A stretch of 64,000 nucleotides of DNA from Candidatus Gastranaerophilales bacterium (GTDB lineage Bacteria; Cyanobacteriota; Vampirovibrionia; Gastranaerophilales; Gastranaerophilaceae): assembly GCA_028693235.1 (NCBI GenBank), contig JAQUVW010000004.1, forward strand, positions 186,001-250,000, given 5' to 3'. The notes under the pieces are model-generated. The model ran no database searches. It was not told the DNA's origin and saw only the letters and a list, made by a program, of their open reading frames with translations. This document shows, in pieces, positions 1 through 64,000 of the stretch. Positions within the stretch are counted from its first letter, which is position 1. Every line of letters starts with the position of its first letter. Position numbers and translations under genes: made by a program.

Positions 1-722
1 TCAATTATTGAAGAATCCAGACGATTTTCGCCTCCGATTAAAAACGGTTCGTTTAAAAAAGCATCTTTAACAGCAACATATTTATCATCTAAGAATAAGT
101 TCAAAAAGCCTTTTCCCAACTGCGATAGCGTTGTTGCGACAGTAGCAAGGCCGCACCCGTCCTTACTTATAACAAAATCATCATTTTGGACTTCACATAA
201 AGAGAGGACCCTATTAATTATAGACCAATACAAAGGATGATTTTTATCCATATAATTTGATTTATTCCAACCCATTTTTTGGCATAAAGCAAGCATAGCA
301 GAATGTTTCCCGGAGCAATTATTGTGAATTGGTTTAAAAAGAATATTTTCCTTTATCAATCTTGTTTGCTCTATTAAGCTCAATGGCAAATGTGCTGGAC
401 ACAATAAATATGACTCATCTAGCCCTATTTTATTCAAAATATTTCTAACAACTTTTTGATGTTTTAAAGACCCTGTGTGCGAAGCACAACAAACTGCAAT
501 TTCTTCTCGTGTAAAAGAAAATGTTTTAGGAACATCCTCATCTATATGCAAAGCAAATTGCAAAGGCTTCATACAAGAACGCAGATAGAATTTAGCCCCA
601 TTATCGGAGCCTATTCTTTTTAGAACCTTTTTTTTATCTAGCAAAAGAATAAGACCTGAATGTTCCTGTTCAACAATAGCATTTCGTTGAAATTCAATTA
701 ATTTTTTATATTCGGGTTCCAT
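1..722 (-). CDS. L-asparaginase II family protein, C-terminus cut by window edge
   Basis: The reading frame is open from an ATG at 722 to the left edge of the window, about 240 codons, so the C-terminal part is missing. Visible motifs fit the asparaginase II family (PF06089 type): a CCASHTG segment, HNNCSGKHSAML, and KDGCGLATVA. The family hydrolyses asparagine to aspartate and ammonia, although biochemical support is limited to a few members. The start is supported by AAGG about 8 nt upstream. It begins 1 nt after the stop of the upstream minus-strand gene (724-1485), so the two are probably co-transcribed. Family assignment is confident; substrate is not proven. Confidence 0.85.
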   Translation of the reverse strand, partial: MEPEYKKLIEFQRNAIVEQEHSGLILLLDKKKVLKRIGSDNGAKFYLRSCMKPLQFALHIDEDVPKTFSFTREEIAVCCASHTGSLKHQKVVRNILNKIGLDESYLLCPAHLPLSLIEQTRLIKENILFKPIHNNCSGKHSAMLALCQKMGWNKSNYMDKNHPLYWSIINRVLSLCEVQNDDFVISKDGCGLATVATTLSQLGKGFLNLFLDDKYVAVKDAFLNEPFLIGGENRLDSSII

Positions 723-723
723 A

Positions 724-1485
724 TTATTTGCCTTGAATTACGTTTATAATTCCTTTAATTTTATGTTTCAAAAGAGTATTTTCTTTGGTTAATTTTTCCA
801 ATAAAGCCAAGTTTGAACCAGCAGTAATACCGGATACCGAATCTACGCGGGAGGCATTTCCTTTACCAAGCAAATCTGTATTAAAAATAAATCTTTTTTT
901 AGATTCATCTTTTACATACAAGACATTTTTTGTATCTTCTTCGGTAACAAGCCCCAATTTTATCATAACAGAAGCCATACCCATTTTTTGCCCGTTTTCT
1001 TCAAGTTCTTTTTGTTTTCTCAAAGCTGAATCAAGTTGGTCAACATTAATTTTACCTATACGCTTAAAATACTCACCAAACCTTATTTTTCCTGAAAAAT
1101 AAAGAAGCATAGCATTTGCAACTTTTGAAGAAGGTGGCGATACATACTCTTTTTCAACACATAGAATATTGAGCAAAGCAGTTTCTTCAAGAGTCCAATA
1201 ATTATTTAGGGTAATCTCTAAACAATTAAGCCCCATAGCAGCCCCTTCTAAAAATTTATACACATTTGGCTCGTGAGAATCATTATGAGAAGATATTTCT
1301 TTTTTACCAACATAAGTTAACACAGGCGAATAGAATTGATATAAATCGCTTTTATCAACAGATTTTTGAGCTACTGAATATTTTTCAAGGTCTTGTTTTA
1401 AACACAAAAACAATGCTTCTTTTATCCACAATGGCAAATCGATAAATTTATCAAGGAAACTTACAAATAAATTTTTTTTCTCCAT
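724..1485 (-). CDS. Cytoplasmic protein with GspE-N/MshEN-like helical domain, function unknown
   Basis: This is a 253-aa protein with no signal peptide. The ATG at 1485 is preceded by a strong AGGAG, so the longer open frame upstream is not needed. Residues roughly 130-190 read like the N-terminal helical domain of type II secretion/type IV pilus ATPases (a run beginning FGEYFKRIGKINVDQLD, then LGLVTEEDTKNVL), but no ATPase domain follows. The last ~35 residues look like a short coiled coil. It diverges from the FlaG/FliS cluster and is followed 1 nt later by the asparaginase-like gene. A role in pilus, secretion or regulation is only a guess. Confidence 0.6.
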   Translation of the reverse strand: MEKKNLFVSFLDKFIDLPLWIKEALFLCLKQDLEKYSVAQKSVDKSDLYQFYSPVLTYVGKKEISSHNDSHEPNVYKFLEGAAMGLNCLEITLNNYWTLEETALLNILCVEKEYVSPPSSKVANAMLLYFSGKIRFGEYFKRIGKINVDQLDSALRKQKELEENGQKMGMASVMIKLGLVTEEDTKNVLYVKDESKKRFIFNTDLLGKGNASRVDSVSGITAGSNLALLEKLTKENTLLKHKIKGIINVIQGK

Positions 1486-1599
1486 ATCCTCTCCTAAAAA
1501 AGTATTTAATAATTGCTGAATGTATATTATAATATAATAGTAAAGTTTATGCAATTTGGTAACAAATCATTCATAAGTGGACAGAAAGAGTGGACAAAA

Positions 1600-2031
1600 A
1601 TGGGCGTAGATGGACTTTCAATGGGAAATCTCGGAATACAAATAAAAAAGACATCAGCCCAAATGGCAAACGAAGCTGACAAAATAGCACTTCAATCCTT
1701 GGGAAATAATGCAATAGACGGAATTTCCAAAAAACAATCAACTATAACCGACCAACAGACCGAAACTTCAGAATTTGAAGGAGGCTCAGGAGGAAATGCA
1801 CAATCTGACAACGACAGCAAATCTGAAACCGACGAAAAAGAAAACTATAACGAATACAAATTAGATGACTCAAAAGCATACACTGTGAAGCTAAACCCAA
1901 TATCTCAACTGATTGAGCTTATCGACACAGAAAGCCATTCCGTTATAGAAACAATATCCCCAAATGATTTGATAAAATTAGTATACAAATTAAACTCAGC
2001 ATCTGGTATACTTGTAAATAAGAAAATATAA
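1600..2031 (+). CDS. FlaG-like flagellar protein
   Basis: With the ATG at 1600 this is a 143-aa protein. An earlier in-frame ATG at 1549 and a TTG at 1513 exist, but 1600 has GAAAGAG about 9 nt upstream, and AT-rich -10-like boxes (TATAAT at 1528 and 1533) sit just ahead of 1549. The N-terminal half is low-complexity and rich in Ser, Asp and Glu. The last ~50 residues (YTVKLNPISQLIELIDTESH, then ISPNDLIKLVYKLNSASGIL) match the FlaG/YvyC pattern of a beta hairpin, a conserved I-x-P and a terminal helix. FlaG proteins affect flagellar filament length. The fliS gene 16 nt downstream supports the call. Confidence 0.7.
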   Translation: MGVDGLSMGNLGIQIKKTSAQMANEADKIALQSLGNNAIDGISKKQSTITDQQTETSEFEGGSGGNAQSDNDSKSETDEKENYNEYKLDDSKAYTVKLNPISQLIELIDTESHSVIETISPNDLIKLVYKLNSASGILVNKKI

Positions 2032-2047
2032 ATCAGGAGTCCTGAAA

Positions 2048-2500
2048 ATGAATCCATATCTCAAACAATATCAAAAAAGTAATCTTGAAACGGCTACACC
2101 CGAAAGAATATTAATAATGCTATATGATGGAGCTATTCAATACCTGAATATCGCACGACTTGAAATGACTTCTGAAAAGAAGCTTAAAGATATCCCAAAA
2201 ATACACAACAATATTATCGGAGCTCAAAAGATTATTTCCGAATTTCAAAGCACTTTGAACATGGAAATTGGCGGAGAAATGGCTCAAAACCTATATGATT
2301 TATACACATATTTGTATAACAGACTCGTCGATGCCAATATCAAAAAAGATGTTGATGCACTTGATGAAGTTCTAAAACATTTAAAAGGCCTCCGTGACAC
2401 TTGGAACAAAGCTATTGAAATAGCAGCCAAAGAAAAACGTGAAAAGTCCGAAAATGACGACTCAGACGCAGTCCACTCTACAACGACAGAAACGGCATAA
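2048..2500 (+). CDS. fliS: Flagellar export chaperone FliS
   Basis: This 150-aa protein binds the C-terminal disordered part of flagellin in the cytoplasm and keeps it monomeric until export. The N-terminus (NPYLKQYQKSNLETATPERI, then LIMLYDGAIQYL) is diagnostic for FliS, and the length is slightly above the usual 120-140 aa because of a charged tail. The AGGAG of CAGGAGTCCTGAAAATG sets the start. It lies between FlaG-like and FliT-like genes, the standard order of a late flagellar chaperone operon. No flagellin gene is in the window. Confidence 0.95.
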   Translation: MNPYLKQYQKSNLETATPERILIMLYDGAIQYLNIARLEMTSEKKLKDIPKIHNNIIGAQKIISEFQSTLNMEIGGEMAQNLYDLYTYLYNRLVDANIKKDVDALDEVLKHLKGLRDTWNKAIEIAAKEKREKSENDDSDAVHSTTTETA

Positions 2501-2501
2501 A

Positions 2502-2861
2502 ATGGATTATAAACAAATAACTCTCTTATATGAAAAAATATATAACACCTCTGTTCAAGTTAAGACTTGCCTTGAAGAGGAAGATTTTGACACACTCGAA
2601 AACATTATCGAAATCCGAAACGGTCTATACAGTCAACTTGATAAAATAGCCGGATTATACAAAGATTTAGACTCATACCCTTCAGATTTAAAAAATTTGA
2701 TTGAAAAAATAAAAATTCTTGAAAAAACAAATCTGGATAATTTGACAAAAATGCACGCAGAAACGAAACAAAAACTTTCTAACGAAAATAAAAAAGACAA
2801 AATTTTAAACACATATCAACCCCAAGCAAACAAATCAAGAATAGTAGATATACGAGAATAA
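2502..2861 (+). CDS. FliT/FlgN-like flagellar chaperone
   Basis: This is a 119-aa, all-helical, charged protein starting with an ATG 1 nt after the fliS stop, so translational coupling is likely. The open frame extends upstream into fliS, but the coupled ATG at 2502 is the sensible start. Size, predicted helices and position directly after fliS match FliT, the FliD-cap chaperone, or a FlgN-type chaperone. There is no sequence motif strong enough to choose between them, so the call rests mainly on context. Confidence 0.6.
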   Translation: MDYKQITLLYEKIYNTSVQVKTCLEEEDFDTLENIIEIRNGLYSQLDKIAGLYKDLDSYPSDLKNLIEKIKILEKTNLDNLTKMHAETKQKLSNENKKDKILNTYQPQANKSRIVDIRE

Positions 2862-2873
2862 AAGAGGCACTCC

Positions 2874-3773
2874 ATGGAAGCAACTATAACAACAAGAGGC
2901 AAAAAAAGAGCAGCATTTTTGTCTATTGTTTCTAATACAACATTAATTATATTGAAATTTATAGCAGGCTATATTTCAGGCTCAATAAGTATTATATCAG
3001 AAGCCATTCACTCGTTAAGTGACTTGTTGGCTTCATTTTTGGCATTTTTCTCTGTTGTAAAATCAAGTGCTCCCCCGGACGCTGACCACCAATTCGGACA
3101 CGGAAAATACGAAGATTTTTCAGGATTAATAGAAGGCACTTTGATAATCCTTGCATCTTTTTACATAGTATTCGAAGCTGTGAAAAAAATATTGAACCCG
3201 ACTGAATTTGCTCTTGATACCAATATCGCAATTGCGGTAATGCTTTTTGCAGCTGTTTTGAACTTTTTTATAAGTATGTATATATTTCGAGTCGCAAAGA
3301 AAACCGATTCCATAGCTCTTTTTGCCGATGCAGAGCACCTTAGAACCGATGTTTATTCATCATTAGCCGTTTTTGCAGGATTGTTAATAATAAAAATCAC
3401 AGGAATTGCTATTCTTGACCCAATCATTGCGATAATAGTTGCAGTTCTTATTTTAAACGCAGGTTTTAACATTTGCAAAAAAGCCTCTAACAACTTATTG
3501 GACGGAACTTTGCCCCTTGAAGAAAACAAGATAATTATGGATATTTTAGAAGATTACGCAATCAGCAGAAATGTCCATTTCAAAAATGTCAAAACGAGAA
3601 AATCAGGAATAAACAGAGAAGTCGAACTCACATTATTGGTTAACGCTGAAAAAACCATAAAAGAAGGTCACCATTATTGTGATGAAATCGAAAAAAATAT
3701 CGAAGAAAAACTTGGAAATACCTCTTTTTTAATACATTTAGAGCCTTTTGTCGAAAATCATTGTATAAAATAA
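2874..3773 (+). CDS. Cation diffusion facilitator (CDF) family metal efflux transporter
   Basis: At 299 aa this is a typical CDF proton-coupled exporter of zinc, iron or related divalent metals. Six membrane segments are followed by a C-terminal cytoplasmic domain (about residues 210-299). TM2 carries H-x3-D (AIHSLSDLL, H46/D50) and TM5 carries H-x3-D (AEHLRTDVYSS); together these form the transport metal site. HQFGHGKYED is the usual loop after TM2. The His-bearing site fits zinc-type specificity. It begins 12 nt after the FliT-like gene with AAGAGGCACTCC upstream, so it may ride on the flagellar operon without functional connection. Confidence 0.92.
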   Translation: MEATITTRGKKRAAFLSIVSNTTLIILKFIAGYISGSISIISEAIHSLSDLLASFLAFFSVVKSSAPPDADHQFGHGKYEDFSGLIEGTLIILASFYIVFEAVKKILNPTEFALDTNIAIAVMLFAAVLNFFISMYIFRVAKKTDSIALFADAEHLRTDVYSSLAVFAGLLIIKITGIAILDPIIAIIVAVLILNAGFNICKKASNNLLDGTLPLEENKIIMDILEDYAISRNVHFKNVKTRKSGINREVELTLLVNAEKTIKEGHHYCDEIEKNIEEKLGNTSFLIHLEPFVENHCIK

Positions 3774-3827
3774 CGAATTTTGTTGTATAATTATTGCAAT
3801 GACACGGAATGAGTTGAGAGGCTACTA

Positions 3828-6080
3828 ATGCAGTTATTTGAGATAAAAAATGATATAGCTAAAATTTTGTATTCCCCATCTGAAAACAACCTTTTACTTG
3901 CAGATTTTTTACTTATAGAAGATTCTAATCAAAGTCTTATTGCACAAATCATAAACATTGAATCAGCAGAAAAAGATGACTCAAACATTGCTACGATAAA
4001 GTTTTCTCTATCAATTAATAAAAATGCAAATCTTTCAACTTATAACGGCTATACACCGTCTAAAAACGCTAATATTATATATATCGAAGCCTCTGAAATA
4101 GCACAGTTAATCCAAAGCTCAAACGGAAATATGTATTGGGGCAATCTGGCTTCACATCCTGATACAGCTATAAATCTCGGTTTCAGCCTTCTTAAAGAAC
4201 GCCCTTATATTCAATGTGACAAAATTGAAAATGCAGCTGTTCTAACAACAAATATATTATATGGTCTTTTAGAAAGCCACAAAAAGACTTTAGTCATTGA
4301 CTTTGACGGAAGATACAAAAAGCTTGAAAATGCTAATATTTTATCTGTTTCTAAAGAATATAAATTGCCACTGAATTTTAAAGCATTTAACTATATTGCA
4401 GAAAACGACCTTTATGATTGCTCTACTGAAAATAAAGCCATTATTGAAGGTATATTGCTTGAGCTTCAAAGCTATGTAAGCACGCTTGAAGATGGATTTA
4501 TACCGTTTGACTTATTCAAATCAGTTATTGACGAACAATGCAGGCAAAACCCGCTTCCTGAGCTTATAATCTTCAAAAATAAACTTATAAAATATCAACA
4601 AAAAGGGCTTTTTGCTCAATCAAAAGAACAATTTGACTTCATAAACAAAATCATTTCCAAAAACTCTATTACCGTAATTGATGCCTCTCAAATTGACAAA
4701 AAATGGCACAAATTCATTTTAGAGCTTATCGCTTCTCAAATTAACAAAAAATGCTATATGATTTTTGATGTCACAAACAAAAATTCTGACGAAGAAATTC
4801 TTTTTTCTATATACGAAAATGAGGCAATTCGCCCTATTCCTGTTTCATCTTTTAAATATGACAACATTTTTAAGCTAAAATCTTTGTGCAAAAACTTGAT
4901 TTTATTTGCACCGATTGAAAAGACTAACGACTTTGAAATATATAATACATTCTTGAACAAATTAAACCAAAAAGAATTTATTATTTGGAGCGAAAACACT
5001 TTTTACATGCCACTTATATTAAAGCTTAAAGCATATAACAGAGCGGTTTTCAAAGATACCGTTACAGAAGCAATAAAGAACGACATTGACAAAATGTTGA
5101 CAGTTGAAACACCGGAAGAACAAACAAATAAGATAGTGGAAAAACAACCTGAAGAAATTATCGACCTTGTTCCTGAGATAATGTCGGAAGAACCAGCTAA
5201 TATTGTTGAAATAAAAGATGATGTTGAACTTAATCAAGAAGATGTTATACCAATTGAAGCACCATCTGAAAACCTTATAGAAGCAGAAGATACTGCCCTA
5301 GATGAAGAATTAGAGCCACAAAAAGAAATCTTGCCTCAATTACAAATAGCCGATGCCGAGCCGAATATAGAGCCTGAACCTGAAATTGATATTCACCAAG
5401 ATGGTACTATAGAAATTGTAGAACAAACTGAACCTGTTGAAAATATTGAGGTTGAAAAAAACATCACAACAACTGACATAATTGAAGACGAATTAACAGA
5501 AGATGACCTGGATTTGTTAGAAGAACTTGATGAGGTAACTCCTCCTCAAAAAACAACACCTACTGAACAATTTCAAGAAAAATCCAACGAAACAGTTCAA
5601 ACAGATGAAGCTATGGAACCTGAAATATCTGTTATTGTTGAAGATACAGAAAGCGAAATTCATCTTGAAGAACCCCATCAAACTCAAGAAATCATTGAAT
5701 TTCAAAATGATGCCGTTTTACAAGAAGAAACAAAACAACCATCCATAGAGCCCCAAGCTATTAAAGAATCAACTGTCAAGGAAGCTCCCGAATCTGTCAA
5801 AACACCCGTTTCGACAGCTGAGCCTATAATAACAACACCTCCCGAGCCTGTCCCGATTAAAAAGACTCCGACGGTTCCTGTTATTGAAGCTAAAATTGAA
5901 GAATCAAACTCACAAGCTACTGAATTTCATGAAGGAAACTTCGTTTTCCACGCAAAATATGGAAAAGGTGTTGTTGAAAAAATAATAAAATACGGCAACA
6001 AAACTCTTTGCTCAATACAGTTTGAAAATGTCGGCAGAAGATTGCTAGACCCGAAACTTGCCGATATAAAACTTGCTTAG
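3828..6080 (+). CDS. HerA-like protein with degenerate P-loop, acidic linker and PcrA/UvrD-type C-terminal domain
   Basis: This 750-aa protein is not assignable to a named gene. Residues 1-75 resemble the HAS-barrel that opens HerA/DUF87 ATPases. The following region (about 100-370) has the layout of that ATPase, with TLVIDFDGRYKKL where HerA has its D-x-x-G-E-Y strand and a later hydrophobic strand TVIDAS. However, the expected Walker A glycine-rich GKS/T loop is replaced by CDKIENAAVLTTNIL, so ATP hydrolysis looks lost. Residues about 430-690 are an acidic, proline-rich linker. The last ~55 residues (FVFHAKYGKGVVEKI, then SIQFENVGRRLL) match the Tudor-like tail of PcrA/UvrD, which contacts RNA polymerase. 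GAGAGG precedes the ATG, and TATAAT lies upstream at about 3786. Confidence 0.5.
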   Translation: MQLFEIKNDIAKILYSPSENNLLLADFLLIEDSNQSLIAQIINIESAEKDDSNIATIKFSLSINKNANLSTYNGYTPSKNANIIYIEASEIAQLIQSSNGNMYWGNLASHPDTAINLGFSLLKERPYIQCDKIENAAVLTTNILYGLLESHKKTLVIDFDGRYKKLENANILSVSKEYKLPLNFKAFNYIAENDLYDCSTENKAIIEGILLELQSYVSTLEDGFIPFDLFKSVIDEQCRQNPLPELIIFKNKLIKYQQKGLFAQSKEQFDFINKIISKNSITVIDASQIDKKWHKFILELIASQINKKCYMIFDVTNKNSDEEILFSIYENEAIRPIPVSSFKYDNIFKLKSLCKNLILFAPIEKTNDFEIYNTFLNKLNQKEFIIWSENTFYMPLILKLKAYNRAVFKDTVTEAIKNDIDKMLTVETPEEQTNKIVEKQPEEIIDLVPEIMSEEPANIVEIKDDVELNQEDVIPIEAPSENLIEAEDTALDEELEPQKEILPQLQIADAEPNIEPEPEIDIHQDGTIEIVEQTEPVENIEVEKNITTTDIIEDELTEDDLDLLEELDEVTPPQKTTPTEQFQEKSNETVQTDEAMEPEISVIVEDTESEIHLEEPHQTQEIIEFQNDAVLQEETKQPSIEPQAIKESTVKEAPESVKTPVSTAEPIITTPPEPVPIKKTPTVPVIEAKIEESNSQATEFHEGNFVFHAKYGKGVVEKIIKYGNKTLCSIQFENVGRRLLDPKLADIKLA

Positions 6081-6084
6081 TAAA

Positions 6085-7935
6085 TTATTTTTTAGATTTT
6101 AATTTAGAAAACATTCTTTCAATTGCTGTAGATTTATCATTTAGAATTTCTCTAACTTCTAATATTTTTTTTACTAATTCAGTTCTATCATGATTCGACG
6201 GGTTATAATCGAGCGTTGTTTTCAACATATCATAAGCCTTTTTCACCTTATGAATTGAACATAAAAAATCCGCATATTGAGTTGCAATAAATACATTTGC
6301 AGGCTCCAATCTTTTTGCAACGGAATAATTAGCAAGAGCCTCTTGGTTATTGCCGTCACATTGAGCACATTTTGCCATCTGATATTTGTATGAAACATTT
6401 AGCATGTCAAGATTAGAAGCTTCTTTATAATAAGAATACGCATCTTTATAATTTTGTTGAGCAAAATAACCTTTTGCAATAAATTCATAATATTCTATTT
6501 TTTGAGGTGCGATATTAATTGCAATTTGAGCCATTTCAATTGCAGAATTTATAACCGCAGTATCTTTAAAAACAAGTGCCTTGATATAGTATGCCTCATC
6601 AGAATTTTGGTCTAACCTTAATGCTTTTTCAACATACTTCAAGGCATTTTCATAGTCTAAAGACACATAATACGCTTTTGCACCGAGCAAATAAGCATAT
6701 AAAAACTTTTTATCTTGACTGATTATCTTTGCACAAATTTCTTTAGTTTCATCATATAATTTTGCATTATAAAAATAAGTAGCTAATTCACTCATATATT
6801 CCAAGGAATCAGGTCTTAACTCAAGAGCCTTTTTTATAGTTTCAATAGCTTTTTCCCACCAATTTAATTTTTTGAATAGCAAGGATTTAACATAAAAAGC
6901 GAAATCATTTGTTTTAGTATTTTCAAGCACTTCATCTAAAAGTTTGTTTGCAGCAAGGACGTCCCCATCTTCTGATGCAATTAGGGCTTTTAAAACAAGT
7001 GCATCTATATGATGTGGATTTATAGACAACACATATTCGAGTTTTTGTTTTGCGTTAGAAATTTCACCCGATTGATAATTCAAATAAGCCAATGTATAGT
7101 TATAATGCAAATTATTAGGGCTTAATTTTACAGCTTTTTGATAAGCATCTTCCGCCTCAGCCAGAAAGCCCTTCAAGGAATAAGATGTGCCTAAATCATA
7201 AAAATATTGAGGATTATTTGATTCAATATTAGCGGCTATAGAAAAATAATTTATCGCCTTGTCATATCTGCCACAATTGAAATGTATTTGCCCCAAGAGG
7301 TGATACGTTTTTGAGCAAATTTTTTCTTCGAGAATACTCAACAAAAGTTCTTCTGGCTCTTTATATGATTTTTTTTCAACTAAAATTTCAGCCAATGAAT
7401 ATTTCGCATCGCTGTTATCATTGTTTAAAGAGATAGCTTTGCGGTAAAAGACTTCTGCCTCATCATTTTTACCCATTGCTCTATATGCCATCGCAACATA
7501 ATTAAAAAGAGCATCAGAGTCTGCATTTTGAAAATCTGATTTTTCAAATTTATCGACAACTTCTTCATTTCTGCCTTCAAGACATAAAGAATGTAAAAGT
7601 TCCACAAGATATTTTAAATCATTATTTTTAAGATAAACAGATTCAATCAAATCTATAGCTTTTTGGATATTGCCTAGATGTTTATTAACAAGAGCCAATT
7701 CAAACTTAATATTCAAATTAAACGGATCCGCCTCGAGTGCTTGCTCGTAATATTCTATAGCTCTTTCAGGGTCATTCATTTTAAAATACAAATTAGCGAT
7801 TTCACTCATAATTTCAGAGCTTTCATCATCAATAGATAGAGCTTTATAAAAGAGTTCTATAGCTTGCTTATAATTACCTTGAGATTTTACGTCAAAAGCT
7901 TTTTTAATATATTCAGTTACGGATAATTCGCTCAT
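6085..7935 (-). CDS. Large tetratricopeptide-repeat protein
   Basis: This is a 616-aa protein made almost entirely of TPR units, about sixteen, each with the W/L-G-Y-A-F-A-P type spacing (for example [17 protein letters not shown]). There is no signal peptide or membrane segment, so it is probably a cytoplasmic scaffold. I prefer the ATG at 7935, which has GGAG 6 nt upstream; a second ATG 12 nt earlier (7947) is possible. It converges with the HerA-like gene with only 4 nt between stop codons. Its partner is unknown. Two other cytoplasmic TPR genes of the same style occur in the window (38632 and 55515). Confidence 0.85.
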
Positions 7936-8028
7936 TTTGTACTCCATACCAACCTTAAAACTATTATATTTCTAATTAGCCGATTGGTAAAGCAAGTTAC
8001 GCAAATTAATGTTACAATACTCTGTATT

Positions 8029-10014
8029 ATGGAGAAGAAATTCAAAATTTCATCAGAATATAAGCCTCAAGGAGACCAGCCAAAAGCTATTGAAAAGCTT
8101 CTAAATGGGCTTAAATCGGGTAATGACGCTCAAACATTATTAGGAATTACAGGTTCAGGAAAAACCTTTACAGTTGCAAATGTTATTGAAAAAGTGCAGA
8201 AGCCGACACTTATTATAGCTCATAATAAAACTTTGGCAGCACAGCTATATAATGAATTCCGAGAGCTTTTCCCCGAGAACGCCGTTGAATATTTCATAAG
8301 CTACTACGACTATTATCAGCCTGAAGCATATATTCCACGAACTGACACGTATATTGAAAAAGAAGCAACAATTAATGACGAAATCGATAGACTCAGACAC
8401 AACACAACAAGAAGCCTCTTTGAGCGAAATGATGTAATAGTTGTGGCTTCAGTCAGCTGCATATACGGCTTGGGGCTTCCTGAAAATTATTTTAAAGGTG
8501 CTATAACAATCCAAATAGGCGACGAGCTCGACAGAGATGAGTTTCTAAAAGGTTTGGTTGCAACTCAATATTCACGAAATGATGTTGAATTAGAACGTGC
8601 GACTTTTCGTCCAAGAGGCGATTTAATCGAGATTATGCCACCTTATGAAAAATTAATAACGAGAATTTCTCTCTTTGGAGATGAAGTTGAACGAATTACA
8701 AAAATAGACCCTGTTTCAGGGGAAATACTTGAAAACATGAATAAAACCGTGATTTTCCCTGCAGTGCATTACATTTCAGATGATGATGATGTCGACGCAA
8801 CTCTCGGAATGATTAGACAAGAGATGAAAAATCAGGTTACAGAATTTGAATCTCAAAACAAACTAATAGAAGCTCAAAGGATTGAGCAACGTACAAAATA
8901 CGACATGGAAATGATTAAAGAAATGGGGTATTGCTCAGGCATAGAAAATTACTCGAGAATACTCGAAAGAAGAGCCCCGGGCACTCCTCCTGCAACCCTT
9001 TTAGACTATTTTAAAGATGACTTTTTGCTTGTTATTGATGAATCACACGTGACAATTCCACAAATCAAAGCTATGTATAACGGCGACCAAGCAAGAAAAA
9101 ACACCCTTGTCGACTACGGCTTTAGGCTACCCAGTGCAAAGGATAACAGACCTTTGAAGTTTGAAGAATTTTGGAAAAGAGTAGGACAAAAAATATTTAT
9201 TTCCGCAACTCCCTCTGACTTTGAAAAATCGCACTCATCTCAACTTGTAGAGCAAATAATCCGCCCCACAGGACTGGTTGATCCGGAGATATTTATCCAC
9301 CCGACAGAAAATCAAGTCGATGACCTCATTGCAGAAATCAACAAAATAATAGACAAAGGCGACAGGACTCTTGTCACAACCCTAACAAAAAGAATGGCTG
9401 AAGACCTCACCGACTATTTAACTCAACGAGGCTTAAAAGTCAGATATCTCCACAGTGAAATCGTTTCTATGGAAAGGGTCGAAATCCTTAGAGATTTAAG
9501 ACTCGGAGTCTTTGATGTTCTAATTGGTGTAAACTTGCTTAGAGAAGGACTTGATATCCCTGAAGTTTCACTGGTTGCAATTATGGACGCAGACAAAGAA
9601 GGATTTTTAAGATCAGAAACAAGTCTTATCCAAACAATAGGACGTGCAGCAAGAAATGCCGACTCAAAAGTTCTTATGTACGCTGACAAAATAACTGATA
9701 GCATGAAAAAAGCACTAGACGAAACCAAAAGAAGACGAAAAATCCAACTTGAATACAACAAAATAAACAACATAACACCACAAACCATTAAAAAGCCGAT
9801 AGAAAATAATCTCTTACAACTCGTTTCCAGCTATAGGAGCATTGAAGACATAGTTGCTGAAGAAATGGTTGAGATGAAAATATCGAAAAAAGACCTCCCT
9901 AAATTAATAACAAAAATCGAAAAAGACATGAAAAAAGCCGCCAATCTACTTGATTTCGAAAAAGCGGCTGAACTTCGTGACCAATTGAAAAAGCTTAGAG
10001 AATTATGTAATTAA
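8029..10014 (+). CDS. uvrB: Excinuclease ABC subunit UvrB
   Basis: UvrB is the damage-verification helicase of nucleotide excision repair and works with UvrA and UvrC. From the ATG at 8029 the protein is 661 aa, the normal length. It shows Walker A GITGSGKT (residues 39-46), the beta-hairpin region [16 protein letters not shown], the helicase end segment QTIGRAARN, and a C-terminal UVR domain ([20 protein letters not shown]). The open frame runs 45 nt further upstream, but the family N-terminus matches 8029. No Shine-Dalgarno is visible; a TACAAT box lies at 8013-8018, so the leader may be very short. No LexA-type palindrome like that at 51350 was seen here. Confidence 0.98.
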
Positions 10015-10742
10015 AATCGCTTATCAACTTCATTTTTTGTCTTTTCTTCGTATTCCAACATAACAAACTCAAAATACATTTGGCAATAATATTGCAAGGA
10101 AATAACCAACAAATAAAAGCTTGCAGCTGTTATAAAGAAATTCATCACAATACCTGTTCCGAACAAGAGCCAAACAACATAACCTAATGGCAAAAGAATA
10201 ATTGCAGATAAAATAACAAGGAACAAGGCAAGTAACATACTGTTCACGATAAAATCGCCACCGACTTTGAGCATTAACGGCAAGTTGAATGCGTTGAAAA
10301 ATTTATAATCTCTCGCATAAAATAATGCTTGCATCATAACAAAAGAAAATAAAACAGAAAACGTAATAATCAAAATAATCCAATTTACAGATGGAATATA
10401 AATCAAAAAAGGCATTAACTTTGTAATACACCAATATGTTAAAAATGCAGTAGGTAAAATCGCAACAATACCAAGAGCACCATGCAAAATATCATTTATC
10501 GGAGTCATAAACCCAGGCATCAAAACGTGTTGCTCAGATAGCGTATTGTGAACAATTGAAAACAAGTACCCTATAAAATAGAATCCCGCAACCAGATTAA
10601 GCACAAGAGTCCCTGTTGGACTTAAAGAGCCGGTTTTATTGAGTTCAACCACGAAAAACAAAAGCAAAGACAGAATTGTGATTTTGTAATACGGATGGTC
10701 ATCTCCTGAAATAGTTTTGATAGAATCAATTATTGAAGCCAT
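10011..10742 (-). CDS. Multi-pass membrane protein of unknown function (DUF4013-like)
   Basis: This 243-aa protein has about six hydrophobic segments and short polar loops. The general look resembles DUF4013-type membrane proteins, but I do not recognise a defining motif. AAGGGGG lies about 12 nt upstream of the ATG. Its stop codon overlaps the uvrB stop (four shared bases, convergent), leaving no room for a terminator between them. Function unknown. Confidence 0.7.
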
Positions 10743-10901
10743 TAATAAACATGCCCCCTTTCATATATTATCCCCTACATGATAGCAGATATAACACTTT
10801 TACAAGAAAAGTTTATAAAATATCCACTATTTAGTTGATACCCATATATGAAAAATATGAAATCATGTATATATACTAGAATTGGGGATGAATAGCATCT
10901 A

Positions 10902-11690
10902 ATGAACAGAATGATTGCTTTTGTAGTTATAATTATTTCAGCTATGGTAATTCTTTCGCAATGCGGAAATTCAGATATCTGGAGATTGATATTCCAGCCA
11001 ACGGCTCTATTAATCGTAATAGGAGGGACCCTTGTTGCGACTTTATTTAATTTTTCACCTGAAATAGTACACAACGCCCTCCAATCATCAGTTAATGTTT
11101 TACAAAAGAAGCCTGATAAAAGGTTAAAAATCATAAACGATATTATACAAATTGCTCATTATGCAAGACATAACACTCTATTTGACCTACGAGAAATAAT
11201 AGACAATATTGATGATAATTTTTTAAGGAGAGGGCTCCAACTCGCAATAGATATTGAAAACCCTCAACTTTTATATGACATTCTCGGTGCGGAAATATCT
11301 TATGATGAAGAACAAGAACTTATCCACTCACGGGTTTTTGAAGCGATGGGAGGCTATGCCCCCACATTTGGAATTGTAGGTGCAGTTTTGGGCTTAATCC
11401 AAGCAATGAGCTACATTCAAGACCCTCAAGTATTGGGAAACGGCATTGCAACTGCGTTTGTTGCAACCTTATATGGCGTTGGTATCGCAAACTTAGTATT
11501 TTTACCTCTTGCAGGTTATATGAAACTAAAATTAAGAGAAGAAGTTATGTTCAAAGAAGCAATTCTTCAAGGCGTGATTTCCATAACAATGAAAGAAAGT
11601 CCCACAATTGTTGAAGAAAAATTAATAGCTTACCTAAAATACAACAACCGCAAAAGCTTAAGATACGTAGCAACGGAGCAAAAAGTCTGA
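10902..11690 (+). CDS. motA: Flagellar motor stator protein MotA
   Basis: This 262-aa, four-TM member of the MotA/ExbB superfamily pairs with MotB to form the ion-driven stator. The N-terminal hairpin (PTALLIVIGGTLVATLFNF) and the second pair of TMs around MGGYAPTFGIVGAVLGLIQA, ending in GVGIANLVFLPLA, are characteristic. It opens a five-gene operon: the stop overlaps the motB start (TGATG), and fliL, fliM and fliN follow. An AT-rich promoter-like stretch (TATATATACTAGAAT) lies 15-40 nt upstream, and GGGGATG is the likely ribosome site. Confidence 0.95.
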   Translation: MNRMIAFVVIIISAMVILSQCGNSDIWRLIFQPTALLIVIGGTLVATLFNFSPEIVHNALQSSVNVLQKKPDKRLKIINDIIQIAHYARHNTLFDLREIIDNIDDNFLRRGLQLAIDIENPQLLYDILGAEISYDEEQELIHSRVFEAMGGYAPTFGIVGAVLGLIQAMSYIQDPQVLGNGIATAFVATLYGVGIANLVFLPLAGYMKLKLREEVMFKEAILQGVISITMKESPTIVEEKLIAYLKYNNRKSLRYVATEQKV

Positions 11691-12340
11691 TGAGAAACGA
11701 CTACTACTCAAATTCTAAAGACTATATAAACCGCTGGGTTATCTCTTACGCAGACTTTATCACAATGCTTTTGGCTCTTTTTATGGTTATGTGGGCTATA
11801 AACGGTATGGATTTAAACAAAGCAAAACAAGCACAAAAAGAAATGCAACAGGCTTTTTCTACAGCCCAAGTTCAACCAAATACATTAAATGCAACGGAAC
11901 AAGATAAGATTATTGAAAAATTATCCGAAAATAATGATATAAAAAGTAAAACAAAGCTTCTAAAAGGAGAAAAAGGAGCTATAATAAGAATTAATGATAA
12001 AATGCTTTTTGCCCCAGGTTCTGCTATAATAAAACCCGAGGTGGTAAGCACTTTAGACAATATCGCAGACGAGCTTGTAAAACTGGATAACCAAATAATA
12101 ATAGAAGGTCACACAGACTCCTCACCGATAAACAACACACAATTCCCCTCTAATTGGGAGTTATCAACCGCAAGGGCAACAAATATTATAAAATATTTGA
12201 TAACACAAAAAGGACTCAGCCCCAAGAAACTCTCAGCAATAGGCTATGGCGAATATGAACCTATCGCACCTAATACAACAATTGAGGGCAAAGCAATGAA
12301 CCGACGTGTTGATATTATAATACTTGATAAGAAGAAGTAA
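11690..12340 (+). CDS. motB: Flagellar motor stator protein MotB
   Basis: This 216-aa protein has one TM near the N-terminus (WVISYADFITMLLALFMVMW), with the ion-carrying Asp at residue 22. A plug/linker and a C-terminal OmpA-type peptidoglycan-binding domain follow (IIEGHTDSSPINN, NWELSTARA, LSAIGYGE). It is shorter than E. coli MotB (308 aa) but a normal length for many phyla. The start overlaps the motA stop, which supports coupled translation and 1:1 assembly. Proton or sodium coupling cannot be told from these residues alone. Confidence 0.95.
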   Translation: MRNDYYSNSKDYINRWVISYADFITMLLALFMVMWAINGMDLNKAKQAQKEMQQAFSTAQVQPNTLNATEQDKIIEKLSENNDIKSKTKLLKGEKGAIIRINDKMLFAPGSAIIKPEVVSTLDNIADELVKLDNQIIIEGHTDSSPINNTQFPSNWELSTARATNIIKYLITQKGLSPKKLSAIGYGEYEPIAPNTTIEGKAMNRRVDIIILDKKK

Positions 12341-12357
12341 TCATTGGAGATGATAAA

Positions 12358-12957
12358 ATGGCAAAACCTAACGCACCCAAAGACATAGCACCTAAAAAAC
12401 CGAATGAAGAAAACAAAGACAAAGGTGCCGGCACAAAAATATTAATCGTAAATGTTCTTACAACCGCTATTATCTGCGGACTATTTTTGGCTGCAAATTA
12501 TTTTATACAAGACTCAATGTTCAAAAAAATATCAACAGACTCGACTCAAGAAACAACAACAGAAGCTGACCAAGAAGCTGCCGGTGAAGAAAGAGGAGTA
12601 ATTGTTGACTTAGGCGATTTCACAATGAATTTGAGTGACCCTGATTCAAGAAGATACCTAAAAGTAAGTGTGGCTCTTGAATTAACAAAAACTCCTGCCG
12701 ACTCAGAACCTGCGAAAAAAGGTGGCGGACACGGCGAAGGAGCAGCAGCTTCACCGCTTGAAGAAGAAATGGCACAATATAAACCAGCAATCAGAGATGC
12801 CATTATTTCATCTCTATCAAGTAAAACTTCTGCCGAGCTATCAACAACTGCCGGTAAAGAGCTCGCTAAAGATGAAATTATAGACGCAGTAGACTCTATA
12901 TTCGGTGGCGAAAGAGAAGTTATAAGAGTAAGTTTCGGACAGTTCATAATGCAATAG
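12358..12957 (+). CDS. fliL: Flagellar basal-body-associated protein FliL
   Basis: This 199-aa protein has a charged cytoplasmic N-terminus, a single TM at about residues 28-50, and a periplasmic domain with the FliL pattern DLGDFTMNLSDPDSRRYLKV and an ending of VIRVSFGQFIMQ. A Gly/His-rich insert (about residues 115-130) interrupts the domain and is not usual. FliL surrounds the stator and supports torque. It lies between motB (17 nt upstream) and fliM. GGAGATGATAAA before the ATG supplies the ribosome site. Confidence 0.88.
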   Translation: MAKPNAPKDIAPKKPNEENKDKGAGTKILIVNVLTTAIICGLFLAANYFIQDSMFKKISTDSTQETTTEADQEAAGEERGVIVDLGDFTMNLSDPDSRRYLKVSVALELTKTPADSEPAKKGGGHGEGAAASPLEEEMAQYKPAIRDAIISSLSSKTSAELSTTAGKELAKDEIIDAVDSIFGGEREVIRVSFGQFIMQ

Positions 12958-12970
12958 GGAGTTCAACCTT

Positions 12971-14020
12971 TTGGCTGAAATAAACAACGATATACAAAAA
13001 AATAAAGACCAAGCTGCAGTGAAAGAAAATCCTGCATTTTCAAGCTATCAAAATTTCAATGATTTTGAAAGCTATATGGACAATGAAGATGAGGATTTCA
13101 ACGAACATCAAAAAGGCTATAAACTGTATAATTTTAGACGCCCTGATAAATTTTCAAAAGAACACTTAAGAGGTCTGCAAGATATACACAGAGAATTTTC
13201 TCGTCAATTGTCACTATCAATGACAGGATACCTCAGAATACCTATAAATGTCGACGTCGTATCTGTGGACCAAATCACATACGATGAATTTGTCGCATCT
13301 ATGCCAACACCTATGACGGTTGGTATTTTTGAGCTCGACCCTCTATTGGGGCAAATATTAATCGGATTCAGCTTTGAAGTTATTTCAAGTATTGTAGATA
13401 GAATGCTCGGCGGTATCGGTACTGTAGAAATTCAATCGAGAGAACTTACCGATGTTGAAGAAGCTTTAACAAAGAAAGTTCTTGAAAAAACCATCAATAC
13501 ATTTGCAGACTCATGGTCAAATATCATGCCTGCTGTAGCGACATTGATTGATGTAGAGAATTCATTTAGTCTTGTGCAAGTCGCAAGCCCCGGCGAAATT
13601 ATTGCACTGATTACACTAGAGGTGCAAATCAGTGGACAATATTACGGACTTATGAATATTTGTTTGCCATATCCGCTTCTTGAAAGCATAATCGGTCAAT
13701 TGAGTACTCAACATATATTCCAAACAAAAGGTATTATGGCAACTGCCGAAGAAAAACAAAACATGATTGACAAATTAAACACATCTAATGTCGATATTGA
13801 AGTTTTGTTCGGCAAAACAAAAATTTCACTAAAAGATTTTATGGCATTAAAAGAAGGAGATGTTGTCCTTTTAGAAAATAAAATCCAAGACGATTTAGTC
13901 GTAAAAGTCAATGGAGCAAAGAAATTTTTTGCAAGACCAGGTACAATGAAAAACAAACTCTGCGTAAAAGTTGAGGAACGATATAATGAAACATCAGATA
14001 TTTTAAAAAGCTATTTATAG
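12971..14020 (+). CDS. fliM: Flagellar motor switch protein FliM
   Basis: FliM forms the cytoplasmic C-ring with FliN and FliG and receives CheY-P. The 349-aa product has FliM features: FSKEHLRGLQDIHREFSRQL, then MTVGIFELDPLLGQILIGF, SIVDRMLGGIG, and a C-terminal SpoA domain after about residue 260. The start is a TTG at 12971, chosen because AGGGAG lies 9 nt upstream and no ATG occurs nearby. The N-terminal ~45 residues do not show an obvious CheY-binding EIDAL-type motif, so CheY contact may differ. Confidence 0.93.
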   Translation: MAEINNDIQKNKDQAAVKENPAFSSYQNFNDFESYMDNEDEDFNEHQKGYKLYNFRRPDKFSKEHLRGLQDIHREFSRQLSLSMTGYLRIPINVDVVSVDQITYDEFVASMPTPMTVGIFELDPLLGQILIGFSFEVISSIVDRMLGGIGTVEIQSRELTDVEEALTKKVLEKTINTFADSWSNIMPAVATLIDVENSFSLVQVASPGEIIALITLEVQISGQYYGLMNICLPYPLLESIIGQLSTQHIFQTKGIMATAEEKQNMIDKLNTSNVDIEVLFGKTKISLKDFMALKEGDVVLLENKIQDDLVVKVNGAKKFFARPGTMKNKLCVKVEERYNETSDILKSYL

Positions 14021-14030
14021 AAAGGTTATT

Positions 14031-14498
14031 ATGCCGGATAACGATGATATTTTAAACAATGAGACTTCTATTCCAGAGGAAACTGTCCAACCAATTCAAG
14101 AAACACCTGTTCTTGAAGATTTTACTGAAGAAAGCACTAATGACGCTCAACCTGAAGAATTATACAAAGAGCCGGTCACTGTTCAACCCGTAAAATTTTC
14201 CTCCTTTGAAAACGAAATCCAAACAAGTGCAGAAGAAAACAGCAACCTTGATATCTTGATGGATATCAATCTTGAATTGACTGTAGAACTCGGCAGATGT
14301 GAGCTTCCTATAAAAAAGGTATTGGAACTGACCAAAGGTTCTATTATTGAACTAAACAAAATCGCAGGAGAATCCGTTGACCTTTACGCCAATGGAAAGC
14401 ACATAGCAAACGGGGAAGTCGTTGTTATCGGCGATAATTTTGGACTTAGAATCAATACCATAACATCACCTGAAGAACGATTAAAAGGTAATGTATAA
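14031..14498 (+). CDS. fliN: Flagellar motor switch protein FliN
   Basis: This 155-aa protein has a disordered, Glu/Pro/Thr-rich N-terminus (about residues 1-75) followed by the FliN/SpoA domain (LDILMDINLELTVELGRCEL, LTKGSIIELNKIAGESVDLY, NGEVVVIGDNFGLRI). It completes the C-ring with FliM, whose stop is 10 nt upstream (AGAAAGGTTATTATG). It is the last gene of the motA-motB-fliL-fliM-fliN operon, closed by the hairpin at 14513-14546. Confidence 0.95.
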   Translation: MPDNDDILNNETSIPEETVQPIQETPVLEDFTEESTNDAQPEELYKEPVTVQPVKFSSFENEIQTSAEENSNLDILMDINLELTVELGRCELPIKKVLELTKGSIIELNKIAGESVDLYANGKHIANGEVVVIGDNFGLRINTITSPEERLKGNV

Positions 14499-14512
14499 AA
14501 TAATATACTAAT

Positions 14513-14546
14513 AAAAAAGACGCCTTTCGCAATAGACGTCTTTTTT
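14513..14546. terminator. Bidirectional intrinsic terminator between fliN and ftsH
   Basis: An inverted repeat AAAAAAGACG / CGTCTTTTTT has a 14-nt loop. It has A and T runs on both sides, so it can stop fliN (plus) and ftsH (minus) transcripts. Confidence 0.85.
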
Positions 14547-14565
14547 ATTTATATAAATTTTTATT

Positions 14566-16431
14566 TTAACAGTTTTGATTTCTATCAGCTCTTACTCTGT
14601 CGATAATCTCAGAAACTTCTTTTTCGTCTAAGGTTTCTCGTTCTAAAAGTTCTTTAGCAACAGCTTCAAGCATATCTCTATTTTCTGTCAATAAACTGTG
14701 GGCAATATCATAACGCTCATCAATAATATGTTTAATTTCTTTGTCTAAATCAGCTGCAATTTCTTCCGAATAGTTTTTTGTATGACCGAAATCACGCCCC
14801 ATAAAGACATTTTCTTGAGATTTGCCGTAAGCCATTGTACCCATTTTGTCAGACATTCCCCATATTGAAACCATTTTGCGAGCTAAGTCAGTCACCTTTT
14901 CAATATCAGAAGATGCACCTGTTGAGATTTTATCTCTACCATAGATTATTTCTTCCGCAACTCTACCACCTAAAGTCATAGTGATTTGGTCAAGCAACTT
15001 TGCTTTTGTAACATGGACTTTGTTATCTTCCGGCAAATTCCAAGTGACGCCTAAGGCAAATCCACGAGGAATAATAGTTACTTTGTGCAATTTATCAGCA
15101 TTTTCCAAGAAGAAGTGAAGAAGTGCATGACCGACTTCATGGTAAGAAGTAGCTTCTTTGTCCTCATCTGTCATTACTTTGCTTTTCTTTTCGATACCAA
15201 CTATTACACGGTCAATTGAAGAATCAATTTCATCCATTCCGATTTTTGTTTTATCTTTACGAGCGGTTAAAAGAGCTGACTCATTTAACAAGTTTTGCAA
15301 ATCAGCACCTGTGAATCCAGGGGTTCTTTTAGCCAATACTTTTAAGTCGACGGTATCATCAAGTTGCTTACCTTTAGAGTGAACTTTCAATATTTCTTCT
15401 CTACCTTTAACGTCAGGAGCACTAACCATAATTTGTCTGTCGAAACGGCCCGGTCTAAGCAAGGCACTATCCAAAATATCAGGACGATTTGTCGCCGCAA
15501 TAACAATTATATTTACATTTTCATCAAAACCATCCATTTCAACAAGCAATTGATTCAATGTTTGTTCTCTTTCATCGTGCCCACCACCAAGACCGGCACC
15601 ACGTTGACGACCTACTGCATCAATTTCATCTATAAAAATAATACAAGGGTGATGTTTTTTTGCTTGTTCAAATAAATCACGAACTCTTGAAGCACCGACA
15701 CCGACGAACATTTCAACGAAATCAGAACCGCTTATTGAAAAGAAGGGAACTCCAGCTTCCCCAGCAACTGCCTTTGCCATCAAAGTTTTACCGGTTCCGG
15801 GAGGTCCGACAAGCAGAACACCTTTAGGGATTTTTGCACCGAGTTTCATATATTTTTCGCCGTTTTTCAAGAAATCTACAATTTCTTCAAGTTCTTGTTT
15901 TTCCTCATCTATACCTGCAACATCATTAAAAGTAATTTTAACTTTGCTATCGAGCATAAGTTTTGCTTTACTTTTACCAAAGGACATTGCTTGAGAGCCA
16001 CCCGCCTGAAGCGTTTTAGCCATAACAACAAAAATGCCGATAATAAGCAACAAAGGAAGAGCAGTGCCTAAAAAGCCTAAAAACGATGAAGAATCACTTG
16101 GTTTTTTAATACTTACATTTACATTATGATTTTCAAGCAAAGGGTATAAATTATCATCATTCAAAGGAATCATGACTTTGTATTGCAAAGTCGCAGCAGG
16201 TTGAAGCTTGTTGCCTTGAGCGTTTGGAATAGTATCGTTGATTGGCTTTGCAACAAGCATATCACGTTCTATCTCTGTAGATTTTATTTCATTTGCCTTA
16301 ACTTTTTTCAAGAAGTCAGTATAAGACAAGTCTTTGGTCGTAGTTGTTGAGCCTGTAAAGAGCATCGAAACAAGTGATAACGCTAATAGGACTATTACAA
16401 TCCAAATACCGACTGATTGGCTTTTATTCAT
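14566..16431 (-). CDS. ftsH: ATP-dependent zinc metalloprotease FtsH
   Basis: This 621-aa membrane-anchored AAA+ protease degrades membrane and short-lived cytosolic proteins as a hexamer. It has an N-terminal TM (residues 7-25), a periplasmic domain, and a second TM near 108-128. The AAA module has Walker A GPPGTGKT and [17 protein letters not shown], and a second-region SRH ([18 protein letters not shown]). The zinc protease motif is HEVGH, with the downstream Asp ligand in the SDIEKVT region. Length and domain order are standard. AAGGAAAAATTT precedes the ATG. Confidence 0.98.
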
Positions 16432-16507
16432 AAATTTTTCCTTATAATAAACTGATTACGGCTATTATAGCATTAAAATTAAGTTATGTTAATAATAAAT
16501 TCAAGAG

Positions 16508-17464
16508 TTAGTGTGATTTTGCAAAATAGAAAGCCAAATCCTCAAAAACAGTTTGGTCTTTCACGTAGGAATTGAGCATTTTTTTTGAATCTTGAATTTT
16601 TTGGATATCATTCATTATTTTTGAAAAGAGCTGTTTGTTATCTATATTTGACTTAATTATTTGAACAAGATAATACTCAATGCAATCAAGTATATATTGA
16701 GGCTTGTAGCCATTAGAGTTTTGATATTCCAGCATTCTCTTAGAAAATCTCAACGAATTATCGACAGGAAAATTAGGATAGTCAGCAAACCAATCCAACA
16801 AAAACTCTGTTTCGAATTTTTCTTTTTTGAAGCTGGGAACAAAGAAAGATTGAGAGCGAGAAATGATGGTTGAAATCAAATCTTCTTTGTCCGCCGTTAA
16901 GAAAATAAAAGTCACATTTTCTGGAGGCTCCTCAATTGATTTCAATAATGAATTTGCTGCAACATCTTGAAAACATGCTTTAGTAATACCTGATGGATAC
17001 CACTTCATGCCTTCAGTTTCAGAGTCGGGTAATGAAAGATTTAATGCTTTAAATTCATTGATATGTGTTTTTTCCTCGTCAGAAAGTTCTTTATATTCTG
17101 CATCACAAAAGATAAAAACCCTGTGATACGGAGATGTATTCATCAACAAATCCATCACTTGTTCAACTTGCTCTGAAGATATTACTGTTTTTGAAGAGTC
17201 TGTTTTGTTGTTTATTTTAGAAACAGTAGTCACCGCAGGATGCTTATTGTCCCTTATCCAAGAGCAATTTACGCACGAGCAATCATCAGTTTTATCTCCT
17301 GTACAATTTAATTGTTTAGCAAGCGATAACGCCATATAATATTGTGACAAAACATCCATTCCGTAAAAAATAATAGAATTTGCAACGGACTTGTTATTTT
17401 CTGATAAAGCCATTTCAAAAAAATTTGCCAAATAAGAGTATCTTTTTTTTAAAAATTCATTCAT
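16508..17464 (-). CDS. holB: DNA polymerase III subunit delta' (HolB)-like clamp-loader protein
   Basis: This is a 318-aa protein from the ATG at 17464, which has GGAG 5 nt upstream; a GTG two codons earlier is also possible. The AAA+ core is recognisable from the zinc-type module CTGDKTDDCSCVNCSW and from NSLLKSIEEPPENVTFIFL followed by IISRSQ. The usual P-loop is absent (GMDVLSQYYMALSLAK), as expected for delta', which does not hydrolyse ATP. It starts 2 nt after the holA stop, so the two clamp-loader subunits are made together. Confidence 0.88.
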   Translation of the reverse strand: MNEFLKKRYSYLANFFEMALSENNKSVANSIIFYGMDVLSQYYMALSLAKQLNCTGDKTDDCSCVNCSWIRDNKHPAVTTVSKINNKTDSSKTVISSEQVEQVMDLLMNTSPYHRVFIFCDAEYKELSDEEKTHINEFKALNLSLPDSETEGMKWYPSGITKACFQDVAANSLLKSIEEPPENVTFIFLTADKEDLISTIISRSQSFFVPSFKKEKFETEFLLDWFADYPNFPVDNSLRFSKRMLEYQNSNGYKPQYILDCIEYYLVQIIKSNIDNKQLFSKIMNDIQKIQDSKKMLNSYVKDQTVFEDLAFYFAKSH

Positions 17465-17466
17465 AA

Positions 17467-18435
17467 TCACTCCAATAAAGCCAATTCCATCGCCACCATT
17501 GCATCTGTTGTCTGACCTGATTTTATCTTATATTCAGCTTGAGTTAAATTGCTTTTTATATCAACCAATCTTTTTAACGATACATGCGAAAGTTTTTCGA
17601 CAGTTTTTTTGACAACGAACTCATGCAACTTTAATTGGGCTCCAATTTCAGCAGGGGAAGCTTTTTTTGAATAATTTTTTATGAAAACAAATCTTTGGAT
17701 ATTAGATTGCAAAACAGCCAAAATTTCCAAATAGTGACGCCTATCGGTTAAAGAATGGAATTGACGCAAAATTTCATTTTTGTTGCCTTCGACAATTAAA
17801 TCCGCAAGTGCAAATATATCATCAGACGAGATACAATTGTTTTTTATATCATTTTGCGAAGGTTTTTTGTTTGGATATATCGCAATTTTCAGTTTCTCGA
17901 GCTCTGAATCAATCAACCGCAAATTGGCACCCAATTGATTAACAATATATTGAGCCGATTGAGCATCAATCGATAATTCTTTTTCCTTTGCAAGATTTTG
18001 GATTGCCGAAGGAAGCTCCTTTTGATAAGTTCTATATTGAGGAAATTCTTTAACTTGAGCATATTTTGAGATTATTTTGTAGAGTTTTTTTCTTGAATCA
18101 ACTTTTTTATTTTCATCTCTTTTTATTTTGCAGACCAAAATAACATTAACAGCCTCAGGCAAATTTTTAACAGCTTCTTCAAAAACAGCAATTTGTTTAT
18201 CATCAACAGCCGTCTTTGTTCCTATTAAAAACTTTTCCATATTAATTGCAATAACCATATTGCCAAACATCAAAGGAGTAGTTTGGCAACATTCAACGAC
18301 ATCAATAAATTGAGGGTCATCTAAAACCTTGTAATTCATTGAAATAAAAGAAGAATCAAGAAGCTTTGATTTCAGCTTCTCGATTTCTTTTTCAATATAA
18401 AAATCTTCTTGTCCCCAATATAGAAATAAAGACAT
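17467..18435 (-). CDS. holA: DNA polymerase III subunit delta (HolA)
   Basis: This 322-aa protein is the wrench that opens the sliding clamp. The opening YWGQEDFYIEKEIEKL and the central region with LSIDAQSAQYIVNQLGANLR and LRLIDSELEKL are typical of HolA. It lies 9 nt after the ROK kinase gene and just before holB. No Shine-Dalgarno is visible; instead a TAAAAT box ends 6 nt before the ATG, so an internal leaderless transcript is possible in addition to readthrough. Confidence 0.92.
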   Translation of the reverse strand: MSLFLYWGQEDFYIEKEIEKLKSKLLDSSFISMNYKVLDDPQFIDVVECCQTTPLMFGNMVIAINMEKFLIGTKTAVDDKQIAVFEEAVKNLPEAVNVILVCKIKRDENKKVDSRKKLYKIISKYAQVKEFPQYRTYQKELPSAIQNLAKEKELSIDAQSAQYIVNQLGANLRLIDSELEKLKIAIYPNKKPSQNDIKNNCISSDDIFALADLIVEGNKNEILRQFHSLTDRRHYLEILAVLQSNIQRFVFIKNYSKKASPAEIGAQLKLHEFVVKKTVEKLSHVSLKRLVDIKSNLTQAEYKIKSGQTTDAMVAMELALLE

Positions 18436-18444
18436 AATTTGATT

Positions 18445-19404
18445 TTAGCTTTCAATTAATAAACTTGCACCAATAACACCTGCGGTATTTCCGAGTTCTG
18501 CATGAACTACTTCAACAGATGAGCCTTGTATTGGCATAGCTCTGGTTTTAATAGTTCTGATAATAGGTTCAAAGAGTAAATCGCCTGCGTCTGCGACGCC
18601 ACCGCCGATAACGATTTTTTCAGGATTCAAAAGATTTACGACACTTGTCAAACCTATACCGATGTATTCACCGATTATATTGTAAATTCTTTTCGCTACT
18701 ACATCGCCTTGTTTTGCAGCTTCAGCAACTATGTAAGGTGTAATATCAGGATTAGCAAGCTCTCTGTATTTTGTAGATTTTCCGCCAATGATATATTCTT
18801 CCGCCATCGCAACAATTGAAGGACCGGAAGCAAAAGCTTCTAAACAACCTGTATCACCGCAACCGCAAATAGGTCCGTCGTGCATTTGGAGTTTAATATG
18901 TCCGATTTCACCTGCTGCATTATTCGCACCTCTTACGAGTTTTCCGTTGATAATCAAGCCTGAACCAATACCTGTTCCGACTGTAATACAGATTAAATTG
19001 TGACAGCCTTTACCTGCACCGAAATTGAGCTCACCCAAAGCAGCACATCTTACGTCATTGTCCACTCTGGTTTCAATCCCGAATTCTTCTTTAATAATTG
19101 AAGCAATCGGCACATTAACCCATCCGGGAATATTAGGAGCAATCCTTACAATTCCGTTATCGCAATCAATTTGCCCCGGGAAGCCAAAGCCAATACCCTC
19201 GATAAGGTCTTTTGATGTTTTGGTTTCTTTCATCAAATCATAAATAGCTTGCTTTATATTGCTTATTGTATATTCGTAGCCCATCTCCGCTCTTGTTGGG
19301 ACTGAATTTGAATAAACAATCGCACCTTTTTTATCAACCAATGCAATCTTTACGTTTGTCCCACCTACATCTACGCCGATTTTATACTTTTTGACGATTA
19401 CCAT
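18445..19404 (-). CDS. ROK family sugar kinase, probable glucokinase
   Basis: This 319-aa protein carries the N-terminal phosphate-binding loop IGVDVGGTNVKIALVD, the substrate region with VDNDVRCAALGE, and the ROK zinc signature CGCGDTGCLEAFASG after the conserved GEIGH. ROK glucokinases phosphorylate glucose with ATP to feed glycolysis, but the sugar cannot be fixed from sequence alone. The ATG at 19404 is used; two codons later there is no alternative ATG. It heads a minus-strand group ROK-holA-holB. Confidence 0.93.
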   Translation of the reverse strand: MVIVKKYKIGVDVGGTNVKIALVDKKGAIVYSNSVPTRAEMGYEYTISNIKQAIYDLMKETKTSKDLIEGIGFGFPGQIDCDNGIVRIAPNIPGWVNVPIASIIKEEFGIETRVDNDVRCAALGELNFGAGKGCHNLICITVGTGIGSGLIINGKLVRGANNAAGEIGHIKLQMHDGPICGCGDTGCLEAFASGPSIVAMAEEYIIGGKSTKYRELANPDITPYIVAEAAKQGDVVAKRIYNIIGEYIGIGLTSVVNLLNPEKIVIGGGVADAGDLLFEPIIRTIKTRAMPIQGSSVEVVHAELGNTAGVIGASLLIES

Positions 19405-19510
19405 CTAAAGACTCCTCATACAGAATATTACTTGATTAAATAATATCATAAAAAAGTTTTTTCTCAAAAACAATATACATTATCAAAAATGTATTGTATC
19501 ATAATGGAAT

Positions 19511-20263
19511 ATGAGCATAAAAGAAACAAAAATAAGATTAAATAAATTTATCGCCTCAACAGGATTTTGTTCAAGGCGAAAAGCTGATGAATACATCGAA
19601 GCCGGAAAAGTCCGAGTAAACGATAAAGTCATTAGAGAAATGGGCTATACTGTAGGCAGAAAAGATAGGGTTTATGTCGAAAATAAACTTATAAAACCCC
19701 AAAATCTGACCTATATCCGTTATTATAAGCCGGCTGGATATATAACGACCATGGACGATGAAAAAGGTAGAAAAACTATTTATGACATTTTACCGGAAGA
19801 AGTCCAAAACTTAAAGCCAATAGGACGTTTGGACAAAGATTCAACAGGACTTTTACTCCTTACAAATGATGGCGATTTAATCAACGAAATGGCACATCCT
19901 TCTATACACATCCCTAAAATTTATCGAGTTTGTGCAGAAGGCAGAGTTAACACAAACGACCTTGACGTTATGGCAAAAGGTATCGAAATTGAAGAAAGCA
20001 AAACTGCTTATGCTGATGCCCGAATTGTTGAAATGGAAGGCAAAAATACAGTTCTGCAGATTGTTCTCTATCAAGGACTAAACAGACAAATCCGTAAAAT
20101 GCTAGATTACTTGGGACACAAAGTTATTTCGCTAAAACGTGTTTCACATGGACCTATTGATATCTTAGGATTAAAAAAAGGTCAATTCAAATATTTAAAA
20201 CCTAAACAAATATCTGATTTAAAAAAATATATTAACAAATTAAAAAAGAACGCTGACTCTTAA
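19511..20263 (+). CDS. Pseudouridine synthase, RluB/RsuA family
   Basis: This 250-aa protein modifies uridine in ribosomal RNA. An S4 RNA-binding domain (residues ~7-65, [20 protein letters not shown]) is followed by the catalytic domain with [19 protein letters not shown], whose Asp is the nucleophile. [15 protein letters not shown] closes the active site. The family is clear; whether the target is 23S (RluB) or 16S (RsuA) rRNA is not certain. No Shine-Dalgarno is seen; a TATCATAAT box ends 5 nt before the ATG. Confidence 0.92.
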
Positions 20264-20303
20264 CTTTGTTTTTGATAAAATAATCTCGGAAAAGAGAAGA
20301 GTT

Positions 20304-20654
20304 ATGCTATTAGAATTTATATACTCAAAAATACATAGAGCAACTGTGACCGACGCAAATCTTAATTATGTCGGTTCCATAACTATTGATGCTGAACTTT
20401 TGAACGCAGCAAATCTTTCAGAAGGTCAAAAAGTCGAAATATTGGACATCAATAACGGCGAAAGATTTCAAACATATATTATTGCAGGTAAAAAAGGACA
20501 ACGTGATATTTGCCTAAACGGAGCGGCTGCAAGAAAAGTCGCAATCGGCGACAAAGTTATTATCGTTGCCTATGCGGCTATGACTCCTGAGGAAGCTAAA
20601 ACTTTCAAGCCGACAATTGTACACGTTGACGAAAATAATAATATTAAAGCCTAA
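20304..20654 (+). CDS. panD: Aspartate 1-decarboxylase proenzyme
   Basis: This 116-aa enzyme makes beta-alanine for pantothenate/CoA synthesis. The self-cleavage site is Gly24-Ser25 in NYVGSITID, which generates the pyruvoyl cofactor; K9 and the NGAAAR segment are also conserved. Length is normal. AGAGAAGAG sits just before the ATG. No other pantothenate genes are nearby; the rRNA pseudouridine synthase is 40 nt upstream and may be co-transcribed. Confidence 0.97.
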
Positions 20655-20656
20655 AA

Positions 20657-20854
20657 CTAAAAATCTATGTCAGCTTCAACATCGAGTGTTTCCATTCTAT
20701 CATCGGGAGCACTTTTAAAAAGTTCAATTTTTTCAAGAGCTAAATCCAAATCCACTTTTAAAAGCTCATTTTCTTTTAAATGAAGCGTTTTAATAAACTC
20801 ATCAGGCAAAATAACACAATATTCACCATCTTTTTTTAACAATTTTGTTTTCAT
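20657..20854 (-). CDS. AbrB/MazE-like small DNA-binding protein, orphan
   Basis: This is a 65-aa protein whose first ~45 residues (LLKKDGEYCVILPDEFIKTL, then LKENELLKVDLD) look like a SpoVT-AbrB swapped-hairpin domain as in MazE-type antitoxins. ACGGAGG stands 6 nt upstream of the ATG. No toxin gene lies on either side: panD converges 2 nt away, and a non-coding stretch precedes it. It could be an orphan antitoxin or a small transition-state regulator. Confidence 0.6.
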   Translation of the reverse strand: MKTKLLKKDGEYCVILPDEFIKTLHLKENELLKVDLDLALEKIELFKSAPDDRMETLDVEADIDF

Positions 20855-21233
20855 CTAAGCCTCCGTATATTTTGTTTTTTATTATTCTCAAAAAACAAAA
20901 AAACAAAAAGCTACACATCGGCTATAAACTTTAATAATAAGACTTTTAGGACAAATATGACTTTGAGTGGATTAAAAATATCAAAACCCCATTGAAAACA
21001 AAGCTCCATAACACCTCCACATATATATGTTTGAGCTAATAGCCAACTACTACATATTCATACCTATAAAAGTCAAAACTAAAATATAAATTACTCAATA
21101 CTACGTTTACCATTTGCCAAAAAGCATTCGTGAGATATTTCATTCAAATGTAGCTGAGATAAACTTTCATAGTTTATAATAGCGGCATTTGTACGAATTA
21201 TATCACTTTTTATACTACTTTAAATAGAAGCAA
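20855..21233. other. 379-nt gap between Memo-AMMECR1 gene and AbrB-like gene
   Basis: This AT-rich stretch has no convincing gene. It must hold the minus-strand promoter of the AbrB-like gene; TTGTTT and TAATAA boxes 16 nt apart occur about 20-50 nt upstream of its start. A short inverted repeat ATAAACT/AGTTTAT lies near 21160. Two tiny plus-strand frames (12 codons after AGGA at about 20957, and 20 codons at about 21028) are too short to support. No structured RNA was recognised. Confidence 0.5.
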
Positions 21234-22586
21234 TTAACCGTCAATATGAATTGCCGAAAATCTGTATGCTTCAAATGTCTTGGAAAAATAATCGGGTCGC
21301 AAACCGGCTTTCTGTTTTAAAGAATTTAAAAACATAACTTTTTCAGGTAATTGTTCCCAAACAGATGGCAAATATACAGCCTGATGAGCCCCATCTTTTA
21401 TTATTATTCCATCTTCAAAGGGTTTGATTTTTTGCAATAAATCTTGCTCCCCGGAAAATTCAATTTTCATTGGTGCTGATAATAAAGAAATAGAAATATC
21501 AAGATTGTCAAATTCATCTTCCGTCAAAGGAGCAAACCTAGGGTCTTGAAAAGCAGCAGCTGAAGCATTGTTTATTAAATCAGCAATTAGCGGTCTATGT
21601 GCAATAATAGAGCCGATACATCCCCTTAAACTGCCATCTGTTTTCAACGTAACAAATGACGCACCGAGCTCATCAAATACTGGCGGAATAACTTTTAGCT
21701 CAACTTGAGCGTCCAATTTTTTGTTGTTCAATCCCATTGCAATACTTTTGTAACAAACAGAAATCGCAAAAGGTGAAAAATATTCTTTTATAAATTCTGA
21801 TTTTGTCATTTCTTGAAGCATCCACGCACCATAACCAACGACTCTATCTTTATCCGCAGTAACAGCAGCAGAGTTTGTCAACCCTATTCTGATGAAAGAG
21901 TATTGATTTGCTTTTGCAAAATCAACCGCCGCACATAACCCTGTTGAGCCACATGCCTGCTCAGATTGAAAACCTGATAAATCCTGTTGCTCAATCATTT
22001 CCGCCGTTATTTTATCAATTTTCTTTGCTTCTACATCTGTATGAAAATGACTCAAGTCAGTTGATATAACAAAGGCATTTTCTTCATCTTTATAATATTT
22101 TTTTATAATGTTTGATATCTTCTCAACTTGATTACCGGAAGCCAATACAGGAATAATCCGAACATCCTCATACAGATATTGAATAAAAGGTATTTGAACT
22201 TCAATTGCGTGCTCTTTTTCAAAAGGAATATCTGAAACTTGAGCACCAAAATGCTTTACTATATCTGCAACTATATCTTTATTTACAGGAATTGTACCCA
22301 ATGGTGTTTTAAAAAAATCATAAGAACACAATGTAACTTCATCAATCGGAACATAATGAACGGGTGAAATTATAAAAATATTTTTTATAGTTTTTTTCAA
22401 ACATTGATAACCTTTTGCCGCCAAAGCTCCTGAAAATACATACCCCGCATGAGGAACTATAATAGCTCTTGACTCTACATCATATACCTTTTCATGAGAA
22501 AAAATAGTTTTTAATTGAGATAAAAGTTCTTTTTTATCCTCAAAATAGAATGTCCCCATTGCAGAAGATTGTTTAATTTTTTCCAT
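21234..22586 (-). CDS. Memo-AMMECR1 fusion protein (AmmeMemoRadiSam system)
   Basis: This 450-aa protein has two fused domains. Residues ~1-265 are a Memo-like/class III dioxygenase-type domain (VPHAGYVFSGALAAKGY, FIISPVHYVP, STDLSHFHTDVEA). Residues ~270-450 are an AMMECR1 domain (GASFVTLKTDGSLRGCIGSI, FQDPRFAPLTEDEFDNLDI). The family is known only as a conserved trio with a radical-SAM protein, and its reaction is unresolved. The partner (22644-23645) diverges from this gene across a 57-nt shared promoter region. GGTGA lies 6 nt before the ATG. Confidence 0.93.
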   Translation of the reverse strand: MEKIKQSSAMGTFYFEDKKELLSQLKTIFSHEKVYDVESRAIIVPHAGYVFSGALAAKGYQCLKKTIKNIFIISPVHYVPIDEVTLCSYDFFKTPLGTIPVNKDIVADIVKHFGAQVSDIPFEKEHAIEVQIPFIQYLYEDVRIIPVLASGNQVEKISNIIKKYYKDEENAFVISTDLSHFHTDVEAKKIDKITAEMIEQQDLSGFQSEQACGSTGLCAAVDFAKANQYSFIRIGLTNSAAVTADKDRVVGYGAWMLQEMTKSEFIKEYFSPFAISVCYKSIAMGLNNKKLDAQVELKVIPPVFDELGASFVTLKTDGSLRGCIGSIIAHRPLIADLINNASAAAFQDPRFAPLTEDEFDNLDISISLLSAPMKIEFSGEQDLLQKIKPFEDGIIIKDGAHQAVYLPSVWEQLPEKVMFLNSLKQKAGLRPDYFSKTFEAYRFSAIHIDG

Positions 22587-22608
22587 AATAAATCACCGAT
22601 TAAACCAA

Positions 22609-22636
22609 TTACAAAATACATAATTAGCATTATAAT
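22609..22636 (+). promoter_or_regulatory. Probable promoter of the radical-SAM gene, leaderless arrangement
   Basis: TTACAA (22609-22614) and TATAAT (22631-22636) are separated by 16 nt. The -10 box ends 7 nt before the ATG at 22644, and no Shine-Dalgarno is visible, so transcription probably starts at or next to the start codon. Confidence 0.6.
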
Positions 22637-22643
22637 ATATTTT

Positions 22644-23645
22644 ATGAAATACGAAAATAGCCTTACTTCTAATAAAGTTCAATGCACTCTTTGTCCCAGA
22701 AATTGCACACTTGGTGATGGACAAAGAGGATTTTGCTATGTCAGACAAAACATAAACGGCAAAATCAAACTTACAACCTACGGCTACACAACAGGACTCG
22801 CAATAGACCCGGTTGAAAAAAAGCCGCTTTACCATTTCTACCCCGGAAGCAAAGTATTATCTTTCGGCACAATTGGTTGCAATTTGGGCTGCAAATTTTG
22901 CCAAAATTACACAACAACAAAAGCAAAAATCGACCCGACCCTTCTTCAAAAAGCCTCCCCCATTGAAATTGCAACAATGGCAAAAAAATATGGTTGCAAA
23001 AGCGTAGCATTTACATATAACGACCCCGTGATATTTTTTGAATACGCAATTGATACAGCTAAAGAATGCAAGAAACTCGGAATAAAAACAATAGCCGTAA
23101 CTGCAGGCTATATAAACCCCGAACCTAGAGAAAAATTTTTCAAATATATAGATGCTGTAAATATTGACCTCAAGGCATTTTCAAACGATTTCTATAAAAG
23201 AAATTCATTGGTCACGTTCCCACCCATTCTTGATACAATAAAATACGTAAACAAAAAAACAAACTGTCACCTTGAACTTACAACCCTTATTATTGAAGGG
23301 GAAAATGACTCAGAAACTGAATTGAAAAACGAATTTAACTGGATAAAAAATGAACTCGGAGAAAATATTCCGCTTCACCTTAGTGCGTTTTTCCCTTGCT
23401 ACAAATTTGAAAATCATAAACCAACTTCACCACAAAGACTTATTAAATCATATAATTTTGCCAAAGAAGCTGGCTTAAACTACGTATATACAGGCAATCT
23501 TCATCACGAAAAAACATCAACTACTTATTGCAAAAACTGTAAAAAAGAACTTATAATCCGTAATCAATATATAATAAAAAGCTACAATCTCGATTATGAC
23601 GGCAAATGCAAATTCTGTGGGACTAAATGCGACGGTTTATTTTAA
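22644..23645 (+). CDS. amrS: AmmeMemoRadiSam system radical SAM enzyme
   Basis: From the ATG at 22644 this is a 333-aa radical SAM protein. The [4Fe-4S]/SAM motif is CNLGCKFC, preceded by an N-terminal Cys pair (CTLCPRNCTLGDGQRGFC) typical of PflA-like activases of this system. AFTYNDPVIFFEYAIDTAKE and VTAGYINPEPREKF match the family. The C-terminus adds a zinc-ribbon-like set (CKNCKKEL, CKFCGTKCDG). An open frame extends upstream, but the earlier region is promoter. It works with the divergent Memo-AMMECR1 fusion in an undefined modification. Confidence 0.92.
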   Translation: MKYENSLTSNKVQCTLCPRNCTLGDGQRGFCYVRQNINGKIKLTTYGYTTGLAIDPVEKKPLYHFYPGSKVLSFGTIGCNLGCKFCQNYTTTKAKIDPTLLQKASPIEIATMAKKYGCKSVAFTYNDPVIFFEYAIDTAKECKKLGIKTIAVTAGYINPEPREKFFKYIDAVNIDLKAFSNDFYKRNSLVTFPPILDTIKYVNKKTNCHLELTTLIIEGENDSETELKNEFNWIKNELGENIPLHLSAFFPCYKFENHKPTSPQRLIKSYNFAKEAGLNYVYTGNLHHEKTSTTYCKNCKKELIIRNQYIIKSYNLDYDGKCKFCGTKCDGLF

Positions 23646-23646
23646 A

Positions 23647-23672
23647 AAAGAGCGGAACATATCCGCCCTTTA
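23647..23672. terminator. Probable intrinsic terminator after amrS
   Basis: AAAGaGCGGA / TCCGCcCTTT forms a stem with one mismatch and a 5-nt loop. T-rich sequence follows on the plus strand and the A run allows minus-strand use by the convergent gene at 23677. Confidence 0.6.
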
Positions 23673-23676
23673 ATAT

Positions 23677-24150
23677 TTATTTATTATTTAAAAACTTCTG
23701 AACTTTGGTTTCCATCGACTCAACCTTCATTTTCCATTCCCCTTGAGAATTTTTCCCGATGATAAAATACGCCGGCAAACTATAATCACTTGCCGAAGCC
23801 TTTCGCATTGCAGTAACCTTGTAATCTACACCATCTTTTGTAACTTTTATATCAGAATATGAATTACTGTATTTTACGATTTTACCAACTTTCATACCTA
23901 AACTTGCCTCTTTTTTGTATTTTGCAAAAGGGACATTTACAGCCTGCTTTGTTCCATCTGGCTTTATTACAATACGGATAATTTTCGGATTAGGTACAAA
24001 AAAGCTAAAGAAATTTGAAGAATAGCTGTTGCCCGCTTGAACATACTTATTGAAAAACTGCAAAACAGAAGCTGATTCATCATTAGCAATAGCAAAAGAC
24101 ATAAAAGTACCAATAATTAATGCAAAAAGTAATAATAATATTTTTTTCAT
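23677..24150 (-). CDS. Small exported protein of unknown function
   Basis: This is a 157-aa protein with a clear Sec signal peptide (KKILLLLFALIIGTFMSFA, cleavage near AIA-ND). The mature part has alternating strands and could be a small alpha+beta fold, but no known motif is seen. GGGGGC lies 6 nt before the ATG. It sits between amrS (convergent) and rpoC2 (same strand, upstream) and is separated from rpoC2 by a terminator, so it is probably its own unit. Confidence 0.65.
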   Translation of the reverse strand: MKKILLLLFALIIGTFMSFAIANDESASVLQFFNKYVQAGNSYSSNFFSFFVPNPKIIRIVIKPDGTKQAVNVPFAKYKKEASLGMKVGKIVKYSNSYSDIKVTKDGVDYKVTAMRKASASDYSLPAYFIIGKNSQGEWKMKVESMETKVQKFLNNK

Positions 24151-24225
24151 TAAAGCCCCCTAATAGCCATATAAACATTATCTTTTATAAACTCTTTTTT
24201 GAAAGACTTAGCCATTTTAACATAT

Positions 24226-24254
24226 AAAGAGACAGCCTTCAAGACTGCCTCTTT
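24226..24254 (-). terminator. Probable terminator of the rpoB-rpoC1-rpoC2 operon
   Basis: In the minus direction, AAAGAGGCAG / CTGTCTCTTT pairs with one G-U and a 9-nt loop, 22 nt after the rpoC2 stop. The T tract after it is short. Confidence 0.65.
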
Positions 24255-24276
24255 TCGTGTTTATTTGAAATTTAAA

Positions 24277-27200
24277 TTACTCAATGGTAAAATCAGGAGC
24301 TCCGAACATACCTTCAATTTCTTCTAAGATAGCAGAAGGTTTGCGAGCATTGTTCTTTTGAGCAGCTCTTCTTTGAGCTTCTTTATCCTTTTCTTCTGAC
24401 GCATTTGTCAAATGGTAATAACCTGTACCTGCAGGTATTAATCTACCGATGATAACGTTTTCTTTCAATCCTCTTAAAAGATCACGTTTGCCATCAACAG
24501 CAGCCTCAGTCAAGATTCTTGTTGTTTCTTGGAAAGAAGCAGCAGAGATGAAACTTTCAGTATTCAAACTTGCTTTTGTTATACCAAGCAATACAGCTTC
24601 GTATGTAGCAGGTTGACCTTCAGCTTCAATAGCCAACTTATTTTCTTCTTCAACAATTTTCAAATCAAGGAATTCGCCTGGGAGCAATTTTGTATCACCT
24701 GATTCAACAATTTTGACTTTCTTAGTCATTTGCTTAACGATAACTTCGACATGCTTATCAGCGATTTCAACGCCTTGAGAACGATATACACGTTGAACTT
24801 CATCAACCAAATATTGTTGAGCAGCTGACGCTCCGTTCAATCTGATGACATCATGAGGGTTCAACGGACCACTTGTTAAAGGTTGTCCGGCTGTAACCTC
24901 TTGCCCGTTAGCAACGATGATTGTAGAATCGATAGAAAATTTAATTTCGTATTTTCCATTGTCATTTACAATAAACAATCTAGGAACATCATCTTCGATT
25001 TCAATATGTGCGACACCGTCGATTTCAGCAAGAATAGCACAATCTTTAGGCTTTCTACCTTCAAGCAATTCTTCAACTCTCGGAAGACCTTGAACGATAT
25101 CACCAGTTTTTTGTCTTTCAAATACCAATGTAGCCAAGAAATCACCACGTAGAACCAATGAACCATTGTTTACTTGAAGCATAGTTCCGGGGCTAATCAA
25201 ATATGGGCGGCCTGTTCTTATTGTGACTGACGCCTTATCAACAGCAACAACCATACCTGAAATATCAGATTGTTCACCAGATTCAGAAAGTACAGAATCC
25301 ATTTTGATAAATTGTCCGACTTCAACAATCGGTTTAGTTTTTGTTGAAATTGTTTCTTCATAGTTGTCAGAGATTAGAAGCAATCTTCTAAGGTCTTGAG
25401 CTGCACCCTTAATGCTTGCAACACCATCATTTACAGCCAAAACTTGAGTTTTAGCAACAGGAGTTTTTGCATCAATTATTTGTCCGTCTTGAACCAACAA
25501 TTCAGTTTGCATTGAAGCTTTGGTCTTAGATGAACCTTCGATTTCTCTTCTTACAATCAATGTTTCAAGAACAACAACTTTTAAGTTATTATCCTCATCC
25601 AATTCAACCATACCTTTTAAGTGACTCAAGAAGCCTTGCATTTGAAGGACCAAGCTTGTTCTTGTAAGAACTGCACCATCCAAGTTTCTTACTCTTGCAC
25701 CATCTTTGAATTGCAATTGAGTAACTGGAACAATGTCAATTGATTCATCAGTTGTGTTGAAATCAATAGAAACATCTTTTGGTTGAACATCAAATTTTTG
25801 AACAGGTCTTACTAAAATTTGGATAGGTTTATTTGAAATTTCTTCTTCATCAATAGTAGAAACATCAATATCTTCATCTAGATCATCAATTTCCATATTG
25901 TCATTATCTGAATCCAAAATAGTCACAATTGATAACTCTTTCGCTTTAACTTTAGGAGCGATTTGAGTACCGGCTTCAACAATCTCACCTTCATCGACTT
26001 TTAAATCGTTGATGTTTGACAATGTATAAACTTCGCCTGGTCTGATTACAACTTCGTGAATAATGTCATTGAATTCTTTTATTTCAACAATACCGTCAAT
26101 GTGAGAATATAAATCCTTAACAATTTCGGTACCGGCTGTTACAAAAGTACCGGATTCAACCATTTTCAAAGCTGAATCTTTATTCAACTGATGTATTTCA
26201 TCAGGAATAAAAATTACTTCGCCGGGTTTTGTTACGATTTGATTTTCATCAACTTCAACGCCGTTGTATCTAATTTCACCACTTGAAGCAACACTGTTTT
26301 CTTCATCGACAAGTTCTGCAATAATCATACCGTTTTCCACTGTTGTATCAACTGGAGATTTAACGATATATTTTTCGCCTGTAGCTTCAACTGTCCATAA
26401 TTGTTCTTTTTTTGTATTTTCAAATACTGCGTTAGATGGCGTGATTGAAGCAATGACAATAGTTAATTCTTTACCTTTAACTATTTTTTTGATTTTTTTG
26501 CCTTCGAATTTAATTTCTTCAACAATTAAATTATCACCAACTCTAACTTCACCACCGTGTTCAGAAACGGTCATAATTTCGGCTAATTTTTCACCTGTTT
26601 TAATTTTTTGAGAATCTTCAACCAAGATTTTAGCACCACCCGGAAGATTATAAACGTCGCCGCCTAAAACCCAAATTATACCATTTTTATTGGCAGTTCT
26701 TGAAATATTACCTTGACGATCTTTCTTTTCATCTGCGATGAAGTCTTGGAATACAACTTCACCACCCAAATCAGTCGTAATATCTTTTGTAGCTTTTTCT
26801 GTTAAACGACTACCGTCACCTTGACTTGTAGGTTCAAAATCAGCTAACTTATCACCTTTTTTAACATTAAGTCCTTTGCTGATATGCAAAATAGCACCTG
26901 CAGGAATGTGGTATTTATAAGTCTTTTTAGCACCTTTCAATTCAATATCAGATTCTTGAAGACAAACTTGTACATCATCACCATGACGTGTTCTCAATTC
27001 TTTAAAAGCAATTTTAGATGTAATTTCACCATCTTCATCAGCAATAATTTGCTTCATAGCACCTGAGCCTTTGAATACACCGCCGGTGTGGAAAGTTCTC
27101 ATTGTAAGTTGAGTTCCGGGTTCACCGATTGATTGAGCAGCGATAATACCAATTGCTTCACCGACATCAACCATTTTTTGAGTTGTAAGAGCCCAACCGT

Positions 27201-28113
27201 AACATTTTTGACAAATTCCATATTCAAGCTCACAAGTTAAAGGTGAACGAACTAATAATTCTTTAAGATTTAAAGGCTCGACTTTTTTAACATCCATACG
27301 ATCTAAGGTTGTACCTTTAGCAACAATAACATTACCTTCAGCATCTTTTATGTCTTCAGCAATTGTTCTACCTAAAAGTCTGTCTGTTAAAGGAGCAACT
27401 ATTTTTTCACCGTCTGAAATAGCTGACATTTTGATAGCTCTATCTGTACCACAGTCTATATCTCTAATGATAACATCTTGAGCAACGTCGACTAAACGTC
27501 TTGTTAAATATCCTGAATCGGCTGTTTTCAACGCTGTATCTACAAGACCTTTACGAGCTCCGTATGAAGAAATGATATATTCAGTAACCGATAACCCTTC
27601 TTTAAAGTTTGATTTAATAGGTAAGTCGATGATTTGACCTTGTGCATCAGCCATCAAACCTCTCATACCAACCAATTGTGATACTTGAGATAAGTTACCT
27701 CTCGCTCCGGAGAACGCCATCATATATACAGGGTTCAATCTATCAAAGTTTTCAACTACACTTTCAGTCAACTTAGCTGTTGTTTCAGACCAAGTATCGA
27801 TGACCTTTGTATATCTTTCAACTTCAGTAATCTCACCTTTTAAATATCTGTGTGTTGATTTTTCAATTTCTTTTTCAGCTTGAGCAAGCAAATCTTTTTT
27901 TACAGCAGGAACAGATAAGTCAGTAATAGTAATAGTTGTACCCGCTTTTGTAGCAAATCTGTATCCCAAGTTCTTCAAACTGTTTGCCAAGTCAGCAGTT
28001 TTGGCACCGCCGAACTCAAGATATACTTGAGCAAGCAAGTTCTTCAACGAACCTTTATTCATCTGCTTGTTAATGAAGTCAAATGATTTCTTTTTGTGAA
28101 TTAATGTATCCAT
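24277..28113 (-). CDS. rpoC2: RNA polymerase subunit beta'' (RpoC2), cyanobacterial-type split
   Basis: This 1278-aa protein is the C-terminal part of bacterial beta'. It begins in the region of [20 protein letters not shown] and [10 protein letters not shown], the position where cyanobacterial RpoC2 starts. [12 protein letters not shown] and [15 protein letters not shown] belong to the bridge helix/trigger region, and a zinc site is visible ([13 protein letters not shown]). After [14 protein letters not shown] and the shared RTRHG there is a very long insert (about residues 350-940) in the trigger loop, as in cyanobacterial SI3. Family motifs resume at [11 protein letters not shown] and the [11 protein letters not shown] region. 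AAAGGTGAG stands before the ATG. Confidence 0.97.
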
Positions 28114-28155
28114 GTTATATTCTCACCTTTAATTTTTATAAAATGTACCTTCCCT

Positions 28156-28204
28156 CTGTAGTAGCCTACAGGACGACGAAATGCAGGGGTAACCCTGCTT
28201 CGTC
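28156..28204. promoter_or_regulatory. Two tandem hairpins between rpoC1 and rpoC2
   Basis: The 91-nt gap between rpoC1 and rpoC2 holds two perfect or near-perfect hairpins. CTGTAG-TAGC-CTACAG occupies 28156-28171. GACGAA(at)GCAGGG-GTAA-CCCTGCTTCGTC occupies 28175-28204, ending at the rpoC1 stop. They are GC-rich for this genome. No T run follows, so they look more like processing or stabilising elements than terminators. Confidence 0.7.
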
Positions 28205-29920
28205 TTATGATGAAAGAACTGCTTTTCTAACAGTTTCGTTAAAGATAATTCTACCAACAGTAGTTGTAAGTCTTTTGCCTTTATCATCACGAACTGTAAT
28301 TTTTTCGTGAAGAGTAATGACACCAGCCTCTAACGCAGCAATTGCGTCTTCAAAGCTGTAGAAGAATCTGTTTCCCGGTCCTTCATCTTCTTTTAGAATG
28401 GTTAGATAATACATACCTAAGACCATATCTTGAGAAGGTGTAATGATTGGCTTACCTGTAGCAGGTGCTAAAATGTTATTGGTTGCGAGCATTAGCATTC
28501 TTGCTTCAGTTTGAGCTTCAATTGATAAAGGAACGTGAACCGCCATTTGGTCACCGTCGAAGTCGGCGTTGAACGCAGTACATACGAGCGGGTGAAGTTG
28601 AATAGCTCTACCTTCAACCAATTTAGGTTCAAATGCTTGAATACCCAATCTGTGAAGTGTAGGAGCACGGTTTAGCATAACCGGATGTCCATCAATTACT
28701 TCTTCTAAAATATCCCAAACCACAGGTTCTGATCTTTCGATTTTCTTCTTAGCGGATTTGATATTTTGAACAAGTCCTCTTTCGATTAATTTATTAACAA
28801 CGAAAGGTTTAAACAATTCTATAGCCATTTCTTTAGGCAAACCACATTGGTTAAGTTGCAAGCTAGGACCGACAACGATTACTGAACGACCTGAATAGTC
28901 AACACGTTTACCAAGTAAGTTTTGACGGAAACGACCTTGTTTACCTTCAATGATATTTGATAATGATTTCAACGGTCTGTTGTTTGGTCCAACGACAGTT
29001 CTACCACGTCTTCCGTTGTCAATTAGAGCATCAACGGCTTCTTGAAGCATACGTTTTTCGTTTCTAACAATAATTTCAGGAGCACCCATTTCGAGCAATC
29101 TCAACAAACGGTTGTTTCTGTTGATAACACGTCTATATAAATCATTCAAATCTGATGTTGCAAATCTGCCACCGTCTAATTGAACCATAGGTCTTAAATC
29201 AGGAGGTGTAACAGGAAGTACATCCATTATCATCCAAGTTGGAGATGTATTACTTGCAATTAAAGATTCTACAAGTCTTAATCTCTTAATTAATTTTGCT
29301 TTTCTTTGAACAGAACCACCAGCACTGTCAAGTTCAGCTTTTATGTTTTCTAACAATTCAGGCATTGTAATTTCAGAAAGCAAATCTTTAATAGCTTCAG
29401 CACCAATGCCTACTTTTAAAGCACTTTCTTCATTTTCCAACATAAAGTCTTCATATTCTTCTTCAGAAAGAAGTTGAAGCTTCTTAAATCCTGAATCAGC
29501 TGGTTCAATTACAACATAATTGTTGAAATAAATAACTTGTTCAAGGTCTTTCAAAGACATATCCAAAAGCAAACCAAGGTAAGATGGAATACCTTTTAAG
29601 AACCAAATATGAGATACAGGAGCCGCTAATTTGATATGCCCCATTCTGTGACGACGAACCTTTGAATCAGTAACTTCTACGCCACAACGTTCACAAATGA
29701 TACCTTTATGTCTTACTCTTTTATATTTACCGCAATAGCATTCCCAGTCCTTTGTAGGTCCAAAAATTCTTTCGCAGAACAAACCGTCTCTTTCCGGTTT
29801 TAATGTTCTATAGTTGATTGTTTCAGGTTTTGATACTTCACCATACGACCATTTCAGAATACGCTCAGGAGAAGCGATACTGATTCGTATATAGTCAAAA
29901 TAATCTATACTTGTAGACAA
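28205..29920 (-). CDS. rpoC1: RNA polymerase subunit gamma (RpoC1), cyanobacterial-type split
   Basis: This 571-aa protein is the N-terminal part of beta'. It has the zinc-binding region [20 protein letters not shown], the clamp, [20 protein letters not shown], the catalytic magnesium motif NADFDGDQM, and ends just after [13 protein letters not shown]. In unsplit beta' the chain would continue; here a TAA stops it and rpoC2 follows with its own ribosome site. It is a little shorter than typical cyanobacterial RpoC1 (about 620 aa). GGAGATAAAAATTG precedes the ATG. It follows rpoB by 29 nt. Confidence 0.97.
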
Positions 29921-29949
29921 TTTTTATCTCCTTTATATAATTTTAGTTC

Positions 29950-32900
29950 TTATTCTTTAAATGAGCTTGGGGTTTCAAAGAAATTGATGTTTAAAAGCTC
30001 TGAATCCACATCAGAAAGTGTTCTCTTAGGAGCTGACTTTCTAAGGTCATCAGTATCAGACATCAAATCTACTTCTTCGCCGCCTTTTTTAGCAACGGTA
30101 ATATCTAAACCGATACTTTGTAATTCTCTTACAAGTACTTTGAATGATTCAGGAATACCCGGTCTTGGAATATTGTCACCTTTAACAATCGCTTCATAAG
30201 CTCTTGAACGTCCGTTGACATCATCAGATTTAATTGTAAGCATTTCTTGAAGCGTATAAGCTGCACCGTAAGCTTCAAGAGCCCAAACTTCCATTTCACC
30301 GAATCTTTGACCACCGAATTGAGCTTTACCACCCAATGGTTGTTGTGTAACAAGTGAGTATGGACCTGTTGATCTTGCGTGAATTTTGTCATCAACTAAG
30401 TGGACAAGTTTCAAGAAGTATGTAAGACCTACAGCAACCGGTTGGTCAAAAGGTTCGCCGGTTCTACCGTCATAAAGTCTTACTTTACCATCTTCTCTTA
30501 CCCAATCACAACCTGAATCTTTGATACCTCTCATCAATTCAGCTCTTGTTGCAATTTCTGATTGATTGTCACCGTACATTTCATCGAACGGAGGTGCTTC
30601 ATAATGTTCTTTTGTTAAGTATGCAGCCAAACCTAATAAACATTCATAAGTTTGACCGACATTCATACGTGAAGGAACACCAAGTGGGTTCAATACGATA
30701 TCAACAGGTGTACCATCTGGTAAGAAAGGCATATCTTCTTGAGGAAGAATTCTTGAAACAATACCTTTGTTTCCGTGACGTCCTGCAAGTTTATCACCGA
30801 CTGAAACCTTACGTTTTTGAGCGATATAAACTCTTATAACTGTATTAGCTCCTGGTGGAAGTTCATCGCCTTTTTCTCTGTCAAATACTTTAACATCGAC
30901 TACACGGCCACCTTCACCATGAGGAACTCTCAAAGAATTATCTTTAACATCTCTTGCTTTTTCAGCGAAAATTGCTCTTAACAATTTTTCTTCAGGAGGA
31001 TGTTCAGATTCACCTTTTGGAGTAACTTTACCGACTAAAATGTCATCAGCATAAACTCTTGCACCGATTCTGACAATACCGCGTTCATCCAAGTGTCTCA
31101 AAGACTCTTCTGAAACATTCGGAACTTCACGAGTAATTTCTTCCGGTCCGAGTTTAGTTTGACGAGCATCTATTTCTAATTTTTCAATGTGGACAGATGT
31201 AAATACATCGTCTTTGACGCATCTTTGGCTAAGCAAAATAGCATCTTCAAAGTTATATCCTTCCCACGGCATATACGCTACTAAAACGTTTTTACCGAGA
31301 GAAAGTTCACCGCTACATGTAGAAGCACCGTCTGCTAGGACGTCACCTGCTTTAACCACATCACCATCTCTAACGATTGGTTTTTGGTTAATACATGTAT
31401 CTTGGTTACTTCTTAAATATTTCATTAATTGGTATCTGTGAGTTTTGCCTGCGTTATCCTTAACCCAAACTTCATCACCGACAACTCTTTCAACCACGCC
31501 GTCAACTTCAGTACAAACGACCATGCCTGAGTCTTTAGCCGCTCTTCTTTCAAGACCAGTTGCAACAACAGAACGTTGAGTAATCAATAACGGAACAGCT
31601 TGACGTTGCATGTTAGACCCCATCAACGCACGATTCGCATCATCGTGTTCAATGAACGGAATGATTGACGTAGCAACTGAAATGATTTGAATAGGAGAAA
31701 CACCGACATAGTCAACACGGTTAGATTCACCCATTGTAAATTCACTACGGTAACGGACAGGAACATAATCTTCTTTAATAGTTCTGTCTTTGTTTAGTTT
31801 AATATCAGCAGGAGCAACACGGAAGTTTTCTTCTTCATCCGCACTCATATAAGTAACTTCATCAGTAACTCTTCCTTCTCTTACAGCGAAATAAGGAGTT
31901 TCAATAAAGCCATAATCATTAACTTTTGCGTGAGTAGCTAAAGAACCAATCAAACCTGCGTTCGGACCTTCAGGAGTTTCAACCGGACAAATACGTCCAT
32001 AGTGTGAAGGGTGAATATCACGAACTGCAAATCCAGCTCTTTCTCTAACCAAACCACCAGGTCCAAGAGCAGAAATACGACGTTTGTGAGTCAATTCTGC
32101 AAGCGGATTTGTTTGGTCCATAAATTGAGACAATTGAGAAGATCCAAAGAACTCTTTCAATGCCGCAACTAAAGGTTTTGTATTTAATAAGTTCAATGGA
32201 GTCAATGTTTCAGAATTTTGAAGAGTCATTCTTTCTTTAACGATTCTTTCAATTCTTGATAAACCAACTCTGAATTGATTTTGGAGCAACTCACCAACTG
32301 AACGAATACGACGATTACCCAAGTGGTCAATATCATCAACTGAGCCTTCATCGTAAGTTAAGTTTACTAAATATTCGATTGAAGCAACTAAATCTTGTAC
32401 CGTCAAGGTTCTCATTGTTTCAGGAACATTCAAATTCAATTTTTTGTTTAATTTGTAACGACCGACTCTGCCGATATCGTATTTCTTTTCATCAAAGAAA
32501 CGAGCTTCTAAAATAGAACGACCGCCTGCAGCAGAAGCTGGGTCACCCGGGCGAAGTTTTTTATAAACTTCAATCAAAGCATCATCAGTTGTTTCAGCTG
32601 TATCTTTTTCAAGTGTCTTTTTCAAAAACTCAAAGTGGGTAAACAATGTTTCCATTTCAGGAACAGTAATACCGATAGCCTTCAACAATGTTGTAGCTAA
32701 GATTTTTCTGTTTTTATCAATTTTAACGTGAATAACGTCATTAGCATCAGTTTCAATTTTTAACCATGCACCTCTGTTAGGAATCAAGGTTGCATTGAAC
32801 AAACGTTTACCTGTAGGAGAAATATCTCTCTTGAAGTAAACCCCTGGTGAACGTACGATTTGAGAAACGATAACACGTTCTGCACCGTTTACGATAAAAG

Positions 32901-33264
32901 TACCTTTATCAGTCATCGTCGGGATATCACCGATATAGACTTCTTGTTCTTTGATTTCACCTGTGTCACGATTTACTAAACGAGCCATAACTCTTAGCTG
33001 TTTTGCATAGGTAGCGTCATGGATTCTAGCTTCTTCGATAGAATATTTCGGATTATCGAAGGTATAATTAGGAAGGAAATGCAATTCCAATCTTCCTGTA
33101 TAATCTTTAATCGGAGAATAAGAAAGAAACTCCTCTTTCAAACCTTCTTTAAGGAACCATTCAAAAGATTTTTTTTGAATTTCAATTAAGTCCGGCAAGT
33201 CATCCAATCTAGTTCTGGGCATGCCCATTGGAGTAACTCTTTCAGAATATTTTGTTGTCGACAT
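29950..33264 (-). CDS. rpoB: RNA polymerase subunit beta (RpoB)
   Basis: This 1104-aa beta subunit is close to the cyanobacterial length and shorter than E. coli's 1342 aa. The rifampicin-region sequence [53 protein letters not shown] and [14 protein letters not shown] are all present and intact. Gln, Asp, His and Ser at the usual resistance positions look wild type. It is the first gene of the rpoB-rpoC1-rpoC2 operon; rplL/rplJ are not adjacent. AGGTGAATGA lies directly before the ATG. Confidence 0.98.
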
Positions 33265-33647
33265 TCATTCACCTCGCTGTATGTGGTGTACTACGTAATA
33301 TAATTAACTTTAAATATATTCAATTTATAATTTTTACTATATCGTTATTTTTGTTTCGATTGTGCCTCTAAACCTTTTGTAGACAGGCTTAAAAGCCTTT
33401 TATAATCATAATCTTAACCATATATATCCGTTATACAATAATATTCGCTAAATACCATGAGTCAAGAAAAAAACCGATTAGCAATGAGCTGTCTAAACAT
33501 TTGTTAACATATTCCTTGCTATCGAAAGAAATTCGGCGATAATCCACGAATTATAAGCAACCTATTGTCAAGGGCAGTTGTTTTTTTATTCCTTACTTAA
33601 TAATCTTGTTATGATTATTATTTTGACATATAATATAATTTATAATT
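33265..33647. other. 383-nt divergent regulatory region between rpoB and the histidine kinase
   Basis: There is no gene in this stretch. On the minus strand a promoter (33438-33465) would give rpoB a leader of about 170 nt containing an AGGCTT/AAGCCT hairpin near 33386-33399. On the plus strand several overlapping TATAAT boxes (33629, 33634, 33641) precede the kinase ATG at 33648, with TTGTTA at 33606-33611 placed 17 nt before the first. Confidence 0.6.
33438..33465 (-). promoter_or_regulatory. Probable promoter of the rpoB operon
   Basis: Read on the minus strand, TTGACT (33465-33460) and TATTAT (33443-33438) are separated by 16 nt. This predicts a start near 33431 and a 5' leader of roughly 167 nt before the rpoB ATG. 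Confidence 0.6.
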
Positions 33648-35483
33648 ATGAAAAAACCAAAATTAAGCTTAAGTACGCAGAATAAATTTATATTGTTGGG
33701 GCTCGTAATGAGCACCCTCCTGATTGTTATGGTCGCCATTTTTGCAATATCCAATATTCAGAAAAAACTTGATGCAAGTTACAGAGAATTTGCCCAGATT
33801 GTTACAAAAACTCTTTCCATTGAAAGCCTTGAGGTCGCTAAAGATGTTGATAATTCTGAAAAAATAGATACTTTAAGAGCTCATACAGCTTCAATAATTT
33901 CAAGCGACCAAGACATTTCCTTCATTGAGTTTAAAGACAAAGAAAACAATATAATTTATTCAACAAAAAACGATTACCCTCAAAAAGCTAAACAAACAAA
34001 AATATCTATAAGTTCTCCTTTGGTTTTGGTTAATGAAAACGGTTCTGAAGTTGTTGGCTCTGTAAGTGTAGGACTCGCAGGTAAGGGTATAAAAGCAATC
34101 TCTAAAGCCACAAGAAACTCCCTCTTTGGCATATTTTCAATCGCTTGGGTTTTATTTTCCATCGTAATATTAATTAACACTTTGTTGATAACACGAGAAT
34201 TAGGAATCCTTCATCACGGCGTAAAACAGATTTCAACGGGTCAATTCGGCTATAAGCTTGAAACAAAAGGAGTTAGCGGAGAAGTTAAAGAATTAATCAC
34301 TGCTTTCAACGATATGTCGAGCCGTTTGCACCTTTATGAAGAACAAAATATCGACCAACTTACACTCGAAAGAAACAAGCTGGAAGCTGTTTTGATGAGT
34401 ATTGTCAACGGTGTTGTTGTTTGTGACAACTTTGACAATGTGGTATTGGTGAACAGTGCCGCTTTAAAAATGCTTGCGATTGAAGATTCTCAAATATTAA
34501 ATACAAAAATTCAAATGTACTGTGACAGCAACGGAGAAATGTGTTTCCAAGAAAAAATCGAACAATTTAAAGATACTCCTCTAGATATTATGGAAAACAA
34601 GCCTCTCGAATTCAATATAGAAGTCGATAAAAATGTAATAAAGGCGATAATATCCCCTATGTTCTCCAAAAACCAAGACTACGTCGGATATATTATTGTA
34701 CTTATTGATGTCACAAAAGAAGTCGAAATCAATAAACTTAAAAATAATTTCATCTCTAACGTATCCCACGAGCTTAGAACTCCTGTTACAGTACTAAGAA
34801 CCTATATCGACACTTTATATTCTCATGGAGATGAGTTTGATAAAGAAACACAAAAAGAATTTATGGAAACCATAAATAAAGAAGCAACAAGGCTTCAAAA
34901 AATGGTTAACGAAATATTGGATTTTTCAAGACTGGAATCTCCTAACATTAACGTTCCTAAAGAATATGCTGACATTGTCCCGCTTATTGAACAAGTAATC
35001 AGCTCTATGAAAGTTTTGGCTTCTGAAAAAGGAATAACGTTCTCAATTATAAAAGAACCTGATTTGCCAAAGCTTCCAATAAACACTGAAAGTATTGAAA
35101 GAGCATTTAAGAACTTGGTGTCAAACGCAATCAAATACTCACCTGATAACAGCAAAGTCAAAATAAGAGCAGAAATAGCAAGAGACCCTAGCTTTGTTGA
35201 AATAACAGTAGAAGACCAAGGGATAGGTATTCCCGAAGAACACCAAAAGAAAATATTTGAACGTTTTTATAGAGTTGAAAATGCAACTCACACAATTAAA
35301 GGAACGGGCCTTGGTTTACATCTTGTAAAAATAACTATCGAAAAACATCATCACGGCAAAGTCTTTGTAAAAAGCACGCCGGGCGTGGGGTCTACATTCG
35401 GGATAAGACTACCGATAAAAATGACGGAAGAAGACAAAGAGCTTTCAGAGCAAAATAAAGAAAATAAAGAGCAGTCTTTATAA
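33648..35483 (+). CDS. Membrane sensor histidine kinase (HAMP-PAS-HisKA-HATPase), Hik33/NblS-like
   Basis: This is a 611-aa sensor kinase. TM1 is at ~13-35, followed by an extracytoplasmic sensor (36-157), TM2 at ~158-183, HAMP (184-235), PAS (240-355), HisKA with phospho-acceptor H374 in NNFISNVSHELRTPVT, and HATPase with N, G1 (DQGIGI), F (FERFYR) and G2 (GTGLGL) boxes. The dimerisation region (RLQKMVNEILDFSRLES) and domain order resemble cyanobacterial Hik33/NblS, and also PhoR/WalK. No response regulator is adjacent. No good Shine-Dalgarno is present; TATAAT boxes lie 1-13 nt before the ATG. Confidence 0.9.
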   Translation: MKKPKLSLSTQNKFILLGLVMSTLLIVMVAIFAISNIQKKLDASYREFAQIVTKTLSIESLEVAKDVDNSEKIDTLRAHTASIISSDQDISFIEFKDKENNIIYSTKNDYPQKAKQTKISISSPLVLVNENGSEVVGSVSVGLAGKGIKAISKATRNSLFGIFSIAWVLFSIVILINTLLITRELGILHHGVKQISTGQFGYKLETKGVSGEVKELITAFNDMSSRLHLYEEQNIDQLTLERNKLEAVLMSIVNGVVVCDNFDNVVLVNSAALKMLAIEDSQILNTKIQMYCDSNGEMCFQEKIEQFKDTPLDIMENKPLEFNIEVDKNVIKAIISPMFSKNQDYVGYIIVLIDVTKEVEINKLKNNFISNVSHELRTPVTVLRTYIDTLYSHGDEFDKETQKEFMETINKEATRLQKMVNEILDFSRLESPNINVPKEYADIVPLIEQVISSMKVLASEKGITFSIIKEPDLPKLPINTESIERAFKNLVSNAIKYSPDNSKVKIRAEIARDPSFVEITVEDQGIGIPEEHQKKIFERFYRVENATHTIKGTGLGLHLVKITIEKHHHGKVFVKSTPGVGSTFGIRLPIKMTEEDKELSEQNKENKEQSL

Positions 35484-35576
35484 AATCTTAATTTGACGAG
35501 GGGCAACTGATTTTATTAGTATTAATATGTATAATAGAATTAGTACCAATATAAACAGAGGAAAAAGGAAAACAAA

Positions 35577-36569
35577 ATGCATAATATAGCAGTAATAGGA
35601 TGTGGTTTATGGGGAAGGAATATAGTCAGAAATTTCTATAATTTAAACGCCCTTAACACGGTCTGCGACCTGGACCCTGACAACATCGCAAAAGTGAGAG
35701 AGCAATATCCTGAGGTCAATACAACAAATAATTTTCAAGATGTATTCAACAATCCTGAAATACAAGGCGTAATTGTTGTTACACCAAGTCATACTCATTA
35801 TAAAATAGTAAAAGCCGCTTTAGAAGCAGGCAAAAATGTATATGTTGAAAAACCCATTTCAACAGTCGCAGAAGAAGCAAGAAAGCTGACAGAACTAGCA
35901 GATTCAAAAGGTCTTGTACTAATGGTCGGACATTTACTTTTGTATCATCCTGCAGTAAACCGTTTGAGAATGCTTATCAAAGAAGGTGCTTTAGGAAAAA
36001 TCAGATACATTCAAAGCGACCGTTTAAATATTAACCACTTTAAAAATGACAGAAGCGTAATGTGGGATTTAGCTCCTCATGACGTTTCTATGACAAGCTA
36101 TATTATCGACAAAGAACCATTGAGAGTAATCAGTGCAGTCGGGGCTTCTTCTGACGGCAACGAGATTATGGATATTACGCACGTAACTATTGAATACGAA
36201 GACGGCATTATAGGACACATTTCAGATAGCTGGATTCACCCTCAAAAAAGAGTAAATCTGCTTGTCCGAGGAACAAAAGCAAGTGCGATGTTTGATGACA
36301 CATTGCCTGAGCATAAATTACAAATATTTGACAATTCTGCTCCTGGAGCCGTCAAAACAGAAACCTTGGATTATTTAGAAATTGAACCTTTAAAACTTGA
36401 ATGCCAACACTTCTTAAATTGCATTGAACAAGGTAAAAAAGCAAGAAGCGACGGAGAAAACGGCTTCAATGTAACAAAGGTTCTTGAAGAAGCTGAAAAA
36501 ATTATGCTTGGAGAACGCAGAAAAAATCTTGATGAATTTGATTTTGCACTTTCAAGAAGTAAGAGATAA
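35577..36569 (+). CDS. Gfo/Idh/MocA family NAD(P)-dependent oxidoreductase
   Basis: This 330-aa protein has an N-terminal Rossmann domain (IAVIGCGLWGRNIVRNF), the family EKP motif (GKNVYVEKPIST), and the C-terminal beta-sheet domain with WDLAPHDVS, whose His is probably catalytic. The closest look is to UDP-N-acetylhexosamine 3-dehydrogenases (WlbA/WbpB type), but substrate cannot be fixed. AGGAAAAAGG stands before the ATG, and a TATAAT box lies about 45 nt upstream. The phosphatidyltransferase gene follows 14 nt later. Confidence 0.88.
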   Translation: MHNIAVIGCGLWGRNIVRNFYNLNALNTVCDLDPDNIAKVREQYPEVNTTNNFQDVFNNPEIQGVIVVTPSHTHYKIVKAALEAGKNVYVEKPISTVAEEARKLTELADSKGLVLMVGHLLLYHPAVNRLRMLIKEGALGKIRYIQSDRLNINHFKNDRSVMWDLAPHDVSMTSYIIDKEPLRVISAVGASSDGNEIMDITHVTIEYEDGIIGHISDSWIHPQKRVNLLVRGTKASAMFDDTLPEHKLQIFDNSAPGAVKTETLDYLEIEPLKLECQHFLNCIEQGKKARSDGENGFNVTKVLEEAEKIMLGERRKNLDEFDFALSRSKR

Positions 36570-36583
36570 AGGAGAAATTTATA

Positions 36584-37237
36584 ATGGCAAACTTTTTGAC
36601 TATATTAAGAATACTATTAGCATTCGGAACTTTAGCACTATTATTTACAGGTTCACCATCTTGGTATTTCAGTGCTTTTTGGCTTACGTTCTTCGTAATA
36701 ATTTTAGACGGACTTGACGGCTATGTAGCAAGAGCTCGTCACGAAGAAACAAAACTAGGTTCTGTTCTTGATATTTTAGGCGACAGAATAGTTGAAAATG
36801 CTTACTGGGTAACGTTTGCCGCTTTAGGTTGGATTGGAGCTTGGCTTCCAATCGTAGTTTTATCAAGAGGCATTATTACAGACGGAATAAGAAGCTTAGC
36901 ATTTGCAGAAGGCTACACAGCATTTGGCGACAAAACAATGATGACAAACCCTATCGGCAAATTCATCACAGCATCAAGATTTGCAAGAGCAGCTTATGGC
37001 GGAGCAAAAGCAATAGCATTTGTTATGATGATTATCGCCCATGTTCCTAATATGTATATGTATAAACCAATGTCCATCGGTCAATTTATATGGTACTCAC
37101 AACACCAAGGATTGCTAATAACTATTGCCAATGTATTTGCTTATATTGCAGTTACTTTCTGCGTATTGAGAGGTATCCCTGTTATTTTGGAAAGCAAACG
37201 TTTCTTTACACAAGAAAAGCAAGAAAATGAGCAATAA
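36584..37237 (+). CDS. CDP-alcohol phosphatidyltransferase family membrane enzyme
   Basis: This 217-aa multi-pass protein has an exact family signature D-x2-DG-x2-AR-x8-G-x3-D-x3-D: D42, D45-G46, A49-R50, G59, D63 and D67. Such enzymes transfer a phosphatidyl group from CDP-diacylglycerol to an alcohol (glycerol-3-phosphate, serine, inositol phosphate and others). Which alcohol is not clear from the sequence. AAGGAGAAATTTATA precedes the ATG. Its last 11 nt overlap trmL. Confidence 0.9.
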   Translation: MANFLTILRILLAFGTLALLFTGSPSWYFSAFWLTFFVIILDGLDGYVARARHEETKLGSVLDILGDRIVENAYWVTFAALGWIGAWLPIVVLSRGIITDGIRSLAFAEGYTAFGDKTMMTNPIGKFITASRFARAAYGGAKAIAFVMMIIAHVPNMYMYKPMSIGQFIWYSQHQGLLITIANVFAYIAVTFCVLRGIPVILESKRFFTQEKQENEQ

Positions 37238-37700
37238 CGAAATTAAAAAAAGTTTTAACATTGTATTGGTTGAACCTGAAATACCTCAAAACACAGGAAA
37301 TATAGTGCGTCTTTGTGCTTGCACGGGAGCAAAATTATTTCTTGTCGGGAAATTGGGATTTTCAATTACTGATAAATATTTAAAAAGAGCAGGTTTAGAC
37401 TACTGGGATAGTGCAGTTGTAGCTCAATTTAATCATATAGAAGATTTAAAACAAAAATATCCTGATTCTCGTTTTTTCTATTTAACGACTAAGACAACAC
37501 AAAAATATACCGATATAAATTTTCAAGAAGGTGATTTTCTTGTTTTCGGGCCCGAAACAAGAGGACTTGACGAGGAACTATTAAATGCAAACAAAGAAAG
37601 TTGCTTAACTATTCCAATGAAAGAAAATCAAAGAAGCTTAAACCTTTCAAATTCCGTTGCAATAGTTGTTTATGAAGCAATAAGGCAAACAAATGGATAA
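37227..37700 (+). CDS. trmL: tRNA (cytidine/uridine-34-2'-O)-methyltransferase TrmL
   Basis: This 157-aa SPOUT-class methyltransferase methylates the wobble ribose of certain leucine tRNAs. EPEIPQNTGNIVRLCA, LVFGPETRGLDEEL and IPMKENQRSLNLSNSVAIVV are the three family motifs that build the SAM knot. The length is the family norm. The ATG lies inside the end of the preceding phosphatidyltransferase gene, and the stop lies inside nnrD, so the three genes are tightly coupled. Confidence 0.95.
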   Translation: MSNNEIKKSFNIVLVEPEIPQNTGNIVRLCACTGAKLFLVGKLGFSITDKYLKRAGLDYWDSAVVAQFNHIEDLKQKYPDSRFFYLTTKTTQKYTDINFQEGDFLVFGPETRGLDEELLNANKESCLTIPMKENQRSLNLSNSVAIVVYEAIRQTNG

Positions 37701-38586
37701 AACCATAGATTTAAAAAGAGCAAAAATACTCTTACCAAAAAGAAAAAAAGACTCCAACAAAGGAACTTTCGGAAAAATATTAAATATCGCCGGTTCAAGA
37801 TGCTATCAAGGAGCGGCTTATCTGTCTTCAATTTCTGCGTTAAGAACAGGTGCTGGATATGTCACATTGGCTTGCCCTGACTGCATTGTGAACAATATTG
37901 CCTCACTTGCTCCGGAGCTTACATTTATGCCTTTAAGCTGCAAACCTGACAAAACTCTTTCAAGTATATCAGCTCAACTTGTTGCGGAAAAAGCACTGAA
38001 ATATGATGCTGTAAGCTTGGGGTGCGGATTAACGCAAACAAATAGTACCGTTAGATTTTTAAAGAAGTTTTTAGACTACTGTTCACCTCTTACAAAATTA
38101 ATTCTTGACGCTGACGGGATAAACTGTTTTGCAAAATTACTAGCATCAAAAGACGGCGAAAACATTAAATTACCTGAATTCACAATAATGACGCCTCACC
38201 CAATGGAACTTTCAAGATTGTTGAAGGTAAGCGTTGAAACAATACAAAAAGACAGGGCAAAATATGCACAAGAAGCTTCTGAAAAATTCAATTGCACCAT
38301 TGTGCTAAAAGGTCACAAAACAATAATCGCAGACAAAGATTCTATTTATATAAACCATACAGGCAATTCCGCTCTAGCAAAAGCCGGTACGGGTGATGTT
38401 TTGACCGGGATAATATCAGCATTTGTTGTCCAAAATATGTATTTAGCTGATGCAGCAAGGCTCGGAGTCTATATACATGGGCTTTCGGGCGATATTTTGT
38501 CAAACAATTTGACTGAATACTCGGTTTTAGCAACTGACTTGATAAAAGCAATACCAATTTCTTTAAAAAATATTTTGAATTCTTAA
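37693..38586 (+). CDS. nnrD: ADP/ATP-dependent NAD(P)H-hydrate dehydratase
   Basis: This is a 297-aa ribokinase-like repair enzyme that dehydrates NAD(P)H hydrates. KGTFGKILNIAGS and AYLSSISALRTGAGYV form the N-terminal part, TPHPMELSRLL the middle, and NSALAKAGTGDVLTGIIS contains the catalytic Asp. The epimerase half (NnrE), often fused in bacteria, is missing here and is not in the window. It overlaps the trmL stop by 8 nt. Confidence 0.93.
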   Translation: MDKTIDLKRAKILLPKRKKDSNKGTFGKILNIAGSRCYQGAAYLSSISALRTGAGYVTLACPDCIVNNIASLAPELTFMPLSCKPDKTLSSISAQLVAEKALKYDAVSLGCGLTQTNSTVRFLKKFLDYCSPLTKLILDADGINCFAKLLASKDGENIKLPEFTIMTPHPMELSRLLKVSVETIQKDRAKYAQEASEKFNCTIVLKGHKTIIADKDSIYINHTGNSALAKAGTGDVLTGIISAFVVQNMYLADAARLGVYIHGLSGDILSNNLTEYSVLATDLIKAIPISLKNILNS

Positions 38587-38595
38587 AAACAATGA

Positions 38596-38624
38596 TTGAA
38601 ACATTAAATAAAAACTGTTAATAT
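38596..38624 (+). promoter_or_regulatory. Probable promoter of the TPR gene, leaderless arrangement
   Basis: TTGAAA (38596-38601) and TAATAT (38619-38624) are 17 nt apart. The -10 box ends 7 nt before the ATG at 38632 and no Shine-Dalgarno is visible. Confidence 0.5.
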
Positions 38625-38631
38625 AAAGCCT

Positions 38632-39576
38632 ATGGATGACAGAATTGAAGAGCTCCAAAATATTGTAAAAAACGACCCGACAAACTTTCAAGCAATGAGA
38701 GAACTTGCCGTTGCACTGCTTGATATAGGTGAAAATGAAGAAGCACTTAAAAATCTTTTTTATTTAGTCGGTATATTTCCCGAAGATGCACGGCTTCATT
38801 ACAACATAGGGATTATATGGGAAAAACTCAAATATGTAGATAAAGCCATCGACTCATATTTGAATGCACTTAATGTAAACCCTAATGAACCTGATTTTCA
38901 ATACAATTTGGCTTGTGCATACATTCAAAAAAAAGAATACGATAAAGCTTTAGACTTGTTTGAAAAGGTATTAGAAGCTATTGAAAACGATTCAAATACA
39001 CTGTTTAATATCGGATACATTTATTCAAAAAAGAATGACACAAATAAAGCAATCGAATATCTTGAAAAGGCTGTAGAATTAAACGAAAAAGACACGATTG
39101 CCCGTTTTTACCTCTCTTTCGAGTACAAACGAAACGGAGAAATCGAAAAAGCAATTGAAGGTTATCAAAAAGTAATCGAGGACACGCCTGATTACAGCTG
39201 GGCTTATTTTAATCTTGCCGCTATATATTGGGAACGTGGAGAAGAAGAAGAAGCTGTTGACGCTTTACAAAAGACAATAGAAATCAACCCGAAAGATATC
39301 GACGCAATGACTCTTTATGCTCAAATTTTAGCCTCAAAAGGTGAGCATATCCCTGCAATGGAAACCTTGCAAAAAGCTCTTGAAGTAAATCCGACTAACG
39401 GAAATACATGTTATTATTTGGCTGAAATATTTAACAAACTTGAAGATGACACTTCTTACGAAAAATATCTTAAACTTACACTTCAAAATCATACAAACCT
39501 ATCAATACCTGCAAAATATGTAAAAAAAGAAATTGAAACATTACACAAAAAAATGCAGGCAAAAAGAGATTTATAA
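38632..39576 (+). CDS. Cytoplasmic TPR protein
   Basis: This 314-aa protein is composed of about eight tetratricopeptide repeats (for example LHYNIGIIWEKLKYVDKAID and FQYNLACAYIQKKEYDKALD). No signal peptide or other domain is present. It is probably an adaptor for protein complexes. It sits 45 nt after nnrD, with its own promoter-like boxes (38596-38624) and no Shine-Dalgarno. Partner unknown. Confidence 0.85.
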   Translation: MDDRIEELQNIVKNDPTNFQAMRELAVALLDIGENEEALKNLFYLVGIFPEDARLHYNIGIIWEKLKYVDKAIDSYLNALNVNPNEPDFQYNLACAYIQKKEYDKALDLFEKVLEAIENDSNTLFNIGYIYSKKNDTNKAIEYLEKAVELNEKDTIARFYLSFEYKRNGEIEKAIEGYQKVIEDTPDYSWAYFNLAAIYWERGEEEEAVDALQKTIEINPKDIDAMTLYAQILASKGEHIPAMETLQKALEVNPTNGNTCYYLAEIFNKLEDDTSYEKYLKLTLQNHTNLSIPAKYVKKEIETLHKKMQAKRDL

Positions 39577-39595
39577 CAGTTATATACTGAATTAG

Positions 39596-39724
39596 ATGGT
39601 GTGGATTGCACCACTTGGCATTTTCCGTAACGCCATACATAGTTTTAAAATAAAAAATAGAGCCGTTGCGATGCTGAATACATTCAGTCCAACAAAAATT
39701 TTTAAGAATGTAAAGGAAAAGTGA
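39596..39724 (+). CDS. Possible 42-aa small protein
   Basis: An ATG-started frame of 42 codons lies between the TPR gene and gatC. The product is basic, with a hydrophobic start (MVWIAPLGIF) and a Lys-rich end. There is no Shine-Dalgarno, but TATACT (39583-39588) ends 7 nt before the ATG, the same arrangement as other candidate leaderless genes here. The -35 box is poor. Nothing in the peptide is recognised, so this may be chance. Confidence 0.25.
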   Translation: MVWIAPLGIFRNAIHSFKIKNRAVAMLNTFSPTKIFKNVKEK

Positions 39725-39780
39725 AAATCATGCCTGATTGTGCTATGATTTTGTTTAAGATTATAGGAGATTTTAAACCC

Positions 39781-40062
39781 ATGATTAGCACAGATGATGT
39801 AAAACACGTTGCTAAACTTGCACGATTAGAACTTACAGCTGCAGAAGTTGCTGAGTTTTCAAAGCAACTCGGTGATATATTAAAATACGTTGAGCAAATG
39901 AATGAAGTTGACACAACAAATGTTGAGCCAATGACAACAGCTATTCCGATAGTAAACGTAATGAGAGAAGATGTCGTCAAATATGAACAAACAAGAGAAG
40001 AATTGATGGCAAATGCACCAGTTGAAGAAGATGGATTTTTCAAGGTTCCGAAAATCAACTAA
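39781..40062 (+). CDS. gatC: Glutamyl/aspartyl-tRNA amidotransferase subunit C
   Basis: This 93-aa protein stabilises the GatAB complex that converts misacylated Glu-tRNA(Gln) and Asp-tRNA(Asn) to the amidated forms. TDDVKHVAKLARLELTAAEV, LGDILKYVEQMNEVDT and the C-terminal DGFFKVPKI are diagnostic. The ATG at 39781 with AGGAG about 12 nt upstream is preferred over a frame that opens 60 nt earlier. gatA and gatB are not in the window. Confidence 0.95.
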   Translation: MISTDDVKHVAKLARLELTAAEVAEFSKQLGDILKYVEQMNEVDTTNVEPMTTAIPIVNVMREDVVKYEQTREELMANAPVEEDGFFKVPKIN

Positions 40063-40100
40063 ATAACGCTAAAATAGAATAACTAGAGACAGAGGGTATT

Positions 40101-41717
40101 ATGACGAAATATGTATTTGTTACAGGTGGTGTTGTGTCATCACTGGGAAAAGGGATAGTCGCAGCATCGTTAGGAAGACTGTTAAAAGCGAGGGGTTACT
40201 CGGTAGTAATCCAAAAATTTGACCCCTATATAAACGTCGACCCCGGAACAATGAGCCCTTTCCAACACGGAGAAGTTTTCGTCACAGATGATGGAGCTGA
40301 AACCGATTTAGACTTGGGACACTACGAAAGATTTACTGATACAAATTTAGGTCATATCAACAACGTAACCTCAGGTAGTATTTATCAAACCGTTATTAAA
40401 AAAGAAAGACGAGGAGATTACCTCGGTGCAACTGTTCAAACTATTCCCCACATTACAAACGAGATTAAAGCAAGAATAAAAAAAGCAACAACTCAATTTA
40501 AACCTGATTTCTTGATTACAGAAATCGGAGGCACAATCGGTGACATTGAGGGCTTGCCATTCATTGAAGCTATCAGACAATTCCGCTCTGAAGCTGGTAT
40601 AGGAAACAGCATTTCAATCCACGTTACACTGCTTCCTTATCTTCCGACCTCAGGCGAGCTAAAGACAAAACCATCTCAACACAGTGTTGCTACACTAAGA
40701 AGCTACGGCATTCAGCCTGAAATCTTGGTTTGCAGAACCTCTAAACCTATTCCGAAGAAAGAAAAGGAAAAATTGGCTTTGTTCTGCTCTGTTCCGAATG
40801 ATGCTGTTATTGAATGTCGAGATATGAAAAGTATCTACGAAGTTCCTTTAGCAATGGAAGAACAAAATCTTGCAGGGGTTGTAATGCAAAGATTACTAAT
40901 GGACGACAAGAAAAAGACTCCTGATTTGAAATCATGGATAGAGCTTGTCGATAAAATCAAAAACCCTAAAAAAACAATTAAAATCGCTATAGCTGGTAAA
41001 TATACAAAACTTTCAGACGCTTATATTTCTGTCGTTGAATCCTTAAAACACGCAGGCTATAAACATAATGCCCAAATTGATATAAGATGGATTGCATCTG
41101 ATGAATGCACCGATATGGATAAAACAAAGGAAATGCTCAAAGACGTTGACGGATTAGTAATCCCCGGAGGCTTTGGAATAAGAGGCATTGAAGGTAAACT
41201 CAATGCAATCAGATACGCAAGAGAAAATAATCTTCCTTTCTTAGGTTTATGCCTCGGAATGCAATGTGCAGTAATTGAATATGCTCGAAATGTAGTTGGA
41301 CTAAAAAATGCTAATAGTATGGAATTTGATGAAAATACCCCATACCCTGTAATCGACCTTATGTTGGAGCAAAAAAACGTCGAAGGATACGGCGGAACAA
41401 TGCGACTCGGCCAATTCGAATGTAAAATCAAAAAAAGCACAAAAGCATCTGATGCCTACGGAGCTACAAAGATTATGGAACGTCATCGCCACAGATATGA
41501 AGTCAATAACGAATATCGTGACAAAATCGCAGAAGCTGGTTTGGTATTCTCAGGAATGTCCCCTGACGGAATGCTATGCGAAATGATAGAGCTTCCTAAA
41601 AATGATTGGTTCGTAGCTTGCCAATTCCACCCTGAGTTTAAATCACGTCCGGAAAGACCGCACCCATTATTCGCAGGACTAATAGATGCTGCTGCAAAAA
41701 GAGTTGAAATCAAATAA
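40101..41717 (+). CDS. pyrG: CTP synthase
   Basis: This 538-aa enzyme makes CTP from UTP with ATP and glutamine. The N-terminal synthetase domain has [17 protein letters not shown] and [20 protein letters not shown]. The C-terminal class I glutaminase has the oxyanion GGFGIRG, nucleophile Cys in FLGLCLGMQ, and the His/Glu pair in [11 protein letters not shown]. Length is normal. GAGGGTATT precedes the ATG. A strong terminator follows at 41740. Confidence 0.98.
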
Positions 41718-41739
41718 TAAACACAAAATAGTTTAAAGC

Positions 41740-41769
41740 ACTAAAAAGCCCCAATCGGGGCTTTTTAGT
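41740..41769. terminator. Strong bidirectional terminator after pyrG
   Basis: A perfect 13-bp stem ACTAAAAAGCCCC / GGGGCTTTTTAGT with an AATC loop, serving pyrG (plus) and the prepilin-like gene at 41784 (minus). Confidence 0.92.
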
Positions 41770-41783
41770 ATATAATGCAGTTT

Positions 41784-42398
41784 TTACCGAAGCTCTTCGC
41801 CTTCACCAGACCCACCATCTGAATCAGACCAATCACAACTAGAATCATCAGTATTGCCTTTAATCAAGCATTTTGCGGGTCCATGGGGTTTGAAATAATT
41901 ATCTGCTTTTCCGCCCCATTCCACTTCAAAATAATAACCTCCGTCTTTGGGATCATCAGGGGATTTTGTTGACAAATTTGGTTTTTTATCACCGTTTACA
42001 TCTACAGAAACGATATCTCCATATTCATTTATTGTAAAAGCCATACCGTCTGCAGTATAAAAAGTAAGATCACCGCTATCCCCATCACCACTGACTGTGC
42101 AGGCTTTACTGTTTGATGGAGTTGTAGATGACACTATATTCATTCTTTTTGAATAGAAATTTTCAAAAATGCAGTCAGCATCATTACCGCAATCATCAGC
42201 AACATCTTCTACTCTTTTGCCCGTCAAAGCATAATGGGTTTGTACCGCTTGTGATAATACAGAATACGCCTTTTTTACACCTGTTTTATATTCTTCTTTA
42301 TTTGTATTATTGAGCAGTGCAGGTATCGTCAACGCAGCTATAACACCGATAATCACAAGTGTTATTAACACTTCCGCTAATGTAAATGCTTTTTTCAT
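41784..42398 (-). CDS. Prepilin-like protein with type IV N-terminal methylation motif (copy 1)
   Basis: This 204-aa protein has a short leader MKKA and the prepilin peptidase motif A-FTLAEVLITLVIIG, followed by the hydrophobic helix ending in LTIPALL. The mature domain is Cys- and Asp-rich (ADDCGNDADC, CLIKGN, SSCDW) with DG/DVNGDKKPN-type stretches, which may form disulfides or a calcium-like loop. This style is used by pilins and type II secretion pseudopilins. GAAAGG precedes the ATG. It is downstream of a paralogue (42497). Confidence 0.9.
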   Translation of the reverse strand: MKKAFTLAEVLITLVIIGVIAALTIPALLNNTNKEEYKTGVKKAYSVLSQAVQTHYALTGKRVEDVADDCGNDADCIFENFYSKRMNIVSSTTPSNSKACTVSGDGDSGDLTFYTADGMAFTINEYGDIVSVDVNGDKKPNLSTKSPDDPKDGGYYFEVEWGGKADNYFKPHGPAKCLIKGNTDDSSCDWSDSDGGSGEGEELR

Positions 42399-42496
42399 AA
42401 TTAACCTTTCATAATTTAAAGAACAATAACATCATATTTTATGAAATTTTCAAATAAAATATTCTTATGATATTTAACAAGAAAGAAATGATAAAC

Positions 42497-43039
42497 TTAT
42501 CCCCTATTCCATTCACAAGAACAAGAAAAATCATATAAAGCCCAAGCTTCAGATTGAGGCATATCGTCAGCGACATACCTTTCAGGCTTCATAAAAATAA
42601 CATCTTGTGGCTCATCTTGAGAATTTGCAGCTATATTAGGCCCCTTGCTTCCATTTACATCAACCCAAATTCCTTGAGTAGATATCCCCCATAGCATGCC
42701 GTCAGTAGTGCTGAAACCTTCCAGTGAATAATCAGAACTCCCCTGAGCTTTAGATGCATCGAATTCAAGACTAACATCTCTATCTGAAACCTGCATCATT
42801 GACTCTAATTCCGATGTCCTTTCATCTGGTGTCATATCCATTAAATCATCAAAAGTAACACCATCTTTGGCATAAGCCATTGAAGTAGCGTTTGAAATTG
42901 TAGATAAAGCTTTTAGAGCAGCAGTTTTATATTCTTGTTGTTGCGTATTTTGTAACAATGCAGGTATCGTCAACGCAGCTATAACACCGATTATAACTAA
43001 TGTAATCAATACTTCCGCTAATGTAAATGCTTTTTTCAT
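42497..43039 (-). CDS. Prepilin-like protein with type IV N-terminal methylation motif (copy 2)
   Basis: This 180-aa protein shares its first 29 residues exactly with copy 1 (MKKAFTLAEVLITLVIIG and on to PALL), and the DNA over the leader is nearly identical. The C-terminal domains differ, apart from a shared DVNG-x-K-PN segment. AGGTAAA precedes the ATG. The 98-nt gap to copy 1 has no clear terminator, so the two may be co-expressed minor pilins or pseudopilins. No assembly ATPase or prepilin peptidase is in the window. Confidence 0.9.
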   Translation of the reverse strand: MKKAFTLAEVLITLVIIGVIAALTIPALLQNTQQQEYKTAALKALSTISNATSMAYAKDGVTFDDLMDMTPDERTSELESMMQVSDRDVSLEFDASKAQGSSDYSLEGFSTTDGMLWGISTQGIWVDVNGSKGPNIAANSQDEPQDVIFMKPERYVADDMPQSEAWALYDFSCSCEWNRG

Positions 43040-43123
43040 TTTACCTACTTCATATAAGAATTTAAATTATCAATATTTTTAATTATATTTTTCGGTTTTA
43101 TTATAATACTGATTATAAAAATG

Positions 43124-43147
43124 AAAAATAGCCAATTGGCTATTTTT
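43124..43147. terminator. Intrinsic terminator downstream of era
   Basis: AAAAATAGCC-AATT-GGCTATTTTT forms a perfect 10-bp stem with T runs on either strand. It separates era from the prepilin pair (both minus). Confidence 0.85.
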
Positions 43148-43258
43148 TAAAACTTTTTATATGCACTAATGATTACCCGATTAGTTATCCTCGACGGTTT
43201 TTATATCAACCTCAATTTTACAACGGATATTTTTATAAGCTGCACTAAAACATCAAAC

Positions 43259-44146
43259 CTAATACATTTTTTCAATATTTTTAGATTTTTTACGCCAGTC
43301 TTTTATGACCTTAACCTGCAAATCAAGATATACTTTTTTTCCTGCAGATTCTTCAATTTCGACTCTTGCTTCTGAGCCGATTTTTTTAAGCATAGAACCT
43401 TTTTTGCCGATTATTATACCTTTTTGACTATCGTGTTCAACAATTATTTGTGCAAAAATGCGGTCTATTTTTGGTTTTTCTTCGTATTTATCAATAATTA
43501 CGGCAACTGAATGAGGGATTTCGTCGTGAGTATTCAAAAGAATTTTTTCCCTGATTAACTCCCGAGCTATATTTCTCATAGTTTCATCAGTAAGCTCGTC
43601 AGAGTCATAAATTGGAGCACCTTCCGGAAGCTTGCGAACAATATTATCAATTAGGGTATCAAAATTGCGACCGGTTAACGCTGAAACTTTAACACAAGGG
43701 TAATTTTCATTGAATAAAGTTTTATAAGAGAGCAAAATTTCTTCCCTCTTCAAAGCATCTTTGATTAAATCCATTTTGTTCAACACAATTATCAAGGGGG
43801 TTTTTAAGTCTTTAAGCAAATTATCAACAATCCACCTGTCACCACGCCCGGCAGGAGTAGAGCCATCAACAACAAACAAAAGCATATCAACGTCAGGCAA
43901 AGTTTGTTTAGCCTCGTCAACAAGGCATTCGCCGAGTTTATCTAAAGGTTTGTGTACTCCAGGTGTATCAACGAAAACGATTTGAGCATCATCATTAGTC
44001 AAAATACCTTTAATTCTGCGACGTGTTGTTTGAGCTTTCGAAGTCGCAATAGCAATTTTTTGACCGACCATTCGGTTTAAAATTGTTGATTTACCAACAT
44101 TCGGTCGTCCGACAATTGCAACAAAACCTGATTTATAATTTTTCAT
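43259..44146 (-). CDS. era: Ribosome-assembly GTPase Era
   Basis: This 295-aa GTPase binds the 3' end of 16S rRNA during 30S maturation. G1 GRPNVGKST, switch region TSKAQTTRRRIKGI, G3 DTPGVHKP, G4 NKMD, and the C-terminal KH domain with GIIIGKKGSMLKKIG are intact. Its first 14 nt overlap the end of the upstream CDF-CorC gene. CorC-type genes next to era are common in bacteria, which makes the unusual fusion upstream more meaningful. Confidence 0.97.
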   Translation of the reverse strand: MKNYKSGFVAIVGRPNVGKSTILNRMVGQKIAIATSKAQTTRRRIKGILTNDDAQIVFVDTPGVHKPLDKLGECLVDEAKQTLPDVDMLLFVVDGSTPAGRGDRWIVDNLLKDLKTPLIIVLNKMDLIKDALKREEILLSYKTLFNENYPCVKVSALTGRNFDTLIDNIVRKLPEGAPIYDSDELTDETMRNIARELIREKILLNTHDEIPHSVAVIIDKYEEKPKIDRIFAQIIVEHDSQKGIIIGKKGSMLKKIGSEARVEIEESAGKKVYLDLQVKVIKDWRKKSKNIEKMY

Positions 44147-45986
44147 TTTCTTCGTTTTCTTCTTTTTCTAAAGCATCAATAAATGGGGTATTTTTGTGCA
44201 TTATAACACGAGAAATTCTTCTTCCGTCCAGTTCGATAACTTTATATGTAATATTTCTATCTTCAACAATATTGCCGATTTCAGGTTCTTTACCAAGCAG
44301 CCCGAAAACGTATCCGCCAAGTGTTTGGAAATCTTCATTAGGGATATCAAGGTCAAATCTTTCATTCATATCATCAATATCGATTTGGCTTGATACATTC
44401 ATTGTTTTGTCATCAATTTTTATAATTTCAGAAACAGGAGCTTCATCAAATTCATCGTATATTTCGCCGACAATTTCCTCTAATATATCTTCAACAGTTA
44501 CTATACCGGCGATACCACCATGTTCATCAACGACTGCAGCGATTTGAGTTTTAGAAGAAGTAAAATCACTCAATAAATCACTGATAAATTTATTTTCGGG
44601 AATAATAGGTATTTCACGAGCGAGTTCTTTGATGGCAAAATCATCAGCAGCATTATCTCTAACCGCTTTCAAAACATCTTTTGCATTGACAACGCCAATG
44701 ATATTATCGACATTGTCTTCGTATATCGGAATACGAGTATGCCCAGAGTCAATAATAATATCCATTAACTCAAGCAAAGAAGATTCTGCGTCGACAAAAA
44801 CTATCTTAGGACGAGGCACCATAACTTCTTTGACAACTGTTTGGGAGAAAGAATAGAAATTAGAAAGCATTTTAGCTTCATGGTTATCAATTAGGGAGAT
44901 ATCTTCACCTTCTTGGATAATTTTATCAAACTTATCTTCCCAATTTTCTTCAGCGTCATCAGCTTGAATTTCAATGGCAACATGGGATATATTTTTTACA
45001 TTATTTCTAATTTTACGTTCGAGCATATCAGCGATATCATCTGCATCTTTAACCTGAATTTCAGGATCAACTTCAATTGTCATATTAACAATCAATCCAG
45101 AAGTGCCCATATCCATAGTTTTAAGTTCATGCACGCAAGCTATTCCGTGCATAGTGCTTGCGACTCTTCTTATGACATCTTCAATTTGAGGTTCAGCGGA
45201 TTGTCCTGTTAAAAAATTAACATTATTTTTAAGCATATAAATTGCTAAGAAAAACAAAATGCAACCGATTAAAATAGAAGCTATAGCATCTGGTAAAAAC
45301 ACAAATTCATCAGGTAATAAAAACTTCGAAACAGAAAGCCCGATAAAAGCGATTATTACGCCTAAAAGAGCTGAGGAATCTTCATACCAAACAAATTTTG
45401 TTGTAGGACTTTTGATATGTTTAATCTGCTTCACAGAATTCATGTAATCTTTAATTTTATTGTTTGTGATATCGACATTAGCTTCAACGAGAACTGCATT
45501 CATCGCACTATTAACAGCCCAAGCTTCAAAACACATGCTTACGAGCAAAGTCAAAGCCATAAGCGGGTAATTTTTCAACAAATCAGCGGGGTTATGAAGG
45601 CTTGAATTCAAAATTTTATCAACACCACTTCCAATAGCGATTGCAGTACCTGCAAGCATCAAAATTGAAGCAAAAAGAGCCCATATATTAGCCTCCAAAC
45701 CATACCCGAAGGGATGCATTTCGTCAGCAGGTTTTGAGCCACGTTTGAGTCCAATCATCAAACAAATACTGTTGAATGAATCGACAAACGAGTGGGCCGC
45801 TTCAGATAACAAAGCGGAACTTCCTGAAAAAAGCCAACAGACTAATTTAATTGTAGCAATGCCGATATTTGCGATAAAAGCTCTTATAATAGCTAATTGT
45901 TTAGAACGTACGGCCGGACAAAAGTCCTTGTTATCATTACCCTGCGGAACGGAAAGAGTTTCCGAGCTGCTACTGTCTGATGTCAT
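44133..45986 (-). CDS. CDF metal transporter fused to CBS pair and CorC/HlyC domain
   Basis: In this 617-aa protein, residues ~30-345 form a CDF transporter of the SLC30A9-like type, with H65-x3-D69 in SEAAHSFVDSFN, HPFGYG (91-96) and a second metal site in YEDSSALLGV (201-210), followed by the cytoplasmic CDF domain. Residues ~370-510 are a CBS pair with the CorC-style entry VVKEVMVPRPKIVFVDA and DEHGGIAGIVTVEDILEEIVG. Residues ~525-600 are the CorC_HlyC transporter-associated domain. CorC/CNNM proteins normally have a DUF21 membrane domain; here a CDF replaces it. There is no frameshift or internal stop. It overlaps era. Confidence 0.9.
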   Translation of the reverse strand: MTSDSSSSETLSVPQGNDNKDFCPAVRSKQLAIIRAFIANIGIATIKLVCWLFSGSSALLSEAAHSFVDSFNSICLMIGLKRGSKPADEMHPFGYGLEANIWALFASILMLAGTAIAIGSGVDKILNSSLHNPADLLKNYPLMALTLLVSMCFEAWAVNSAMNAVLVEANVDITNNKIKDYMNSVKQIKHIKSPTTKFVWYEDSSALLGVIIAFIGLSVSKFLLPDEFVFLPDAIASILIGCILFFLAIYMLKNNVNFLTGQSAEPQIEDVIRRVASTMHGIACVHELKTMDMGTSGLIVNMTIEVDPEIQVKDADDIADMLERKIRNNVKNISHVAIEIQADDAEENWEDKFDKIIQEGEDISLIDNHEAKMLSNFYSFSQTVVKEVMVPRPKIVFVDAESSLLELMDIIIDSGHTRIPIYEDNVDNIIGVVNAKDVLKAVRDNAADDFAIKELAREIPIIPENKFISDLLSDFTSSKTQIAAVVDEHGGIAGIVTVEDILEEIVGEIYDEFDEAPVSEIIKIDDKTMNVSSQIDIDDMNERFDLDIPNEDFQTLGGYVFGLLGKEPEIGNIVEDRNITYKVIELDGRRISRVIMHKNTPFIDALEKEENEENEKL

Positions 45987-46180
45987 TATTATTTATTTTC
46001 ACCTTAATTTGTATAATACTAAATGGTACAATCATTATAGATTAAAAGATTACAAAAGTCTACTTGCAAGCCAAAAAGCGTGCTATGAAAGAATTTTTAC
46101 AAAACTTTTGCACATAATATCTTTGTAGTAAAATCAAATAAGAGAATATTTAGCAAATTGAATTAAAGAGGAAATAAGAA

Positions 46181-48802
46181 ATGGCAACCCCACTCACAGG
46201 AAATGAAATCAGAAGAGCATTTTTAGACTTTTTCAAGGAGAAGCACCAATCTACGGAGGTCAAAAGCTCGAGCCTTGTTCCTGATAACCCGACAGTATTA
46301 TTGACAACAGCGGGAATGCTCCAATTTTTGCCGTATTATTTAGGGCTTGAAAAAGCACCGTTTGACCCTGCAAGAGCTTGTTCATGTCAAAAATGTGCAA
46401 GAGCAGGCGGCAAAGACTCTGATATTGAAAATGTGGGAAGAACCCCAAGGCATCATACTTTTTTCGAAATGTTAGGTAACTTTAGCTTCGGTGATTATTA
46501 TAAAAATGAAGTTATTCCTTGGAGCTGGGATTTTGTCACAAATTATTTAAAATTAGACCCGGAAAGACTCTGGATAACCATATTTGAAACCGACGATGAA
46601 GCATTTGATATTTGGCACAATAAAGTCGGAATCCCTGCTGACAGAATAATCCGCAAAGGTAAAAAAGACAATTTCTGGGGACCTCCCGGTGCTACAGGTT
46701 CTTGCGGTCCATGCTCAGAAATCCACTATGACCTAGGCGAAGACCTAAAGTGTAGTGATGATTGCTCAATTGCCACCTGCGAATGCGACAGATGGGTTGA
46801 AATTTGGAATCTCGTTTTTACAGAACTTTTCCAAGATGAAGAAGGTAATCAATCGCCTTTAGACAAAAAAAATGTAGATACAGGAATGGGCTTAGAACGT
46901 ATAACAATGGTAGTTCAAGGCAAACGTTCAACTTTTGAAACAGATCTTTTGAAACCGATTTTAGACCAAGTTTCTCAAATGACAGGTGTTCCTTATAAAC
47001 AAAGTGAAAAAACTGATATTTCTTTGAGAATAATCACTGACCACGCTCGTTGCGTTTCATTTATGATTTCTGACGGCGTTGTACCGGGGAATGAAGGTAG
47101 AAGCTACGTTTTAAGAATGATAATGAGAAGAGCTCTAAGACACGGAAAAATACTAGGACTAGAACTCCCGTTCTTGAACAATCTCGTTGATACAATCGTA
47201 GACTTATACAAAGAAGCATATCCTGAACTTGAAAAAAACAGAGATAAAATTAAAAAAACAATTAAACAAGAAGAAGAAAGATTTAACAAAACTCTTGATA
47301 GAGGCTACAAATTAATAAATGAATTGATTGAAAAGAACGAAAATATTGACGGCGAAAGTGCCTTCAAGCTATATGATACCTTCGGTTTCCCATTAGAACT
47401 TACTGTTGAAATAGCTGAAGAAAAAGGCTTGAAAGTCGATGTTGAAGGTTTTCAAAAAGCTATGCAAGAACAAAAAGAAAGAGCAAAAGCAGCTACTCAA
47501 AAAATCAGCCTTACTGATGATTTGGTCTATGTTGCAATCGAAAATGAACACGGCTCAACTGAATTTACTGGCTATGATGAACTTCAATCAGAAGCTAAAA
47601 TTATTGCAAAAGTCGATGTCGATAATAATTTTGTCGATGTAATTTTAGACAAAACTCCATTTTACGGCGAATGTGGCGGTCAAGTAGGTGATACAGGCTT
47701 TATCGAAAATGACTCATTTAAAGCCGAAGTTTTGAATACATTCAGAGTTAATAAATTATTCGTCCACAGGGTTCAAATAATTAACGGGGAACTAAAAACA
47801 GGTGAAACAGTTTCCGCAAAAGTTGATGCTCAAAGACGTAAAAATATCGCAATCCACCATACAAATGCCCACTTGCTCCAAGCAGCCTTGATAAAGGTTT
47901 TAGGCGAAGAGGTAAAACAAGCAGGTTCTTATGTAGATGAAACAAAAACTCGTTTTGACTTTTCTTTCTCAAGAGCAATGACCGCTGATGAAATACAAAA
48001 AGTTGAAAAAATCATGAACAATTGGATATCAGAAGGTCACTCACAACACACGGACATTATGGATATTGAAGAAGCTAAAAAGACAGGTGCAATGGCATTA
48101 TTCGGCGAAAAATACGACCAAAAAGTAAGAGTTGTAAAAGTCGGCAATATATCATCTGAACTTTGCGGCGGAACTCATATTAAAAACACAGAAGATATCA
48201 GATTAACAAAAATTGTATCAGAAGGTGCAGTCGCAGCAGGTACAAGAAGAATTGAAGCGATTTGTGCAGACAGTGCATTTCAATTCTTAAACGAAAAAGC
48301 ATCTGAAATCGACGCACTTGCACACAAATTTAAAGCACTTCCATCTGAAGTAAACGAAAGAGTCAAAAAACTTGTCGAAGAAAACAAACTTCTACAAAAT
48401 GAGCTTTCTAAACTAAAAGCTGACATGGCAAAACAAAAATTCCAATCTTTTGTCTCAAAAGCAGAAGACATAAAAGGCGGAAAACTCTTTATCAGCAAGC
48501 TTGACGGACTTGATATGCAAGCTGTAAAAACAGGGGTTGAACTTCTCGGTTCAAAACTTGGCAATAGCATAATTGTATTGGTTTCAGTAATATCTTCTGA
48601 CCAAATATTAATTATGGTAAAAGTCGACGATGACTTTGTAAAACACGGAATTAACGCCGGAAAAATAGTAGGCGAAATAGCTCAAGCTACAGGCGGGAAA
48701 GGTGGAGGACGTCCAAACTTTGCACAAGGAGCAGGCAAATCCACAGAAGGTGTCGATGAAATCCTTGCAAAAATAAAATCCGACATTAGCAATTCACTTT
48801 AA
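46181..48802 (+). CDS. alaS: Alanyl-tRNA synthetase
   Basis: This 873-aa class II synthetase charges tRNA-Ala and edits mischarged Ser/Gly. The catalytic core has FLDFFKEKHQSTEVKSSSLV and the class II motifs around GRTPRHHTFFEMLGNFSFGD. The editing site has HHTNAH and CGGTHI as zinc ligands, and a C-Ala domain ends with GGKGGGRPNFAQGAG. Length is normal. AGAGGAAATAAGAA precedes the ATG. Confidence 0.98.
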   Translation: MATPLTGNEIRRAFLDFFKEKHQSTEVKSSSLVPDNPTVLLTTAGMLQFLPYYLGLEKAPFDPARACSCQKCARAGGKDSDIENVGRTPRHHTFFEMLGNFSFGDYYKNEVIPWSWDFVTNYLKLDPERLWITIFETDDEAFDIWHNKVGIPADRIIRKGKKDNFWGPPGATGSCGPCSEIHYDLGEDLKCSDDCSIATCECDRWVEIWNLVFTELFQDEEGNQSPLDKKNVDTGMGLERITMVVQGKRSTFETDLLKPILDQVSQMTGVPYKQSEKTDISLRIITDHARCVSFMISDGVVPGNEGRSYVLRMIMRRALRHGKILGLELPFLNNLVDTIVDLYKEAYPELEKNRDKIKKTIKQEEERFNKTLDRGYKLINELIEKNENIDGESAFKLYDTFGFPLELTVEIAEEKGLKVDVEGFQKAMQEQKERAKAATQKISLTDDLVYVAIENEHGSTEFTGYDELQSEAKIIAKVDVDNNFVDVILDKTPFYGECGGQVGDTGFIENDSFKAEVLNTFRVNKLFVHRVQIINGELKTGETVSAKVDAQRRKNIAIHHTNAHLLQAALIKVLGEEVKQAGSYVDETKTRFDFSFSRAMTADEIQKVEKIMNNWISEGHSQHTDIMDIEEAKKTGAMALFGEKYDQKVRVVKVGNISSELCGGTHIKNTEDIRLTKIVSEGAVAAGTRRIEAICADSAFQFLNEKASEIDALAHKFKALPSEVNERVKKLVEENKLLQNELSKLKADMAKQKFQSFVSKAEDIKGGKLFISKLDGLDMQAVKTGVELLGSKLGNSIIVLVSVISSDQILIMVKVDDDFVKHGINAGKIVGEIAQATGGKGGGRPNFAQGAGKSTEGVDEILAKIKSDISNSL

Positions 48803-48831
48803 AATAAGAACCTATAAACCTGAGATATAAA

Positions 48832-49200
48832 ATGAAAAGATATTTAATATTTATAGCCCTAATAATTTCATGTCCAATAGCAAATGCCCAAAGCTATTGG
48901 GACAATTATATCCCCAAACCTATTACAGAAGGCTCTTCAGAGCCATTAACGGTGATGCAAATAAATGATAAAATTAATCAATATAAAACTCAATCTATAA
49001 ACGCAGAACCAGAACCCACTATTGAAATTCAATACAAAGGTAATCGTAAAAAAAATATGCGAATAAGGGCTCACGCAGTTCCATTATCAGATGCACCGTT
49101 TGAAATAAAGAATGAAATATTGGAAAAACAAGTAACTCAAATGAGAATGGAAATTAACCTTTTGGAATCAAGATTAAGAAACCTTGAATTAAACAAGTAA
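48832..49200 (+). CDS. Small exported protein with C-terminal coiled coil
   Basis: This 122-aa protein has a Sec signal peptide (RYLIFIALIISCPIANA, cleavage before QSYW) and a C-terminal coiled coil (about residues 90-120). No known family is evident. It starts 29 nt after alaS and is followed 62 nt later by the anti-sigma/sigma pair. It may belong to that envelope-stress group, but this is only positional. Confidence 0.6.
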   Translation: MKRYLIFIALIISCPIANAQSYWDNYIPKPITEGSSEPLTVMQINDKINQYKTQSINAEPEPTIEIQYKGNRKKNMRIRAHAVPLSDAPFEIKNEILEKQVTQMRMEINLLESRLRNLELNK

Positions 49201-49262
49201 ACCTAAAAATGAACTTTCCCACTCACCTATCGTTCTATATATTATGAAAGGCTAAAATCATA

Positions 49263-49613
49263 ATGAACGAAAATTGCGACAAATACGAAGCATACTTTAC
49301 CTTTGCCAGCGAAGAAGATTACAAAAAGCACCTCATTGAATGCAACGCTTGCAAAGATGAATTTAATTTGCAAACTAAAATTTCATCATTAGTAAAAGAA
49401 GTAGCAGATGAGTACAAAAAGCGAGAACGCAAAAAGCTAAATACCTACAAAATGGCTTCTTGCTTGGCTATACTACTAATCACATTCTCTTGTTTAGCGA
49501 CATTCACTTATTTAAACTATACGCAAAATAATAATTATGATAATTATCAAGAAACAAATCTTCTATACTCAATAGGTGCAAATATCGATGAATACGGGCT
49601 TATACAAAATTAG
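49263..49613 (+). CDS. Probable membrane anti-sigma factor
   Basis: In this 116-aa protein, the N-terminal domain carries a zinc-binding-like H-x3-C-x2-C (KHLIECNACKDEF), the core of ZAS anti-sigma domains. One TM follows at about residues 66-87, then a short extracytoplasmic tail. Such proteins hold an ECF sigma factor inactive at the membrane. The sigma gene starts 11 nt downstream. The order anti-sigma first is the reverse of the usual arrangement. Confidence 0.72.
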   Translation: MNENCDKYEAYFTFASEEDYKKHLIECNACKDEFNLQTKISSLVKEVADEYKKRERKKLNTYKMASCLAILLITFSCLATFTYLNYTQNNNYDNYQETNLLYSIGANIDEYGLIQN

Positions 49614-49624
49614 TCAGGATTAAT

Positions 49625-50116
49625 GTGAAAGAAATAATAGAAAATTATAAGAACGGAATAAAACTCATAATTAAAAATATGACCGGTAAATACAACGAAG
49701 ATATTGAGCAAGAAGTATATATCAAAACTTGGACCCACTTGGACAAATACAAAGAAACAGGGAAATTCAAAAGTTGGATAAATACAATTACGGCTAATAC
49801 TTGTCGGGATTATCTAAAATCTTCTGTATTCAAAAAATCCCAACAAACAGACTCCTCAGAAGATAATTTGCACAAACTTTCAGACAATGCGATTTCTTTT
49901 GACGAAAAAATCATAGCCAAACAACGCCAAGAAGAGATTATAAAAGCTATTAACTCGCTAAAACCGAATTTCAAAGAAGTTATAGTAATGTATGAAATCT
50001 ATAACCTAGATTACGAAGAAATATCAAAAAGAATTAAAAAGCCAGTAGGCACAGTGAAATCGAGGCTTTTCAATGCAAGAAAAGAACTCGGTGTAATACT
50101 AAAAGATTTATTATAA
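49625..50116 (+). CDS. ECF-type RNA polymerase sigma factor
   Basis: This 163-aa sigma-70 family protein has region 2 (DIEQEVYIKTWTHLDKYK, then FKSWINTITANTCRDYL) and region 4 (LKPNFKEVIVMYEIYNLDYE, then VGTVKSRLFNARKEL) only. The start is GTG at 49625 with CAGGAT 4-5 nt upstream. It directs polymerase to a small regulon, probably including its own operon and the LTXXQ protein downstream. The linker between regions is short, as in ECF factors. Confidence 0.92.
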   Translation: MKEIIENYKNGIKLIIKNMTGKYNEDIEQEVYIKTWTHLDKYKETGKFKSWINTITANTCRDYLKSSVFKKSQQTDSSEDNLHKLSDNAISFDEKIIAKQRQEEIIKAINSLKPNFKEVIVMYEIYNLDYEEISKRIKKPVGTVKSRLFNARKELGVILKDLL

Positions 50117-50136
50117 AAAATCAGGAAGGAGTCTAA

Positions 50137-50715
50137 ATGAAAAAGACTACACTATGTCAAATTGCACTTGCTATCGCATTAGTAGGGACATTTGCAGGAA
50201 TTTCAGAAGCAGCTCAATGTCAAGGAAATCCACGACCCAACCCGCCAATGAATGACAGAATGGGACCACCTCCAATGAGAGCCAATCTTACGCCCGAGCA
50301 AAAAGCAAAAATGAAAAAAGAACATGCAAAACAAAAAGCAAAATTCGACTCAAGGCTGAACTTAACAGCAGAACAAAAAGCAAAAATCGAACAAAATCGT
50401 ATCGAGTCACAAAAGAAAATTAAACCTCTAATCGACCAAATGAAAGCGAAACGTGAAGCTATTCATAAAATTCAAGAATCGAATATGTCTTTGGCTGAAA
50501 AGGACAAGAAAATAGCCCCATTAAAAGAAGATATAAAAAATTTAAGGAAAGAAGCTCATCAATACAGAGAAGAAAACCGTAAAGCATTTGAAAGCGTGCT
50601 AACGGACAAACAGAAAAAAGAACTTGCTAAAATGAAAAAAGAACACGAAAACAAAATGCAAAAAAACATGAAAAATCACAAACCGCCAATGAGTCATACC
50701 CCATACGACAAATAA
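50137..50715 (+). CDS. Spy/CpxP-like periplasmic LTXXQ protein
   Basis: This 192-aa protein has a signal peptide (residues 1-26, cleavage near SEAA) and three LTxxQ-type motifs: LTPEQKAK, LTAEQKAK and LTDKQKKE. The chain is helical, very rich in Lys and Gln, with Met/Pro-rich ends (NPPMNDRMGPPPM). Spy/CpxP/ZraP proteins are stress-induced periplasmic chaperones or metal sensors. The Met- and His-containing ends could bind copper or zinc. It follows the sigma gene by 20 nt (AGGAAGGAG before the ATG), so it is probably a target of that sigma. Confidence 0.8.
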   Translation: MKKTTLCQIALAIALVGTFAGISEAAQCQGNPRPNPPMNDRMGPPPMRANLTPEQKAKMKKEHAKQKAKFDSRLNLTAEQKAKIEQNRIESQKKIKPLIDQMKAKREAIHKIQESNMSLAEKDKKIAPLKEDIKNLRKEAHQYREENRKAFESVLTDKQKKELAKMKKEHENKMQKNMKNHKPPMSHTPYDK

Positions 50716-50725
50716 GCTATTAGTA

Positions 50726-50754
50726 AAAAGCTCCTTGAAAATCGAGGAGCTTTT
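50726..50754. terminator. Bidirectional terminator between the LTXXQ gene and yajQ
   Basis: AAAAGCTCCT / AGGAGCTTTT forms a 10-bp stem with a 9-nt loop and flanking A/T runs, serving both converging genes. Confidence 0.85.
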
Positions 50755-50762
50755 AATTTATT

Positions 50763-51263
50763 TTATCTGTAATTTTGGAATTGTAAAGGAATATCATATT
50801 TTTCTTCATTTTCACGCAAGATTTGAATTACAGCCTGCAAGTCATCTCTATTTTTGCCGCTGACTCTAACCTGATCAGCCTGAATAGAGGCTTGCACTTT
50901 AAGTTTTGAATCCTTGATATCAGCAACAATTTTTTTAGCAAGCTCAGTCGTTAAGCCTTTTTTAAGATTAAAAATTTGTCTGACATTTCCCCCTAGAGCG
51001 TTTTCAACCCCTTGCGGGTCTAAGATTTTGATAGAAATATTTCTTTTAGCGAGTTTAGATTGCAGAATATCTAAAATATTTCTAAGTTTCATATCATCAG
51101 AAGTAGTAATAGTAACTGATTTATCACCATCTAGAATCACATCAGAATTTGTATTTTTAAGATCAAATCTTGAAATGATATCTCTTTTGGTTTGGTCAAC
51201 TGCATTCAAAAGTTCTTGTTTATCGAACTCTGAAACAACATCGAAACTAGCATCTTTAGCCAT
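50763..51263 (-). CDS. yajQ: YajQ family nucleotide-binding protein
   Basis: This 166-aa protein is all YajQ: SFDVVSEFDKQELLNAVDQT, ISRFDLKNTNSDV, and the C-terminal VQASIQADQVRVSGKNRDDL, IQILRENEEKYDIPLQFQNYR. Members bind nucleotides; some bind cyclic di-GMP and act with transcription factors. The role in this lineage is unknown. AGGAGAATTAT precedes the ATG. Confidence 0.95.
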   Translation of the reverse strand: MAKDASFDVVSEFDKQELLNAVDQTKRDIISRFDLKNTNSDVILDGDKSVTITTSDDMKLRNILDILQSKLAKRNISIKILDPQGVENALGGNVRQIFNLKKGLTTELAKKIVADIKDSKLKVQASIQADQVRVSGKNRDDLQAVIQILRENEEKYDIPLQFQNYR

Positions 51264-51340
51264 ATAATTCTCCTAATCTTTATTGCTAATAAAATAATCT
51301 ACACAATTATAACAGATATTTCATATTTTTAAAAACACGC

Positions 51341-51369
51341 TTGACATATTATAGACATTTGTCTATAAT
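51341..51369 (+). promoter_or_regulatory. Consensus promoter of the LexA/UmuD-like gene, leaderless arrangement
   Basis: TTGACA (51341-51346) and TATAAT (51364-51369) are 17 nt apart, an exact sigma70 consensus. The -10 box ends 6 nt before the ATG, and there is no Shine-Dalgarno. The palindrome 51350-51367 lies between and over these boxes. Confidence 0.85.
51350..51367. promoter_or_regulatory. Operator palindrome (LexA-type) in the promoter
   Basis: TATAGACA-TT-TGTCTATA is a perfect 8+8 palindrome. It covers the spacer and the start of the -10 box of the LexA/UmuD-like gene, the position of a self-repressing operator. The half-site is inferred to be bound by the product of that gene. Confidence 0.75.
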
Positions 51370-51375
51370 AAAAAT

Positions 51376-51951
51376 ATGCTAACAGAGAAACAAAAAAAAT
51401 TCTTCGAAAAATTAAAAGAAATGTACGGAAAAGAAGCTCTCCCCAGCTTCGAAATTATCGCCAATGATTTTGGATTTAAACATAAAAATTCCGTATGGCA
51501 GTATTTTAATAAACTAAAAGAAGCAGAATTAATATATGAAAGAAATAACAGATTTTATATATCTAAAGAAAGCTTCGGAGCAATTTTATTTACCCACGCT
51601 GTCAAAGCAGGCTTCGCAACAGTTGCAGAAGATACTATAGAAAAAAGAGTATCTTTAGATGAAAGTTTTGCTATCAACAAGCCTTCGACATTCTTATTTA
51701 CAGTATCAGGCGACTCAATGATAGACCTGGGCATTTTTGAAGGCGACAAAGTAATTGTCACAAAAACCTCTGAAGCAAAAAATGGAGATATAGTCCTTGC
51801 CTATATAGATGACGGCTATACGCTCAAAACTTATCGAAAAAAAGAGAACAAAGTATGGCTCCAACCTGCAAATGAAAAATACCCGAACTTGTACCCCAAA
51901 GAACAACTGATGATTTTCGGAGTGGCACAAGGTATCGTCAGAAAACTTTAA
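51376..51951 (+). CDS. LexA/UmuD-like self-cleaving repressor
   Basis: This is a 191-aa protein. Residues ~1-65 form a winged-helix DNA-binding domain like LexA (SFEIIANDFGFKHKNSVWQY). Residues ~75-191 form an S24 autoprotease: cleavage site Ala78-Gly79 in VKAGFATVAED, Ser114 in SGDSMIDLGIFEGD, and Lys151 in YTLKTYRKK, spaced as in LexA. The protease half looks more like UmuD (AGF-x3-A-D/E cleavage region, SGDSMID-GI) than like a standard LexA. The gene has a LexA-type operator in its own promoter and precedes umuC by 129 nt. It could be the genomic LexA or a dedicated UmuD that kept its DNA-binding domain. Confidence 0.85.
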   Translation: MLTEKQKKFFEKLKEMYGKEALPSFEIIANDFGFKHKNSVWQYFNKLKEAELIYERNNRFYISKESFGAILFTHAVKAGFATVAEDTIEKRVSLDESFAINKPSTFLFTVSGDSMIDLGIFEGDKVIVTKTSEAKNGDIVLAYIDDGYTLKTYRKKENKVWLQPANEKYPNLYPKEQLMIFGVAQGIVRKL

Positions 51952-51964
51952 CAAATTTCCTTCC

Positions 51965-51998
51965 TAAACCGAAAAAGTGTACACGTCTAATCGGTTTA
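51965..51998. repeat. Inverted repeat with internal palindrome after the LexA/UmuD-like gene
   Basis: TAAACCGA / TCGGTTTA (8 bp) encloses an 18-nt loop holding the palindrome GTGTACAC (51977-51984). It lies 13 nt after the stop codon and just before the hairpin at 52002. It may be a second protein-binding site or RNA stem. Confidence 0.6.
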
Positions 51999-52001
51999 AA
52001 T

Positions 52002-52034
52002 ATGCGGATACCCCACTATCCGCATACCCTTTTT
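52002..52034 (+). terminator. Terminator or attenuator between the LexA/UmuD-like gene and umuC
   Basis: ATGCGGATA-CCCCAC-TATCCGCAT is a perfect 9-bp stem followed by ACCC and five T. It would limit readthrough from the repressor gene into umuC. Confidence 0.7.
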
Positions 52035-52080
52035 AATATGTAATATCCCCTCTTACAAGTCAAACAAAGTAGAACGGATT

Positions 52081-53271
52081 ATGCGAAAAGAAAAACAAAT
52101 AGCACTCGTTGATTGCAACAACTTTTTTGTAGGTTGCGAACAAATAATGAACCCATCATTATATGGAAAACCTGTGTGCGTAATGAGCAACAACGACGGG
52201 TGTATAGTTTCTCGTTCAAATGAAGCTAAAAAACTCGGAATAAAAATGGGTATGCCATATTTTATGGCAAAAAAAGAATTTCCGACAGCCACCTATATTA
52301 CGGGGCGTTTGGGACTTTATCATGCCATATCACAAAGAATAAGAATGTTGCTTTTTGACTTTTCTCCGTCTGTAGAGATATATTCAATCGACGAAGCTTT
52401 CTTGGATTTGACTGACATCGACAAAATTTTCAATTTAAGTTACGAAGAACTCATAAAAAAAATAAGGGACACAATTAAAGAACAAACGGGAATTCAGGTT
52501 TCAGTAGGGCTTGCACCAAGTAAAACCTTGGCAAAAATCGCAACTGCCAAAGCAAAAAAGGGCGATTTCGTTTATAGAATAAAAAAGGAAGATATTCAAA
52601 AAGAATTAATTGAATATCCGGTAGAATCCGTGTGGGGAATTGGAAAAAATCTAACCTCTACCTTCAAAAGTTTCGGAATTTTTACAGCATTTGATATAAC
52701 AAAAAAAGATGATGATTTTCACAAAAAACATTTGGGTAAAAAAGGGCTTGAGCTAAAATACGAGCTTTTGGGTGAAAGCGTAATTCAAAAAATAGACAAC
52801 GATGAAAAGCCAAAATCCATACAAAAGACATCTTCTTTCAAAAAATGCACAAATGACAAAGAATATATTAAAAACGAACTTTTGACGCACTTGCATAATG
52901 TTTGTGCAAAACTTCGACGACTTAACTTGGGAGCGAAAGAACTTTGCGTAATGCTAAGGAGCAAGGATTTCAGAGTTTACGTAGAAAGAGTGGAGCTAGG
53001 CAGATTTGAAGATAGCGAGTATGCCTTAGCTACAGTCATCGACAGACTTTTTGAACGACTTTATTTTGAGCACGTTTTATACCGTTCTTCAGGGATTTTT
53101 GTTAACAAGCTCAAAGAGAACGTGGCAAACCAGCTTGAATTTTTCAGAGATGAAAATAGAGAAAAAGCAAAAAAGATATCAGAAGTTTGGGATAAAATAG
53201 AAACTAAGTACGGACGGAATGTCTTCAGCGTTGGCAGACTACCTGTAAACGAAAAAAAAGAGCCTCACTAA
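52081..53271 (+). CDS. umuC: Y-family translesion DNA polymerase UmuC
   Basis: This 396-aa protein is the catalytic subunit of an error-prone polymerase V-type enzyme. Catalytic acidic residues are D11 (VDCNNFFVGCE) and D104/E105 (YSIDEAFLDL). MSNNDGCIVSRSNEAKKLGI and VSVGLAPSKTLAKIATAKAKK are UmuC-type rather than DinB-type. A beta-clamp-binding motif QLEFF lies at 351-355. F16 fills the usual steric-gate position next to F15. The ATG at 52081 follows ACGGATT; no LexA-type palindrome is seen directly upstream. Activation by the UmuD-like gene 129 nt upstream is likely. Confidence 0.95.
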   Translation: MRKEKQIALVDCNNFFVGCEQIMNPSLYGKPVCVMSNNDGCIVSRSNEAKKLGIKMGMPYFMAKKEFPTATYITGRLGLYHAISQRIRMLLFDFSPSVEIYSIDEAFLDLTDIDKIFNLSYEELIKKIRDTIKEQTGIQVSVGLAPSKTLAKIATAKAKKGDFVYRIKKEDIQKELIEYPVESVWGIGKNLTSTFKSFGIFTAFDITKKDDDFHKKHLGKKGLELKYELLGESVIQKIDNDEKPKSIQKTSSFKKCTNDKEYIKNELLTHLHNVCAKLRRLNLGAKELCVMLRSKDFRVYVERVELGRFEDSEYALATVIDRLFERLYFEHVLYRSSGIFVNKLKENVANQLEFFRDENREKAKKISEVWDKIETKYGRNVFSVGRLPVNEKKEPH

Positions 53272-53278
53272 GAGGCTC
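53260..53278 (-). terminator. Terminator of the nucleotidyltransferase gene, inside the end of umuC
   Basis: GAGCCTC-ACTAA-GAGGCTC is a perfect 7-bp stem; on the minus strand it is followed by eight T. It sits over the last codons and stop of umuC, so the two converging genes share this DNA. Confidence 0.8.
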
Positions 53279-53301
53279 CTAAATAAACACGTAATATATT
53301 T

Positions 53302-55050
53302 TTAATCAGCATTGTCATAAACAATGCAATTTCCGTTTAGGGTAGTAGCTCCGTATTTTTCTTCAAATTGAGCCAATTTTTCACGAGCAGATTTATTCAT
53401 AAACGTAACGCCTGAATCTTGGTCAACGTTGTCGACAGCATCATTTAACATAAATTTTGGCAAGCCGTAGAATAAATTTTCAGGAGAATCAGCACCGTGA
53501 GTTGATGTTTCTTTAGCCATCAATCTGAAAGTTTCAGGGATAGTAACATCTTTGCCGAGGTCGTCCCAGAAAGCAGCCCCTCCCCCTTTCTTTTCAAGAA
53601 GTGAAGTATAGCATTTCATAGGTTCGCCATTTTCGTCCTTAAATTCACCTTTTTGACAAGCTTCAACGAGCGGTGTAATAAAGTTTTTAGCCAAACCGAG
53701 TTCTTTAGGTGATTGCATAAGCTCCACACCCATATTTTTCAATTTAGAAAGTGCTTGAGGCCCGATGATATAAATACCGGGGTTTGCCATATATTTGTCT
53801 TTTCCTTGAACTTTGGCTGGAGCTGCGGCTTCTAAAGTTTTTGGTTTTTCGACAAAGGATTTTATCTCCAAGGTGCCGTTATCACGAGGAACAGCTTGCA
53901 TAAGCCCGAAGTCTTTAGCTCTTGACTCAGCAGCTTCATAGTAAGGAATCAAGATAGCGGCATCGGCATTTTTCTTGTAAGCCTCGTAAGCCCTTGTTAT
54001 ATCAGCGTTGGTAATAGTGTCTGCGTTGAGAATAATCAAAGGGGCATCTGTTTTTGTAGTGTCTAAAGCTAATGCCTTTGCGATACAGCCACCATCTCCG
54101 AGGTTAGTTTCTTGCAAATTTTGTTTAACATTGTCACCTTTTAGTGTGCCTTTACCGGACAGATACTCAAAAGCATCTTCTTGAGAATTATCTAAGTAGC
54201 CTGATTTTGCCATTTGGTCTAAAGCATTACACATTAGTGTATAATTAGGGTCGGTCGGGAGCTTAGCTGCAGGCTTGCAATCAGCGTAGTCAAACAATCT
54301 TGTACCATAACCGCCTGCCAAGACCATAAAAGTAGGACGGTCATTTTGAACAAGGTCAATCGCATCACCTCGTTCTACATTTGAGTGAACTCCACTTTTT
54401 CTGTAAGATTCAGAAGCATCATAGACTCTATCTTCTTTGTTAAAAACAACGACTTGAGAATCTCCACGCCCTTGGAACGAAATATTTTTAGAATCAGAAC
54501 CTGTTTTTGCTTTACCTGCATTAATTATAGAAAATCCATTTTCATTTTCGACGTTTGCCCCCGGCAGAACTTGAATTTTTATGCCAATTTCTTTGTCAAC
54601 GATTTCAGCAACGGGAGCAAATTTACCTGTTTTCAATCTAACTTGAGGTAAATTGTCGTTGAGCATAGATTTTGAAATTTTAATAGATGACTTATCAGAA
54701 CCTTCTTGTGTAATTATATAGTTGCGAATAGCTTCTTCAGGATTAGTTTCCGCATCGATTTGAAGCCCTTTATTTTGCCCGCCCATGCCTGTAGATTCAA
54801 GCGAATCAGATTTTTCGACATCAAAGATATTTGGGATATAAGCTTGGAAATCCTCAACTACTGCACCAAGAGAAGCAGCACTACCGAAGCTGATATTAGC
54901 AAGGGCATTTTGTCTTATTGCCATATTAGCTTTTGGCGAATTAATAATTGTTTGAGATTGCGTGACAGGGTTTTTAGCCACATCATTAGCTTTTCTTTGA
55001 AGCTTAGAAGCGGACGCTGAAGTTGAATAAGCACTAATACTTTGAATCAT
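53302..55050 (-). CDS. Nucleotidyltransferase with long N-terminal extension
   Basis: This 582-aa protein starts at the ATG at 55050 (AAGGAGAG 5 nt upstream); the frame is open for another 156 nt but that part is a leader. Residues ~1-240 are a Ser/Asn-rich extension of unknown fold with two short look-alike motifs, NISFG (52-56) and NISFQG (189-194). Residues ~240-500 form a sugar-1-phosphate nucleotidyltransferase: LAGGYGTRL (244-252), CKPAAKLP, and LIILNADTITNADI as the metal site. The C-terminal ~80 residues are unassigned. It may activate a sugar for a glycan, but substrate is unknown. Confidence 0.8.
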   Translation of the reverse strand: MIQSISAYSTSASASKLQRKANDVAKNPVTQSQTIINSPKANMAIRQNALANISFGSAASLGAVVEDFQAYIPNIFDVEKSDSLESTGMGGQNKGLQIDAETNPEEAIRNYIITQEGSDKSSIKISKSMLNDNLPQVRLKTGKFAPVAEIVDKEIGIKIQVLPGANVENENGFSIINAGKAKTGSDSKNISFQGRGDSQVVVFNKEDRVYDASESYRKSGVHSNVERGDAIDLVQNDRPTFMVLAGGYGTRLFDYADCKPAAKLPTDPNYTLMCNALDQMAKSGYLDNSQEDAFEYLSGKGTLKGDNVKQNLQETNLGDGGCIAKALALDTTKTDAPLIILNADTITNADITRAYEAYKKNADAAILIPYYEAAESRAKDFGLMQAVPRDNGTLEIKSFVEKPKTLEAAAPAKVQGKDKYMANPGIYIIGPQALSKLKNMGVELMQSPKELGLAKNFITPLVEACQKGEFKDENGEPMKCYTSLLEKKGGGAAFWDDLGKDVTIPETFRLMAKETSTHGADSPENLFYGLPKFMLNDAVDNVDQDSGVTFMNKSAREKLAQFEEKYGATTLNGNCIVYDNAD

Positions 55051-55514
55051 TTTTCTCTCCTTAATAAATATAAACGCAGAAATTAATACATAACTTACCG
55101 ATTTTGGTGTACAAGACGCCTCGCGGAGGGTGCAGAAAACACCGCAAGAATCTTCACACTTTATGGATGCTCTATTATCAAACCACCAAAAAATATTTTT
55201 TGACACCTAATTTAACAAAATTTTACATAGAAAAAAGCTATGAATTTAGGGGTTCATAGCTATAGATTAGGGATATGTGTATCGTCGTCTTCTAAGGAGT
55301 ATAGATGTATTTTAGCAATGATGGGGTGGACATAAATCATACAAAATTATGAATAATTTTTTTTTCTTTAGCATTTTTTCGTATAAAAGAAGTATGGAAG
55401 TTTTTGAAAATAGGGTTTCAAAAAACGACTCCCGAACATGGCTAGCCTAGAAGATGAGGCAATTTTTATTTAGTGTTGTATAATAATATTTATAAATAAA
55501 AATAGGATAAGATA
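55051..55514. other. 464-nt intergenic region upstream of the nucleotidyltransferase and TPR genes
   Basis: On the minus strand the ~150 nt before 55050 contain GC-rich self-complementary stretches (CCTC-CGC-GAGG; GGTG/CACC), which may be a structured leader. A 9-bp hairpin with a minus-strand T tail lies at 55231-55261. On the plus strand a 15-codon frame at 55305-55352 has AAGGAG 5 nt upstream and is followed by AAAATTAT-GA-ATAATTTT and a T run. TATAAT at 55479-55484 probably serves the TPR gene at 55515. No known RNA family was recognised. Confidence 0.5.
55231..55261 (-). terminator. Hairpin with minus-strand T tail in the intergenic region
   Basis: AGCTATGAA / TTCATAGCT has an 8-nt loop; read on the minus strand it is followed by six T. 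No minus-strand gene ends upstream of it, so it either ends a small RNA or acts as an attenuator ahead of the nucleotidyltransferase gene. Confidence 0.55.
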
Positions 55515-56912
55515 ATGAAACAACAAGTATTGGTAAATCAAGCTCAAGCCTTGATGGATAACGACAATTTTGAACAAGCATATGAAATGTTAAAAAAAGG
55601 CTATGAAGCTGAAAATAATAACGCTGACTTAGTTGAAAAGCTTGCACTTGCAGCAAAAACACTGGGCAAGGAAGAAGAATCAATCGAATATTGGGAAAAA
55701 CTTGTTGAATTATCTCCTGAAAATTTCATGGCATACAATGAGCTCCAAGACTTGTATTTCAATACAGATAAACACAAATATTATTTAACAAGAGCAAAAA
55801 TCAAAGTTTTCCAAGGTAATATGGGGCAAGCTATAACAGACTACAAAAAAGCAATAGACTCAACAACTGACGAAAACGACATAATCAATACAAGATTATT
55901 ACTGGCAAAGGCATTTGAATTTGTAAAAAAAGAGGGAAATGCGATAGATGAATATTTTAAAATATTAGACCATAAAGAAGATTTGGCAGTATTTTATAAA
56001 CTTGCCGATTTGTATAACGAAACAGGCGACCCTCATTCAGCGATAAACGTCTTGGACAGGGCGATTGAAGCATACCCTGACAACACTGAAATAAAAGAAT
56101 TTATGGCAAAATTGCTGATAAATACAAATCAATTAGATACTGCATTAAAATTTGTGCAATCGGACCTGAATAAGGTAAAGATATATTTAATGCTTGACGA
56201 TAACGAAAAAGCCTATGAAATTCTCAAAAACTCAGACCACTCAGATGCACAATATAACTTGTTAATGGCGGAATATTATTTTAACAAAAAAGATTTTGCA
56301 GCCTGCAAAGGAGAAATTGAAGCCTTTAAAACGAAAGAGCCTAATAGCCCTCTTGTATATCAAATGAGTGCATTAATTGATGAAGAGCAAGACAATATGG
56401 CACACGCTCATTATAATTGGGGACGCTATTATCTAATGAAAGAAGATAGAGCGATGGCACAAAATGAATTTTTAATCGCCCACAATATCGACCCTAAAAA
56501 TCTTGATGTAATCAATGCAATCGTAAAAATATATGAGGCGAACGGTGAAACTCATGCTTTGCTTGAATTTTATGAAAAAATTCTTGAAATCGACCCCAAG
56601 AATGAAGCTGCACTTGAGAATCTTGCCAAATTTTATAAAGACATGTGCGAATTTTCAAACGCAATAAACTACTATGAAAAACTTTATGAACAAAACAACA
56701 AAAACTATAAAATATTAAAAGACTTGGCATATTGCTACGAAAAATCAAAAAACAACTATTTAGCAAAAGAATATTATAATAAATACTTGGCAAAAGCACC
56801 ATTAACACCTGAAAACGAAGCACTAAAGGCTAAAATAAACAAAATGTCAGAAGAAACAATGCAAGAAGATGACGGATTTCTAAACAAATTATTTAGCTTT
56901 TTTTCAAAATAG
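55515..56912 (+). CDS. Cytoplasmic TPR protein
   Basis: This 465-aa protein contains about ten tetratricopeptide repeats (for example NAINYYEKLYEQNNKNYKIL). The C-terminus is a short hydrophobic tail ending LNKLFSFFSK, which could touch the membrane. No signal peptide is present. TAGGATAAGATA precedes the ATG, and a TATAAT box lies about 30 nt upstream. gpmI follows 61 nt later. Function unknown. Confidence 0.85.
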   Translation: MKQQVLVNQAQALMDNDNFEQAYEMLKKGYEAENNNADLVEKLALAAKTLGKEEESIEYWEKLVELSPENFMAYNELQDLYFNTDKHKYYLTRAKIKVFQGNMGQAITDYKKAIDSTTDENDIINTRLLLAKAFEFVKKEGNAIDEYFKILDHKEDLAVFYKLADLYNETGDPHSAINVLDRAIEAYPDNTEIKEFMAKLLINTNQLDTALKFVQSDLNKVKIYLMLDDNEKAYEILKNSDHSDAQYNLLMAEYYFNKKDFAACKGEIEAFKTKEPNSPLVYQMSALIDEEQDNMAHAHYNWGRYYLMKEDRAMAQNEFLIAHNIDPKNLDVINAIVKIYEANGETHALLEFYEKILEIDPKNEAALENLAKFYKDMCEFSNAINYYEKLYEQNNKNYKILKDLAYCYEKSKNNYLAKEYYNKYLAKAPLTPENEALKAKINKMSEETMQEDDGFLNKLFSFFSK

Positions 56913-56973
56913 CTTTAAGTTTTTTCTTTATAAGAGATAATATTGTCAGGTATAGAAGAAAAAAGGAAACGAA

Positions 56974-58497
56974 ATGTCTGATAGAGTATTATTGTGCATA
57001 ATGGACGGATGGGGAATCAATAAAAACAGCTGTCCAAAAGATGCAACCCAAAAAGCAAAAACCCCAAATTTTGACAGATTAAAAAAAGAAGAAAAATATA
57101 CAGAAATATATGCTGACGGAGAACACGTGGGATTGCCTGACGGACAAATGGGGAATTCAGAAGTAGGACACTTAAATTTAGGTGCCGGAAGAATTGTTTA
57201 CCAAGAGCTTACAAGAATAAACAAATCAATAAGAGAAGGTGATTTTTTCAAGAATACCGTTCTTTTGGATGCTATAAAGCATGCTAAAGAAAACAATTCC
57301 GGATTGCATTATATGGGTTTAGTTTCAACAGGAGGCGTTCACAGCTCACTTGACCACTTGATGGCTTTGATAGAACTTGCACATAAAGAAGGTTTAAAGA
57401 AAGTCTATATTCACGCATTTTTAGATGGACGTGACACACCTCCACAAAGTGCCGTTGAATACATTGAACAAGTTGAAAACAAATTGTCTGAATATGGCTT
57501 GCCAAAAGTTGCGACCGTATCAGGCAGATATTGGGCAATGGATAGAGATAACCGTTGGGACAGAGTCGAAAAAGCATATAATTGTTTACTCTTTGGAGAA
57601 GGACAAAAGGCAGGAACTGCAGTTGAGGGTATAGAAGCATCTTATGCTATAGGCGAAAATGATGAGTTTGTAAAACCGACAGTAATAACAGGGGAAGACA
57701 GCAGAATAGAAGATAATGACGCTGTTGTATTTTTCAACTTCCGACCGGATAGAGCAAGAGAAATTTCAAAAGCAATAACCTTCTTAGAATTTGACGGATT
57801 TGAAAGAAAAGCAGTAAGAAAGAACTTGTTCTATTGTTCATTCACTCAATACGACGCAACTTTCACATTCCCTGTTGCATTTGAGCCACAAAAACTAACA
57901 AATATTTTGGGCGAGGTTCTTGATAAAAATGGTGTTCATCAATTCAGAACGGCAGAAACCGAAAAATATGCACACGTTACATTTTTCTTTAACGGAGGAG
58001 TTGAAACTCCAAACAAACTCGAAACGAGAAAGCTTGTAGCGTCACCGAAAGTTCCAACGTACGACATGCAACCCGAGATGAGTGCTCCTGAAGTATGTGA
58101 GAATGTATTAAAAGCACTTGATGACGAGCAATACAAATTCATCTTGGTAAACTTTGCAAACCCTGATATGGTTGGACATACAGGCGTAATGGAGGCTGCC
58201 GTAAAAGCAGTTGAAACAGTTGATTCTTGCGTCGGCAAAATTGCCACAAAAGCAAAAGAAAAAGGGGTAACAATGCTTTTGACAGCAGACCATGGTAACG
58301 CTGAATGTATGGAAGACCCTGTTGAACACACACCATATACAGCTCATACGACAAATCCTGTACCGTTTTTAATTATAAACGGCAAAGGTGTTAAACTTAA
58401 AGACAGCGGGGCACTTTGCGATGTTGCACCTACTATATTAGAAATATTAAAAATCAGCCAACCTGAAGAAATGACAGGTAAGAGCTTGTTAAAATAG
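56974..58497 (+). CDS. gpmI: 2,3-bisphosphoglycerate-independent phosphoglycerate mutase
   Basis: This 507-aa glycolytic enzyme of the alkaline phosphatase superfamily interconverts 3- and 2-phosphoglycerate. CIMDGWGINKN carries the first Asp metal ligand, and LPDGQMGNSEVGHLNLGAGR holds the phospho-Ser. NFANPDMVGHTG and TADHGNAECM supply the remaining manganese ligands. Length and motif order are normal. AAAAAAGGAAACGAA precedes the ATG. Confidence 0.98.
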   Translation: MSDRVLLCIMDGWGINKNSCPKDATQKAKTPNFDRLKKEEKYTEIYADGEHVGLPDGQMGNSEVGHLNLGAGRIVYQELTRINKSIREGDFFKNTVLLDAIKHAKENNSGLHYMGLVSTGGVHSSLDHLMALIELAHKEGLKKVYIHAFLDGRDTPPQSAVEYIEQVENKLSEYGLPKVATVSGRYWAMDRDNRWDRVEKAYNCLLFGEGQKAGTAVEGIEASYAIGENDEFVKPTVITGEDSRIEDNDAVVFFNFRPDRAREISKAITFLEFDGFERKAVRKNLFYCSFTQYDATFTFPVAFEPQKLTNILGEVLDKNGVHQFRTAETEKYAHVTFFFNGGVETPNKLETRKLVASPKVPTYDMQPEMSAPEVCENVLKALDDEQYKFILVNFANPDMVGHTGVMEAAVKAVETVDSCVGKIATKAKEKGVTMLLTADHGNAECMEDPVEHTPYTAHTTNPVPFLIINGKGVKLKDSGALCDVAPTILEILKISQPEEMTGKSLLK

Positions 58498-58519
58498 ACA
58501 AAAAATAACATATATAAAG

Positions 58520-58546
58520 AAAAGACCCGCAATGGGTCTTTTTTTT
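58520..58546. terminator. Bidirectional terminator after gpmI
   Basis: AAAAGACCC-GCAAT-GGGTCTTTT is a perfect 9-bp stem with T tails on both strands. It also overlaps the stop codon of the minus-strand gene at 58545. Confidence 0.9.
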
Positions 58547-59396
58547 ATTGTTTATCATAAAGAGTTTTTAAAAGAATGTTAGCATCATTTTCACGGTTCA
58601 AATGCCTGTAGCAAGCAGCAAGACGGAGTGTATATTCAAGTGGAAGTTCAGGATTTATAGCAATAGCTTTTTCAATATTTTGAGCAACATCTTTGTACCT
58701 GTCTTTGGTTGTAGAATATATCCAAAACGCATTTGACACTTTAAGATAGGCTTCTTGAGAAACAGGGGTTCTTTTTATAAAATTTTTAAAAGAAGATTTT
58801 GCTTGGTCTTCGGCACCCATTTTAAGAACGATGACACCGATTTTATAATATGTATCAGCCCTTGATTTATCTGATATTCTTGCGTAAGTATAATATTTTG
58901 TGCACTGATAGATACTTTTTATGGACGCAGTTTTTAAGGCATCATCGCAGTAGGCATCGGAAATAGTGAGCATATTTTCAATTTGATTTTTGTCATTGAT
59001 ATTAATTTTTCCGAAATAGGATTTGGCTAGTTTTCTGTCACCATTTTTAAGATTAATAACCCCTTTTATAGTATTACAATTTTGATTATTCGGATATTTC
59101 AACAAGACTTTAGAGGCATAAATATTAGCTAAATCATATTTTTTTTCGTTGAAATATATTTGAGCTTTTAGTCTGTTTGCGTCAGTATTTTCAGGCATAA
59201 TAGCCAAGATTTTGTCGCAAAGAGCTAGCAATTGAGACTCATCATTTGTAGCGGACTTAATATTTAAAGAGAAAGAGGCAGAATAGAAAGAGTCCAAATA
59301 AGCTTCATCAATATGATTAGCTGGAACGCTTGCAAAGCAAGAAGAGCCGAGAGTAACGACTAAAAGTGAAGTAAAAAAAGCATTTTTTATATTCAT
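58545..59396 (-). CDS. Exported TPR-like protein
   Basis: This 283-aa protein has a signal peptide (AFFTSLLVVTLGSSCFA, cleavage before SVPA). The rest is helical repeats of TPR/Sel1 style (LKAQIYFNEKKYDLANIYAS, KIGVIVLKMGAEDQAKSSF). It is probably periplasmic. AGGAG lies 8 nt before the ATG, and promoter boxes are present at 59416-59444. It is the last gene of a minus-strand group with the lipase and its flanking paralogues, but with its own promoter. Confidence 0.75.
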   Translation of the reverse strand: MNIKNAFFTSLLVVTLGSSCFASVPANHIDEAYLDSFYSASFSLNIKSATNDESQLLALCDKILAIMPENTDANRLKAQIYFNEKKYDLANIYASKVLLKYPNNQNCNTIKGVINLKNGDRKLAKSYFGKININDKNQIENMLTISDAYCDDALKTASIKSIYQCTKYYTYARISDKSRADTYYKIGVIVLKMGAEDQAKSSFKNFIKRTPVSQEAYLKVSNAFWIYSTTKDRYKDVAQNIEKAIAINPELPLEYTLRLAACYRHLNRENDANILLKTLYDKQ

Positions 59397-59415
59397 ATAA
59401 GAACTCCTCTGCTAC

Positions 59416-59444
59416 AAAATAGCACTTTTTCTTGCATTCGTCAA
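59416..59444 (-). promoter_or_regulatory. Probable promoter of the exported TPR-like gene
   Basis: On the minus strand, TTGACG (59444-59439) and TATTTT (59421-59416) are 17 nt apart. A normal leader with AGGAG follows, unlike the leaderless neighbours. Confidence 0.6.
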
Positions 59445-59451
59445 AAGGAAT

Positions 59452-60096
59452 TTATTCTTGTGTTTGTAACGATTTTATCCTGTTTACTTCTTTTTTCAGC
59501 TCTTCAAAGTGTTTTTGTTCAGCTTCGAGTTTTTTCCGCTGCTCATCTTCTATTCTTATAGTTTCAGCATTAAAATCCGCAAACTTTGGACTTAGCTGAA
59601 AATACACAGGTTCATTATGGTTTTTTATAAATAATCTTTTCTTTTTATACACCGATAAAAATCCATTCGGATAGACATAGTCAAAATGTATTTGATCTTC
59701 TGAACATCCCATTAAAGAAACTCTCAAGGTAATTTCTTTTTCTTCAACTCCCTCAGGAAATGGTGGGGGAGGGTTTTCTTTTATTACTTTTTTTACATAT
59801 TTGTCGAGCTCATCATCATGTGCACCATTATATCTATGCTCTCTTATTTTTATATTACCATTTCTATATATGGTTACATCGTACTCGCTTCCCCAATCTA
59901 TTGAGCCGACCCAATTAAATTTTCTTTCATCAAAGTTTTTGTGGAGCATTTTTCCATATGAAAAAAAATAATCAAACCACAACGGACAATCTTTCTCGTC
60001 AAAGTTGACGATATTATCCCACCCCGGTAGCCTTTCTGCGAAAGCTTGCGAAGCCAATAAAATAAAACAAAATACAGCTGTTAAAAATTTTTTCAT
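59452..60096 (-). CDS. Exported protein with TonB/TolA C-terminal-like domain (copy A)
   Basis: This 214-aa protein has a signal peptide (KKFLTAVFCFILLASQAFA, then ERLPGW). The mature part (about residues 65-145) has the TonB/TolA C-domain style: a strand YRNGNIKIREHRYNG, a helix ending in PPPPFPEGVEE, and a strand EITLRVSLMG. A charged helical tail follows. It is a close paralogue of 61282-62019; the first ~115 codons are nearly identical and a 99-nt in-frame stretch is missing here. The start is the ATG at 60096; the TATAAT of a consensus promoter ends 6 nt upstream of it, with no Shine-Dalgarno. The lipase-like gene precedes it. Confidence 0.8.
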   Translation of the reverse strand: MKKFLTAVFCFILLASQAFAERLPGWDNIVNFDEKDCPLWFDYFFSYGKMLHKNFDERKFNWVGSIDWGSEYDVTIYRNGNIKIREHRYNGAHDDELDKYVKKVIKENPPPPFPEGVEEKEITLRVSLMGCSEDQIHFDYVYPNGFLSVYKKKRLFIKNHNEPVYFQLSPKFADFNAETIRIEDEQRKKLEAEQKHFEELKKEVNRIKSLQTQE

Positions 60097-60102
60097 ATCC
60101 AA

Positions 60103-60131
60103 ATTATATGTTTTTACATTTTTTATGTCAA
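60103..60131 (-). promoter_or_regulatory. Consensus promoter of copy A, leaderless arrangement
   Basis: On the minus strand, TTGACA (60131-60126), 17 nt, TATAAT (60108-60103), then 6 nt to the ATG. It begins directly after the stop codon of the lipase-like gene. Confidence 0.85.
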
Positions 60132-61064
60132 TTATGCCCTGTGTCTAAAATAACCTCTAACCTCTGTTCCATCAGCCCTTACATACCCATCGACATAGAT
60201 AAGGTCACCGGAGAAAGCTTGCATTCTGGCAAAATCATCGGGAACAATATTATTATTTTGCAATCTTGACATAAGCTCACTTTCATATGTATCAAAAAGA
60301 CCTGCGTCAGAGATATCTTTGACATCGCTATGAGTAAACTGAACATTCAATATTTTGTCCATGAAACGTGGATTAATTTCTTTATATTCATTTTTTAATA
60401 TTGCATTTTGACAATTGCCCATATTTTTTAGAGCATGAGCTTTTTTGTAGCCAAAAGGTGAAGTAGCCATCATTTTATGCCAGTTGTTCTCGACTATGTA
60501 TGTAGTTCCAACATCAGGATTTTTAAGCTTTGATACAGGGTCTAAAGGGTCACGATAGTTAGTCACGAGAGATGTATTCAAATTTTTATGTTCTGAATCT
60601 GCAACATTTTGAAGTAAATTGAAAGAAGGCATAAAAGCGTTAAAGGTAACAGACTGAACATCACAAACTAAAGAACTGACAATACTTTCGGTTCCGCCCT
60701 CAGAGTGTCCGGCGGAAATAAGATTAGAGACAAAAGGAACTTTCTCTTTTATATATTGTAAATATTTTATAGCCTCTTTCATTTGCTTACTTGGCTTTTC
60801 CAACACACCCATTTTCAAATTTGCACCTTGGTCTTTAATATTTTTAGGGTCAGTACCTGCAAAACAACTAACGAAATCTTTCCCATTTTGAAAAGTTGCA
60901 GCTTTAAAATTCGACTCCCTAATGTATCTTGTATCTCGTAAAACCCACCCATCAGGCAAATTGACCTTTTTGCCTTGAGCAACATCGGACGTAATAAGAC
61001 ACAACGACTTATAATCCTCTGCTTTTTGATGTTTCTGTTTTTCTAAATCTGAATAACTTATCAT
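60132..61064 (-). CDS. Lipase-like alpha/beta hydrolase
   Basis: This 310-aa protein has no signal peptide. The nucleophile elbow is SAGHSEGGTES (Ser121), and the oxyanion strand is FVSCFAGTD (residues 64-72) as in Lipase_3/DUF2974-type hydrolases. D172 or D175 (NYRDPLDPVS) and H210 (KKAHALKNMG) can complete a triad. The C-terminus has a short distinct tail YVDGYVRADGTEVRGYFRHR, of the V-x-GY-x-R-x-DGT type seen at the ends of some exported proteins. It is flanked on both sides by paralogous exported proteins, which suggests a functional set. AAAGGAAAAATAA precedes the ATG. Confidence 0.75.
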   Translation of the reverse strand: MISYSDLEKQKHQKAEDYKSLCLITSDVAQGKKVNLPDGWVLRDTRYIRESNFKAATFQNGKDFVSCFAGTDPKNIKDQGANLKMGVLEKPSKQMKEAIKYLQYIKEKVPFVSNLISAGHSEGGTESIVSSLVCDVQSVTFNAFMPSFNLLQNVADSEHKNLNTSLVTNYRDPLDPVSKLKNPDVGTTYIVENNWHKMMATSPFGYKKAHALKNMGNCQNAILKNEYKEINPRFMDKILNVQFTHSDVKDISDAGLFDTYESELMSRLQNNNIVPDDFARMQAFSGDLIYVDGYVRADGTEVRGYFRHRA

Positions 61065-61209
61065 TTATTTTTCCTTTCTAAAATATTGCACGCCAAGCTC
61101 GCCACCTAAAGCCTTTATTAGTGGTAAGTTTGAGTAATGGCAAACTTTAAATATAATCTATATTCCAATTATTAACTATTTTTGAAAATTTGTATATCCG
61201 TAAAAATAC

Positions 61210-61227
61210 CTACGTAATTTTACGTAG
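61210..61227. repeat. 18-nt palindrome between lipase and copy B
   Basis: CTACGTAA-TT-TTACGTAG is a perfect 8+8 inverted repeat in the 217-nt gap upstream of the lipase-like gene. Its form matches a dimeric repressor site; as RNA it would be a short stem without a T tail on either side. Confidence 0.6.
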
Positions 61228-61306
61228 AAAGTAGACTTAAAGCATTGTCAAAATTGAGTTCAGAACCATCTGCAACAATTGTTAAGGTTGTAACGATTTT
61301 ATCCTG
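61220..61306 (-). pseudogene. Possible C-terminal gene remnant downstream of copy B
   Basis: In a frame different from copy B, the minus strand reads QDKIVTTLTIVADGSEL, then NFDNALSLLST and a stop, with ordinary amino-acid composition. It starts inside the last codons of copy B and has no start of its own. It may be the tail of a gene that was overwritten when the paralogue was duplicated, or chance. Confidence 0.25.
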
Positions 61307-62019
61307 TTTACTTCTTTTTTCAGCTCTTCAAAGTGTTTTTGTTCAGCTTGATACTCGGGAGTACCTTCTTTTATAGAATCGAGTTTTTCAAATTGTTTTT
61401 CAGCTTGTCTAATAGCTTCTTTTTCTTCAACCTCTTTTTTATGAGTCTTTTTATATTCTTCGTACGCTTTCATATTTTCTGCATATTTTTTTTGTGCATC
61501 TGCAAATTTTAGTCCGTAATGATTATATGGAGCTATGGTCCTATTTTTTGTGAATAATCTCTTCTTTTTATATACAGATAAATCACCTTCAGGATAGACA
61601 TAATCAAACTCGATTTCATCAAATGAACATCCCATTAAAGAAACTCTCAAGGTTATTTCTTGTTCTTCAACTCCCTCAGGAAATGGTGGGGGAGGGTTTT
61701 CTTTTATTACTTTTTTTACATATTTGTCGAGCATATCATCATGTGCACCATTGTATCTATGCTCTTTAATTTTTATACTGCCATCTCTATATATGGTTAC
61801 ATAATAAGTTTCGCCCCAATCTATTGAGCCAACCCAATTAAATTTTCTTTCATCAAAGTTTTTGTGGAGCATTTTTCCATATGAAAAAAAATAATCAAAC
61901 CACAACGGACAATCTTTCTCGTCAAAGTTGACGATATTATCCCACCCCGGCAGCCTTTCTGCGAAAGCTTGCGAAGTCAATAAAATAAAACAAAAAATAG
62001 CGATTAAAAATTTTTTCAT
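61282..62019 (-). CDS. Exported protein with TonB/TolA C-terminal-like domain (copy B)
   Basis: This 245-aa paralogue of copy A has the same signal peptide type (KKFLIAIFCFILLTSQAFA) and TonB/TolA-C-like core. The C-terminal helix is longer (AQKKYAENMKAYEEYKKTHK), and a 33-residue stretch absent from copy A is present. The ends differ by a few residues after KSLQ. No Shine-Dalgarno is visible; a TATAAT box ends 6 nt before the ATG. It lies 217 nt upstream of the lipase-like gene. It may be periplasmic or envelope-attached. Confidence 0.8.
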   Translation of the reverse strand: MKKFLIAIFCFILLTSQAFAERLPGWDNIVNFDEKDCPLWFDYFFSYGKMLHKNFDERKFNWVGSIDWGETYYVTIYRDGSIKIKEHRYNGAHDDMLDKYVKKVIKENPPPPFPEGVEEQEITLRVSLMGCSFDEIEFDYVYPEGDLSVYKKKRLFTKNRTIAPYNHYGLKFADAQKKYAENMKAYEEYKKTHKKEVEEKEAIRQAEKQFEKLDSIKEGTPEYQAEQKHFEELKKEVNRIKSLQP

Positions 62020-62025
62020 ATCCGC

Positions 62026-62054
62026 ATTATAAATTTTTACTTAAAGCCTGTCAA
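62026..62054 (-). promoter_or_regulatory. Consensus promoter of copy B, leaderless arrangement
   Basis: On the minus strand, TTGACA (62054-62049), 17 nt, TATAAT (62031-62026), then 6 nt to the ATG at 62019, the same geometry as copy A and the LexA/UmuD-like gene. Confidence 0.85.
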
Positions 62055-62128
62055 TTAATGCTTTCAAGCAAAGTTCCTTTGTGCTATCCTGTTGTCACGA
62101 ATAAAAATAAAAAGGTGGTTAAAAACAG

Positions 62129-64000
62129 ATGAATTTAACAAAAATTGAAGATTTGCCTACTACCTATGAGGCAAAGCAAACAGAAGAATCTATATACAAA
62201 TTTTGGGAAGAAAATGAATGTTTCAAAGCGGACGCAAAATCCCCCAAAACCCCGTTTTCAATAGTTATCCCGCCACCAAACGTGACAGGCGTCTTGCACA
62301 TGGGTCACGCACTTGATGAAACCTTGCAAGATATTTTAGTTCGTTATCACAGAATGTCAAATTTCGAAACTCTCTGGCTCCCCGGCACCGACCACGCAGG
62401 AATTGCAACCCAAAACGTTGTTGAAAAACAACTGCGAAAAGAAGGCAAAAGCCGTTTCGATTTAGGCAGAGAAAAATTCTTAGAAAAAACTTGGGAATGG
62501 GCTAATGAACATAAATCCGCAATTCTTGACCAATGCAAAAGATTAGGAGCTTCTTTTGACCGTTCAAGAGAACGTTTTACCTTTGACGAGGGCTGTTCTC
62601 AAGCTGTAAAAGAAGTATTTATAAGACTTTATGAAAAAGGCTTGATTTATAAAGGTGCCTACATTGTAAACTGGTGCCCACGTTGCCAAAGTGCAATCTC
62701 TGACGTTGAAACAGAATACGAAACAGAACAAGGTCACTTGTGGGAAATCAGTTATCCGCTAAAAGATGAGCAAGGTGCGATAGTCGTTGCGACAACTCGC
62801 CCCGAAACCATTTACGGTGATGTAGCGATTGCCGTCAATCCAACCGATTATAAATATAAAGACTTAATCGGAAAAACAGTTTGTATTCCACTAACAGGAA
62901 GAGAAATTCCGATTATAGCTGATGAATACGTTGAAAAAGGATTTGGAACAGGTGCTCTAAAAATCACCCCCGCTCACGACCCTAACGATTTTGAAGTCGG
63001 AAAAAGACACGGATTTAAACCAATCTGGGTCATTGACGAACAAGGAAAAATGAAAAACTGTGCCGAAGTTCACCCCGATGTTCAAGGCTTAGACAGATAC
63101 GAAGCAAGAGAAAAAACTATCGGCTTGTTAAAATTGAATAATTCTTTGGTAAGAATTAAAGACCATGAACACAATGTCGGCAAATGCCAAAGATGTAACA
63201 CAACAATTGAACCACTACTTTCAGAACAATGGTTCGTGAAAATGGAACCACTTGCAAAAGCTGCAATTGAAGCTATTGATAAAGGTGAAATAAAATTCAT
63301 TCCGGAACGTTGGACAAAAAATTATTTAGGCTGGATGACCAATATCAGAGATTGGTGCATCTCACGTCAACTTTGGTGGGGACATCAAATTCCTGCTTAT
63401 TACAACAACGAAACAGGAGAAATGATTGTTGCCAAAGAAAATCCTGACCCAACTAAATATACCCAAGATTCTGACGTCTTAGATACTTGGTTTTCATCAG
63501 GTTTATGGCCTTTTTCAACTATGGGTTGGCCAAATACAGATGCGGAAGATTTCAAAAAATTCTACCCGACAACAACGCTTGTAACAGGTTTTGACATTAT
63601 TTTCTTCTGGGTCGCAAGAATGATTACTATGGGCTATGAATTTACAGGAAAAGCCCCATTCTCAACAGTTTATATCCACGGGCTTATCCGTGATGAGCAA
63701 GGTCAAAAAATGTCTAAATCAAAAGGCAACACAATTGACCCTGTCGAGATTATTGACAAATACGGTTGCGACGCTTTGCGTTTCACCCTTACATCTTTGT
63801 GCACTTATGGCGGCCAAGATATTAAAATCAGTGACGAAAAATTTGAATACGGAAGAAATTTCGCAAACAAAATATGGAATGCTTCAAGATTTGTTTTGAT
63901 GAACCTTGATGGCGTTGATAACAATCCGATTGACAAAAGCAATCTCACTTTGGCTGATAAATGGATTTTAAATAAATTAAACAACACAGCAAAAGAAATC
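62129..64000 (+). CDS. valS: Valyl-tRNA synthetase, C-terminus cut by window edge
   Basis: The frame is open from the ATG at 62129 to the window edge, 624 codons of roughly 880. The class I motifs are HMGHALDE (HIGH type) and QKMSKSKGN (KMSKS). The CP1 editing domain has VVATTRPETIYGDVAIAVNP, and LDTWFSSGLWP is typical of ValS. Zinc-type Cys pairs occur (CPRC, CQRC). AAGGTGG lies before the ATG. It diverges from copy B across a 109-nt gap. Confidence 0.98.
   Translation, partial: MNLTKIEDLPTTYEAKQTEESIYKFWEENECFKADAKSPKTPFSIVIPPPNVTGVLHMGHALDETLQDILVRYHRMSNFETLWLPGTDHAGIATQNVVEKQLRKEGKSRFDLGREKFLEKTWEWANEHKSAILDQCKRLGASFDRSRERFTFDEGCSQAVKEVFIRLYEKGLIYKGAYIVNWCPRCQSAISDVETEYETEQGHLWEISYPLKDEQGAIVVATTRPETIYGDVAIAVNPTDYKYKDLIGKTVCIPLTGREIPIIADEYVEKGFGTGALKITPAHDPNDFEVGKRHGFKPIWVIDEQGKMKNCAEVHPDVQGLDRYEAREKTIGLLKLNNSLVRIKDHEHNVGKCQRCNTTIEPLLSEQWFVKMEPLAKAAIEAIDKGEIKFIPERWTKNYLGWMTNIRDWCISRQLWWGHQIPAYYNNETGEMIVAKENPDPTKYTQDSDVLDTWFSSGLWPFSTMGWPNTDAEDFKKFYPTTTLVTGFDIIFFWVARMITMGYEFTGKAPFSTVYIHGLIRDEQGQKMSKSKGNTIDPVEIIDKYGCDALRFTLTSLCTYGGQDIKISDEKFEYGRNFANKIWNASRFVLMNLDGVDNNPIDKSNLTLADKWILNKLNNTAKEI

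Follow-up and report, generated by a model that had tools for sequence, protein, structure and literature searches.

CNNM/CorB/CorC proteins have a DUF21 membrane domain that is linked by an acidic helical bundle to a CBS pair, and CBS pairs bind adenine nucleotides; the mechanism of these proteins, including the control of transport by the CBS pair, is unsettled in the field. In MtCorB the ATP contacts include T207, F233, S234, R235, I311, T313 and D316, and its R235L mutant is homologous to a human CNNM4 mutant that is unable to bind ATP (PMC8242095). The CorC domain of Salmonella is found with several partners, in CNNM-CBS-CorC proteins (PaeA, CorB), with TerC (MgpA, YegH), with a Na/H-exchanger-RCK protein (CvrA) and as soluble CorC; proteins carrying it counter excess Mg2+, and the authors of that study consider the CorC domain, probably together with the CBS pair, to be regulatory (PMC12421838). 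Among CDF transporters, V/IxxxD in TM5 instead of HxxxD, in association with HxxxD in TM2, is reported as a distinctive feature of ZnT9/SLC30A9 (PMC11335279). Here we describe a gene in which a CDF transporter and a CBS-CorC module are fused, an architecture for which no published description was found in the literature searched.

Architecture of the fusion gene

The gene lies in the window, the whole 64,000-nucleotide stretch of DNA that was analysed, and is a single open reading frame with an ATG start and no internal stops, as seen in the ORF list and its translation (Table 1). Pfam matches were obtained for Cation_efflux (PF01545; E 2e-29, 103 bits against a cut-off of 26.6), ZT_dimer (PF16916; E 2e-10, above the curated cut-off), CBS in two stretches (E 4e-16, best at residues 385-443, above the curated cut-off) and CorC_HlyC (E 1e-17, 64.3 bits against a cut-off of 27). 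The CNNM/DUF21 family (PF01595) is absent from the protein and from the families reported for the 44 aligned members. Matches to solved CorC/CorB structures start at residue 350 and take in the acidic helical bundle, and thus the cut is clean, joining a whole CDF with its own dimerisation domain to a full CNNM cytosolic half. A preliminary description of this DNA had proposed a CDF transporter fused to an intact CBS-CorC module, and it is borne out on both counts, since bundle, CBS pair and CorC domain are complete in one frame and all four Pfam families are present in 44 of the 44 members.

Table 1. Position of the fusion gene, its domains and the adjoining era gene in the window.
Feature	Position	Strand	Evidence
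CDF-CBS-CorC fusion gene, 617 aa	44133..45986	-	ORF, Pfam, relatives
Cation_efflux (CDF) membrane domain, residues 33-257, six predicted long helices; site residues H65, D69, V199, E202, D203	45216..45890	-	Pfam, AlphaFold model, alignment
ZT_dimer, the CDF cytosolic dimerisation domain, residues 267-340	44967..45188	-	Pfam
Joint and CNNM-type acidic helical bundle, residues 346-384	44835..44951	-	Matches to solved CorC/CorB, alignment
CBS pair, residues 385-~505; ATP-contact equivalents H416, T417, R418, I495, T497, D500	44472..44834	-	Pfam, alignment
CorC_HlyC domain, residues 523-598	44193..44420	-	Pfam
era GTPase, 3' of the fusion, 14 bp overlap	43259..44146	-	ORF list

The AlphaFold model of the fusion has a mean pLDDT of 84 and six long membrane helices; its pTM is low at 0.55 and it came without a pairwise error, so that it does not define how the CBS pair and the CDF pack together. 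Foldseek recovered both folds, with matches to CorC/MtCorB (4hg0, 7m1t) and to ZnT3, ZnT7 and YiiP, and the best structural match was 4hg0, the soluble CorC/YbeX. The joint, residues 335-352, is of identical length in 44 of 44 members, and its near-invariant W349 is kept in 98% of them. Its pN/pS of 0.09 was the lowest among the five regions tested, with synonymous sites near saturation.

In the CDF half, the TM2 motif is H65xxxD69 and the TM5 motif V199xxE202D203, i.e. VxxxD, and H65, D69, V199, E202 and D203 are invariant in the alignment of the 44 fusion members. The A-site ligands on TM2 and TM5 are present as H65, D69 and D203; where zinc CDFs have the TM5 His, the fusion has V199, a substitution shared with ZnT9. 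The conserved site that follows has D88 in all members and H91 in 42 of 44, and a Tyr (36 members) or His (8 members) at position 95. The CDF is therefore SLC30A9-like by motif in every member, as had been suggested, whereas the accompanying statement that both metal sites are there holds only in part: the ZnT9-type pattern is kept, but its TM5 half is VxxxD and not HxxxD. No His or Cys column conserved in at least 38 of the 44 rows was found in the CDF cytosolic domain, and so a YiiP-like zinc-sensing site is probably absent from it, the comparison with YiiP being drawn from knowledge of the family and not from a residue alignment.

Most standalone CDFs of the examined genomes carry HxxxD in TM5, and their alignment to the fusion is weak; the nearest standalone sequences found were plasmid-borne bacterial VxxxD CDFs, 29-33% identical to the CDF half, which argues that this half was not derived from the host's other examined CDFs. 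In a CDF tree built without any SLC30A9 sequence, the fusion CDF halves join the bacterial VxxxD CDFs at 100/100 support. A second, standalone CDF (Cation_efflux and ZT_dimer) is encoded in the window at 2874-3773 (+), and Cation_efflux matches number three genome-wide.

For the CBS pair, the equivalents of MtCorB T207, F233, S234, R235, I311, T313 and D316 are V390, H416, T417, R418, I495, T497 and D500. T497 and D500 are each found in 44 of 44 members, position 417 is Thr or Ser in all of them, and R418 is Arg in 40 and Lys in the other four. The adenine-stacking Phe233 of MtCorB is His in the fusion (H416 in 42/44), and position 390, the equivalent of Thr207, is Val or Ile. Since most equivalents of the MtCorB ATP contacts are kept, the CBS pair of the fusion likely contains a nucleotide-binding site, here predicted by alignment, with Mg-ATP as a first guess for the ligand.

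Distribution, inheritance and genomic context

The host lineage consists of non-photosynthetic relatives of cyanobacteria. In a sample of 240 genomes of the window's class, the full-length fusion was found in one frame in 45. Carriers in the window's own family (f1) belong to five genera (g1, g14, g18, g21 and g24) and are 63-67% identical, and families f4, f9 and f10 carry versions that are 37-45% identical. A fusion with 53% identity is also found in f11, a family of the same order. The fusion was also present on 25 GTDB contigs, mostly titled Candidatus Gastranaerophilales and a few 'Bacterium', a few of which run off the contig end; this pattern scan reached close relatives only. No copy was seen in the sampled genomes of the phylum's other classes, and the range of the fusion is known from one phylum. 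A domain check of the 44 aligned relatives found the four Pfam domains in one frame in each of them; these relatives belong to five families of a single class.

Full-length, stop-free relatives in 45 of 240 genomes and on the 25 contigs exclude both a chance join and an error of assembly, and the assembly join of two genes that the preliminary description had allowed for is ruled out by the one frame and the constant joint. Against 41 CNNMs, the CBS-CorC halves group as a single clade (support 100/100); in the CDF tree a branch separates the CDF halves (11 fusion rows only) from the 25 other CDFs, and the distances in one half and in the other have a correlation of 0.94. These data support, as the simplest reading of the sequences, that one fusion event would have been inherited as a unit.

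Several candidates were rejected. An apparent TGA recoding in the f11 relatives (G426, G437) was a natural stop that the alignment had overrun; the 589-aa frame of G256 that matched CBS-CorC had no CDF match by tblastn; and the two plasmid records covering at least 80% of the query contained adjacent, separate genes. Adjoining genes of both types were seen at L226:2899-5580 on an Azospirillum ramasamyi plasmid, a single case in which a VxxxD (ZnT9-type) CDF adjoins a hemolysin-family (CNNM-type) gene on the same strand, unfused, and in L227 (NZ_CP030101.1), a 2.9-Mb Listeria record classed as a plasmid in PLSDB but probably a chromosome, with a CDF gene beside a CNNM-type gene.

The Gastranaerophilaceae CNNMs at loci L064-L093 and L126-L185 divide into a core set, of which several adjoin fliA, and two clades termed accessory (X and Y). 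We scored the presence of CNNM by PF01595 over the cut-off in the same 240 genomes. The fusion and the lineage's core CNNM/CorC (DUF21-CBS-CorC) are mutually exclusive, an observation that is new here. Among the 45 fusion genomes, 26 are without any CNNM, the window's genome having no PF01595 match genome-wide, whereas 192 of the 195 non-fusion genomes have one, the three exceptions being 66-71% complete. Of the CNNMs in the other 19 fusion genomes, 17 of the 18 from f1 were placeable on the tree and all fall in the accessory clades, 14 in X and 3 in Y. The same two clades take in eight CNNMs from additional fusion genomes, both f11 genomes among them; the CNNM of the f10 genome G073 was too divergent for placement and that of G205 was split across contigs. 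Among the non-fusion f1 genomes, a part had their CNNM sequences read; all non-fusion genomes seen in clades X and Y have a second CNNM. In the 18 CNNM-less fusion genomes tested, the window's genome included, the fusion is the sole CorC_HlyC protein. A residual CNNM was considered for G156, G229, G418 and G205 and rejected, as their weak PF01595 matches resemble ZIP-type transporters by eye and not decayed CNNMs; similar matches below the cut-off occur in G150 and G174. It seems that the fusion has replaced the core CNNM, i.e. that it stands in for a magnesium-handling transporter in the genomes that carry it; as these genomes are concentrated in certain genera and families, however, the number of independent events behind the exclusion may be small.

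The gene upstream of the fusion is a divergent alaS. Directly 3' lies era in g1, g21 and most GTDB contigs, with gpsA following the fusion in g18 and other neighbours in g14 and g24, and at most f4 and f10 loci (L094-L111) the fusion is just downstream of the flagellar export genes fliP-fliR-flhB-flhA. The ordinary CNNM is beside fliA in ten of the examined f1 loci. The remark that a normal corC often lies beside era cannot be generalised to this lineage, since the neighbours of the fusion vary among genera and families and the ordinary CNNM adjoins fliA in those ten loci. Co-transcription of era with the fusion is likely, but era is probably not a functional part of the system, as the adjacency is not conserved. 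No metal riboswitch was found upstream in the window or in 12 related loci, and a promoter and terminator scan of the region gave nothing above chance. Elsewhere in the window, two adjacent pilin-like proteins (N_methyl) with the same N-terminal leader are encoded between pyrG and era at 41784-43039 (-). At 49263-50715 (+), the gene for an ECF-type sigma factor has a possible anti-sigma gene upstream and is followed by one for an LTXXQ (CpxP-like) protein, which matches Metal_resist weakly; together they are a possible envelope or metal stress operon. At 24277-29920 (-), beta-prime C-terminal domains of RNA polymerase are found in a 1278-aa frame that lies beside a 571-aa frame (the Pfam scan covered the first only), possibly a split rpoC as in cyanobacteria.

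Gating, substrate and rival readings

Our best reading is that the CorC slot has been taken over by a CDF exporter gated by (Mg-)ATP, in which the substrate and the gating are the parts that we infer. We assign a probability of roughly 0.6 to the fusion being a homodimeric CDF exporter of divalent metal, powered by the ion gradient as other CDFs are, with its activity set by the fused CBS-CorC module. The CDF and CBS-CorC halves are both C2 dimers in known structures, and stacking of the CBS dimer under the CDF dimer is therefore a reasonable arrangement. The CBS pair would dimerise on Mg-ATP beneath the CDF dimerisation domain, nucleotide/Mg2+ occupancy would let the CDF cytosolic domains close so that transport runs, and loss of nucleotide or Mg2+ would open the CBS dimer and slow export. 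Such CNNM-like control would take the place of the metal-sensing cytosolic domain of YiiP, and the fusion would fill the cellular role of the core CorC, the relief of excess divalent cation. Gating of metal export by Mg-ATP is plausible from the residues kept in the CBS pair; family membership makes a d-block metal (Zn or Mn) the probable substrate, and Mg2+ is possible as the fusion stands in for a Mg2+ exporter family. Against the exporter with a CBS-CorC gate, the contact that apo CNNM makes between CBS and the helix-turn-helix of DUF21 cannot exist as such in the fusion, and the changes of Phe233 to His and Thr207 to Val/Ile also weigh against it. That a DUF21-type Mg2+ exporter was ancestrally replaced by a CDF pump inheriting its Mg-ATP sensor, with transition-metal export set directly by cytosolic Mg-ATP, is a more tentative proposal, for which we would give slightly less than even chances; if true, energy state and metal export are linked in one polypeptide, and no such description was found among CDF proteins.

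The substrate is also where the nearest rival differs, in which the CDF core has changed substrate to export Mg2+ (or Mg2+/Co2+) in place of the DUF21 pore and Mg-ATP is the feedback signal. The mutual exclusion with the core CNNM, the lack of another CorC_HlyC protein in each fusion-only genome checked and the Val at the TM5 His of zinc CDFs all speak for it, but we know of no CDF for Mg2+ export. Since VxxxD is moreover the pattern of the zinc transporter ZnT9 (PMC11335279) and of standalone bacterial CDFs, we regard a Mg2+ exporter as unlikely, at about one chance in four. Still less probable is that the CBS-CorC half keeps a separate job, e.g. the one that soluble YbeX/CorC has in connection with ribosomes and cation stress, with the CDF mainly as a partner or anchor and no allosteric gating: a soluble CorC without membrane domain does exist, of unknown biochemical function (PMC12421838), and era adjoins the fusion in several genera, but that adjacency is not conserved, the metal-site residues are invariant, and the joint is constant in length in all members and under strong purifying selection. 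An assembly join or annotation artefact of two genes, for which no supporting point was found, deserves next to no credence given one frame across different assemblies and five families.

Comparison with known systems

The natural swap of the membrane domain, together with the missing core DUF21 protein, provides a clean test of CBS-CorC as a portable gate and bears on the cellular job of the CorC slot, and CDF transporters gain a candidate nucleotide-sensing control. With the CNNM/CorB/CorC proteins (MtCorB, TpCorC, MpfA, Salmonella CorB/PaeA), the fusion shares the acidic helical bundle, a CBS pair with most ATP-site residues and CorC_HlyC in the same order, but an entire CDF, dimerisation domain included, takes the place of DUF21. 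The soluble CorC/YbeX (4hg0) has the CBS pair and CorC_HlyC but no membrane domain. SLC30A9/ZnT9-like CDFs have the same fold with HxxxD in TM2 and VxxxD in TM5, whereas the fusion has an extra tail of ~270 residues with the CBS pair and CorC domain. YiiP/FieF and other HD-HD or DD-HD CDFs share the fold and the cytosolic dimerisation domain, while the fusion is without the TM5 His and has no cytosolic His/Cys column in at least 38 of 44 rows. The TerC-type CorC proteins (Salmonella MgpA/YoaE and YegH) likewise carry the CorC module on a non-DUF21 membrane domain, which is TerC in theirs and CDF in the fusion, and set a precedent for the exchange of modules (PMC12421838). The CorC module was thus already known on membrane domains of the TerC and CNNM types, and the CDF is a new partner that fits the Salmonella pattern.
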